Below the pieces are notes generated by a model. It saw only the letters and a list, made by a program, of their open reading frames with translations. It was not told the DNA's origin and made no database searches. A program made the position numbers and the translations under genes. From the NCBI GenBank assembly GCA_012729655.1, contig JAAYCS010000063.1, positions 1 through 43,966 of the forward strand: DNA of 43,966 nucleotides, given 5' to 3'. Below, one piece after another: positions 1 through 43,966 of this stretch (position 1 is its first letter; each line of letters starts with the position of its first letter). Source of the DNA: Desulfovibrionales bacterium (GTDB lineage: Bacteria; Desulfobacterota; Desulfovibrionia; Desulfovibrionales; Desulfomicrobiaceae).

Positions 1-301
1 ACTTGTCAGCCATCAACGCGGGGATGATGCCATCGAAGTCGGTATTGACGATCTTGAGCTTGACGCCCATGGCCTTGGCCATTTCCTTGGCGACGTCCAC
101 GTCAAATCCAACGATTTCCCCTTTTTTATTCGTCATCTCAAAGGGCATGTACCCGGCGTCCAATCCGACGCGCAGTTCCTTGCGTTTCAGAATTTCATTC
201 AACGTGGACTTCTGGGCCAAATCGTGATCCGCAGCAAAACTCTGTGCTGCCACGCAGACGGCCACAAACAATGCCAATACACATCTGAAGACAAAGCGCA
301 T
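1..301 (-). CDS. Amino-acid ABC transporter periplasmic substrate-binding protein (N-terminal part, cut by the window edge)
   Basis: The 100 visible residues start with a signal peptide (MRFVFRCVLALFVAVCVAAQ, cleavage probably after SFA) followed by the opening of the SBP_bac_3 fold: LRVGLDAGYMPFEM, then GEIVGFDVDVAKEMAKAMG and a stretch ending TDFDGIIPAL. That succession is typical of family 3 solute-binding proteins that deliver polar amino acids to an inner-membrane permease. The start ATG at 301 is preceded by a strong ribosome binding site (GAGGAGG, about 6 nt away). The gene runs off the left edge, so the ligand and the permease genes cannot be seen. The zinc-ribbon gene upstream is on the same strand, 37 bp away, and could share its transcript. 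Confidence 0.9.
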   Translation of the reverse strand, partial: MRFVFRCVLALFVAVCVAAQSFAADHDLAQKSTLNEILKRKELRVGLDAGYMPFEMTNKKGEIVGFDVDVAKEMAKAMGVKLKIVNTDFDGIIPALMADK

Positions 302-338
302 AATTCCTCCTCAAAAGGTTACGTAAAAATGCCGGGGT

Positions 339-503
339 TCAGTATTTGCCCTCGGTCAGGATTTCCTTGATGACCATGCGCACGTTGCAGAATTCGCAGA
401 TCGGGAGTTCCTCTTCGGGCAGGCAGATGATCCTGGCTTGCTTGCATTTTGGGCAGGCAACCTCAACAAACTCCCGTTTATAGCGGTCTTTGAGCAGTTC
501 CAT
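339..503 (-). CDS. Small zinc-ribbon protein, 54 aa
   Basis: A short acidic/basic protein with two Cys pairs, ACPKC and PICEFC, 17 residues apart, which is the spacing of a zinc-ribbon knuckle. I do not recognise the family and assign no function; such proteins can bind nucleic acid or serve as small structural modules. The frame stays open for 85 further codons upstream, but that part is low-complexity and looks non-coding. The ATG at 503 has a GAGGA site about 8 nt upstream, so I take the short form. The 277 bp between this gene and dinB (504-780) hold nothing I can identify. Confidence 0.7.
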   Translation of the reverse strand: MELLKDRYKREFVEVACPKCKQARIICLPEEELPICEFCNVRMVIKEILTEGKY

Positions 504-780
504 GAAGAAATCCTCTGTAGTGAGAACGGTTCCAGTCCGGAAAATAGAAAAATCAAGCAGATCCGTCAGGAGAGCCTTCTGCAAGCCGATCTCCGGACCG
601 GACTTCCACTCCGACGAGCATGCGCGTCCTGAACCATGCAGGGGGAAGCCGGGCTGCACGCAGGCATCCGGTCCGATCAGTGGGAATACCCGCGGGACGA
701 TGCGGAAATGCATACGGGGTTCTTTCTGCTTGAAATACGGCTGGGGGCTTCCAAACAAGAAAAATTTTCTTTGGCAAGCA

Positions 781-2019
781 TTATTTCCCGCCGGATTTGC
801 AGTTTTTCTTGGACAGCAGGTCCTGAACGGATTCCGGCGTTGCTGCTGCCTCTGCGCGGAGGATGCTCCGGGATCCGAACCTGTCCCGGATTTGGTCTAT
901 GGCCTGGTCCAGGAGGTCCTGTTTGGCACTTTCCGCATCCGGAAAAAGGGGCAACCGGTGTTGTTCGGCCCGGAAGTTCGACACACATGTGCCGATGAGT
1001 CGCACAGGCTTGACCAGGCGTTGCTCAGCAAGCAGGGCGCAGGTGGCATTGAAGATGTCGCGGGTCCGATGTGTCGGTTCGTGCAGTGATACGGCTTTGG
1101 TCAGCACGGCAAAATCGTTGAACTTCAACTTGAGGGAAATGCATGTGCCCTTTTTGCGCGTGGAGCGAAGTTTCCGACCCACGCGTTCAGCTTGGATCAG
1201 CAGCCATCGCTTGAGAATTTCCGGATCCAACGTGTCCTGGCTGAACGTATTTTCTGCACTGCAGGACTTGGAGTCACCTTCCGGTTCCACGGGACTGTGG
1301 TCAATGCCCAGGGCCCGGTCATGGAGAAAAAGGCCGCGTTTGCCAAAACGATCGATCCAGAATTGGCGGGGATGCCTCAGAATGTCGGAAACAACCGTCA
1401 CTCCCAGCCGTGACAGTTCCTCCAGCGTACGATGACCAACTCCTGGAATTTTGGACAGGGGCAGCCTGGAAAGGAATGAGGGCACCTCCTCTGGCAGGAT
1501 GACTGTCAGTCCGTCAGGTTTGTTCCAGTCCGAGGCGATCTTGGCCAGAAATTTGTTCGGGGCAATGCCCACGGAACATGTCAGTCCTGTGCCCGTCGAA
1601 ATTTTTTCTTTCAGGCGGCGGGCCAATACCTCCGGGGGGCCAGAAATGCGGCCTGTGCCGGTTATGTCAGCGTAGGCCTCGTCTACTGACGCCTGTTCGA
1701 CGACAGGACACAAAGAGTGGATGATGCCCATGATCTGGTGCGACACTTCTTTGTACCGGGCCATGCGGCCAGGCAGAAACACGGCATGCGGGCAAAGTTT
1801 TCTGGCTTGGACAATGGGCATGGCCGAGTGGATTCCATATCGTCTGGCCTCATACGAGGCTGCCGAGGCAACGCCCCGCAAGGATTGACCGATGACAACC
1901 GGTTTGCCGCGCAGATCTGGATTGTCGGCTTGCTCTATGGACGCAAAAAAAGCATCCATATCGACATGCAGAATAATTGATTGAAAATTACTTCCATCGC
2001 GGGTATTGGACGACTTCAT
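781..2019 (-). CDS. dinB: DNA polymerase IV (Y-family translesion polymerase)
   Basis: Error-prone polymerase that copies past lesions at stalled forks. The palm-domain acidic residues are present: HVDMDAFFASIE (Asp20, Asp22) and SVDEAYADI (Asp113, Glu114). Further DinB signatures are the YEARRYGI finger motif, SVGIAPNKFLAKIASDWNKP and the helix-hairpin-helix KIPGVGHRTLEEL in the thumb; the little-finger domain fills residues about 240-360. The length of 412 aa is slightly above the E. coli enzyme (351 aa) because of a C-terminal tail. The ribosome binding site is weak. Three TGACCT-type half-sites lie just upstream and may be the operator. Family assignment is firm; DNA-damage control is inference. 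Confidence 0.96.
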   Translation of the reverse strand: MKSSNTRDGSNFQSIILHVDMDAFFASIEQADNPDLRGKPVVIGQSLRGVASAASYEARRYGIHSAMPIVQARKLCPHAVFLPGRMARYKEVSHQIMGIIHSLCPVVEQASVDEAYADITGTGRISGPPEVLARRLKEKISTGTGLTCSVGIAPNKFLAKIASDWNKPDGLTVILPEEVPSFLSRLPLSKIPGVGHRTLEELSRLGVTVVSDILRHPRQFWIDRFGKRGLFLHDRALGIDHSPVEPEGDSKSCSAENTFSQDTLDPEILKRWLLIQAERVGRKLRSTRKKGTCISLKLKFNDFAVLTKAVSLHEPTHRTRDIFNATCALLAEQRLVKPVRLIGTCVSNFRAEQHRLPLFPDAESAKQDLLDQAIDQIRDRFGSRSILRAEAAATPESVQDLLSKKNCKSGGK

Positions 2020-2040
2020 TTTTTCATTCTCATATCCTAA

Positions 2041-2072
2041 TGACCTCAGGTCAATATCTCTTCAGTTGACCT
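2041..2072. promoter_or_regulatory. Candidate operator: TGACCT half-sites between dinB and the OmpA-like gene
   Basis: TGACCT-C-AGGTCA at 2041-2053 is a 6+6 bp inverted repeat, and a further TGACCT occurs at 2067-2072, 26 bp after the first. The group lies 22 bp upstream of the dinB start and about 35 bp upstream of the candidate promoter of the plus-strand gene. The regulator is unknown; LexA is a natural suspect for dinB, but I cannot match the motif to a known LexA box of this lineage. Confidence 0.35.
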
Positions 2073-2106
2073 GCCGATTAATATGAATGACATGGATTTT
2101 AACGCT

Positions 2107-2135
2107 TTGACAAAAAGGTATGATGAGCGTAAAAA
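2107..2135 (+). promoter_or_regulatory. Sigma-70-type promoter for the VWA-OmpA gene
   Basis: TTGACA at 2107-2112 matches the -35 consensus exactly. A 17-bp spacer leads to TAAAAA at 2130-2135 (4 of 6 consensus bases). The predicted start point near 2142 leaves a 5' leader of about 60 nt, with the site AAAGAGGAG just ahead of the ATG at 2202. Confidence 0.55.
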
Positions 2136-2201
2136 TTAACTGCACGTTTTTTCGAATAGTTTTTTCCGGTCTAAAAATATCAACAAAGAGGAGTCGAACG
2201 T

Positions 2202-3326
2202 ATGAAAATGAACAGAGTATTGGTGTTGAGCCTGTTGCTGGTGATGTTTGCGGCCTCAACGGCACTGGCCGCAGAGAACTATGTGCGAAAGGTCGATAAT
2301 TTCATTTTTCTGGTAGACAGATCCGGGTCCATGGCTGACAAGTATGTTGGCACGAAACAGACAAAAATTGCTCTGGCCAAATCCATCATGGAGCGGATCA
2401 ACAAGAATCTGCTTGAACTGGGCTACGCCGGGGGGCTGAATCTGGCCGCATATCCCGCAGAACTCAAAAAGGTGGAACCGTATAAGGCCGCTTCATATGG
2501 TGCAGCTATCGCCAAGATCCCCACAGAGATCGGCTCCAACCCGACTCCTCTTGGTCCCGGCCTGGCCAGCCTTGAGCCTGCCCTGAAAGGTATGACCGGA
2601 CGTAACGCCGTCATCATCGTCTCGGATGGCCAGGAAAACGAGGGTGTGGATACCCTGAAGGTTGCTGCTGACCTGTCGAAAAAATATGGTGTCTGCTTCC
2701 ATACCATCAGCTTTGCCGATTCCGTAGATGGCAATCAGGCCCTGCTCGACAAGATCACCGCCATCAAGCCTGGCTGTGGTGTCGGCGCTTCCGCGGCCCA
2801 GTTGGCCGATGACGCTGCCCTCAAGAAGTTCGTGAAGGACGTTTTCTACGACGAAGCCAAGGCTGATCCCTGCTCTTTTGACGACGATAAGGACGGGGTG
2901 AACAACTGCATCGACAAGTGCCCCGGAACGGCCTCTGATCTGGCTGTGGACGCCAACGGTTGCCCGATTCCTCTGGTCAAGACCCTCAAGGTTCACTTCG
3001 ATTTCGACAAGGCAAACATCAAGCCTGAATACCACAAGGAATTGGCTGATTTTGCTGAGTTCATGAAGCAGTATCCCGGCGTGGCCGTGGAAATTGACGG
3101 ACACACCGATTCCGTCGGTACCGATGCCTACAACCAGAAGCTGTCCCAGCGCCGTGCCAACAGCGTGCGTGACTATCTGGTTTCCAAGCTTGGCATGAAC
3201 GGCAAGTTGCTGACCGCTGTCGGTTTCGGCGAGAGCAAGCCCATCGCCAGCAATGATACCGATGCCGGCCGCGCCCAGAACCGCCGGATCGAAGCCGTGC
3301 TGAAGGGTGTCTACGAGAAGAGATAA
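2202..3326 (+). CDS. Secreted von Willebrand factor A / OmpA-domain envelope protein
   Basis: A 374-residue exported protein. Residues 1-24 are a signal peptide ending ALAA. A VWA domain follows, with the metal-ion-dependent adhesion site DRSGSM at 39-44 and NAVIIVSDGQENEG further on. A calcium-binding thrombospondin-3-type stretch (DDDKDGVNNCIDKCPGT, near 227-243) links to a C-terminal OmpA domain with VHFDFDKANIK, DGHTDSVGTDAYNQKLSQRRA and GFGESKPIASN. OmpA domains hold peptidoglycan, so this is probably a periplasmic or outer-membrane protein tying a VWA interaction module to the wall. There is no beta-barrel, unlike classical OmpA. It is monocistronic, with its own promoter and terminator. 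The binding partner of the VWA domain is unknown. Confidence 0.88.
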   Translation: MKMNRVLVLSLLLVMFAASTALAAENYVRKVDNFIFLVDRSGSMADKYVGTKQTKIALAKSIMERINKNLLELGYAGGLNLAAYPAELKKVEPYKAASYGAAIAKIPTEIGSNPTPLGPGLASLEPALKGMTGRNAVIIVSDGQENEGVDTLKVAADLSKKYGVCFHTISFADSVDGNQALLDKITAIKPGCGVGASAAQLADDAALKKFVKDVFYDEAKADPCSFDDDKDGVNNCIDKCPGTASDLAVDANGCPIPLVKTLKVHFDFDKANIKPEYHKELADFAEFMKQYPGVAVEIDGHTDSVGTDAYNQKLSQRRANSVRDYLVSKLGMNGKLLTAVGFGESKPIASNDTDAGRAQNRRIEAVLKGVYEKR

Positions 3327-3346
3327 GGAAAAGAACAAACCCGACT

Positions 3347-3375
3347 AGGCGGCCCTGCTGGGCCGCCTTTTTTTT
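3347..3375 (+). terminator. Rho-independent terminator of the VWA-OmpA gene
   Basis: A perfect 9-bp GC-rich stem AGGCGGCCC / GGGCCGCCT (3347-3355 with 3360-3368) closes a TGCT loop and is followed by seven T. It begins 20 bp after the stop codon. Confidence 0.92.
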
Positions 3376-3914
3376 GCCGTGTCCCCTGTCGAAAGCATTT
3401 ACGTGGAGTCGATCCTCGTAACCGCTCAATCGACCCATGTTCTTTCATAGGGTTTTCTGACTGCATGCAGACAACGGACCCCATCCGTCACAGCGCATCC
3501 GCCGTTCGGGGATAGCTGCCTACGCCTTATCGGGCCCCTTGCAGTCGAGACGCGTGAGAACTGGATCAAGGCAAATAGGTACCTCTGGATATGAGCCTGC
3601 TGACAGAAATGAAGAAGGCCTTGAAGGACTTGCTGGTTAATGGAAAATGCATCTGGAGACCCCGACGAGCTTTGGGTGAGCCCATTCTCGGTCGCCAGCT
3701 GCTTGCGGTTACCCATCATGCCGTGGAAAATTTGCTGAACTTGACGCACACAACTTGCGCGGGGTGTTCTGCATGGGGCGCAGGCCATCCCTCCAGACGT
3801 TGATCAACAAAATGCCGGTGAGGGGACAGGCAGGGCTGGACCGTCGCACGCTGGTCAGGGCGGAGAGGGCGTTCGAAGAATACGGGATGCGGATCTGTTG
3901 TACGCCGGACAACG
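3376..3914. other. 539 bp with no convincing gene
   Basis: Lies between the terminator and the end of rluA. Reading frames up to 120 codons exist on both strands, but none shows a recognisable domain, a good ribosome binding site or the codon bias of the neighbours. Two plus-strand frames contain protein-like pieces (start near 3591 and near 3755) that switch frame, which could mean an old decayed gene. I cannot name an ancestor. No tRNA or hairpin terminator was seen. Confidence 0.4.
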
Positions 3915-4613
3915 CTACTCTGTCGGGAAAAGAGGAATCGGTTCTGCCTGGGGCGCAAAAGGGCAGGCCGCGAGGAAGGTCATCCAGGTTCGGCTGTAAG
4001 GGTGGAAAAGACCCAATTGGCTGGCATGCAGCAGCAGACGGCAGCCTTCCTGGATCTGGTCCGGACCGTAGAGGTTGTCTCCCAGGATAGGGTGGCCAAG
4101 ACTGGCCAAGTGAACCCGCAGCTGGTGGGATCGGCCCGTGCGGGGGCAGAGGCGGACCAGGGTCGAGTCCGGATGCCGTTCCACGACCTCATATTCGGTC
4201 AGGGCAGGCTTCCCAGTTCGCTGGCAAACCTTTTGCCTGGGTCGATTGGGCCAGTCGCAGATCAGCGGCAGATCGATGGTTCCCGCATCGCTTTCCATTC
4301 TCCCATGTACCATGGCGAGATAGACTTTGCTGGTCTGCCTGTCCTGAAATTGCTGCCTCAGGGTGGCCTCAGCCTTGCGCCGGGTGGCGACGACCAGGAC
4401 GCCGGAGGTGCCCAGGTCCAGTCGGTGCACAGCCTGGGCGTGCATGTAGGTCAGGCGTACCCGGGACAGGACGGAATCGCAGAGTTCCGGCGTTCGTCCA
4501 GGAACTGACAGCAGTCCGCTCGGTTTGTCCACCACGACCATGTCCCGGTCTTCGTACATGATGACGAGCCACGGCTCGGTTGGCGGAGTGTAGTGCAGGG
4601 GGGAGAGAGGCAT
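3915..4613 (-). CDS. rluA: Dual-specificity 23S rRNA/tRNA pseudouridine synthase RluA
   Basis: Isomerises uridine to pseudouridine in RNA; E. coli RluA acts on 23S U746 and tRNA U32. The 232-aa protein matches RluA closely along its length: VVVDKPSGLLSVPGR, the catalytic motif HRLDLGTSG (Asp is the nucleophile), LPLICDWPNRPRQKVC, the GKPALTEYEVVE stretch, and GRSHQLRVHLASLGHPILGD near the C-terminus. The block DLPLICDWPNRP is specific to the RluA subgroup rather than RluC/RluD. There is no S4 domain, as expected for RluA. The start ATG lies 3 bp after the stop of the upstream membrane-anchored protein, so the two are probably co-transcribed. Confidence 0.92.
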   Translation of the reverse strand: MPLSPLHYTPPTEPWLVIMYEDRDMVVVDKPSGLLSVPGRTPELCDSVLSRVRLTYMHAQAVHRLDLGTSGVLVVATRRKAEATLRQQFQDRQTSKVYLAMVHGRMESDAGTIDLPLICDWPNRPRQKVCQRTGKPALTEYEVVERHPDSTLVRLCPRTGRSHQLRVHLASLGHPILGDNLYGPDQIQEGCRLLLHASQLGLFHPYSRTWMTFLAACPFAPQAEPIPLFPTE

Positions 4614-4616
4614 GGT

Positions 4617-5327
4617 CTACTGGAGGATTCCCTTGGGTGGGTCGGGTTCGAACACGCCGAACTGGTCCAACTGCCAGCCCACGTCCTTGCCTATCATCCA
4701 ACGTTTGCGGATCAGAATCCACCACAGACCTTTCCAACGCCATCCGGGAATGGATCTGACATACCGGGCCTGGCGGGTCAGGGAGTGGGTGATGAGGTCC
4801 AGCGTGTCTTCTTCCCGCTCCTGCCGCGCCAAGCCGGTCCTTCGCTCCAGGGTGCGGCAGCCTTCCTGGTGCGCGGTGTGGAGATCGGACAGACCGAGGC
4901 CAGGGAACGCCTGGATGAAGGCACCTGGCACAGCCGGCAGGTTGTGGGCGTCCGTGGCGTTGGTGGTGGTCACCCCGGTCTTGTCGTCGTAGATGGTGAC
5001 AAGTTCGGCTATTTGTTTGCCCAGGCCGGCATAGAAGACGAGGTACGTCCGTTCAGGAATGTTTTTCCAGGTCCGACAGAAAAGGCCTGGGTTGTGGTTC
5101 TGAATCCGAAAGTCAAACATGACATCGTCCTCGAATCCATGCTCGTGCGCCCAGTTTTCAACCAGGCGCATGGGGCTGCGCAGGTCCTCATCGGAGGGCA
5201 CATGCGTGCGGGGGACGATTTTGTCCATGGGGCGGGAGAGCGTGTCCAGGGTCGATTCCATGATCCGGGCGGAAAGGTACCACAGACCAAGGAAAATGCT
5301 CAGCGCAAGAATCGGCATCAAAGCCAT
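4617..5327 (-). CDS. Membrane-anchored protein of unknown function, 236 aa
   Basis: I do not recognise the family. Residues 3-20 (LMPILALSIFLGLWYLSA) form one hydrophobic segment, probably an uncleaved signal anchor. The remainder is soluble and rich in charged and aromatic residues, with a Trp/Arg-rich patch near 192-210 (GWRWKGLWWILIRKRW). The start at 5327 has a GGAGAG site. The gene sits directly upstream of rluA, with 3 bp between stop and start, so translation is probably coupled, but this says little about its role. The 169 bp upstream, toward tesA, hold no identified element. Confidence 0.7.
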   Translation of the reverse strand: MALMPILALSIFLGLWYLSARIMESTLDTLSRPMDKIVPRTHVPSDEDLRSPMRLVENWAHEHGFEDDVMFDFRIQNHNPGLFCRTWKNIPERTYLVFYAGLGKQIAELVTIYDDKTGVTTTNATDAHNLPAVPGAFIQAFPGLGLSDLHTAHQEGCRTLERRTGLARQEREEDTLDLITHSLTRQARYVRSIPGWRWKGLWWILIRKRWMIGKDVGWQLDQFGVFEPDPPKGILQ

Positions 5328-5496
5328 GGATCTCTCCGGAAATAAAGGGAATGTTGGCGATGGCAGTTCATTTCATTTTGCGTCCAGGATGGTGCTGTTT
5401 CCCTTGCCTGTGCCCTGAGGAGGAACTCAGAAGTGCAGTGTTGCCCTGGCAATCCCGCTTGGATTGGGGTCAGAACAGCCTGCGCCCGGGTCTGGT

Positions 5497-6138
5497 TCAG
5501 CTGCGCAGGCTGTCCAGCTCCGCCTCGATCAGAGGTACGATCCCGTCCACGATGCGTTCCACCCCTCTGGCGTTGGGGTGCAGGCCGTCGTCCAGGACCA
5601 GTGCATTGTCTGCGACCACCCCCTCCAGAAAGAATGGGTACAAGGGGAGGTCGTATTTGCTGGCCAGATCCGGAAAAACAGCATCGAAATGTTTTTTGTA
5701 GGGCAAACCCCAATTGACCGGAGCGCGCATCCCGGCCAGTATGACCCGGGTATCGGCCTTGCGGCACAATTCGATCATGGCCTCCAGGTTGGCCCGCATC
5801 CGCTCTGGATCCAGGCCGCGCAGGCCATCGTTGGCGCCCAACTCCAAGATGACCAGATCAGGCTTGTCCTCCAGGGACCAGGGTAGCCTGGCCAAACCGC
5901 CGCCAGTCGTGTCTCCGGACACGCCGGCATTGGTGACCCGCACCGCTCGACCCTTCTCACGCAGGCGTTGTTCCAGCCTGGCCGCGAAAGAATCCGATGG
6001 GGCTAGACCATAGCCTGCGGTCAGACTGTCACCGAAGGCGAGTATGTGCACGGTGGATTCCCCCATGGCCGGCTGGGCCAGACAGATCATTGATACAAAA
6101 ACAACCCACCGCATGCCCCGTATAAGGATGGATGACAT
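5497..6138 (-). CDS. tesA: SGNH-family esterase / lysophospholipase (TesA-like arylesterase)
   Basis: A 213-aa secreted hydrolase of the SGNH fold. Residues 1-26 are a signal peptide (core MRWVVFVSMICLAQPAMG). Block I, FGDSLTAGYGL, carries the catalytic Ser; block II is NAGVSGDTTGGG; block III is LELGANDGLRG with the oxyanion-hole Asn; block V is DGLHPN with the catalytic Asp and His. Relatives cleave acyl-CoA thioesters, aryl esters and lysophospholipids in the periplasm. It lies head-to-head with the ybbA-ybbP pair, as tesA does in E. coli, and the start codons overlap by 2 bp. An internal start at 6114 would also give a signal peptide, but only 6138 has a good site (AGAGGGG). The true substrate is unknown. 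Confidence 0.9.
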   Translation of the reverse strand: MSSILIRGMRWVVFVSMICLAQPAMGESTVHILAFGDSLTAGYGLAPSDSFAARLEQRLREKGRAVRVTNAGVSGDTTGGGLARLPWSLEDKPDLVILELGANDGLRGLDPERMRANLEAMIELCRKADTRVILAGMRAPVNWGLPYKKHFDAVFPDLASKYDLPLYPFFLEGVVADNALVLDDGLHPNARGVERIVDGIVPLIEAELDSLRS

Positions 6139-6817
6139 GAATGTCCCCTCTGTTGTGCTGCATGATGTTCATTTGACGCTAACCGCCGGCTCGGGGCCGG
6201 TCAACATTCTGTGCGGGGTCAGTTTGCGGGTGGAACAGGGTGAAACCCTGGCCGTGGTGGGGCCGTCCGGTTCGGGCAAGACCACCATGCTGATGCTTAT
6301 GGCCGGGCTCGAGCGTCCGTCAGCAGGGCTTGTGCAGCTGGCAGGCAAGGATCTGACCTCCCTGGGCGAGGATGACTTGGCCAGGTTCCGGCGAGAGCAC
6401 CTGGGGATTGTCTTCCAGGCCTTTCATCTCATTCCGACCATGACAGCACTGGAAAATGCGGCCCTGCCCCTGGAATTCGCTCACCACCCGAAAGCCAGGG
6501 TCAGGGCTTTGGACGCCCTGGAGCAGGTCGGCCTGGGTCACCGCCGCAACCACTATCCAGCCCAGCTCTCTGGCGGGGAACAGCAGCGCGTGGCCCTGGC
6601 CAGAGCCTTTGCCTCCCGACCGAATATCATCCTCGCCGATGAGCCCACCGGGAACCTGGACGAGGAAACCGGGGCGCGGGTCATGGACCTCCTTTTTGCC
6701 ATGCAGACCGAGGAGAAGACGACCTTGGTCATGGTCACGCATGACCGTTCCCTGGCAGGGCGCTGCTCGCGGACGGTAGCCATGCACTCGGGTCGCATGA
6801 AGCGGATGGAGGAATGA
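6137..6817 (+). CDS. ybbA: ABC transporter ATP-binding protein, YbbA/LolD-type
   Basis: ATPase of an FtsX-type (MacB/LolCDE superfamily) complex. The 226-aa protein carries Walker A GPSGSGKTT, the Q-loop IVFQAFHLIPTMTALEN, signature LSGGEQQRVALARA, Walker B NIILADEPTGNLD and the H-loop VMVTHD. The context (next to ybbP, divergent from tesA) fits YbbA better than LolD. I take the ATG at 6137, which has AAGGA 8 nt upstream; the frame is open farther left, but only inside tesA. Substrate unknown; related complexes move lipoproteins or act as mechanotransmitters, and the tesA link has led to proposals about lipid or ester handling. Confidence 0.92.
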   Translation: MNVPSVVLHDVHLTLTAGSGPVNILCGVSLRVEQGETLAVVGPSGSGKTTMLMLMAGLERPSAGLVQLAGKDLTSLGEDDLARFRREHLGIVFQAFHLIPTMTALENAALPLEFAHHPKARVRALDALEQVGLGHRRNHYPAQLSGGEQQRVALARAFASRPNIILADEPTGNLDEETGARVMDLLFAMQTEEKTTLVMVTHDRSLAGRCSRTVAMHSGRMKRMEE

Positions 6818-9351
6818 TGGGCATACGGGATTGGAAGCTGGCCTTGCTCTTATGCCGGCGGGAACTCCGCAGCGGATTGCGGGGCTTTGGCGTCTTTTTG
6901 GGCTGCCTTTTTCTGGGCGTTCTGGCCATCAGTGCCGTGGGTTCTCTGGGGCGAGCCCTGGAGGCAGGCCTGGCCGCCGATGCCAAGGCCATTCTTGGAG
7001 GAGACGTCAGCATCGCCTTGACTTCGCGGGATCTGACCGATGCCGAGGCGGAATATCTGCAACCGCTGGGCACTTTGGGGCAGACACTTTCCACCAGAAC
7101 CATGGGCCGGGGAGGGAATGGCACCAATGGCCACCCAAAGTCCGTGCTGGTGGAGCTGAAGGGGGTGGATCGGCTCTATCCCATGTACGGAACCATAGAG
7201 CTGGAGGGTGGTGGCGATGTGCAGGACCTCCTCCCGGTCGCTGACGGCCTGCCTGGAGCCGTGGCAGATCCCGACCTGCTGGCCCGGTTGGGAATTCAGG
7301 TCGGTGACGAGCTCGCCGTCGGAGATACGCGCATTCAATTGCGAGGGGTTATCCAGCGCGAACCTGATCGGGTCATGGAGTTTTTCAGCCTCGGCCCCAG
7401 GCTGATGATCAGCGCAGAGGCCTTCCGCCATACCGGCCTGATGCAGCCGGGCAGCCTTTTCCGGGTGGAGTACCTGCTGCGTCTGCCTGACAACAGCGCT
7501 CCCCGGGTGGCTGAATCCATCCGGAGCGCCTTTCCCGAGGCAGGCTGGCGGGTCAGGGATTACGCCCATGCTGCTCCGCGCGTGCGCACTGTGCTCGAAA
7601 GGCTCAGCGTTGACCTGACCCTGGTCGGTTTGGGCGCGCTGCTGGTGGGCGGGCTGGGCATCGCCGGAGGGGTACGCGGCTATTTGGGCGGCAGGTTGAC
7701 GCACATGGCTGCCATGAAGTGCATGGGGGGATCGGGTCGGGTCCTGTTTGCCTCCTATCTCCTCCAGGTCATGGTTCTCGGGTTCCTGGGGGCCTGCGCC
7801 GGGATAATCGGGGGGAGCCTGGTGCCGTGGGTCGGGGCCCGTTTTTTCGACGACATTCTGCCCATCCAGGTCCGCAGTGGTATTTATTTCGGTCCACTTC
7901 TGCAGGCCGCCCTTTTCGGACTGGTCACCACCATGGCTTTTTCCATGCCCCCGCTCTTCCGAGCGGTCATGGTCAGACCTTCGGGCATTTTTCGCGGATA
8001 TGTTTCTGCCGATCTCGAACGGATGCCCAGGGCCGCCGCCCTGCCCACCGCCGCGGCCTTCATCCTGCTGGGGGCAATGGTTTTCTGGTTCGCGGACAAC
8101 CCCAGGCTTTCAACATGGTTCATTGGGGGAACACTTCTGGCGTATGTCCTGTTCAAGGGGATGGCCAAGGCAATCCGCTGGCTGGCGGGCAGGGCCCCGC
8201 AGCTGCCCTGGCCGAGCTGGCGCATCGGCGTGGCCAACATCCACCGCCCTGGCTCGCCCGGCGTCAGTCTCGTCTTTGCCCTGGGTTTCGGGCTGACAGC
8301 CCTGGTGGGCGTGGTCATGGTCAACGCCAGTCTTTCCAGAACGATCTCGGCGGAACTATCCCAGGAGGCCCCAACCTTTTTTTTCATGGATGTCCGGCCC
8401 GATCAGGTTGAGAATTTCCGCTCTCTGGTTCTGAGTACCCCTGGCGTATCCCGCCTGGATCTGCGGCCCATGGTCCGGGGACGCATCGTACGCATCGGAC
8501 AGACCCCGGTGGAAAACGCCACGGTCAGCGAGGACGTGGCCTGGGCCGTGCGCGGGGACAGGGGACTGTCGTACAGCGAGGATTTTCCTGCCGGCAGCAC
8601 CCTGCTGCGGGGCACATGGTGGGAGAAGGGCTATTCCGGCCCGCCGCTCATTTCCCTGACCTCGGATCTGGCCAAGGGATTCGGGGTCGATCTGGGGGAT
8701 ACGTTGACCGTCAACATCCTGGGCCGCAATCTGACCGGGACCATCGCCAGTATCCGGGAGGTGAACTGGCAGACCCTGGCCATGCAGTTCGCCATCATCT
8801 TCTCCCCCGGGGCACTGGACAACGCCCCACAGTCCTGGCTCGGTGCCGCCTACGGCACGGACCGCCAAGAGACTCTTTTCGCCCGCGCCACCGAGGCCTT
8901 TCCCGAGGTGGCCGTGGTCACCATCCGCGAGGTGCTCGACAGCGCGGCCCGGCTCATGTCGCGGACAGTGCGGATCTTTCAGGTCATGGCCGGTGTGGCG
9001 CTGCTCGTCGGCTTTCTGGTCCTGGCCGGGGCGTTTTCGGCGGATCAGCACCGCCGCATCTACGACAGCGTCATCTACAAGGTTTGCGGGGCAACCCGCC
9101 GGGATATCCTGGCCATCCTTGTTGCCGAATTCTCCCTGGCCGGTCTGTTCACTGGCATGGGCAGCCTGGCGCTGGGCACCCTTACCGCATGGGGGGTGGT
9201 GCAGGGGCTCCTGCGCATGCGTTTTACTCCGGACTTCGGTGTCGGCGCGCTGACCGTGCTCGCGGGTGTATCCTTGTCCCTGGTCATGGGGCTGCTGGGA
9301 ACCTGGCGGGTGCTGGGCCGCAAAGCCGCCCCATTCTTGCGCAACGAATAG
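6817..9351 (+). CDS. ybbP: FtsX-family ABC transporter permease, YbbP-type
   Basis: An 844-residue membrane protein. It has one N-terminal helix (GVFLGCLFLGVLAISAVGSL), a large periplasmic MacB-PCD-like domain (about 50-250), a helix group near 265-380 with the first FtsX domain, a middle pair of helices, a second periplasmic part (about 510-700), and a final FtsX domain containing VMAGVALLVGFLVLAGAF. The duplicated FtsX arrangement and the length are those of YbbP. A GGAGG site lies 4 nt before the ATG at 6817 and only 1 nt before the ATG at 6814, so I prefer 6817. The stop of the ATPase overlaps this start (TGATG), so the two are translationally coupled. It acts with the ATPase; the cargo is unknown. 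Confidence 0.9.
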   Translation: MGIRDWKLALLLCRRELRSGLRGFGVFLGCLFLGVLAISAVGSLGRALEAGLAADAKAILGGDVSIALTSRDLTDAEAEYLQPLGTLGQTLSTRTMGRGGNGTNGHPKSVLVELKGVDRLYPMYGTIELEGGGDVQDLLPVADGLPGAVADPDLLARLGIQVGDELAVGDTRIQLRGVIQREPDRVMEFFSLGPRLMISAEAFRHTGLMQPGSLFRVEYLLRLPDNSAPRVAESIRSAFPEAGWRVRDYAHAAPRVRTVLERLSVDLTLVGLGALLVGGLGIAGGVRGYLGGRLTHMAAMKCMGGSGRVLFASYLLQVMVLGFLGACAGIIGGSLVPWVGARFFDDILPIQVRSGIYFGPLLQAALFGLVTTMAFSMPPLFRAVMVRPSGIFRGYVSADLERMPRAAALPTAAAFILLGAMVFWFADNPRLSTWFIGGTLLAYVLFKGMAKAIRWLAGRAPQLPWPSWRIGVANIHRPGSPGVSLVFALGFGLTALVGVVMVNASLSRTISAELSQEAPTFFFMDVRPDQVENFRSLVLSTPGVSRLDLRPMVRGRIVRIGQTPVENATVSEDVAWAVRGDRGLSYSEDFPAGSTLLRGTWWEKGYSGPPLISLTSDLAKGFGVDLGDTLTVNILGRNLTGTIASIREVNWQTLAMQFAIIFSPGALDNAPQSWLGAAYGTDRQETLFARATEAFPEVAVVTIREVLDSAARLMSRTVRIFQVMAGVALLVGFLVLAGAFSADQHRRIYDSVIYKVCGATRRDILAILVAEFSLAGLFTGMGSLALGTLTAWGVVQGLLRMRFTPDFGVGALTVLAGVSLSLVMGLLGTWRVLGRKAAPFLRNE

Positions 9352-9439
9352 CCTTTTTCAAAAACAGGGAACTTGCCGGTGAATGGCGAGGGGCCGTGGA
9401 ACGGCTCCGCAGAGTCTGCCCTGACGGAGTGGGCCATGT

Positions 9440-10657
9440 TCATGTTTTTCTGGCCAGTCCGAAAACTGTGAGGACGAGCCCTCCCAGGAGCAGGATTCCG
9501 GCAGTCAGAAAGGATGCTGCGAACGTTCCGGTACTGGTCTGCAGCATTTGGGATATCCGGCTCAAGGCGAAGCCACCCACACCCCAGGCGGTGAACAGCA
9601 GTCCGTAGTTGGTGCCGAAACTCCTCAATCCCCACAGATCCTTGGTGAAAGATGGGAAAAGGGACAGGTTGGTGCCGTAGTTGAATCCGATGCCTGTTGC
9701 CAAAAGAACGAGAAGCAAGGCGCTGACATCGGCCCCGATCAGGCTCATGCCCAGGAACATGAGCAGGGCCTGGCACCCGAGCATGATGGCCAAGGTGGCC
9801 TTGCGGCCGATCCGGTCGGAGATGAGACCGGCTACAATCCGGCCTCCAGCGTTGCCCACGGCCATGCACGCCACTACCACGAAGGCGTATTCACCCATAC
9901 TTTTCTTGGCCATCTCGGCTACCGATCCGATGACCATGAGTCCGGCCCCGGCGGCGATGAAATAGGTGATCCACAGCACCCAGAAACGGCCCTGGATCAG
10001 GATGGAGCCTGAAGGGCCAGGGAGAGGGGCCTTTGTGGCCGATGATGCGGCCGGGTTGGCGGGGATGTATCCGGCAGGCGGATTGACCAGCAGGATGGCC
10101 AGTCCCCCGACAACAATGATAAAGGCCATGCCCAGAAATTTCATCGCTCCGGCCAAACCCCAGCCTGCAATGAGCCAGGTGGCCAGGGGCGCGATATACA
10201 CCGGAGCAAGTCCGAATCCGGCCACCACAATTCCGGCCACAAGCCCTGTTTTTGAGGCGGGGAACCATTTCAGGGCCGGAGGCGTGGCCGCGGCGTAGCC
10301 AAAGCCCATGCCCATTCCTGCCAGCACGCCGAATCCAAGCAGCCAGCTGAAATATGCGGTGCTCAAGGACGCCCAAACCATGCCTGAACCGACGAGCACC
10401 CCTCCGATCATGGCTGTCAGGCGCGGACCAAATCTGTCCTGGACCTTGCCGGCCAGGATCATGGAAAATGAAAAGACAAGACAGCACAAGGCGTAGGGGT
10501 CATTGGCCGCAGAAGGATCCCAGGTGAAAGGCCCCCCTGCCCCGATGGAGGAGGTGATTTCCCCTTTGAAGATGCTCCAGGCATAGAGAACACCCAGGGC
10601 AAGGTTGATGCCCAGACCGGCGAAAGTCACTCTCCACCCCTTGTTTGTCGATGTCAT
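9440..10657 (-). CDS. Major facilitator permease, OFA (oxalate/formate antiporter) family
   Basis: A 405-aa inner-membrane carrier with about 12 hydrophobic helices. The N-terminus WRVTFAGLGINLALGVLYAWS, the loop DRFGPRLTAMIGG after helix 2/3 and the matching second-half loop SDRIGRKATLAIM are characteristic of the OFA branch, which exchanges small carboxylates such as oxalate, formate or lactate. In sulfate reducers such carriers may import lactate or pyruvate; substrate choice here is inference. The frame is open 70 codons farther upstream, but the ATG at 10657 has a near-perfect AAAGGAGAT site 5 nt upstream. The gene is convergent with ybbP (88 bp between stops, no clear terminator). Confidence 0.88.
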   Translation of the reverse strand: MTSTNKGWRVTFAGLGINLALGVLYAWSIFKGEITSSIGAGGPFTWDPSAANDPYALCCLVFSFSMILAGKVQDRFGPRLTAMIGGVLVGSGMVWASLSTAYFSWLLGFGVLAGMGMGFGYAAATPPALKWFPASKTGLVAGIVVAGFGLAPVYIAPLATWLIAGWGLAGAMKFLGMAFIIVVGGLAILLVNPPAGYIPANPAASSATKAPLPGPSGSILIQGRFWVLWITYFIAAGAGLMVIGSVAEMAKKSMGEYAFVVVACMAVGNAGGRIVAGLISDRIGRKATLAIMLGCQALLMFLGMSLIGADVSALLLVLLATGIGFNYGTNLSLFPSFTKDLWGLRSFGTNYGLLFTAWGVGGFALSRISQMLQTSTGTFAASFLTAGILLLGGLVLTVFGLARKT

Positions 10658-11157
10658 GTTGATCTCCTTTGGAATCTCGGAGTGCTGTTGGAAATTTGTT
10701 CCTGCCTTGATCTCCGTCAAATTCTTCTGCTCTGCAGTCTGGCGGGCTGGCCCTTCACCCGGCGACGATGCACCTGCCTGCAAGGTGCAGTGCATGGTCA
10801 GCCGCCGCGTGGCGCATTTCTTCCGGTGCGTCGATTGTGCGTTGCTCAGCGTCAAGGGCATGGGCAAAAAAGAGCGGGTTGCGCGGCCTGGACTTACTTG
10901 CAGATGGATACACCAGAAGCAGGTGATGAATCCAGGAGCCCTGCGACAAGCGGCTTTCGTACATTGGCAAACGGTGAAAGGTCGTTTTCAGTCCGCCAAT
11001 GTCCTTTGCGTTTGAAATGAGGTTCACACTGGGCCTGTCTCTGAGCGACACTCTCTCGGTCACCTCTGGCGATTGTGCGGATTCTGGAGCAGGCTTGCAC
11101 TCCCTGCAGCTCGTGCGTATGCCCTCGTACCGGCGTGCAGGATGTTTCAGGAGGTTG
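10658..11157. other. 500-bp divergent intergenic region
   Basis: Separates the minus-strand permease from the plus-strand APS-reductase-like gene and must hold promoters for both. I find no promoter good enough to place. The open frames on both strands lack ribosome binding sites and recognisable domains. Confidence 0.4.
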
Positions 11158-11838
11158 ATGCAGGGTGGTATGCGGATGACTCTCGCGGACAAAGTCAGTC
11201 TGGCCATGAACCGGATGGCCGAGGTGCTGACACGCTTTGGCCCGGCAGTGGCTGTAGGATGGACCGGGGGCAAGGACTCCACCACGGTGCTCGCCCTGTG
11301 GCGGAATGTCTTGCGCCGGCAGGACCCGGGGCGGTCTGTTCAGGCCATCAATCTCGATACGGGCTGCAAGTTTCCAGAGGTGCTGGATTTTCGCGACCGT
11401 TTAGCCCGTGAATGGGATATTGCGCTGCATATCGTTCATCCCAGGCAGGATCTGGCCCACTACCCCCTGGCCGTGGACCCGCTGCAATGCTGCCGGGACT
11501 TGAAGATAGCCCCTCTCAATGAAGCCATCGTGAACCTGGGAACCACCGCGCTTCTGACCGGGGTGCGCGCCGATGAAAACCCTGATCGGGCCAAGCGTCC
11601 GTGGCTGGAGGATCATGGAGGGCATCTCAGGGCGGCACCTCTTCTGGAATGGACGGAGCTGGACATCTGGACGTTCCTGGTGCGCGAAAACATCCCATGG
11701 TGTGTGCTCTACGACCGGGGCTACCGCTCCCTGGGCTGCATCCCCTGCACCAGTCGATCGGGTCACGGCGAACGCTCTGGGCGGGATGGGCGGAAGGAGG
11801 TGCAGATGGATCACCTGCACAGCCTGGGATATTTTTGA
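11158..11838 (+). CDS. PAPS/APS reductase-family protein with APS-reductase-type iron-sulfur cysteines
   Basis: A 226-aa member of the adenine nucleotide alpha-hydrolase fold (PAPS_reduct). The PP-loop reads GWTGGKDST (34-42), followed by INLDTGCKFPE. A Cys pair at 111-112 (QCCRDLK) and CIPC at 194-197 reproduce the CC...CxxC ligand pattern of the [4Fe-4S] cluster of assimilatory APS reductases. The C-terminal ECGLH motif, which carries the catalytic Cys of sulfonucleotide reductases, is absent; the tail (ERSGRDGRKE...LGYF) resembles that of the ATP-sulfurylase subunit CysD instead. It may therefore bind APS or ATP and an Fe-S cluster but not reduce by the usual thiol chemistry. The start is uncertain: AGGAGG is only 3 nt from the ATG at 11158, and in-frame ATGs follow at 11170 and 11176. 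Confidence 0.75.
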   Translation: MQGGMRMTLADKVSLAMNRMAEVLTRFGPAVAVGWTGGKDSTTVLALWRNVLRRQDPGRSVQAINLDTGCKFPEVLDFRDRLAREWDIALHIVHPRQDLAHYPLAVDPLQCCRDLKIAPLNEAIVNLGTTALLTGVRADENPDRAKRPWLEDHGGHLRAAPLLEWTELDIWTFLVRENIPWCVLYDRGYRSLGCIPCTSRSGHGERSGRDGRKEVQMDHLHSLGYF

Positions 11839-11904
11839 TCGTTCCTCGTTCCCATTTTGCCTTGTCCTTGGCTTTGATGATCAAATTCAGTAGGCTTGGT
11901 AGTC

Positions 11905-13056
11905 ATGACGCAGTTCGAAACTCCAATGCGCATCCAACGCAGAAAAACCAGCATCATCTCCGTCGGAGGAGTGGGCATCGGCGGGGACAACCCCATCCGT
12001 GTCCAGTCCATGACCAACACAGATACGCGCGATGTGGACGCCACCCTGGCCCAGATTCAGGCCCTGGCTTCGGTCGGGTGTGAGATCGTGCGGCTGGCCG
12101 TGCTCGATTTGGACGCGGCCCTGGCATTGAAGCGGATCTGCACGGCCACCGCCCTGCCGATTATCGCGGACATCCATTTTGATTCCCGTCTGGCGGTGCT
12201 CGCCGTGGAGGCGGGCGTAAAAGGTCTGCGCATCAATCCCGGCAACATCGGTGGTCCGGACAAGGTGGACCGGGTGGTGAATGCGGCCCGGGCCGCCGGC
12301 GTGCCCATCCGCATTGGCGTCAACAGCGGGTCTGTGGACAAAGATCTCCTGCGCAAATACGGAGGCCCGACCCCGGAGGCCATGGTCGAGAGCGCCATGG
12401 AGCACGTGCGCCTGCTGGAGGAACGCGGCTTCCGCGACATCAAGATTTCCCTCAAGTCGTCGAGTGTCCTGAAAACCATCGCCGCCTACCGGCTCATGTC
12501 CAAGGCTGTGGAGTATCCCCTGCACATCGGTGTGACCGAGGCCGGAACGGCCATGCGCGGGGCGGTCAAGTCGTCCGTGGGGCTCGGTATCCTGCTGGCC
12601 GAGGGAATCGGCGACACCCTGCGCGTGTCCCTCACCGCCGATCCGGTGGAGGAGATGCTGGTGGCCTGGGAGATCCTGCGCGCCCTGGGCCTGCGGGTCA
12701 GAGGTCCGGAGATCGTGTCCTGTCCGACCTGCGGCCGGACCGAGATCGGACTCATGGAATTGGCTGCAGCCGTGGAGGACAGGTTGCGCGGGGTGGAGGA
12801 GGTTTTCACCGTGGCCGTCATGGGCTGCGTGGTCAACGGTCCGGGTGAGGCCCGCGAGGCGGACATCGGAGTGGCCGGCGGCCGGGATTCCGGTCTCGTC
12901 TTCCGCAGGGGCGAGGTGGTGCGCAAGGTCAAGGGCCGCAGCGAACTCTTGCCCGCCTTCATGGAGGAGCTGGAACTGTTTCTGGACGAGCGTCGCGTGA
13001 AGGCTGTTGAAAACTGCGCAGCATCTGATGGAGTGGGGAAATTTATTGTGCGTTGA
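11905..13056 (+). CDS. ispG: 4-hydroxy-3-methylbut-2-enyl diphosphate synthase (MEP pathway)
   Basis: Converts methylerythritol cyclodiphosphate to HMBPP, the penultimate MEP step, using a [4Fe-4S] cluster. The 383-aa protein has a TIM-barrel part with NPIRVQSMTNTDTRD, GCEIVRLAVLD, ADIHFD and LRINPGNIG, and a C-terminal cluster domain with cysteines in SCPTCGR and MGCVVNGPGEA. The length fits the short bacterial form without the extra plant-type domain. TTG at 11896 is an alternative start, but the ATG at 11905 is more likely; its ribosome binding site is weak. dxs and ispA lie 6-8 kb downstream on the same strand. Confidence 0.96.
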   Translation: MTQFETPMRIQRRKTSIISVGGVGIGGDNPIRVQSMTNTDTRDVDATLAQIQALASVGCEIVRLAVLDLDAALALKRICTATALPIIADIHFDSRLAVLAVEAGVKGLRINPGNIGGPDKVDRVVNAARAAGVPIRIGVNSGSVDKDLLRKYGGPTPEAMVESAMEHVRLLEERGFRDIKISLKSSSVLKTIAAYRLMSKAVEYPLHIGVTEAGTAMRGAVKSSVGLGILLAEGIGDTLRVSLTADPVEEMLVAWEILRALGLRVRGPEIVSCPTCGRTEIGLMELAAAVEDRLRGVEEVFTVAVMGCVVNGPGEAREADIGVAGGRDSGLVFRRGEVVRKVKGRSELLPAFMEELELFLDERRVKAVENCAASDGVGKFIVR

Positions 13057-13068
13057 ACAGGAGTGTCC

Positions 13069-14148
13069 GTGGCGAAAGATTTTCAAGACCGCGCCGTGGG
13101 GGCGATCATGGGGGCCTTCATCGGGGAGGCCCTGGGCGTGGGACCCCACTGGTACTATGACCTGGATGCCCTGCGCCGCGACTATGGGGATTGGATCACA
13201 GGCTACACTGCGCCCAGGCCCGGTCGCTATCACGAGGGATTGCGGGCAGGGCAACAGTCCCAGCCAGGTTTCATTCTTGAGCTGACCCTCTGGTCGCTGT
13301 TGGAACGCGGGGGGTATGATGAGCAGGATTTCTGCCAGCGCATGGACGAAGAGCTTTTTCCCCTGCTGGACGGGACGCCTTTCTGCGGACCCGGGAACTA
13401 CACCAGCCAGTCCATTCGCGAGGCTTGGCAGCGTCGTGTGCGGCAGCGCCTGCCCTGGGGCAAGACAGCCGGGCGGGCAGACACCACCGAGGCCGTCGAG
13501 CGGACCCTGGCCATTGCCGTGCGCTACGCCCTGGAGCCTGCGAAGCTGGCCACGGCCGTGGCCGAAAACGCCGCCCTGACCCAGGCCGACGACCTCATCC
13601 TGTCCCTGACCTTGGCCTACGGAGCAGTGCTGGGGCAGCTGGTGCAGGGGCATCTGCTGGACACGAACATTTCCGGCCGGCTCATGAAGCTGGTCAAGAC
13701 GGGGGAGCTCCCCTTCCACGCCGTGACCAGCGACAACCTCCAGCCCCCGCGTCCTGGCGACCCGGACCCGCCGCGAGCCGGCCGCTTCGCCTCCCCCGAC
13801 GCACTCCTTTCGCCGGCCTACATGGCCGCGGCCGCCGGCGACCCTGACGTGCGCATCGAGCCGGCCTGGAAGGTCTCCCTGGTCTATGGCATGCCCTGCG
13901 CCATCTACCACCAGCTTCCGGCCGCCTACTATCTGGCCGCACGGTTCAAAGACGACTTTGAGTCGGCCGTTCTCCATGCCGTGAACGGAGGCGGACAGAA
14001 CCAGGCCAGGACCATGCTGACGGGGGCCTTGGCCGGCGCCCAGACAGGGCTTTCCGGCATCCCGTGGCGCTTCGTGGACGGCCTCGAACGGGGGGCCGAG
14101 CTGCTGGAACTGGCCGAAAGGCTGGCGGCGCAGGCCGCGGCCGGCTAA
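13069..14148 (+). CDS. ADP-ribosylglycohydrolase-fold protein, probably non-canonical active site
   Basis: A 359-aa protein of the ADP-ribosylglycohydrolase (DraG/ARH) family, recognised by its start, DRAVGAIMGAFIGEALG, and by the all-helical layout ending in a Gly-rich loop followed by TGALAGAQTGL. Canonical members bind two Mg ions through TDDT near residue 60 and GGDTDTN near the C-terminus. Here those places read AGQQSQPG (60-67) and GGGQNQAR (307-314), so the acidic ligands are missing. It may have another activity or be a pseudoenzyme. A GTG start at 13069 has AGGAG 5 nt upstream; GTG at 13063 overlaps that site. The stop of ispG is 12 bp upstream, so it belongs to the same transcript. 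Confidence 0.75.
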   Translation: MAKDFQDRAVGAIMGAFIGEALGVGPHWYYDLDALRRDYGDWITGYTAPRPGRYHEGLRAGQQSQPGFILELTLWSLLERGGYDEQDFCQRMDEELFPLLDGTPFCGPGNYTSQSIREAWQRRVRQRLPWGKTAGRADTTEAVERTLAIAVRYALEPAKLATAVAENAALTQADDLILSLTLAYGAVLGQLVQGHLLDTNISGRLMKLVKTGELPFHAVTSDNLQPPRPGDPDPPRAGRFASPDALLSPAYMAAAAGDPDVRIEPAWKVSLVYGMPCAIYHQLPAAYYLAARFKDDFESAVLHAVNGGGQNQARTMLTGALAGAQTGLSGIPWRFVDGLERGAELLELAERLAAQAAAG

Positions 14149-14250
14149 CCTCCCAGGCCGGTTCGTCCATGGGACCTTTTGGCGCGGCTTCCAGGTTGCA
14201 TCGTATTTTCTTAAACAAATACATTCAGTTTCATATCGAGGAGATGTCCC

Positions 14251-15993
14251 ATGCTGTTCAGCAAGTTCTACGTGCCCACCTTGAAGGAAACTCCGGCAGA
14301 GGCCGAGGTCGTCAGCCACAAGCTGCTGCTGCGTGCGGGCATGATCCGCAAGCTGACCTCCGGCATCTACACCTACATGCCGCTGGGGCTGAGGGCCATC
14401 AACAAGGTCGCGAACATCGTGCGCGAGGAGATGGACCGGGCCGGGGCCCAGGAAATCTCCATGCCCATGGTTCAGCCGGCCGACCTGTGGCAGGAGAGCG
14501 GGCGCTGGGAATTCTACGGCAAGGAGCTCCTGCGCCTGAATGACCGCCACGGTCGCGACTACTGTCTCGGACCCACGCACGAGGAAGTCGTGACCGACCT
14601 CATCCGCGGGGAGGTCCGCTCCTACCGTCAGCTGCCCATCAACCTGTACCAGATCCAGACCAAGTTCCGGGACGAGATCCGGCCGCGCTTCGGACTCATG
14701 CGTGGCCGGGAGTTCATCATGAAGGACGCCTATTCCTTCGACAAGGACGAGGAAGGGGCGAACGAAAGCTACCAGGCCATGTACGACACCTACACCCGCA
14801 TCTTTACCCGGCTGGGCCTGAAATTCCGGGCTGTCAGCGCCGACTCCGGGGCCATCGGCGGCAGCTTTTCCCACGAGTTCATGGTTCTGGCCGAGACCGG
14901 GGAGGACACCCTGGCCGTATGCACGGCCTGCTCCTATGCCGCCAATCTGGAAAAAGCCGAGATCAGGCCTGGCGCAATGTGCACCGCAACCTGCGATGCG
15001 TACGAGCGGGTGGCCACTCCGGGCAAGCACACCGTGGAAGAGGTGGCCGGATTTCTTGCCGTGCCAGCCAGTCAGATCATGAAGACGCTCCTGTTTGATG
15101 CGGACGGGAGATCCGTGGCAGTGCTCCTGCGCGGGGACCGCGAGGTGAACGACGTGAAGCTCAAGAATCTCCTGCACGCGACCAATGTGGAACTGGCCAC
15201 ACCTGAGCAGGTCACGCAGTGGACCGGTGCGCCGGTCGGCTTTGCAGGACCCGTCGGCCTGACGGTCGATGCCATCTATGCCGATTTCGAGATCGCCTCG
15301 GCCACGGATTTTGTGTGCGGGGCCAATGCGGCCGACGCGCACCTGATCCATGTCGACCCGCGCCGGGACATCACCCTGTCCACGGACGCCGCGCCCACGG
15401 GTTACGCGGACCTGCGTTCCATCACCCTGGACGACCCCTGCCCGGCCTGCGGGGCGGCCATCACCATGCCCGAGGGGATCGAAGTCGGCCATGTCTTCAA
15501 GCTCGGCACCAAGTACTCCAAGGCCATGAACGCGACCTTCCTGGATGAAACCGGCAAGGAGCAGGTCATCATCATGGGCTGCTACGGCATCGGCGTCAGC
15601 CGCGTGGTGGCCGCCTGCATCGAGCAGAACAACGACGCGGCCGGCATGATATTCCCGCCGTCCATCGCCCCCTTCGAGGTCACGATCCTGGCCATGTCCA
15701 CCAAGGACGAGAAGGTCATGGCCCAGTGCCGGGAAATCCATGACTGGCTGGAAGCTCAGGGTATCGATACCCTGTTCGACGACCGCGACGAGCGCCCCGG
15801 CGTCAAGTTCAACGAGGCGGACCTGCTGGGCTCCCCCATGCAGATCGTCATCGGCGGCAAGGGCCTGGAAAAGGGCGTGCTGGAGGTCAAGAACCGCAGG
15901 ACCGGCGAAAAGCGGGAACTACCGGTGGCCGATTGGCAAAACGCCGTTCTGGAATGGCGCAGGGAAGTGATGAAGGAGTGGGGGTTGGTGTAA
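14251..15993 (+). CDS. proS: Prolyl-tRNA synthetase, bacterial (editing-domain) type
   Basis: Charges tRNA-Pro. The 580-aa length and order of parts are those of the bacterial ProS type: class II motif 1 region ([20 protein letters not shown]), motif 2 ([25 protein letters not shown]), an inserted YbaK-like editing domain (about 230-390, which clears Ala-tRNA-Pro), motif 3 ([20 protein letters not shown]) and the C-terminal anticodon-binding domain ([18 protein letters not shown]). GAGGAG lies 7 nt before the ATG at 14251. It is separated from the previous gene by 102 bp, which may contain a promoter, and from xseA by 7 bp. Confidence 0.97.
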
Positions 15994-16000
15994 GCGTTTT

Positions 16001-17368
16001 ATGCACATCTTCACCGTCCGTACCCTGACCCAGGCTGTCAAGGACGTCCTCGAGGGCGAATTCCCGTTCGTCTGGGTGCGGGGCCAGATTTCGAACCTTT
16101 CCAAGCCGCCTTCCGGGCATGTCTACTTCTCGCTCAAGGACGAGGAAGCGATCCTGAACGTCGTGTGGTTCAAGGGGGCGCAGCCCAAGGCCGGAAAGGA
16201 TGAGGGGGAGTGCGTCAACCCCCTGACCGGCGAGGTCGGGGAGGCATTTCAGCTCTCTGACGGATTGGAGGTCCTTGTGGCCGGGCGCATGAACGTGTAC
16301 CCGCCGCGCGGGGCCTACCAGCTCGTGGCCGAGCTGGTGCAGGGACAGGGCCAGGGCGAGCTGGCCATAGCCTTCGAGGCCATGAAGGCCAAACTCCAGG
16401 CCAAGGGCTATTTTGACCAGGACCGCAAGATGGCCCTGCCGCGCAACCCACGTCGCGTGGCCGTGGTCACCGCGCCCCAGGGCGCGGCCCTGCAGGATTT
16501 TTTGCGCATTGCCGCGGACCGGGGCTTCGGGGCCACGGTGCGGATCTATCCTTCACTGGTGCAGGGCGAGAGCGCCCCGGCCCAGATTGCGGCAGCCCTG
16601 GACCGGGCGGACATGGACGGGTGGGCCGAAATCGTGGTCCTCATCCGGGGTGGTGGATCCCTGGAGGACCTGTGGGCGTTCAATACCGAGCCCGTGGCCG
16701 AGGCCATCTCCCGGGCCCGCATGCCGGTGCTGACCGGCGTGGGCCATGAGGTCGACACGACCATCGCCGACCTGGTGGCAGACCAGCGGGCGGCAACGCC
16801 CTCCCATGCTGCCCAGATCCTGTGGACTGAACGTGGGGTGCTCAGGCAACAGGCCGACGAGATGCTCATGGCTCTGACGCGGGGCATGGACCGCTATCTG
16901 GCCGGGCAGGGGGCCTGTTTGACAGCCCAGGCCCAGGCGCTTTTCTGGAGTTCTCCGATCCGGCACTTGGAACGGGCTGGATTCGAACTGGAGCGCCTTG
17001 GCGACCGCCTGCGCCAGTCCGCCCGGAATCGTGTCGAAAACCGCGCCTTGGATTTGGCTAGGCTGGATGAACGGCTGCACAAAAGTTTCGGGCCAGCCAG
17101 AATTATGGTCTCGAAGGCGGAACTGGGGCGCTTCAGCACGGCCCTGGAGCTGGCCGGGGTTGCCTTTGTGCGTGATCGCGAGGATTTGCTGCGGGGCCTG
17201 CAAGGCCGCCTGGCCGCTCTGGATCCCGGAGCACCCCTGGCCCGCGGCTATGCCCTGGTCCGTAACGAGGCCGGACGTTTTGTCCGCGTGTGTTCCGACG
17301 TTCGTCCCGGGGAAGGGATTCGGGTGTACGTGTCAGATGGAGAATTCGGCGCCGAGGTGACATCGTGA
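16001..17368 (+). CDS. xseA: Exodeoxyribonuclease VII large subunit
   Basis: Catalytic subunit of the single-strand-specific exonuclease VII, which degrades ssDNA in both directions during mismatch repair and recombination. The 455-aa protein opens with an OB fold (FPFVWVRGQISNLSKPPSGHVYFSLKD, here 27 residues in two conserved pieces around VRGQISN and HVYFSLKD). The catalytic region follows: RRVAVVTAPQGAALQDFL, IVVLIRGGGSLEDLWAFN, TGVGHEVDTTIADLVAD and RAATPSHAA. A long coiled coil (about 285-400) binds XseB, and the end carries ARGYALVRN. The partner gene xseB lies 0.9 kb downstream, separated by the M23 peptidase gene. Confidence 0.96.
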   Translation: MHIFTVRTLTQAVKDVLEGEFPFVWVRGQISNLSKPPSGHVYFSLKDEEAILNVVWFKGAQPKAGKDEGECVNPLTGEVGEAFQLSDGLEVLVAGRMNVYPPRGAYQLVAELVQGQGQGELAIAFEAMKAKLQAKGYFDQDRKMALPRNPRRVAVVTAPQGAALQDFLRIAADRGFGATVRIYPSLVQGESAPAQIAAALDRADMDGWAEIVVLIRGGGSLEDLWAFNTEPVAEAISRARMPVLTGVGHEVDTTIADLVADQRAATPSHAAQILWTERGVLRQQADEMLMALTRGMDRYLAGQGACLTAQAQALFWSSPIRHLERAGFELERLGDRLRQSARNRVENRALDLARLDERLHKSFGPARIMVSKAELGRFSTALELAGVAFVRDREDLLRGLQGRLAALDPGAPLARGYALVRNEAGRFVRVCSDVRPGEGIRVYVSDGEFGAEVTS

Positions 17369-18216
17369 AAGGCATGTTTCTTGTTTTGGCAGTTTTCTGT
17401 GTATTGCCGTTGCACGCGGCGAGTCTGCGCCTGGAATGCCCGGAGGTCATTGGCATTGGACAGCCTTTCGAGGTCCGAGTCGATGCGGACGAGCCTATGA
17501 GCGCGGTGCAGGTGGAATGGGCGTCAAAAGCCATGGAGATTCCTGCTCATGGGGCGAAAACACTGACTTTTCTGCTGGGCACCGATGTGTTGAAGTCGAA
17601 ACCCGGAACCGAGACATTGCGGGTCATCAAGCTCGGCCTGAATCCTCTGGCAGTGCAGTCGTCCGTTCTCATCGAAAAGCGTGATTTTCCTCTCCAGCGT
17701 CTGATCGTGGCCGAGGAGATGGTCACCCCGCCGGCCAGTGTGCAGGAACGCATCAACCGGGAGAATAGTGAGGTGCGCAGGATCCTGGGTACAGTTTCTC
17801 CCGTCAAGCACCTGGACCTGCCCCTGATTCGTCCGGTGCCTGGCAAGATAACGAGCGTGTATGGGTTGACGCGCTATTTCAACGACCAGCCCCGCAACCC
17901 GCACCGGGGCGTGGACCTGCGGGCGGCCATGGGCGATCCCGTGCAAGCCGCCGCTGCAGGACAGGTTGTGCTGGCGGCGGAACACTATTATGCCGGACGC
18001 TGCGTGTTCATCGACCATGGGCTGGGGGTGTATACCCAGTACATGCATCTGGATGAGATCCTGGTCCGGGAAGGAGACATGGTCGAGGCGGGAGATACGA
18101 TCGGCCGGGCGGGCCAGACCGGGCGGGTCACCGCCCCTCACCTTCATTTCAGCCTGAGCATTCTGGATTTTTCGGTGGACCCTTCTCCGCTGTTCTCTCA
18201 GGTTTGGAGTCACTGA
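17365..18216 (+). CDS. Secreted M23 (LytM-type) metallopeptidase
   Basis: A 283-aa exported protein. Residues 1-18 are a signal peptide (MKGMFLVLAVFCVLPLHA); an N-terminal Ig-like beta domain is followed by the M23 fold. Zinc ligands are visible as HRGVDLRAAMGDPV (HxxxD) and, near the end, APHLHFSL (HxH); GRCVFIDHGLGVYTQYMHL is the conserved strand between them. Such enzymes cut peptidoglycan cross-bridges or, without activity, switch on amidases; all metal ligands seem present here. The GTG start overlaps the xseA stop (GTGA) and has a GAGGTGA site, which fixes the start. Its position inside the xseA-xseB pair is unusual in my experience but fits a single operon. Confidence 0.9.
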   Translation: MKGMFLVLAVFCVLPLHAASLRLECPEVIGIGQPFEVRVDADEPMSAVQVEWASKAMEIPAHGAKTLTFLLGTDVLKSKPGTETLRVIKLGLNPLAVQSSVLIEKRDFPLQRLIVAEEMVTPPASVQERINRENSEVRRILGTVSPVKHLDLPLIRPVPGKITSVYGLTRYFNDQPRNPHRGVDLRAAMGDPVQAAAAGQVVLAAEHYYAGRCVFIDHGLGVYTQYMHLDEILVREGDMVEAGDTIGRAGQTGRVTAPHLHFSLSILDFSVDPSPLFSQVWSH

Positions 18217-18227
18217 CAAGGCGGCAT

Positions 18228-18449
18228 ATGGCAAAGACACAGCAGACATTCGAGAAGCGACTGGAACGGATCAGGGAGATCGTGTCCCTGCTTGAGACTG
18301 GGGACCTGCCCCTGGAGCAGGGGGTCAAGCTCTTTCAGGAGGGCGTACGCCTGTCCAAGGAATGCGGGATCGAACTGGAGCAGGCCCGGATCATCGTCGA
18401 GACGGCCACCCAGAGGGAGAATGGGCCAGCCGGCAAGGAGGAATCATGA
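18228..18449 (+). CDS. xseB: Exodeoxyribonuclease VII small subunit
   Basis: Small helical subunit, 73 aa, that coats the XseA coiled coil in exonuclease VII. It shows the family pattern FEKRLERIREIVSLLETGDLPLEQG (two parts around LERIREIV and GDLPLEQG), then LFQEGVRLSKEC and a second amphipathic helix. AAGG lies 6 nt before the ATG at 18228. The stop overlaps the ispA start (ATGA), the common xseB-ispA junction of many bacteria. Confidence 0.95.
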   Translation: MAKTQQTFEKRLERIREIVSLLETGDLPLEQGVKLFQEGVRLSKECGIELEQARIIVETATQRENGPAGKEES

Positions 18450-19333
18450 CCCCTCAGGAAATGAAGGCCGAGCTCCGCGTCCTGGCCGGACGCGTGGAGG
18501 GCCGGCTTGGTTCGGTTTTCGGTGACAGACTTGCGCCGGGGCCACTGGTTGCCTCCATGCAATATTCCCTTCTGGCAGGCGGGAAGCGATTGCGTCCGGT
18601 TTTATTTCTGGCCTGGGCCGATCTGGCTGGTGGAGAAGTGGGGGAGGTCCTTGATTTTGCCTGCGCCATCGAGTGCATCCACACCTATTCCCTGATCCAT
18701 GACGACCTGCCGGCCATGGACAACGACGACTTGCGCCGGGGCAAGCCTTCCAACCACAAACAGTTCGACGAGGCCACGGCCATCCTGGCCGGCGACGGCC
18801 TCCTGACGGAAGCCTTCACCCTGGCTTCGTCACTGGCAATGCCGCCTGACCGGGTGCTGCAGGCCATCAGACATCTTTCCACGGCAGCCGGACCGCGCGG
18901 CATGGTCGGCGGACAGGTCCTGGACATGGGACTGACCGGGAAAGTTGCAAGCCTGCCCCAATTGCGGGAGATGCATGCCCAGAAGACCGGCGCCCTCATC
19001 GAATCGTCCTGCGTCACGGGAGCCATCTTGGGGGGAGGGGGCGCCGAGGTGCAGGTCAGGGCTTCGGAATACGGTCGGGCCATCGGACTGGCTTTCCAGG
19101 TCACGGACGATATTCTGGACGTGGTCGGGGACGAGAAGGCCCTGGGCAAGCCGGTGGGCAGCGACGAAGCCCAGGGCAAATCCACCTACCCCGCGCTTCT
19201 GGGCATCGAGGCGAGCAGGGCTCTGGCCCGGGAGAGCGTGGAGCAGGCGGTGGACTCCCTGGGGGGATTCGCCCACCCTCGCGTTGGGTTTCTGAAGGCC
19301 ATCGCCCTTTATATCTTGGATCGAACAAACTAG
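18446..19333 (+). CDS. ispA: Polyprenyl (geranyl/farnesyl) diphosphate synthase
   Basis: Condenses IPP with DMAPP and geranyl diphosphate to give farnesyl diphosphate for quinones and undecaprenyl carriers. In the 295-aa protein the first Asp-rich motif is [17 protein letters not shown] and the second is [20 protein letters not shown] and the GGQVLDM region are also typical. The residues before the first Asp motif (ECIHTYSLI) are those of the short-chain type, so C15 is the likely product. The ATG at 18446 overlaps the xseB stop and follows AAGGAGG. dxs starts 8 bp after the stop, so precursor supply and prenyl chain synthesis are co-transcribed. Confidence 0.95.
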
Positions 19334-19341
19334 GAGCATCA

Positions 19342-21273
19342 ATGACTCTTCAAACCCTGCAGGAACTTTTTCCCATGCTGGCTGCCATTGAGCATCCCTC
19401 CGATGTGCAGACCATGAATGAAAAGGAACTGACAAGGTTGGGTGAAGAAATCCGCCGCATGATCATTCAGACCGTGTCCACCACAGGTGGACATCTTGCG
19501 CCCTCTCTGGGGGTGGTTGAACTGACCATGGCTTTGCTCCGCGTCTTCAATCCGGCCCGGGATCGCATTGTCTGGGACGTGGGGCACCAGGCCTATGCGT
19601 ACAAACTTCTGACCGGCAGGCTGGAACGGTTTCACACCTTGCGGAAGCTGGACGGCATCAGCGGATTTCCGCGCCCTTCGGAAAGCCCTTTCGACCATTT
19701 CGGGGTAGGTCATTCCTCCACGTCCATTTCCGCTGCCCTGGGCATGGCTGCGGCCAGGGACCTCGCCAACCAGAGCCACAACGTCGTCGCCGTCATCGGC
19801 GACGGTTCCATGACTGCCGGTCTGGCCTACGAAGGTCTTAATCAGGCCGGTGGTCTGGGCAAGGATCTGATCGTGGTCCTGAACGACAATGAGATGTCCA
19901 TATCCCGCAATGTCGGGGCTCTTTCCTCATTTCTCAGCCGCAAGCTGTCCAAGCGCTGGGTGCAGCGATTCAAGAAGGAGGCTGAGGCCATCATGCGCCA
20001 GATCCCCAAGATCGGGGACGACATTGCCGACTACGCGCGCCGCAGCGAGGATTCACTCAAAAGTTTTTTCACGCCGGGCATGCTCTTCGAGGCCTTTCGC
20101 TTCACCTATATCGGCCCCATCAAAGGTCACGATCTGCGCTTGCTGACCAATGTGTTCGAACAGGCCAGGGAGCTGGAAGGCCCCATTCTCATTCATGTTC
20201 TGACCAAGAAGGGGAAGGGATATGAGCCGGCCGAGACCAACCCGACCTACTTCCACGGCGTGGGCTGCTTTGAGCCCGAGACAGGCATTGCCAGAAAGTT
20301 CGCGGCCTGCTCGCTTCCCACGTTCACCGAGGTATTCGGGAGCACCCTCTGCACGTTGGCTGAAAAGGATGAGCGGATCGTGGCCATCACAGCGGCCATG
20401 CCCGAAGGCACGGGGCTGACCTGCTTTTCCGAACGATTTCCGGATCGGTTTTTCGACGTGGGTATCTGCGAACAGCACGCCGTGACCTTTGCAGCCGGTC
20501 TTGCCTCCCAGGGAATGAAGCCTGTGGTGGCCGTGTACTCTACATTCATGCAGCGCTCATACGACCAGGTCGTACATGACGTCTGCTTGCAGAACCTCAG
20601 CGTCACACTGTGTCTGGACAGGGGCGGCCTGGTGGGCGAAGACGGGGCCACCCACCACGGCGTATTCGACCTTTCCTATCTGCGCCATATTCCGAACCTG
20701 ATGATCATGGCCCCGCGCAACGAACCGGAACTGCAGAATATGCTGGCCACGGCCATGGCCCATGAAGGTCCCGTGGCCCTGCGGTATCCGAGGGGTCTGG
20801 GCGAAGGCGCACCCCTGGCGGACTGTCCTGAAATTCTGCCCGTGGGACAGGGGGAACTGCTCAGGGATGGATCTGACGGGGTCATCGTGGCTCTGGGCAG
20901 CCGGGTTAATCCAGCCCTGGAGGCTGCCCGGCTGTTTCATGCAGAAACCGGACGGGATGTGGCGGTATTCAACGCCCGCTTTGTTAAACCGTTACCTGAA
21001 GAACAGCTTCTGGCCTTGGCATCCACGCAGCCATGCATGCTCGTGGTGGAAGAGAACGTCCTGCAAGGAGGGTTCGGTTCTGCCGTTCTGGAGCTCTTGG
21101 CCGACCGTGATGCTCTGGCCAAACTGCGCTTCAAGCGTCTCGGGGTCCCGGATATTTTCGTCGAGCATGGCAGTCAGAAGGAATTGCGAGCCAGGCTGGG
21201 ATTGAACCGGGATGGGATCCTTCAGGCCTTACACAGTCTCTCTGGGGGTCATGCATCAAAAAACCCGGTGTGA
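19342..21273 (+). CDS. dxs: 1-deoxy-D-xylulose-5-phosphate synthase
   Basis: First enzyme of the MEP pathway: it condenses pyruvate and glyceraldehyde 3-phosphate with thiamine diphosphate. The 643-aa protein has [24 protein letters not shown], the ThDP/Mg motif [15 protein letters not shown]...NDNEMSIS, the second-domain catalytic region [17 protein letters not shown] with the conserved Glu, and [18 protein letters not shown]. The C-terminal transketolase domain contains RYPRG. It closes the operon, and its stop codon lies inside the terminator hairpin. With ispG 6 kb upstream, the block supplies two of the seven MEP enzymes. Confidence 0.97.
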
Positions 21274-21290
21274 ACCGGGCTTTTTGATGC
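21253..21290. terminator. Bidirectional terminator shared by dxs and uspA
   Basis: GCATCAAAAAACCCGG (21253-21268) pairs with CCGGGCTTTTTGATGC (21275-21290) with one mismatch. The stem has a GC-rich top and an A/T tract on either flank, so it gives a U-run for transcription from either side. The loop TGTGAA contains the dxs TGA stop (21271-21273). The uspA stop lies 20 bp beyond on the opposite strand. Confidence 0.85.
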
Positions 21291-21309
21291 GCAGCAATTT
21301 CACAGAAAG

Positions 21310-21732
21310 CTACTTTTTGACGACCAGCACAGAGCATGGGGCATGGGTCACGACCTGGCTGGACACGCTGCCGATGAGGAAGCGTTCAATTGCGCCGGCA
21401 CCTTTGTTGCCGATGACAATGAGGTCGATCCCATTCTTTTCCGCATATTTGACGATGGCGTCAGCAGGGGAAGCGCTTTCTTCCACCTCGAACTTGATTT
21501 TCCCGTCAATCCCCCTGGCTTTTGCTTCGATGTCCTTGACCTTCTCCTTTATCCCCTCACGGACCTTACTGACTATCTCTGTGGGTGTCTCCCCAATATA
21601 GAGGTTCGTGAAGGCAAGGTTGGTCACAGTCAGGGCAGTCACTTCCGCTCCATACTTGGAGGAGAGTTCTGCGGCTTTCTGGAGCACAATGCCAGCGTAT
21701 TCCGATTGATCAACCGCTGCCAAGATTTTCAT
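21310..21732 (-). CDS. uspA: Universal stress protein, UspA family
   Basis: A 140-aa cytoplasmic UspA-fold protein: MKILAAVDQSEYA at the start and the nucleotide-binding pattern G-2x-G-9x-G-S in GNKGAGAIERFLIGSVS, so the ATP-binding subtype, followed by HAPCSVLVVKK. A very strong ribosome binding site (AAGGAGGACAA) suggests high expression. Such proteins are induced in energy or oxidative stress; no specific function can be read. It forms a convergent pair with dxs. Confidence 0.93.
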   Translation of the reverse strand: MKILAAVDQSEYAGIVLQKAAELSSKYGAEVTALTVTNLAFTNLYIGETPTEIVSKVREGIKEKVKDIEAKARGIDGKIKFEVEESASPADAIVKYAEKNGIDLIVIGNKGAGAIERFLIGSVSSQVVTHAPCSVLVVKK

Positions 21733-21786
21733 TTTGTCCTCCTTTTAAGTTGTCTTTGATGTCCATTTCAACAAGGTTTTGAGGGA

Positions 21787-22173
21787 TCAATACCGGCGGG
21801 GGCCGGAAACCTGGAAAATCTTCATTTCCGTCTTGTCCGGATGCTTGCGGGCCAAATACTTGTATCGATTCAGGGCCCGCTCAGACAACAGAGTCAGAAT
21901 TTGAGGCAGATCCGACTCCTCCCACAAGGCTGAAAAGGCCTCGTTTTTCAGCAAGCGGTCACTCAGTGCGTACCCCGGTTCCGCGTCCGGTTCAAAGGAT
22001 ACATCATCGGGCTGCACATCGACCTGCTCTCCGACCGCACGATGCAAAAAATTTACAGCAGTGCGTTCAAAAAACTTCCGCACATCTTCTGTGGATTCCG
22101 CAGAGTCAATTTGGGTCCTGTAGCGGGCCTCCACCTCTCGTTGCTGTGCTTTGAAGGACATCTGTTTCGTCAT
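21787..22173 (-). CDS. Conserved-looking hypothetical protein, 128 aa
   Basis: I do not recognise the family. The protein is soluble, acidic in the middle (DVQPDDVSFEPDAEPG) and helical at both ends, with a basic C-terminal part (RYKYLARKHPDKTE). There is no signal peptide or Cys motif. The ATG at 22173 has AAAAGGAGGTCGC just upstream, a near-perfect site, and marks the gene as real; a longer frame to 22260 is not needed. It lies 54 bp upstream of uspA on the same strand and may be read together with it. Confidence 0.75.
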   Translation of the reverse strand: MTKQMSFKAQQREVEARYRTQIDSAESTEDVRKFFERTAVNFLHRAVGEQVDVQPDDVSFEPDAEPGYALSDRLLKNEAFSALWEESDLPQILTLLSERALNRYKYLARKHPDKTEMKIFQVSGPRRY

Positions 22174-22351
22174 GCGACCTCCTTTTCCCGAAAAGGGAGT
22201 GGGTATTGTCCGTCCAGGGCGCCAGGAGGGATATGCGACAGGGTTGAAGCAGATGGGCAAGGCCCTGTAAGGGGTACTTATTTATTATTCATATAACTCG
22301 TTGTTTGCTGTTTCGCAATGGGAAGAACAAAAAAACTCCGTTCGATTTGAT

Positions 22352-23266
22352 TCAAGTCCGATCTTTCCGGAACTGGAGAAGGCGAAGTGTGGGAGAATCA
22401 GCCTGGTTGGATCTTCGTTTGGGCCCGGCGGGAATCGGAAATCTGGTGATCGGTAAAGACCAGCTCTGCCATGTGTGGGTGAATGGACAGGGGAAACCAA
22501 GGCTGACCGCCGTGAGTTGCAGACCGTTCGGGCAGCTATTGCCCTGGCCATAGCGAGGGTCTCCCAGGACGGGAAAGCCGATCCTGTCCAGATGGCGGCG
22601 GATCTGGTGTCTTCGTCCTGTTCGGATGCAGGCGGAAATCAGGGAGCTGTTGGACTCGAGATCCGTTTCCAGCACAGTGAAGTGGGACAGGCAGCCCTGC
22701 CCGTCCAGGGGGAGGTCGACCGCAATTTCTGACCAGTCAGGAATTCCGGCCACAACGACAGCGTACTTCTTCTCCACTGCCCCTTGGCGGAAGAGGCGCC
22801 CCAGCGTTGAAGCAGACCTGTTGTCATGAGCCAGGAGCATGAGGCCGCATGCCTCACGATCCAGGCGGTGCACAGGGTGGGGCTCCGTTTTCATCCCGAG
22901 AATGGACTGGGCCAGGCGCGGCAGGCCGCAGTGGTCGGCGAAGCGGGTGCCCTGGGCCAGGACACCTGCCGGTTTGTCCCAGATTGAATACAGATGCATG
23001 TCGGCAATGAGCGTGGGAGGTGCAGGGCGCAGGGCCAGGAGGGCCGGGTCATAATTGATTTCCAGACTGTCCCCGGGTTGTGCCACCGATGTGGCACGCC
23101 GCAGCCGACATGTGGATCGTCCGTTCCGGCTCCACCACACCCCACCCTTGGTCATGCAGTCCTTCACCCGTGCCTTGGGCAAACCCGTCAGCCTGGCCAG
23201 CAGGTCGCAGGCGGTGCCGGCCTCTTCCACCGTAACGGTGCGGGAAAATGCGTCGCGGCCGCTCAT
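22352..23266 (-). CDS. RluA-family pseudouridine synthase with N-terminal S4-like part
   Basis: A 304-aa member of the RluA/RluC/RluD family, acting on an unknown RNA uridine. Residues about 12-75 resemble an S4 RNA-binding domain (LLARLTGLPKARVKDCMTKGGV and GDSLEINYD). The catalytic motif is HRLDREACGLMLLAHD, keeping the nucleophilic Asp but having EACG where most members have xTSG. RTGRRHQIRRHLDRIGFPVLGDPRYG is the C-terminal signature. The start at 23266 follows AAAGG; the open frame upstream has no good site. Two RluA-type genes (this and rluA at 3.9 kb) occur in the window, and they belong to different subgroups. Confidence 0.85.
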   Translation of the reverse strand: MSGRDAFSRTVTVEEAGTACDLLARLTGLPKARVKDCMTKGGVWWSRNGRSTCRLRRATSVAQPGDSLEINYDPALLALRPAPPTLIADMHLYSIWDKPAGVLAQGTRFADHCGLPRLAQSILGMKTEPHPVHRLDREACGLMLLAHDNRSASTLGRLFRQGAVEKKYAVVVAGIPDWSEIAVDLPLDGQGCLSHFTVLETDLESNSSLISACIRTGRRHQIRRHLDRIGFPVLGDPRYGQGNSCPNGLQLTAVSLGFPCPFTHTWQSWSLPITRFPIPAGPKRRSNQADSPTLRLLQFRKDRT

Positions 23267-23731
23267 GCAGCCTTTTCTCGTCCGGAACCGGATGTGTCGA
23301 TGCCTGGAATATCCGTGCACTTCCCGGGCCTGCTGATCTGCCAGGCAGTCCTCGCGCTCCGGCGAGAAAACCCCTGCATGGATGACGGCGCAGTACACTT
23401 GGCCTGGCGCGTTGGGCCAGTCGTCTCGATGGTCCGCGTGGTGCTCGGCGCCATGATGGTCGTAGTCACCAGGTCGGAGACCAGGCAGGCGGTCTGATCG
23501 TGAATGTGGCTGGGAAGTGGCAGAAAGGACCTTTTCTGCGACTCGAAAGGGGTCATGAGGGTCTTGTTCCCATGGACCAGGGTGCTACCCGGATGCGGAG
23601 GATGAGGTCCTGCCAGGTGGTGTCGTTGCTCTTGGTGATCATGGGATCCGTCCTGCGTGTTCACGCCGCCATTCTCTATCCCAAGCCCCCCCGCTTGACA
23701 AACGCGGAATGCATGGGGCAGTAAAATTTCC
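23267..23731. other. 465 bp between the pseudouridine synthase and the trp leader
   Basis: No convincing gene; frames on both strands lack start signals and known domains. The promoter of the trp leader must lie in the right part. A perfect TTGACA occurs at 23695-23700, but no good -10 element follows at 16-18 bp, and TAAAAT at 23722-23727 is 21 bp away and too near the leader ATG. I therefore leave the promoter unplaced. Confidence 0.4.
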
Positions 23732-23809
23732 ATGAAAATCACGGCCAGCAGCGTTTCCCTTCTTTGGTGGCGGCATGGAATACATGCCGTGGGATGCGTG
23801 TTGGCCTGA
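23732..23809 (+). CDS. trpL: trp leader peptide with tandem tryptophan codons, 25 aa
   Basis: A 25-codon frame from ATG 23732 to TGA 23807-23809. Codons 12-13 (23765-23770) are TGG TGG, in the context SLLWWRHG. It stands directly ahead of an attenuator and trpB. Its job would be to sense charged tRNA-Trp by ribosome stalling, not to make a useful peptide. Weak points: there is no clear Shine-Dalgarno site (only GGGG 13 nt upstream), and the promoter is not identified. The fit of the Trp codons to the hairpin positions makes chance unlikely. Confidence 0.75.
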   Translation: MKITASSVSLLWWRHGIHAVGCVLA

Positions 23810-23872
23810 AATCCGCCAGAGGATAAGCGAATACCAGCCGCGGCAGTGCACACTGACCGCGGTTTTTTTTTT
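23771..23872 (+). promoter_or_regulatory. Tryptophan transcription attenuator ahead of trpB
   Basis: Four RNA segments can be read. Segments 1:2 are CGGCATG (23771-23777) with CATGCCG (23783-23789), a perfect 7-bp stem right after the Trp codons. Segments 3:4 form the terminator: CCGCGGCAGT (23838-23847) with ACTG-A-CCGCGG (23852-23862, one bulged A), then ten T (23863-23872). Segments 2:3 form the antiterminator: TGCCGTGG (23785-23792) pairs with CCGCGGCA (23838-23845), 8 bp including one G-U. A ribosome stalled at 23765-23770 would mask segment 1 and free segment 2 for antitermination; one reaching the stop at 23807 would favour the terminator. trpB begins 23 bp after the U-tract. Confidence 0.85.
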
Positions 23873-23895
23873 CAAAAAACCCCAAGGAGGCACTC

Positions 23896-25104
<1,209 letters not shown>

Positions 25105-25112
25105 CACGAAGG

Positions 25113-25142
25113 AAGGCCCGGCCGAACGATCGACCGGGCCTT
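25113..25142 (+). terminator. Hairpin terminator after trpB
   Basis: A perfect 9-bp stem AAGGCCCGG (25113-25121) / CCGGGCCTT (25134-25142) with a 12-nt loop, 8 bp after the trpB stop. The T-tract is weak (TTGTCTGTT), so efficiency may be moderate. Confidence 0.7.
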
Positions 25143-25238
25143 GTCTGTTGCGCCGCATGGCACCCCGTCTTCACGGGACCGGCTTCCGGCCGGGCGTCGT
25201 GAAGTCTTAGGGCTGGCTGTTAAAAAACACCAAATGTG

Positions 25239-25364
25239 CAGGCCGTTCCAAAATGGTGAGATGCAAGGAAGCGAAAAAAGCCAGACCGCTTATGTATGCG
25301 AAAATACACTGCGCGTCCTGGCTTTTTTCGCTGACGCAGCAGATCACCGTTTTGGGGCGGCCTG
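25239..25364. repeat. 126-bp imperfect inverted repeat (possible REP/MITE-like intergenic element)
   Basis: The arms, about 46 nt each, begin CAGGCCG (25239) and end CGGCCTG (25364). They share CCAAAA-n-GGTGA and a perfect 14-bp core, GCGAAAAAAGCCAG (25271-25284) with CTGGCTTTTTTCGC (25318-25331); 33 nt lie in the centre. The right end touches the stop codon of the metallo-hydrolase gene, for which the fold with its T6 tract could act as terminator. The layout is that of a mobile-type intergenic palindrome; copy number cannot be judged from one window. Confidence 0.75.
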
Positions 25365-26057
25365 TCAGCGCACCAGCCCGACGGGCACGCCGACCTCGGC
25401 CTTTATCAACGCGTCGCCCAGCTCCAGCTTGTCCAGCTCCTTTTTGAAGGCGTCCACGTTCTGGGCCAGGGCCGGGAAGGTGCCCCAGTGCATGGGGATG
25501 ACCTTCCTGCATCTGAGCATCATGGTCGCCATGGCCGCCTGGGCCGCGTCCATGGTGAAGACGCCGCCGATGGGCAGCAGGGCCAGGTCGATCCTGTGCA
25601 GCTTACCCCACAGGGCCATGGACGAGAAAATGCCCGTGTCCCCGGAGTGGTAGACCGTGTAGCCGTCCTCCAGCCGGACGATGAAGCCCACGGGCACGCC
25701 GGCTTCGCAGGAGTGGTGGGCCTGGGTCATGGTCACCGAGATGCCCTGATGGATCACGGTGCCACCGATGTTGAAACCGATGCCGTTCAGGACCTGATCG
25801 CCCGGCAGACCCTGGGACTTGAGCCTGGCCGCCAGCTCCACGATGCAGCCCAGGGTGGCCCCGGTGCGCCTGCAGATGTCCAGGGCCTGGCCGACGTGGT
25901 CGCCATGGTCGTGGGTGACCAGGACCAGGTCGGCGTCGATGTTCGCCGCCGCGGCCTTGGCCGAGGGGTTCCCGTCGAACCAGGGGTCGATGAGGATTGT
26001 TTTATTTCCGGATGTTATGGCGAAGGCCGAGTGGCCGTGCCAGGTCAGGGTGTTCAT
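25365..26057 (-). CDS. Metal-dependent hydrolase, UPF0173 (metallo-beta-lactamase fold)
   Basis: A 230-aa cytoplasmic protein of the YtkL/UPF0173 group: it starts with [11 protein letters not shown] and [12 protein letters not shown], has the metal motif THDHGDH, then [29 protein letters not shown] and, at the end, [12 protein letters not shown]. These supply the His/Asp ligands for two metals. No substrate is established for the group; the fold hydrolyses phosphate esters, lactones or related bonds. The ATG at 26057 follows AAGGAGA. The stop codon abuts the long inverted repeat. Confidence 0.9.
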
Positions 26058-26332
26058 GCTGTCTCCTTGCCGCAGTCCTCTTCCGTCAGAACGGTCTGTC
26101 CGGGCTTGGCCCGCCACGGGGAGGCCTTTTGAATTTTTTTCCGGTCTGGACCGTCGCTGCGACCATATTTTCAAACCTTTTGGCGTGCCCAGTCCCCGAG
26201 GTCAAGCCCATGTTGCGCGGTCACCTGCCCCTGCAGGTTGAAAATGATGCATGGAATTGATTTTCTTTTTCATCCTTCTTGATTACAGATACATTCACGC
26301 CAAATCTCAGCACGCTCGAGGAAGATATCGTC

Positions 26333-27010
26333 ATGAAGTGTAGGATGTTCTTCGTCTGCCTGGTCCTCGGGGCCATACTGCCGCAATTTTCGGGCGATCT
26401 CCTCCATGCGGCTCCGGCTACGCCCGCCGCAAGGGAGCATCGCATTGTTGCGGGGGATAGCATCCGCGCCATTCTGCTCCGTTACAACTGCATCACCTCC
26501 ATGCGGGAGTATGTCCATGCCCGCCGTGCTTTTGCGCAACTGAACCCGGCCGTTGCCCATTCCGGGGCGCTGGTCCCTAATGCCAGAGTACGGGTTCCTG
26601 TATACCGGAAGCAGGAATCCTCCTGTCTGCGTTTTCGTGAAGGACGGATCGTGCGCATTGAATTCGAGGTCCACGAGGCGAAGGAAAAAGTGTCGATCTA
26701 CCTGGACAGTCCGGTTCTCTCGGACCTCTTCATGCTCGACGGGGTGCCCCCTGGACGCGTGGTCTGCGATTTCGATGGCACGCTGCCTGAAAATGGCCTC
26801 AGACGCGATGTGGAATGCCACGGCCGGTTGGTGCGCAGGATCCGCGTGGGACACGACGACAAGCCCTATAAGCGGGCCAGAGTCGTGCTGGATGTGGAGC
26901 ACACGCTGTTCGGCCATGTCGATCAGAAGTTTTTTGAACAGGACAGCGTGGTTGTGCTGACCATCCATGAAGCTTCTGAAAATGGCAAAAGCGAACGTTC
27001 TTTCCCCTGA
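26333..27010 (+). CDS. Secreted protein with LysM-like N-terminal region
   Basis: A 225-aa exported protein. Residues 1-27 look like a signal peptide (core FFVCLVLGAILPQFSG, ending HAA). Residues about 36-90 (HRIVAGDSIRAILLRYNC ... LNPAVAHSGALVPNARVRVPV) follow the LysM pattern for peptidoglycan binding. The C-terminal half is beta-rich and reminiscent of an AMIN domain (VRIEFEVHEAKEKVSIYLDSP), a module that targets envelope proteins; this second call is weak. The start at 26333 has GAGGAAG upstream. The next gene, cbiC, lies 41 bp downstream, so the two may share a transcript although no functional link is evident. Confidence 0.65.
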   Translation: MKCRMFFVCLVLGAILPQFSGDLLHAAPATPAAREHRIVAGDSIRAILLRYNCITSMREYVHARRAFAQLNPAVAHSGALVPNARVRVPVYRKQESSCLRFREGRIVRIEFEVHEAKEKVSIYLDSPVLSDLFMLDGVPPGRVVCDFDGTLPENGLRRDVECHGRLVRRIRVGHDDKPYKRARVVLDVEHTLFGHVDQKFFEQDSVVVLTIHEASENGKSERSFP

Positions 27011-27051
27011 TGACATACATCCTGAACCAATCAGGGTGATAAGGAAACTTC

Positions 27052-27690
27052 ATGTACACACACGTACCGGCGGAAGAGATCGAGTCCCGATCCATGGCCA
27101 TCATTGATGCCGAAGTGCCAGAACCAAGGCCCTTCGCCGCTGAGGAGTGGGTTGTTGCCCGACGCATGATCCATGCCACAGCGGATTTCGATCTTCTGAC
27201 CCATATCCGCTTTCACCCCCAGGCCGTTCTTGCAGGAAAGACAGCGCTCCTGGCCGGGGCGGACATCGTCACTGACACGCACATGGCGCTGGTCGGCATT
27301 CCCCGGCGTCGGCTCGATCCTTTGGGGTGCACAGCCCGGTGTCTGATGAACGAGGCCCGAGTGGCCAAGCGGGCCAAGGCCGAGGGCGTGACCAGGGCGT
27401 GGGCCGCTGTTGACGAGGTCATGGCCCATGGCGGGGCGGATATTTTTGTCATCGGCAATGCGCCGACAGCCCTGGTGCGGCTTCTGGACTGGATCGGACA
27501 GGGGGCCAGGCCGCCGCAGCTCATCATCGGCATGCCTGTGGGATTTGTGAACGCGGTGGAATCCAAGGAACTCCTCATGGCCCAGGACGCGGTTCCCTAC
27601 ATCACCGTGGCAGGCCGCAAGGGTGGATCGAGTCTGGCCGCCTCGGTGGTCAATGCCCTGGCCAAGCTTGCCCTGGAACAGCGCGGCTGA
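27052..27690 (+). CDS. cbiC: Cobalt-precorrin-8 methylmutase
   Basis: Moves the C-11 methyl group to C-12, giving cobyrinate, in anaerobic cobalamin synthesis. The 212-aa protein has the CbiC/CobH pattern: EIESRSMAIIDAE, VVARRMIHATADFD with the catalytic His, DTHMALVGIPRRRLD, FVIGNAPTALVRLLD, MPVGFVNAVESKE and AGRKGGSSLAASVVNAL. AAGGAAA precedes the ATG. It is separated by more than 5 kb from the other cbi genes and on the opposite strand, and no cobalamin riboswitch is visible upstream, so it may be controlled differently from the main operon. Confidence 0.95.
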   Translation: MYTHVPAEEIESRSMAIIDAEVPEPRPFAAEEWVVARRMIHATADFDLLTHIRFHPQAVLAGKTALLAGADIVTDTHMALVGIPRRRLDPLGCTARCLMNEARVAKRAKAEGVTRAWAAVDEVMAHGGADIFVIGNAPTALVRLLDWIGQGARPPQLIIGMPVGFVNAVESKELLMAQDAVPYITVAGRKGGSSLAASVVNALAKLALEQRG

Positions 27691-27756
27691 TCGTGCGAGG
27701 GATGTCAGCAGTTCCAGGGTGTGATCCGTTGCGGAAGGATGCGCCGGCCGCGAGGT

Positions 27757-28062
27757 TCATATCTCTTCAATGATGCTCAGGCGGGTGTCGAGAACCATAT
27801 CTTTGATGCGGTCCTGAAAGCTGCGCATGTGCCCGGAGCGCAGATGTGCCTCCAGCGCCCTTCTGTCGGACCATTTCTCGAAAATCGTGACGGCATCCAG
27901 GCTGTATTCCTGTGTTTCCATTCCGGTGCGCACGTCCCGGGCTGGAAAGTAGTCCATGCAGCCGGCCTCCTGTCGCACCAGGACGGCAAGCTCCCGGAAT
28001 TCGAGCAGAAAAGGAGGAAGCATGCCCGGTTTGAGTTGGATGCGGGCGACGACGTGGATCAT
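27757..28062 (-). CDS. ABM-domain (antibiotic biosynthesis monooxygenase-like) protein
   Basis: A 101-aa ferredoxin-like alpha/beta-barrel protein: IHVVARIQLKPGM, then the central RQEAGCMDYFPARD, FEKWSDRRALEAHLRSGHM, and a closing helix FQDRIKDMV. That order is typical of the ABM superfamily, which includes YgiN-type quinol monooxygenases and cofactor-free oxygenases; many members have no known role, and oxygenase action in an anaerobe is doubtful. The start at 28062 overlaps the stop of the DUF3592 gene (ATGA), which fixes both and implies one transcript. Confidence 0.8.
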   Translation of the reverse strand: MIHVVARIQLKPGMLPPFLLEFRELAVLVRQEAGCMDYFPARDVRTGMETQEYSLDAVTIFEKWSDRRALEAHLRSGHMRSFQDRIKDMVLDTRLSIIEEI

Positions 28063-28553
28063 GCTTTTTCCCCGGCGGGCCTGCCTCGCAGCAGATAGAC
28101 CCCGAAGATGACGGCCACGCTGCCAGTGAAAAAACAAAAGAGACCGGCTCCAACCTTGAGCAGAAGCAGGGGCACATGCAGATGCCGGAACAGGACGGAC
28201 TGGTCCGGCCTGCCGGGGTTGACCAGGGTTGTCACGGTTCGGCTCTCCTGCTGCGCGGCTTTGAGGTCGGCGTGCAGGTTTTCAGGGCATTCGTCACCGA
28301 TGCAGGAAAACAGGCCGTCATAGCTCGTGCCACTGAATTCATAGCGGTATCGGGCCACAGTCTGGTTGCCCAGGGCCTGGTCATCGCTGGAGAAGAGGTC
28401 TACCCCAAGCAGCTCCGCGCTTCGAGGGGACCACGATGCTGCGGACCAATACACGTAGGCGCTTTTCCCGGCGTCAAGGAGAAACCTCGTGCCCAGCATG
28501 ACGAAGGGGATGCCCAGAACGAGCAGGAGGATCTTGCGGGCCGTGGCGAACAT
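28059..28553 (-). CDS. DUF3592 membrane protein
   Basis: A 164-aa protein with two transmembrane segments, near 7-23 (KILLLVLGIPFVMLGTR) and near 130-155 (LLLKVGAGLFCFFTGSVAVIFGVYLL). Between them is a beta-rich domain with ARYRYEFSGTSYDG and the family hallmark VNPGRPDQSVLF. Two Cys (SCIGDEC) in the outer domain may form a disulfide or bind metal. Function is unknown. Its start overlaps the stop of the heavy-metal-associated protein gene, so it is the middle gene of a coupled trio. Confidence 0.8.
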   Translation of the reverse strand: MFATARKILLLVLGIPFVMLGTRFLLDAGKSAYVYWSAASWSPRSAELLGVDLFSSDDQALGNQTVARYRYEFSGTSYDGLFSCIGDECPENLHADLKAAQQESRTVTTLVNPGRPDQSVLFRHLHVPLLLLKVGAGLFCFFTGSVAVIFGVYLLRGRPAGEKA

Positions 28554-28753
28554 CAGGATACAGGCTCGAAACCGATCTTGCGAATGGCATCCTTGACGCT
28601 GTCCACATCGACTTCAGGTCCGGCAGTGAAGCTGGCCTGGCCAGGAGTCAGAGTGACCGACACATTGGAGATTCCGGGTATGGACTGCAGCAGCTTGGTG
28701 ACAGATCCGGTGCAGTGTTCACAGGACATGCCTGATATCTTGATGGTTGTCAT
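28553..28753 (-). CDS. Heavy-metal-associated domain protein (CopZ/MerP-like chaperone)
   Basis: A 66-aa single HMA domain with the metal site GMSCEHC (residues 8-14), in the ferredoxin-like order beta-alpha-beta-beta-alpha-beta. Such proteins carry Cu(I) or similar soft metals to P-type ATPases. No ATPase is adjacent; instead it leads the DUF3592 and ABM genes with overlapping stop/start codons (TGATG at the first junction). The ATG at 28753 has AAGGAGGCC upstream. The longer frame to 28801 is not needed. Confidence 0.9.
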   Translation of the reverse strand: MTTIKISGMSCEHCTGSVTKLLQSIPGISNVSVTLTPGQASFTAGPEVDVDSVKDAIRKIGFEPVS

Positions 28754-28858
28754 GGTGGCCTCCTTTTTCGGCACAATGTCCCAAAGAACCCGGGAAGGCA
28801 ATGCTTTGCTGCGCTGGACAGCCAGGCGCTTCCAGGGCAGAAGGGGAAAACATCAAGG

Positions 28859-29698
28859 ATGAGCATGCTGTTTAGAAACGCCCACGCCAAGCTGACCCGC
28901 CGCATCCGCTCCGTATCCCTGGCAGAGGAATACTGGAAGCGATTCCGCATCCGTCTCAAGAGCGACGAGGAGGTGGAGGGCATCGCCAGGGCAGGAGAAC
29001 TGGTGGTCCGCACCCTGGACATGGTTGCAGCCCATATCAGGCCAGGCATGACCGGCGAGAGCCTGAACGGACTGGTGCATGCGTATACCCTGGATCATGG
29101 GGCCAGGCCCGCCCCGCTGGACTACCGCGGTTTTCCCAAAAGCGTCTGCATCTCCGTCAACGAGGAGATCTGTCACGGCATTCCCGGTTCGCGCGAGCTC
29201 CGCGAAGGGGACATTGTCAACGTTGATGTGACGAGCATCCTCGAAGGCTGGTTCGCCGACGCCAATCGTACATTTCTGGTCGGTGAAGTCTCTCGCGAGG
29301 CAAGGGAACTTGTGGATGCTGCGCGCCGCTGTCTGAGCCTGGGCATCGAGGCCGTCCGGCCCGGGGCGACCCTGGGCGATGTGGGGCACGCCATCCAGCG
29401 GCATGCCGAAGGGGCAGGGTATTCCGTTGTCCGGGAACTGGTGGGCCATGGAGTGGGGCACGCTTTCCACGAGCAGCCCCAGGTCAACCATACCGGGAGG
29501 CCGGGCATGGGCATCGTGCTCGTCCCGGGCATGGTCTTCACCATCGAACCCATGATCAATCAGGGCGGTCCACAAACCAGAAGGCTGAACGACGGTTGGA
29601 CCGTAGTCACCGCCGATGGTTCCCTTTCCGCCCAGTTCGAGCAAACCGTGCTGGTGACGGAAACGGGCGTACGCAGTCTGACACCCTATGCGTTGTGA
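28859..29698 (+). CDS. map: Methionine aminopeptidase, type I
   Basis: Removes the N-terminal Met from nascent proteins. The 279-aa enzyme shows the pita-bread fold and all five metal ligands: DVTSILEGWFADANRTF (two Asp), GHGVGHAFHEQP (His), FTIEPM (Glu) and FEQTVLV (Glu). The substrate-site His is in EEICHGIPG. A 40-residue basic N-terminal extension precedes the usual start (SDEEVEGIARAGELV); it has no SEC-C zinc motif. The ATG at 28859 is preceded by AAGG only 1 nt away, whereas a second in-frame ATG at 28865 is 6 nt from it, so the true protein may be two residues shorter. Confidence 0.95.
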   Translation: MSMLFRNAHAKLTRRIRSVSLAEEYWKRFRIRLKSDEEVEGIARAGELVVRTLDMVAAHIRPGMTGESLNGLVHAYTLDHGARPAPLDYRGFPKSVCISVNEEICHGIPGSRELREGDIVNVDVTSILEGWFADANRTFLVGEVSREARELVDAARRCLSLGIEAVRPGATLGDVGHAIQRHAEGAGYSVVRELVGHGVGHAFHEQPQVNHTGRPGMGIVLVPGMVFTIEPMINQGGPQTRRLNDGWTVVTADGSLSAQFEQTVLVTETGVRSLTPYAL

Positions 29699-29713
29699 TT
29701 TGGGCGTGCCGTG

Positions 29714-29736
29714 AAGGGGCTCGAAAGCCCCTTTTT
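29714..29736 (+). terminator. Rho-independent terminator of map
   Basis: AAGGGGCT (29714-29721), loop CGAA, AGCCCCTT (29726-29733) and a T5 tract (29732-29736). It lies 16 bp after the map stop and touches the stop codon of the convergent GGDEF gene. Confidence 0.88.
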
Positions 29737-31193
29737 CATTGCATCGATGCGGCATCCAGGATGGACGAACTGCACACCATGTTTCGTCCGCTGGTCTTGG
29801 CCCGGTACAGAGCCTGGTCCGCGATGTGGATGAGCTCCTCCGGGGGGGCCAAGGCCCCTGGCTTGAGACCTGCAATGCCAATGGAGACGGTGACCCTGAA
29901 CATCTTTTGCTGGAACTGGAAAATGGACTGGCTGATAATGGCCCGCAGGCGCTCGGCCAGCATCCAGGCCTGATCTTCCCTGGTCTGGGGCAGGATAATG
30001 ACGAATTCCTCACCCCCATATCGGGCCGGAAAATCTGATTCACGCAATGTTTTTTGCAGAATCCTGCCGACCTCCCTGAGCACCTGGTCGCCGGCCTGAT
30101 GGCCGTAGGTGTCGTTTATGGACTTGAAATAGTCCAGATCGAGCATCAGCAGGCTGAGTTCATCCTGGTGGCGTTGATGCCGCTTCATTTCCTCGCGCAA
30201 ACGCATGTCAAAGTGCTGACGATTGGCGATACGGGTCAGACCGTCATGGTCTGACTGTGCTTTGGTCTTGCGGAATTCAAGACTGTTGCGCATGGCCAAG
30301 GCAAGATGGTTGGCCGCCGATCCAAGGACACGCAGGCGGTCCTGCCCCAGGGTCGAGGCCTCTGTCGAACAGATGACCAACGCTCCGAAAGGATCGTCCC
30401 CCACGCTCAAGGGCTGGGTCAGAATCTGTTCCAGTTCAGGGGACATGTACTGGGCCTCTTTTCGGGGTGCGAGAAAAGACACCTGGTATCCGCTCACCTC
30501 TGACCTTCCCAGCCGTTTGGCCACGCTCAAGAGATGGGTGATCCACTGATCCTGACGCTCGCTGGCAAGGTTGTCGGGCAGAAAGAGTTCCGCTTCGATC
30601 TGCCCCTGACGCCCATTCCAGAATACGGCCATGACCGCGCTGACCTGCAGGAGCAGGTTCAGGTCGTCGGCGGCGGAGGACAGGATGACAGCAGGGTCAA
30701 GTGTTTGGCTGGCCTTGGTCAGCAACTGGTTCAAAAATGTCAACTGTTCATTCTTGCGGGCCAGGAGTTCCCGTTCCAGGCTTATTTCACGGGCCATCAT
30801 GAAGATGTCCTGATACATGACCGAGACCTCTTCGGCCTGGGTCAGGGCACGGGTAATTTTTGCCTCGTCCAGCGGTAGGGTGACGAGCCCGAGAAAGGCC
30901 CCGGAAGCCATGTATTCCAGTACCTCCCCCTCGCAAACGTCCGCAATGAGCAGGAATGGCCAGGACTGGTGGCTTTGCAGGGCCTCCCGGTCTTCCGGGC
31001 TCAAGGCTCGCCATGAGGACGCGGGCACGAACAGGATACCGCTTTGGGGCCGATCGGTAGATTCCAGAAATTTCAGGACAAAACCTGTCGAGCGGTTGTG
31101 CAGCACATGGTTTTCCGGGAGAAGCCCGGTCAACGCACCGGCCAGATGCGACTTCAAGTTGAGTCCAAGACAGGTCCTGATGGCCATCTCCAT
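29736..31193 (-). CDS. Diguanylate cyclase (degenerate sensor - GAF-like - GGDEF)
   Basis: Makes cyclic di-GMP. In the 485-aa protein, an N-terminal alpha/beta part resembles a receiver domain without a clear phospho-Asp. A helical linker rich in Leu/Glu (LERELLARKNEQLTFLNQLL) leads to a GAF-like domain (about 175-325), then GGDEF with DHDGLTRIANRQHF, LLMLDLDYFKSINDTYGHQAGD and the active-site loop GGEEF at 393-397. RESD at 384-387 is an intact inhibitory I-site (RxxD five residues before GGEEF), so product feedback is expected. The start at 31193 has GGAGG 6 nt upstream. The frame stays open to 31508, but that would overlap the glycosyltransferase gene by 228 bp and has no ribosome binding site. 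Confidence 0.9.
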   Translation of the reverse strand: MEMAIRTCLGLNLKSHLAGALTGLLPENHVLHNRSTGFVLKFLESTDRPQSGILFVPASSWRALSPEDREALQSHQSWPFLLIADVCEGEVLEYMASGAFLGLVTLPLDEAKITRALTQAEEVSVMYQDIFMMAREISLERELLARKNEQLTFLNQLLTKASQTLDPAVILSSAADDLNLLLQVSAVMAVFWNGRQGQIEAELFLPDNLASERQDQWITHLLSVAKRLGRSEVSGYQVSFLAPRKEAQYMSPELEQILTQPLSVGDDPFGALVICSTEASTLGQDRLRVLGSAANHLALAMRNSLEFRKTKAQSDHDGLTRIANRQHFDMRLREEMKRHQRHQDELSLLMLDLDYFKSINDTYGHQAGDQVLREVGRILQKTLRESDFPARYGGEEFVIILPQTREDQAWMLAERLRAIISQSIFQFQQKMFRVTVSIGIAGLKPGALAPPEELIHIADQALYRAKTSGRNMVCSSSILDAASMQ

Positions 31194-31280
31194 TGAATCC
31201 TCCGCAGCAGGGAAAAATGACGCCGTATCCCAACCTAGCAAATTCATTGCCAAGATAGGAACGCTGCTGCCAAGGCAGGC

Positions 31281-32921
31281 ATGACAGGCGCGAATATTGC
31301 TTTGGCTGCATGCATGAAAGAACCATCGGGTTTGATCTGGGGAACGCTGGACCCATTCGTGGAAAGAGGCCCTGTTCTCGGGCGCAAAGTGGCCAACAGG
31401 GGGTTCATCCAAGCCCTGCTGACGGTCGACCCGTTTGACGGGTACCATTTTTTTCTCCCGGACGCCCTTTCCGGTCAGGCGGTACATGACTTTGTCCAGC
31501 AGTATCATCCCGGTCTCGGTCCGAAAATCCGCATCCTTCCGCGCACCGAACTGCCCTCCAGGATAGCCTCAACGGCCTACCACTGCTTTCACCTGTCGGA
31601 CTGCATGACGACCCAAGGCTTTCTGGCAGCCCTGCGGAACCGCGTGTCATGCACCGCTTTTCCCGTCACCGGCGTGACCCATTCCCTGTCCTATGCCCGT
31701 TACGGCCAGGCCATCGCCCAGCACGTCTGGTCCGGGGTCACCCGGCGGGACTGCATTGTGGCCACGTCCCGGGCCGGAGCAAGCGTGGTGCGCAACATGC
31801 TGCAGGGATTGCTGGAGAGGATGCCCGACGCCACGGTTCCGCAGGTGGAGCTGGTCCCGCTAGGGGTGTGGCGCGACGAATTCGTCAGAGAGGGACATGC
31901 GCCATTGGCAGGAGTTCCGGATGCCAAAACCGTGTTTCTCGTTCCAGGGCGGATCAGCCCCTATTCAAAGATGGACATCCTGCCTCTCCTGCGGGCGTTC
32001 CAGCGATTGGGCCGGGCCGGAACGGATCTCGGAGGGATTTGTCTGGTCCTGGCCGGAGGGGCCGACGAGGGAACGGAGCTGCCCGGGACCCTGGCCAGTC
32101 TGGGGGCCAATATCGGCCTGGAGATCGTGGTGGTCCGCTGCCCGGATGACGAGGTCAAAAAGGCCCTGCTGCATCGGGCCGATGTGGTTGTGTCCCTGGC
32201 CGACAATCCCCAGGAGACCTTCGGGTTGACCCTGCTGGAGGCAGGGGCAGCAGGCAAGCCCGTCATCGCCTCAGATTATGACGGCTATCGGGACCTGGTC
32301 CTGCATGGTCAGACAGGGCTGCTGGTGCCGACCATGGACAGCGGAATGGATGAGACGGTCGGCCTCATGGCCCCCCTGCTGTACGACAGCGTCTACCACC
32401 TCTGGCTGGCCCAGGACGTGGCTGTGGATGTGGCCATTCTGGCCGGGTATCTGGCCCGACTGATCGACCCCGGGGAGCGGGAACGCATGGGCGCAGCTGC
32501 CCGGGAGCATGCCCGCAAGTTCGACTGGCCGAAGATTGTGAAGCAATATCTGGCATTGTGGGAGCGGTTGCATGAAGAGCCCTGTCCCTTGCCCGGCCAA
32601 GGGGCGTTTTGGCATCCGTTGGCCCTGGATTACGGCCGTGTGTTCAGCGTCTATGCAAGTGGGCGTTTGCACGAGAGTCATGTCCTGGAGGCCACGGACC
32701 TGGGCCGGGCCGTGTACCGGGGGCAGGATCATCCCGTGATGTATGCGGGGATAGAGGATCGGATCGATCTGGATCTGATGCGGTTCATTCTGGTCCGGGC
32801 CCGGAGGGGAATTGCCTGGGGCAGGCTGGCTGAGGAATGCAGCTCTCCGGCTTTGGGAAGCACGGTGTTGTGGATGCTCAAAAACGATTTGCTCAATATT
32901 CTGCACAGGGACGAGACTTAG
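31281..32921 (+). CDS. Glycosyltransferase, GT4 type, with extra C-terminal domain
   Basis: A 546-aa GT-B enzyme. The second Rossmann domain carries VFLVPGRISPYSKMDILPLLRAF (in two conserved pieces, VPGRISPYSK and DILPLLRAF), CLVLAGG, VVRCPDDEVKKALLHRADVVVSLADN and the E-x7-E nucleotide-sugar motif ETFGLTLLEAGAAGKPVIASDYDGYRD. The retaining mechanism follows from the GT4 fold. About 120 residues after the catalytic part (from CPLPGQGAFWHPLALDY) form an extra domain I cannot name. There is no membrane segment. The start codon lies 87 bp from that of the divergent diguanylate cyclase, so the pair may share control. Acceptor and sugar are unknown. Confidence 0.85.
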   Translation: MTGANIALAACMKEPSGLIWGTLDPFVERGPVLGRKVANRGFIQALLTVDPFDGYHFFLPDALSGQAVHDFVQQYHPGLGPKIRILPRTELPSRIASTAYHCFHLSDCMTTQGFLAALRNRVSCTAFPVTGVTHSLSYARYGQAIAQHVWSGVTRRDCIVATSRAGASVVRNMLQGLLERMPDATVPQVELVPLGVWRDEFVREGHAPLAGVPDAKTVFLVPGRISPYSKMDILPLLRAFQRLGRAGTDLGGICLVLAGGADEGTELPGTLASLGANIGLEIVVVRCPDDEVKKALLHRADVVVSLADNPQETFGLTLLEAGAAGKPVIASDYDGYRDLVLHGQTGLLVPTMDSGMDETVGLMAPLLYDSVYHLWLAQDVAVDVAILAGYLARLIDPGERERMGAAAREHARKFDWPKIVKQYLALWERLHEEPCPLPGQGAFWHPLALDYGRVFSVYASGRLHESHVLEATDLGRAVYRGQDHPVMYAGIEDRIDLDLMRFILVRARRGIAWGRLAEECSSPALGSTVLWMLKNDLLNILHRDET

Positions 32922-32939
32922 CGTTCCCAGGCTACCGGA

Positions 32940-33683
32940 TCACACTCCATACTTTTCGAAATACCCCCGTGGAGTCAGGATCTTGTCGCTGACCAATCGA
33001 CTGGCGCTGTTGCCGACAATTACGATGGTCAGCATGTCGGCCCGGTCCGGATCACACGATTCCAGGGTGGTCGCAAGGACCTCCTGGTCCTGACGGAAGG
33101 CGTTGCGCACGAACCCCACCGGGGTCTGAGGACCTCGCTGGCGGGCCACGATATCGAGGACATCGGCGAGATATGAACTGCGCCTTCGGGATTTGGGGTT
33201 GTACAGAACCAAGACGAAGTCCGCCTCAGCCGCGGCCCAAATCCGCTTCATGATAGTGGGCAGCGGAGTGAGCAGGTCCGAGAGGGAGACGCAGGCGAAG
33301 TCGTGCATCAGCGGAGCGCCCAGCAGGGCTGCCGCAGCGCACAGAGCCGGGATGCCGGGGATGATCTGCAGGTCGATCCTGTCCACCAACGCCCATCGCT
33401 CCAGATATTCCAGCACCAGTCCGGCCATGCCGTAGATACCGCTGTCTCCAGACGAGACCACCACTGTGTTCATGCCGTCCAGGGCCAACTGCACAGCCTT
33501 TTGGGTGCGTTCCATCTCTTTTTTCATGGGGCTGGAGAACAGGGTCTTGCCCTGCAGCAGTCCCGGATCCACCAGATCGACATACCTGTCGTATCCGACC
33601 ACGGCCTGGGCCTGGATCAGGCAGTGCAGGGCCATGGGCGGGAGAAGTCCGGCAGTGCCTGGGCCGAGGCCGATGACGGTCAA
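32940..33683 (-). CDS. cbiH: Cobalt-factor III / precorrin-3B C17-methyltransferase
   Basis: Methylates C-17 with ring contraction in the anaerobic corrin pathway. The 247-aa SAM-dependent tetrapyrrole methylase has VIGLGPGTAGLLPPMA at the start, VVSSGDSGIYGMAGLVLEYL, IIPGIPALCAAAALLGAPLMHDFACVSLSDLLTP (recognised in pieces: PGIPALCAAAA and FACVSLSDLLTP) and LYNPKSRRR, the CbiH/CobJ set. The start is a TTG at 33683 that overlaps the cbiFG stop (TTGA); the frame stays open farther upstream, but only within cbiFG. It is the last gene of the operon and ends 18 bp from the convergent glycosyltransferase, with no terminator seen. Confidence 0.93.
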   Translation of the reverse strand: MTVIGLGPGTAGLLPPMALHCLIQAQAVVGYDRYVDLVDPGLLQGKTLFSSPMKKEMERTQKAVQLALDGMNTVVVSSGDSGIYGMAGLVLEYLERWALVDRIDLQIIPGIPALCAAAALLGAPLMHDFACVSLSDLLTPLPTIMKRIWAAAEADFVLVLYNPKSRRRSSYLADVLDIVARQRGPQTPVGFVRNAFRQDQEVLATTLESCDPDRADMLTIVIVGNSASRLVSDKILTPRGYFEKYGV

Positions 33684-35461
33684 ACGGCCACGGCCACCGT
33701 AACCGGGCCCACAATCGTCTTGGGGACGATGAGTTTTGCCGAGGGATTGTTTTTCCTGGCCACCATCAGGGCCGCTGCTTCGCATACGCTGGACACTCCA
33801 ATTTGTTTCAGCACTGTGTTCGACGGGTTGGGAACCTGGATTCGTTCCAGGCACGATCGGTCCAGAAATTCCAGAGGCACGCCGATGTCTCGGCCCGTCT
33901 GGAGGAGGCCGGATTCATCCTTCTTGAGGTCCACGCTGACCAGGGATCGGAGACTTTGCGGCGCCAAGTGGTGAGCGGCAAAGACCTGGTCCAGAGCGGC
34001 GAGGATATCCTCCCTGTGGACCCCCCTGCGGCAGCCGATGCCGGCCACCAGGCACATGGGATGCAGGACCAGCCCCTGGTGCGGGCGGTTCTGCCACGTC
34101 ACAACCACCTGGGCCGTCTCGGGATCAGAAACGAGATTGAATGCCGGATGGTCGGAAATTCCCAGATACTGCTCCGGATCGTGTACCATGACCGGCAATC
34201 CTTCGGCCAGGGCGGAATTCACGGCCTTGATGCGGGACGGGTCGGCGATGGTGCAACCCTTTTCCCGGGCCAGTACATCCATGGCCGGGCTGGCGCAGGT
34301 GTCCGTAGCCGTGGTGATGACGGCCTGGCCTCCGAGGTGTTTCGCTATGCGGCGGGCGAGGTCGTTGGCGCCGCCAAGGTGCCCGGACAAAAGGCTGATG
34401 ACATGCTGCCCAGCGTGGTCGCAGACAATGACGGCCGGATCCGCCGTCTTGTCCTGCAGCAGCGGGGCGATGGTGCGGACCACTATGCCTGCCGCCGCAA
34501 CGAAGACATGGGCGTGATAGGCTCCGAAATTGGCCCGCACCTGTTCAGACAGGCGGGCAAAGGCAACGGTATCGCTGTCCGCCAGGCGGCGGGGCACAAA
34601 AATGTCTCCCGGCCAGGCTGAAACCATGCGCCTGGCCAGGGCTAAACCCTGTGCGGTCAAGGCGTAGACGGCCAGGCGGGTCCAGGTGTCAGGGCGGATC
34701 GCCCTGCGGAATCCGTGGCCAAAAGATGCGGCGTAGAGCCGGGACATGGTTTCCGGAGCAGACTCCCCGGGCAGGATCAGAAACACGGCCTGGCGGTCGA
34801 TGTCGAACTCCCGCACCCTCTGTTCCAGGTCGGCAAGGCTGGTGCGCAGAATCTGTTCTCCGGGATGTCCGACCTTGTGTCCGACGACAATGACTGTGTC
34901 TGCGGGCAGTCCGGCTTGGCGCAGTTCCTCTGCCAGCAATGTGGTCTTGTCTGCGGAGAGGTATACGGCCACCGAAGAGCCATGGGCGGCGAAATGGCGC
35001 AACGATTCGGATCGGGGAACGGGCGTACGCCCGGCCAGACGGGTGAGGACCAGGCTCTGGGTGGATTCCGGCACGGTGAAGGACACCTTGGCCCGCGCCG
35101 CAGCGGCGAATGCGGCGGTCACCCCCGGAACGATGGCCCAGGCTACGCCATCGCGTTCGAGGAGGGCCCCTTGTTCCCGGATGGTCCCGTACAGGGACGG
35201 GTCCCCAGTATGGACCCGGGCCACAGTTCCCCCGCGCTGCACCGTCTCAAGGACAAGGGCATGTGTCTCTTCCAGGCTCATGCCGGCTGAGTCCAAAACC
35301 AGTGCGCCGGATTTGGCGCAGGCCACCACTTCCCTGGGAACCAGGGAGCCTGCGTAGAGGACCAGATCAGCCTGACGAATGCATTCCTGTCCCCGGACAG
35401 TGATCAGGCCCGGGTCTCCAGGTCCTGCACCGACAAACCAGACATGCGGTGATTTATTCAT
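33680..35461 (-). CDS. cbiFG: Fused cobalt-precorrin-4 C11-methyltransferase (CbiF) and cobalt-precorrin-5A hydrolase (CbiG)
   Basis: A 593-aa two-enzyme fusion. Residues 1 to about 245 are CbiF: VWFVGAGPGDPGLITVRG, HTGDPSLYGTIREQ, IVPGVTAAFAAAA and the end of the methylase fold. Residues from about 259 are CbiG: TRLAVYALTAQGLALAR, VFVAAAGIVVRTIAPLL, SGHLGGANDLARRIA, then a C-terminal CbiG domain with LVAGIGCRRGVHREDI. CbiF methylates C-11, and CbiG opens the lactone and releases the C-20 fragment as acetaldehyde, the next step, so the fusion joins consecutive reactions. The start at 35461 overlaps the cbiET stop (ATGAATAA). CbiG marks the oxygen-independent route. Confidence 0.93.
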   Translation of the reverse strand: MNKSPHVWFVGAGPGDPGLITVRGQECIRQADLVLYAGSLVPREVVACAKSGALVLDSAGMSLEETHALVLETVQRGGTVARVHTGDPSLYGTIREQGALLERDGVAWAIVPGVTAAFAAAARAKVSFTVPESTQSLVLTRLAGRTPVPRSESLRHFAAHGSSVAVYLSADKTTLLAEELRQAGLPADTVIVVGHKVGHPGEQILRTSLADLEQRVREFDIDRQAVFLILPGESAPETMSRLYAASFGHGFRRAIRPDTWTRLAVYALTAQGLALARRMVSAWPGDIFVPRRLADSDTVAFARLSEQVRANFGAYHAHVFVAAAGIVVRTIAPLLQDKTADPAVIVCDHAGQHVISLLSGHLGGANDLARRIAKHLGGQAVITTATDTCASPAMDVLAREKGCTIADPSRIKAVNSALAEGLPVMVHDPEQYLGISDHPAFNLVSDPETAQVVVTWQNRPHQGLVLHPMCLVAGIGCRRGVHREDILAALDQVFAAHHLAPQSLRSLVSVDLKKDESGLLQTGRDIGVPLEFLDRSCLERIQVPNPSNTVLKQIGVSSVCEAAALMVARKNNPSAKLIVPKTIVGPVTVAVAV

Positions 35462-36686
35462 GCATCGCTTGATGTTTATGGGTTTCAACAAGAAAAACAG
35501 GATTTGATGGCACAAATCGCAGGTCCTTGCCCAGGGGGACGCTTTTGTTGTGTGCGATCTGGTGGATGGTGCAGGGCCATCCTCGTTCAGAAAGCAGGGA
35601 GCGCGTCATTACCAGGGTTGAAAGAAGCACTGCCGACACAACCATGTACCCGCCGGGATGCAAGAGGTCGCAGCAGCGGCTCAGGGTGTGGTGGGTTGCC
35701 CCTCCTCCAAGGAAAATGCGGGTAGGGGAGGATGGGGTCATTGTTGTTTGAGAGGATTCCCTGGCGAGGAATTCGCCCACATCGGCACATACCGGTTCCA
35801 CCAGCCAGGCCCCGGTACGGAGGATATTTTCTCTGATGTGCTGGAGCCTGGAAGGGTGCCGTTCCACCGCGATGATCCGTCCGTACGGGACGAGCCGTGC
35901 CGCTTCCAGGCTGACGGCCCCGCTGCCCGCTCCGAGGTCCCACAGGGTGGAGTCAGGGGCAAGACGCAACAGCGAGAGGGCAAGGGCGCGCACGGGTTGC
36001 TTGGTTATGAGCTCTTGGTCATGGGCCAGGAGGGAATCATCGAGACCCAGGCAGAGGTCCAGGGGTGGCGGGCTCATCCGCTCAAAAAGAACGAGATTGA
36101 GGGGATGCCACGACTGCGCGGCCGCACGGTCCAGATCCAGGCTGCTCAGCCGCTCCTCGGGCAGGCCGAGGGCTTCCGCCACATGCATGCGCCAGCCCTG
36201 AACTCCCCGCTCCATCAAGGCCTGGGCCAGTCTGCCGGGATCATGCTCAGGGTCGGTGTAGACAGCCACCAGACTGCCTCTGGCCAGGGCCGCGAAGAGG
36301 GGAGCGAGATCGGATCGTCCGTGCATGGACAGAGGGACGCAGTGCGCCCAGGGCAGCCCGAAACGGGCGCAGGCAGCCTGCATGGCCGAGACGTTGGGCC
36401 GGAAATTCAGATCCTGGGCCGGAAAAAAACGCAGCAACGTCGTGCCGATGCCGAACAGGAGGGGATCGCCGTCGGCCACCACGCAGACGTCGCCCCATGC
36501 GGCATGGGCGCGGATGTGGGCCGCAAATTCGTCAGCACGGGTGAAACAGATTCTCCGCCGTTCCTCGATGCCCAGGCGGTCAAGAATGCGGGTTCCGCCG
36601 GCGACCATCGCGGAGCCACGGATGAGGGACATGGCGTCCGGGGGAGGGTCCGCAGGGCCAACGCCGAGACCGATGACGTGGATCAT
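35454..36686 (-). CDS. cbiET: Cobalt-precorrin-7 C5,15-methyltransferase with decarboxylase domain (CbiE-CbiT)
   Basis: A 410-aa bifunctional enzyme equal to CobL. Residues 1 to about 205 are CbiE (IHVIGLGVGPADPPPDAM, VVADGDPLLFGIGTTL, NVSAMQAACARFGLPW). Residues about 225-395 are CbiT, a class I SAM methyltransferase with LWDLGAGSGAVSLEAARL (248-265), IIAVERHPSRLQHI and IFLGGGATH. Together they methylate C-5 and C-15 and decarboxylate the C-12 acetate. The start overlaps the cbiD stop (ATGA, 36683-36686) and the stop overlaps cbiFG. Confidence 0.94.
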   Translation of the reverse strand: MIHVIGLGVGPADPPPDAMSLIRGSAMVAGGTRILDRLGIEERRRICFTRADEFAAHIRAHAAWGDVCVVADGDPLLFGIGTTLLRFFPAQDLNFRPNVSAMQAACARFGLPWAHCVPLSMHGRSDLAPLFAALARGSLVAVYTDPEHDPGRLAQALMERGVQGWRMHVAEALGLPEERLSSLDLDRAAAQSWHPLNLVLFERMSPPPLDLCLGLDDSLLAHDQELITKQPVRALALSLLRLAPDSTLWDLGAGSGAVSLEAARLVPYGRIIAVERHPSRLQHIRENILRTGAWLVEPVCADVGEFLARESSQTTMTPSSPTRIFLGGGATHHTLSRCCDLLHPGGYMVVSAVLLSTLVMTRSLLSERGWPCTIHQIAHNKSVPLGKDLRFVPSNPVFLVETHKHQAMHE

Positions 36687-37756
36687 GCCGCCTCCCGGCT
36701 GTCACGCAGAACACGTCCGTTGAAGTCAAACAGCAGATAGTCCACGCGCATGTCTGTCCCGGCAAAGGCTCTGGCCCAGAATCGGGCCTTGTCCGTAAGC
36801 AGGGCAAAGAGCCTGGACGCCCTGGGGTGGTCGTGTATTTCCTCCAGAACCTGTCGGGCTGTGTTGGCCTTGGCCACGAAGTCGCAAACCCCGGGTTCAA
36901 AACCGCAGCCGGCGCACCACAGGGCGAGGGTCCTCAGGTCCAGGCCCGCGCTGCGGGCGTGGGTATAGCGATGGCCTTGGGCATGTTTGACCAGTTTTCC
37001 GAAAAAGATACCCCAGCACAGGTTTTCAAATCTGCGTCTTCCCGCTTCGCGCATGGAATAGAAAAAAAAATCAGCCACCTGCACGCAGGCTTCCGCTGCG
37101 ATTTCGGGCCTGGCACGGCGGAGGAAACGCTCGCTGCGGCCACCCGTGGTCAGGCAGGGGCAGGGGACGGCATTGGCGACCATGACATCGAGGCACTGGC
37201 GGATGGTGGCCTGGTAGGCCCAGTGACTGAAGGGCTTGACCGTGCCCCGTGTGCCGAGAATGGAAATGCCCCCGACTATCCCCAGGCGAGGGTTGAAGGT
37301 CTTGCGGGCCAATTCCTCGCCCCGGTCCACGCGGATCTCGACGTGCAGGCCGCGCGGACCGGCGCCCAGGGCCTCGGCCACCGCCTGGCGGATCTGAATT
37401 TGCGGAACGGGGTTGATGGCTGGTTGCCCGACGGTCACGGGCAGACCTGGCCGGGTGACCACTCCCACGCCGGTCCCGCCCGTCAGCACCACCCCCTCTC
37501 CTGCACCGGGCCGGACCCAGGCCCGGATCACGGCCCGGTGGGTTACGTCCGGATCATCTCCCGCATCCTTGATCACGGCGGCCAGGATGCCGTCAGCCTC
37601 GGCCCTGCTTTCCAGCACCGGTATGGTCAGGCGCTCTCCCGTGGGGAGGGGTACGTCCACAGTCGTGTGCCCTTGGCCAGTCAACAGATGCAAGGTCGCG
37701 GCCTTGGCCGCGGCCGCTGCGGCAGTGCCCGTGGTGAAGCCCTGACGCAGGGTCAT
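36683..37756 (-). CDS. cbiD: Cobalt-precorrin-5B C1-methyltransferase
   Basis: A 357-aa CbiD, the enzyme that methylates C-1 in the anaerobic route only. Family marks: LRQGFTTGTAAAAAAKAAT at the start, GVVTRPGLPVTVGQPAINPVP, NPRLGIVGGISILGTRGTVKPFS and FGKLVKHAQGHRYTHA. It has no classical SAM methylase motif, as is normal for CbiD. The start overlaps the cbiA stop by ATGA, and the stop overlaps cbiET the same way, so all are translationally coupled. Its presence, with CbiG and CbiK, shows that corrin synthesis here is of the oxygen-independent type. Confidence 0.95.
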   Translation of the reverse strand: MTLRQGFTTGTAAAAAAKAATLHLLTGQGHTTVDVPLPTGERLTIPVLESRAEADGILAAVIKDAGDDPDVTHRAVIRAWVRPGAGEGVVLTGGTGVGVVTRPGLPVTVGQPAINPVPQIQIRQAVAEALGAGPRGLHVEIRVDRGEELARKTFNPRLGIVGGISILGTRGTVKPFSHWAYQATIRQCLDVMVANAVPCPCLTTGGRSERFLRRARPEIAAEACVQVADFFFYSMREAGRRRFENLCWGIFFGKLVKHAQGHRYTHARSAGLDLRTLALWCAGCGFEPGVCDFVAKANTARQVLEEIHDHPRASRLFALLTDKARFWARAFAGTDMRVDYLLFDFNGRVLRDSREAA

Positions 37757-39105
37757 GCGCCGCAGGCCTCTACAAAATGGGCTGCCATAGCCGGGTTGGA
37801 ACCAAAGTGCAGATGCACGTAGGAGCCCAGGCAGTTGTTTTTCAGAAATCCGCCTTTGGCTGTATGGCCGCTGCGGTCAACGACGTTGTAAATGTCCGTG
37901 ACCCCAGGATCTGCGCCGTGCAGAACAGAATAATGGAATTCATGCCCCCGGGCCTTGGCTCCGGCCTGGCCGAGGAAGCAGGACCCGGTGAGTTCCACCT
38001 CGCGGTACCCCAGGGCTTGGTGCCGTCCCTGCATGGAGCAGGTGAAATCGAAGACTCCGACCATGGGCAGATCCTGGCCCGCGCGGCTGACAATGGAGCG
38101 CATCAGGTACATGAAGCCCCCGCATTCGGCATAGACCGGCTTGCCGCTCAGGCAAAAATCGCGGATTTTGGTCCGCATGGTTTCATTGGCGGCTAATTCA
38201 CGGGCGTGAAGTTCCGGATATCCGCCGCCCAGGTACAGTCCGCGCAGGGCCGGCGGCAGATGGGCGTCCTGCAGAGGGGAGAATGGCACCAGTTCGGCTC
38301 CGGCCTGGCGCAGCAGGCGCAGGTTTTCCTCGTAGTAGAAGCAGAAGGCCCGGTCCCTGGCGTAGCCAATGCGGATTTCCGGCATTTTGCTGCCTCCGTC
38401 ATTCAAGGTTGGCAGGGTGCAATCGGGCAGGGATTTGTACAGGGAATCCAGATCCAGGGCATTTTCCACCCAGTCAGCCAGGGCGTTGAGCCGTTCCTCC
38501 CGCCGATCCAGGTCTTCGGCCGTGACCAGACCAAGGTGCCGGGAGGGCAACTGCAGGTCCGACACGCGCGGAAGGCTGCCGAACACATGCACGCTGGGCA
38601 GGACCTCCAGGGCCTGGGCCAGGATGCGGCCATGGGTTGGGCTGCCGGTCATGTTGAAAAGGACGCTCTCCAGGCGCAGATCCGGATCGAACTCCGCGTA
38701 TCCCTTGACCAGGGCGGCAGCGGACCGGGCCATGCCCCGGGCGTTGACCACCAGCAGCACGGGCACGTCGAGTATCTTGGCCAATTGAGCCGTTGAGCCC
38801 TCCTCCCTGTTCGCGCCGATGCCGTCGAACAGCCCCATGGCCCCTTCTATGATGGACAGGTCGCAGCCTTCGTTGTTGCGGCGGAAAATGCGACGGATTT
38901 CCTCGGCCGGAAGCATCCATCCGTCCAGATTGTGGCTGGGCAGGCCTGTGGCCATGCGATGCAGGCCCGGGTCAATGAAGTCAGGTCCCGACTTGAAGCC
39001 CTGGACTGAGAGTTTTTTGCGGGCAAATGCTTTCATCAATCCGAGGGCCACGGATGTCTTGCCGCAACCGCTGGAGGTGCCGGCGATGATGATGGCTTTG
39101 GGCAT
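37753..39105 (-). CDS. cbiA: Cobyrinate a,c-diamide synthase
   Basis: Amidates the a and c carboxylates of cobyrinate using ATP and glutamine. The 450-aa protein has an N-terminal P-loop (IIIAGTSSGCGKTSVALGLM), FKSGPDFIDPG, the switch-like EGAMGLFDGIG, and a C-terminal class I glutamine amidotransferase domain with PELHARELAAN and the nucleophilic Cys in YAECGGFMYL; HEFHYS supplies the His region. The start at 39105 follows GAGGAACC, 14 bp after the cbiL stop. It acts late in the pathway but is encoded among the ring-modifying genes. Confidence 0.95.
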   Translation of the reverse strand: MPKAIIIAGTSSGCGKTSVALGLMKAFARKKLSVQGFKSGPDFIDPGLHRMATGLPSHNLDGWMLPAEEIRRIFRRNNEGCDLSIIEGAMGLFDGIGANREEGSTAQLAKILDVPVLLVVNARGMARSAAALVKGYAEFDPDLRLESVLFNMTGSPTHGRILAQALEVLPSVHVFGSLPRVSDLQLPSRHLGLVTAEDLDRREERLNALADWVENALDLDSLYKSLPDCTLPTLNDGGSKMPEIRIGYARDRAFCFYYEENLRLLRQAGAELVPFSPLQDAHLPPALRGLYLGGGYPELHARELAANETMRTKIRDFCLSGKPVYAECGGFMYLMRSIVSRAGQDLPMVGVFDFTCSMQGRHQALGYREVELTGSCFLGQAGAKARGHEFHYSVLHGADPGVTDIYNVVDRSGHTAKGGFLKNNCLGSYVHLHFGSNPAMAAHFVEACGA

Positions 39106-39119
39106 ATGGTTCCTCGCTT

Positions 39120-39830
39120 TCAGCGTGGTTTGCGTTTTGTCATGAGCATGAGCGACAGATAGGTCGGGTTGTCAGGGGCCTCCGCCAGGCTCCTGGTGAT
39201 GAGTTCCTCCTTCATGCCCACCCTTGAGGCGAAAACGCAATGGGTCTGCAAGGGAAAATTGCGCAGTTCTTCCCGTATGGCGGCAAAATTTGTGTATGTC
39301 TTGAGGATCACGGCATTGTCTGCCTGGGCCAGGTTATGGCGAAGCTCTGCGGGTTCGCGGATGCCCGGGAGGATGACGAGATTCTCGGCGCCTTCCGCCA
39401 GTACGGTTTCCGTGGCCGCGGCAGCGGCCTGGAAGGAAGTGATGCCAGGGATGACGCTGGCCGTCAGATCCGGGTCCAGTCCCCGCAGGGTGCGCAGCAG
39501 ATAGGCGAAGGTGGAGTAGAGCAAGGGGTCGCCCAGGGTCAGGAACGCTGCGTCATGTCCCTTACGCAGTTCGGCCAGGACCAGTTCCGCGTTGCGGATC
39601 CAGGCGGTCTGCAGGGTGTGTGCATCCCGGCACATGGGGAAGCCCAGGCGGACGATGCGGGCATTGTGTCTGAGGTGCGGCCGGGCGATGTCCAGGGCCA
39701 GGGAGTCCTCGTTCTTGGTGGACGCCGCGGCCAGGATGACGTCCACGGACCCCAGGATTTTGATCGCCTTCAGGGTGATGAGATCAGGATCGCCCGGGCC
39801 CACCCCGACTCCATACAGGCATCCGCTCAT
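39120..39830 (-). CDS. cbiL: Cobalt-factor II C20-methyltransferase
   Basis: Methylates C-20 of cobalt-sirohydrochlorin (cobalt-factor II), the first step after metal insertion in the anaerobic path. The 236-aa tetrapyrrole methylase shows YGVGVGPGDPDLITLKAIKIL (read as GVGVGPGDPDLIT plus the helix), the long helix with LALDIARPHLR, LTLGDPLLYSTFAYLLRTL, VIPGITSFQAAAAA and VILKTYTNF, the CbiL pattern. The start at 39830 overlaps the stop of the binding-protein gene (ATGA). Confidence 0.93.
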   Translation of the reverse strand: MSGCLYGVGVGPGDPDLITLKAIKILGSVDVILAAASTKNEDSLALDIARPHLRHNARIVRLGFPMCRDAHTLQTAWIRNAELVLAELRKGHDAAFLTLGDPLLYSTFAYLLRTLRGLDPDLTASVIPGITSFQAAAAATETVLAEGAENLVILPGIREPAELRHNLAQADNAVILKTYTNFAAIREELRNFPLQTHCVFASRVGMKEELITRSLAEAPDNPTYLSLMLMTKRKPR

Positions 39831-40756
39831 GGTCTGCTCCTGTTCTGCCACCCGTGAACGATTCGGGAAAGCTGCCGCACGGCCTCCAGGCTGCGCGGAC
39901 CGGGCCGGGAAAACACCCCCTGGTCCACGACAAAAAACTGGCCCTCGCGCAGGCTGGACAGGGTGCGGAAAAAAGGCCGTTCCGGTAGGGGGACGGGGAT
40001 TGGATTCATGGGACCGTGCTGCATGAGGTAGATGTCCGGGTCGAGTCGCAGGACTTCCTCCTCGCCCAGCCGGACCAGTTTGTTCGGGATCTGCACGCAG
40101 TTGATTCCTCCTGCCAGGCTCATTATTTCGGACACGATGGATTCCTGTCCAGCGGCCAACAGGTTGGGATAGCGGACCTCGAAAAAAATTCTTGGCCGTG
40201 TTCCGGTCCGGGAGGACCGGATGCGCTCCAACTCGGCGCGCATGGTCGCGACCTGCTCCTTGGCTGCGTGTTCGCATCCAGTCAAGGTGCCGATGCGTTC
40301 CATAGTGGAGAAAAGCTGGGGGAAATTTTCCATGTCAAAGACAGCCACGGTCAACCCCCGCTCTTCAAGAAACCGCACCGGCTCCATGGCTTCGCTGCGG
40401 CCACCGAGCTGCAGGACCAGATCAGGCCGCAGGGCCAGGATCAACTCCGCATTGGGGCGCAGATGTGTGCCGATGGATGGCTTGCAGAGGATGGACGCCG
40501 GAAGTTCGTCCGCCGCGGTGCGGGCCACGATCAGCTCCGCCTGTCCCAGGTCGGCCAGAATTTCATTGAACGCGCCGTACAAGGCGATGATCCGGCCGGC
40601 GGGTTGGTGCAGGCGGACCATCCTGCCCTGGTCGTCGGTCACTGCCACTTCGGCCCCAGCCGGCAGACCGAGCAGGCAGAGCTCAAGCACGAGGCAGCAG
40701 ATGAGCCTGAGGAGCCCCGGTGATGGGGTGCGGAACCACGGCAATGGGTGTTTCAT
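39827..40756 (-). CDS. Periplasmic binding protein of a B12/haem/siderophore-type ABC importer (BtuF-like)
   Basis: A 309-aa secreted protein: signal peptide to about residue 35 (core LLRLICCLVLELCLLGLPAGA), then the class III solute-binding fold with VAVTDDQGRMVRLHQPAGRIIALYG (conserved as TDDQGRMVRL and RIIALYGAFNEILADLG), LRPDLVLQLGG, RIFFEVRYPNL and LDPDIYLMQHG. There is no lipobox Cys at the cleavage site. It belongs with the permease and ATPase genes upstream. The start overlaps the ATPase gene by 74 bp and lacks a clear ribosome binding site, but later starts would lose the signal peptide. Ligand unknown; context suggests a corrinoid or another tetrapyrrole. Confidence 0.85.
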   Translation of the reverse strand: MKHPLPWFRTPSPGLLRLICCLVLELCLLGLPAGAEVAVTDDQGRMVRLHQPAGRIIALYGAFNEILADLGQAELIVARTAADELPASILCKPSIGTHLRPNAELILALRPDLVLQLGGRSEAMEPVRFLEERGLTVAVFDMENFPQLFSTMERIGTLTGCEHAAKEQVATMRAELERIRSSRTGTRPRIFFEVRYPNLLAAGQESIVSEIMSLAGGINCVQIPNKLVRLGEEEVLRLDPDIYLMQHGPMNPIPVPLPERPFFRTLSSLREGQFFVVDQGVFSRPGPRSLEAVRQLSRIVHGWQNRSRP

Positions 40757-41471
40757 AGATATCGCTCAGGAGATGGGACGTAAAAATTTCTTGGGTCGGG
40801 CCGTCGGCCACGATCCGGCCCCCTTTCAAAAAGACGAGCCGTCGGCAATAGAGGGCGGCCAGGTTCAGGTCGTGGGCAACGGTCAGGATGGTCAGACCAT
40901 TGAGGTTTCGGGCCCGCAGCAGCTCGTAGAGGTCCACGGTCCTGGCCACGTCCAGGTTGGATGCCGCCTCGTCCAGAAGCAGCAGCTCCGTGTCCTGGGC
41001 CAGGGCCTTGGCCATGATGACCCTCTGCAGTTCACCCCCGGACAGGGTGCCGGCATGTCTGCTCCTCAGGTGCAGGGAGCTCGTTTCCTGCATGGCTCGC
41101 CTGGCGCAGTCATGGTCCGCATCGGAGTAGCCGCCCAGGAAGGCGATGTGCGGATAGCGGCCCATGAGCACCAGGGACAGGACCTGCAATGCGGACAGGT
41201 CGGGGTTTTTCTGGGCCACCGTGGCGCAGAGTCTGGCCCGGCCTCTGGCCGACAGACGGCAAGTGTCCTGGTCTGCGATGTGGATGCTGCCTTTGACCGA
41301 GGAAAGCACGCCCGACAGGGCGCGGAGGAGAGTGGTCTTGCCGCTTCCGTTGGGTCCGAGGATGGCCATGAATTCGCCCCGGGACACGTTCAGAGTCAGG
41401 TCGTGCAACACCTGTTGTCCGTCGTATCCGGCGCAGAGCCCCTCTACGTGGACCATTTTTCCCATCGTCAT
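40683..41471 (-). CDS. ABC importer ATPase, BtuD/FecE/FhuC type
   Basis: A 262-aa ATPase: Walker A GPNGSGKTTLLRALSG, Q-loop VAQKNPDLSALQVLSLVLMGRYPH (conserved as VAQ and the LMGRYPH stretch typical of FecE-like proteins), signature LSGGELQRVIMAKAL, Walker B LLLLDEAASNLD and the H-loop TVAHDLN. The start at 41471 overlaps the permease stop (ATGA). It would energise uptake by the FecCD permease together with the binding protein. The cobalamin-riboswitch control of the operon supports a corrinoid-related cargo, which is inference. Confidence 0.92.
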   Translation of the reverse strand: MTMGKMVHVEGLCAGYDGQQVLHDLTLNVSRGEFMAILGPNGSGKTTLLRALSGVLSSVKGSIHIADQDTCRLSARGRARLCATVAQKNPDLSALQVLSLVLMGRYPHIAFLGGYSDADHDCARRAMQETSSLHLRSRHAGTLSGGELQRVIMAKALAQDTELLLLDEAASNLDVARTVDLYELLRARNLNGLTILTVAHDLNLAALYCRRLVFLKGGRIVADGPTQEIFTSHLLSDIYETPIAVVPHPITGAPQAHLLPRA

Positions 41472-42475
41472 GTCCGGCGCCCCCGCGCCATGATCAGGCA
41501 GAAGAAGGGGGCCCCGAAAAGTGCCGTGACCACCCCCACGGGTAGCTCCGCGCCGTGATGCAGGATGGTTCGGGCCATGACGTCGGACCACAGCAGCAGG
41601 ACCCCTCCTCCGAGGGCCGAGAAGAGGAGCATGGGCCGGGATTCCGGTCCCATGAGCATGCGGACCAGGTGCGGGACGACAAGTCCGACGAAGCCGATGA
41701 TGCCGGAAACGCAGACAGCGGCGGCGGTCAGCATGCCTGCTCCGATCAGGAGCGCGATGCGGACCCGTGCCACGGCGACCCCGACCTGAACCGCCTGTTC
41801 GGCCCCCAACGCCAGGATGTCCAGTTCGCGGGCGAAGCCGAGGACCAGGGCCATGCCCGGGACGAGATAGGGGAGCATCAGCTGGACATGCTCGAATCCG
41901 CGGCCCTGGAAGCTTCCCAGGATCCAGAAGACGATGGCCGAGACCGACTCCTCGTTCAGGGATTTGATCAGGGCGATGATGGCTCCCAGAAAGGTGGAGA
42001 CCACAATCCCTGCCAAGACCAGGTTTTCGCGGGAAAAACCCCCGGCCAGTCTGCTGAGGGCCAGGACCATGAACATGGCCGCGAAGGCTCCGGTCAGGGC
42101 GACGAGAGGGAGGGTGGAAAGACCGGGCAGAGTCCAGCCCAGGGCCAGGGCCAGGGCAGCTGCGCAGGCGGCTCCACTGGAGATGCCGAGGGTGAAGGGG
42201 TCGGCCAAGGGGTTGCGCAGCAGTCCCTGGAAAACCGCGCCGGAAACGGCCAGGGCCGAACCGGTCAGGAAGGAGAGCAGAACGCGTCCCAGGCGTATGT
42301 CGCGGACGATGACCATGGCTTGCGTGTCCGCGCCGCCATGAAACCAGGAGGCAAGGGCCTCGTGGATGGCCCCGGCCGTCAGCGGATATGACCCGAAAAA
42401 CAGGGCCACATAGATGGAAAGAAGGGCTGCTGCTGCCATGACAGCCCATGCGCGCGTGCGACGATTCTCGTTCAT
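41468..42475 (-). CDS. ABC importer permease, FecCD/BtuC family
   Basis: A 335-aa inner-membrane protein with about 9-10 helices. Family marks: IVRDIRLGRVLLSFLTGSALAVSGAVFQGLLRNPLADPFTLGISSGAA (recognised in pieces: RLGRVL, GAVFQGLLRNPLADPFTLGIS), FWILGSFQGRGFE, LGAEQAVQVGV, the coupling-helix region GIIGFVGLVVPHLVRMLMG and the end LPVGVVTALFGAPFF. It forms the channel for the ATPase and binding protein encoded next. The start at 42475 is 4 bp after the cbiK stop. Confidence 0.93.
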   Translation of the reverse strand: MNENRRTRAWAVMAAAALLSIYVALFFGSYPLTAGAIHEALASWFHGGADTQAMVIVRDIRLGRVLLSFLTGSALAVSGAVFQGLLRNPLADPFTLGISSGAACAAALALALGWTLPGLSTLPLVALTGAFAAMFMVLALSRLAGGFSRENLVLAGIVVSTFLGAIIALIKSLNEESVSAIVFWILGSFQGRGFEHVQLMLPYLVPGMALVLGFARELDILALGAEQAVQVGVAVARVRIALLIGAGMLTAAAVCVSGIIGFVGLVVPHLVRMLMGPESRPMLLFSALGGGVLLLWSDVMARTILHHGAELPVGVVTALFGAPFFCLIMARGRRT

Positions 42476-42479
42476 GGGT

Positions 42480-43852
<1,373 letters not shown>

Positions 43853-43966
43853 CTAGAACAGCGGGTTTGTCCTGATGATTTTGAGCAGGACTTTATAGAT
43901 GTTCTGGCCCCTATTGTTAAATCGAAATTCGCATTCTTTCAAATGCAAGAAAAAGGTTACCTTGCT
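43853..43966 (-). mobile_element. IS1595-type transposase, C-terminal end (continues beyond the window)
   Basis: The last 37 codons of a minus-strand frame that enters from the right edge and ends with TAG at 43855-43853. The reading LHLKECEFRFNNRGQNIYKV followed by LLKIIRTNPLF is the characteristic tail of ISXO2-like (IS1595 family) DDE transposases, whose last catalytic acid lies in the KECEFRFN segment. The local base composition is markedly more AT-rich than the cbi operon next to it, as expected for an acquired element. Completeness cannot be judged here. Confidence 0.8.

Follow-up and report, generated by a model that had tools for sequence, protein, structure and literature searches.

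How a solitary trpB gene is controlled is the question raised by a stretch of DNA of 43,966 nucleotides (the window), which is contig 41 of a 226-contig draft genome of a Desulfovibrionales bacterium. A first-pass annotation, made from the sequence alone, had proposed that this trpB lies behind a tryptophan attenuator with a leader peptide carrying tandem Trp codons. Our analysis supports that reading, with a probability that we put at about 0.94: the region would be a ribosome-mediated transcription attenuator, with trpB transcribed when charged tRNA-Trp is scarce. The attenuator elements claimed are all present in the window sequence (Table 1). The leader with its tandem Trp codons, the perfect 1:2 stem directly after them, the alternative 2:3 pairing, and the 3:4 terminator with its run of ten T ahead of trpB were each borne out. 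The gene stands alone under the device, as had been stated, with no match to trpA, trpE, trpG, trpD, trpC, or trpF in the window. The leader also lacks a strong Shine-Dalgarno site, with a pairing energy to the anti-Shine-Dalgarno sequence of -4.7 kcal/mol versus -10.9 kcal/mol for trpB.

Table 1. Features of the solitary trpB locus and of related candidate attenuators. Positions refer to the window unless another locus is named.
Feature	Position	Strand	Remarks
-35 element TTGACA	23695..23700	+	31 nt 5' of leader ATG
Weak -10-like hexamer CAGTAA	23719..23724	+	spacer 18; best-scoring -10
Leader ORF, 25 codons, MKITASSVSLLWWRHGIHAVGCVLA	23732..23809	+	ATG 23732, TGA 23807-23809; probably leaderless
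Tandem Trp codons TGG TGG, leader codons 12-13	23765..23770	+	read from sequence
Segment 1	23771..23777	+	7 perfect pairs with 23783-23789; begins at base after Trp codons
Segment 2, half pairing with segment 1	23783..23789	+	
Segment 2, half pairing with segment 3 (antiterminator)	23785..23792	+	8 pairs with 23838-23845, one G-U
Segment 3	23838..23845	+	
3:4 terminator hairpin	23838..23862	+	10 pairs, one bulged A
Ten T 3' of terminator stem	23863..23872	+	read from sequence
Shine-Dalgarno site AAGGAGG of trpB	23884..23890	+	anti-Shine-Dalgarno duplex -10.9 kcal/mol
Solitary trpB, 402 aa	23896..25104	+	NCBIfam TIGR00263, 600 bits, cut-off 392
Candidate enzyme-tail attenuator, own genome	L003 4109-4262 (G000 contig 72)		WWW tail, terminator
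Tyr/Phe/Trp-rich leader with terminator	L233 4950 (G000 contig 72); L235 4343; L234	L234 minus	TTGAC-to-ATG gaps 34, 34, and 30 nt, respectively

The attenuator region folds more stably than its shuffled counterparts (-64.4 versus -45.3 +/- 4.1 kcal/mol; z = -4.67). A short open reading frame that contains WW and is followed by a terminator no more than 170 nt away was found a single time in the window, compared with 0.025 times per dinucleotide shuffle (1 match in 40 shuffles). The arrangement resembles the enteric attenuator (E. coli trpL, Rfam RF00513), with which we compared it, in having tandem Trp codons before segment 1, the 1:2, 2:3, and 3:4 pairings, and a terminator with a U-run. In contrast to E. 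coli trpL, the target is a solitary trpB rather than a trp operon, a strong Shine-Dalgarno site is missing, and the stop codon lies past segment 2. The geometry had been described as classically enteric, which holds for the codons, the order of the stems, and the alternative pairings and fails for the position of the stop. The related proposal that segment 2 is covered by a ribosome that has reached the leader stop proved wrong for this locus, because 14 bases separate the end of segment 2 (23792) from the stop, a distance at which a terminating ribosome would not cover segment 2. The E. coli trp leader stop sits in the 1:2 loop. Among 69 device-bearing loci with a callable hairpin, the stop falls within the 1:2 loop in 48, past segment 2 in 20, and within segment 1 in 1. 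Placement of the stop would thus be a variable rather than a defining trait of trp attenuators.

The other half of the geometric proposal, that a stalled ribosome would cover segment 1, is supported by distance and by predicted folds. The distance between the start of the Trp run, measured from its first codon, and segment 2 is 18 nt in the window and 17 to 20 nt in 67 of 69 loci. When the RNA under a stalled ribosome was removed, using a mask the size of a ribosome footprint, segment 1 was hidden, segment 2 was left free, and the predicted fold switched from 1:2 plus 3:4 to 2:3. In these calculations, which are equilibrium folds with an assumed footprint whereas actual switching is kinetic, the probability of 2:3 with the ribosome in place was 0.91 to 1.0 before segment 4 is made and 0.83 to 0.92 afterward. 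The corresponding ribosome-free values were 1.0 for 1:2, 0.77 to 1.0 for 3:4, and 0 for 2:3.

In the mechanism that we propose, RNA polymerase would start at, or a few bases from, the leader ATG, and a ribosome would load onto the 5'-terminal AUG. A stall at codon 12 or 13 would mask segment 1, and segment 2 would then pair with segment 3, so that no terminator would form and trpB would be read. A ribosome that moved past the Trp codons would instead run through segment 2 and disrupt 2:3; the 1:2 stem would re-form behind it, 3:4 would form, and transcription would end in the T-run. If no ribosome were present, 1:2 and 3:4 would form and transcription would likewise end. Whereas the sequence elements, the predicted folds, the covariation, and the conservation of the device are results of this analysis, we infer the transcription start, the translation of the leader, the stalling, and the direction of the response.

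Conservation of the device was evaluated in 101 related genomes, in which 41 orthologues of the solitary trpB (65 to 100% identity) were found. The whole device precedes 22 of them, 2 have a remnant or doubtful version, and 17 have none. The first-pass annotation had regarded retention of trpB upstream of which the Trp codons or the alternative pairing are lost as an argument against attenuation, and this situation exists in those 17 orthologues and in part in the 2 others (L022 and L024). The 19 orthologues without an intact device are therefore counterevidence to the attenuator reading. Sixteen of the 17 belong to one genus (L028 to L043, g12), the other being L023, and none of the 17 has a WW frame. 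The eight rows from the device-less genus that were included in a TrpB tree nest within device-bearing lineages, and thus the pattern reads as loss of the whole module. TTGACA is found before the solitary trpB in many members of this genus despite the lack of a WW leader. Of the two partial cases, L022 has a leader with Trp codons and no terminator. L024 has a Trp-rich frame, MLRYWIWWCQMDAYWECYQR, without TTGACA or a match to the covariance model described below. This frame, together with the inverted repeat TATCAGCGT/ACGCTGATA, was observed about 117 to 135 nt 5' of trpB in L024, and that upstream region is perhaps a much-changed attenuator.

At E <= 0.01, a covariance model built from 29 sequences (26 distinct) matched 99 of the 348 genomes from this order that were searched, representing 27 of 59 genera, with false matches included in both counts. 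We read 57 further matches individually: 49 precede trpB (63 to 84% identity) and 8 do not, the latter comprising five plain terminators (L194, L198, L208, L209, and L211) and three Phe or Tyr/Phe leaders. With loci read one by one, the device was found before trpB in 21 genera. A class-level search of 348 genomes, the same number as in the order search, added nothing. A draw of 395 genomes from the phylum, some of them of the same order, returned at E <= 1e-4 the genome under study and, outside the order, a plain terminator (L236). WW or WWW is present in 69 of the 70 leaders scored, and the exception (L181) has Trp codons that are not adjacent, NWRRLW. From these sequence comparisons, the device appears to control a lone second trpB in many genera of Desulfovibrionales, which are sulfate-reducing bacteria.

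An alternative is that the window has an ordinary intrinsic terminator behind a chance reading frame, leaving trpB without Trp-specific control; in its favor, plain terminators (L236 and the five listed above) do score with the covariance model. We consider this explanation highly improbable, because many genera retain the Trp codons, the distance from these to segment 2, and the alternative pairing, with compensatory changes, and because a promoter-like TTGACA lies immediately 5' of the leader. Alignment of relatives, as the first-pass annotation had suggested, revealed both the conserved Trp codons and the compensatory changes. In the 26 distinct sequences, 98.9% of 440 alignment cells in the 1:2 and 3:4 helices are paired (98.4% for 3:4 by itself), versus 22.6 to 45.1% in slid controls. 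Changes on both sides occur in 6 of the 17 pairs of these helices (4 of 7 in 1:2 and 2 of 10 in 3:4), and 46 cells carry such changes versus 13.4 in shuffles. Compensatory changes thus support the hairpins.

For the 2:3 helix, 91.6% of 202 cells are paired, versus 28.7 to 67.2% in slid controls, and one pair (17-88) fails in 12 of the 26 sequences. The covariation statistics for this helix are weaker than those of the others. A double change (C-G to U-A) affects one of its eight pairs, a pair count reached in 149 of 500 shuffles; the number of cells with a double change was matched in 0 of 500 shuffles, and additional pair types did not exceed those in shuffles. The double change is part of a joint shift of columns 19, 86, and 101 from C/G/C to U/A/U in L019, L020, and L055. 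Column 86 belongs to segment 3 and partners with column 19 in 2:3 and with column 101 in 3:4; because the three columns change together, segment 3 retains both of its alternative partners. The triple change may be a single event because the three loci belong to one genus. Covariation is thus present in both of the mutually exclusive pairings, 2:3 and 3:4. The attenuator reading is supported by retention across many genera of the identity and position of the codons, the alternative pairings, and the target gene.

A leader RNA could in principle be sensed without a translating ribosome, by a T-box, by a riboswitch, or by an RNA-binding protein such as TRAP; the analysis yielded nothing in favor of this. 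The Trp codons stay in frame, the sole Rfam match in the window at the gathering threshold is a distant cobalamin riboswitch, and no T-box was detected even at E 10 in 211 bases around the leader, all of which makes this explanation extremely improbable. The best Rfam match of the leader is to the Trp_leader family RF00513, at full length (model positions 1 to 100), with 21.2 bits versus a gathering score of 41. At the gathering threshold, none of 12 loci (that of the window and 11 relatives) had a leader match in Rfam. Our findings thus add a widely distributed Trp attenuator that, in the loci tested, is missed by Rfam Trp_leader at its gathering score.

The lack of a strong Shine-Dalgarno site probably reflects a leader mRNA that is itself leaderless. 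The start of the leader was analyzed in 72 loci picked because they bear the device (L023 and L024 were left out), 70 of which could be scored with a script that required a hexamer with no more than one mismatch to TTGACA located 24 to 39 nt before the ATG of a frame containing two or more Trp codons. Where several ATGs fit (9 of the 70 loci), the one nearest to 31 nt was chosen. Even though 24 to 39 nt was allowed, the gap was 28 to 34 nt in all 70 loci, with TTGACA exact in 63 and with one mismatch in 7. In the two unscored loci the gap is 29 nt (L022) and 30 nt (L179). As a control, such a hexamer precedes 167 of 3,360 other ATGs of the same loci at 24 to 39 nt. For the best -10 hexamer of the five spacings considered, the spacer to the -35 measures 17 or 18 nt in 59 of the 70 loci, the second base is A in 59, and the distance from the hexamer end to the ATG is 6 to 8 nt in 54. 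A scan with the sigma-70 consensus listed no promoter, the TTGACA and weak -10 falling under its thresholds, and did not list the 3:4 terminator. The leader ATG is positioned, relative to the -10, where transcription is expected to start. At position -1, directly before the ATG, 69 of the 70 loci have a pyrimidine. With TTGACA 28 to 34 nt ahead, transcription should therefore start at or near the ATG, a promoter placement appropriate for a leaderless leader gene. The mean pairing energy with the anti-Shine-Dalgarno sequence is -2.2 kcal/mol for the leaders versus -8.1 kcal/mol for trpB (scored in 67 of the 70 loci). As judged from these sequence patterns, the leader mRNA is most likely leaderless, with its 5' end at or near the ATG.

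It is also conceivable that the same attenuator has a real 5' untranslated region, with transcription starting well upstream and leadered translation, perhaps from an upstream start codon. For example, an in-frame upstream ATG, GTG, or TTG is present in 45 of the 70 leaders and could serve if transcription began earlier, and 14 of the 70, including that of the window, reach -4 kcal/mol in pairing with the anti-Shine-Dalgarno sequence, a modest value. The -10 hexamers are weak (mean score of 7.07 versus 6.08 when shuffled). However, the remaining 25 leaders, including that of the window, have no in-frame upstream start, and the nearly constant placement of TTGACA (70 of the 72 loci), the pyrimidine at -1, and the distance from the hexamer end to the ATG are not what a long untranslated region would lead one to expect. 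We regard this variant as unlikely, albeit deserving of serious consideration, and favor a leaderless start. The nearly invariant start geometry would make these leaders a compact natural system for studying leaderless initiation in an attenuator.

In Sinorhizobium meliloti, the 5' end of the attenuator RNA (rnTrpL) is the ATG of trpL, which is leaderless; this leader has Trp codons, controls trpE(G) by attenuation, and yields a 14-amino-acid peptide with reported functions in trans (PMC7298713). The start site is known in that case, whereas in Desulfovibrionales it is inferred. The trpL1 leader of Streptomyces lividans is a leaderless Trp leader with three Trp codons (PMC8079986) that, like the leader in the window, precedes a single gene, in this instance trpE and in a different phylum. 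Leaderless trpL is thus already known from Sinorhizobium and Streptomyces, and by analogy the Desulfovibrionales leader would join that kind. In Corynebacterium diphtheriae, attenuators precede trpB1EDGC and trpB2A (PMC1262725, PMC5784534). That genome likewise contains two trpB genes, with a Trp attenuator ahead of a trpB copy; unlike the window, in which trpB is alone, each trpB there heads an operon. Titles and the opening lines of abstracts revealed no trp attenuator in Desulfovibrio or its relatives, which is weak evidence because subscription journals are mostly outside coverage. The accessible text of a regulatory reconstruction for delta-proteobacteria (PMC545781) does not contain the terms 'tryptophan', 'trpB', or 'leader peptide'.

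The solitary gene encodes a TrpB that scores above the cut-off of the tryptophan synthase beta model. Its closest relatives with a genus name are from Desulfomicrobium (95 and 94% identity). The second trpB of the genome, 54% identical, is on another contig in a trp run, E-G-D-C-F-B-A, in which genes were named from gene order and the look of the sequences, with TrpB and the gene before trpE identified by profile. Of the 41 genomes that carry a solitary copy, 40 have at least two TrpB matches, and the exception is 83% complete. With the operon TrpA as the query, no match was obtained in the window or in any of the additional stretches examined, which continued for about 1.5 kb beyond trpB in most of L001 to L043, up to 6 kb in L044 to L066, and barely past the end of trpB in L153 to L212, where the search carries little information. 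Matches to TrpD, TrpC, and TrpF were found in L064 only, which is from a termite-gut metagenome-assembled genome (MAG).

In a tree of 81 TrpBs, the 49 rows labeled solitary cluster together (100/100) and are separate from the operon TrpBs, which make up two groups; the solitary group includes five rows from outside the order (L060 to L062, L066, and L087). The device links a Trp attenuator to a solitary, separately inherited TrpB. The group adjoins mostly Firmicutes TrpBs, a position that provides no estimate of origin because sequences from outside the order had been selected for their resemblance to the query. The solitary TrpB may act as a second beta subunit or, as a guess, in indole salvage. 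The best PDB match by sequence is LBCA-TrpB (5EY5). A signature for stand-alone TrpB, LBCA-Res6, consists of E, E, T, S, A, and M at six positions (PMC11917138). The solitary TrpB has D, E, S, S, F, and K, two of six matches, with an offset of 2 to the published numbering inferred from all six letters matching; therefore, the signature provides no support for stand-alone activity.

The trpB attenuator led to a more surprising one. Judging from sequence, the main trp operon would have its own attenuator of a different design, in which the Trp codons are the C-terminal tail of an upstream enzyme. We read 20 regions upstream of trpE, from the genome under study and 19 relatives (L124 to L142). 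In 18 of them (the former and 17 of the relatives), an upstream frame of 258 to 330 codons carries WWW close to its 3' end, and a hairpin with a T-run lies between that frame and trpE. L132 and L142 have a separate short leader before trpE instead. The frame before trpE in the genome under study, the only one of the 20 identified by profile, is prephenate dehydrogenase; the profile match extends to residue 229 of 259, and WWW, at residues 246 to 248, lies past its end. In 15 regions, including the 2 with separate leaders, RNA 3' of WWW pairs with the 5' arm of the terminator better than most mononucleotide shuffles do (shuffles were as strong in 0 to 9 of 200 cases in 14 regions and in 23 of 200 in L139). 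A pairing of the 2:3 type is thus possible at the trpE attenuator, and the enzyme tail would serve as the leader peptide.

Leaders rich in other aromatic codons were also found. At the head of the aro-tyr-trp cluster, to which the main trp operon belongs, a YFFWYFYF leader follows TTGACA by 34 nt in the genome under study and in G015. In G015 and G100 (L234, L235), the gene after this type of leader was identified by profile as ADH synthase. A Phe/Tyr leader, SFYFSFYY, on the minus strand of L210 precedes a gene that by its look resembles the same aldolase; it has a Shine-Dalgarno-like AAGGAA and a TTGAC-to-ATG gap of 51 nt. Phe-rich leaders with terminators at L201 (311) and L212 (296), which were matches of the covariance model, start 33 to 34 nt after TTGACA and precede a phenylacetate-CoA-ligase-like gene; its profile score, obtained for L212 alone, is 626 bits against a cut-off of 646. 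A small second gene at these two loci, for which NCBIfam gave no match, resembles an ACT protein gene.

These observations tip the balance slightly toward the possibility that Desulfovibrionales run an aromatic and tryptophan regulon through three attenuators whose start design is unusual. The first may be the leaderless Tyr/Phe/Trp leader before the first shikimate genes; the second, the translated C-terminal tail of prephenate dehydrogenase, which may sense Trp before trpE; and the third, the Trp leader in front of the solitary trpB, likewise leaderless. If this scheme were true, the sensing ribosome would either load on a 5'-terminal AUG or already be making a full-length enzyme, and Trp sensing would be coupled both to initiation on leaderless mRNA and to how the competing Tyr branch is expressed.

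Several further features were observed. In L087, a Synergistaceae MAG, a Trp leader (NSWWCV*) and a terminator precede TrpB at about 5600 to 5911, and an SD-like GGGGGAAG lies 5' of that leader; between TrpB and position 11000, no ATG frame of 120 codons begins on the plus strand. In the window, an imperfect inverted repeat follows trpB at 25215 to 25370, and partial copies (79 and 87%) on contig 179 make it look like a dispersed repeat. The cobalamin riboswitch of the window is at 43453 to 43631 on the minus strand and scores 91 bits.
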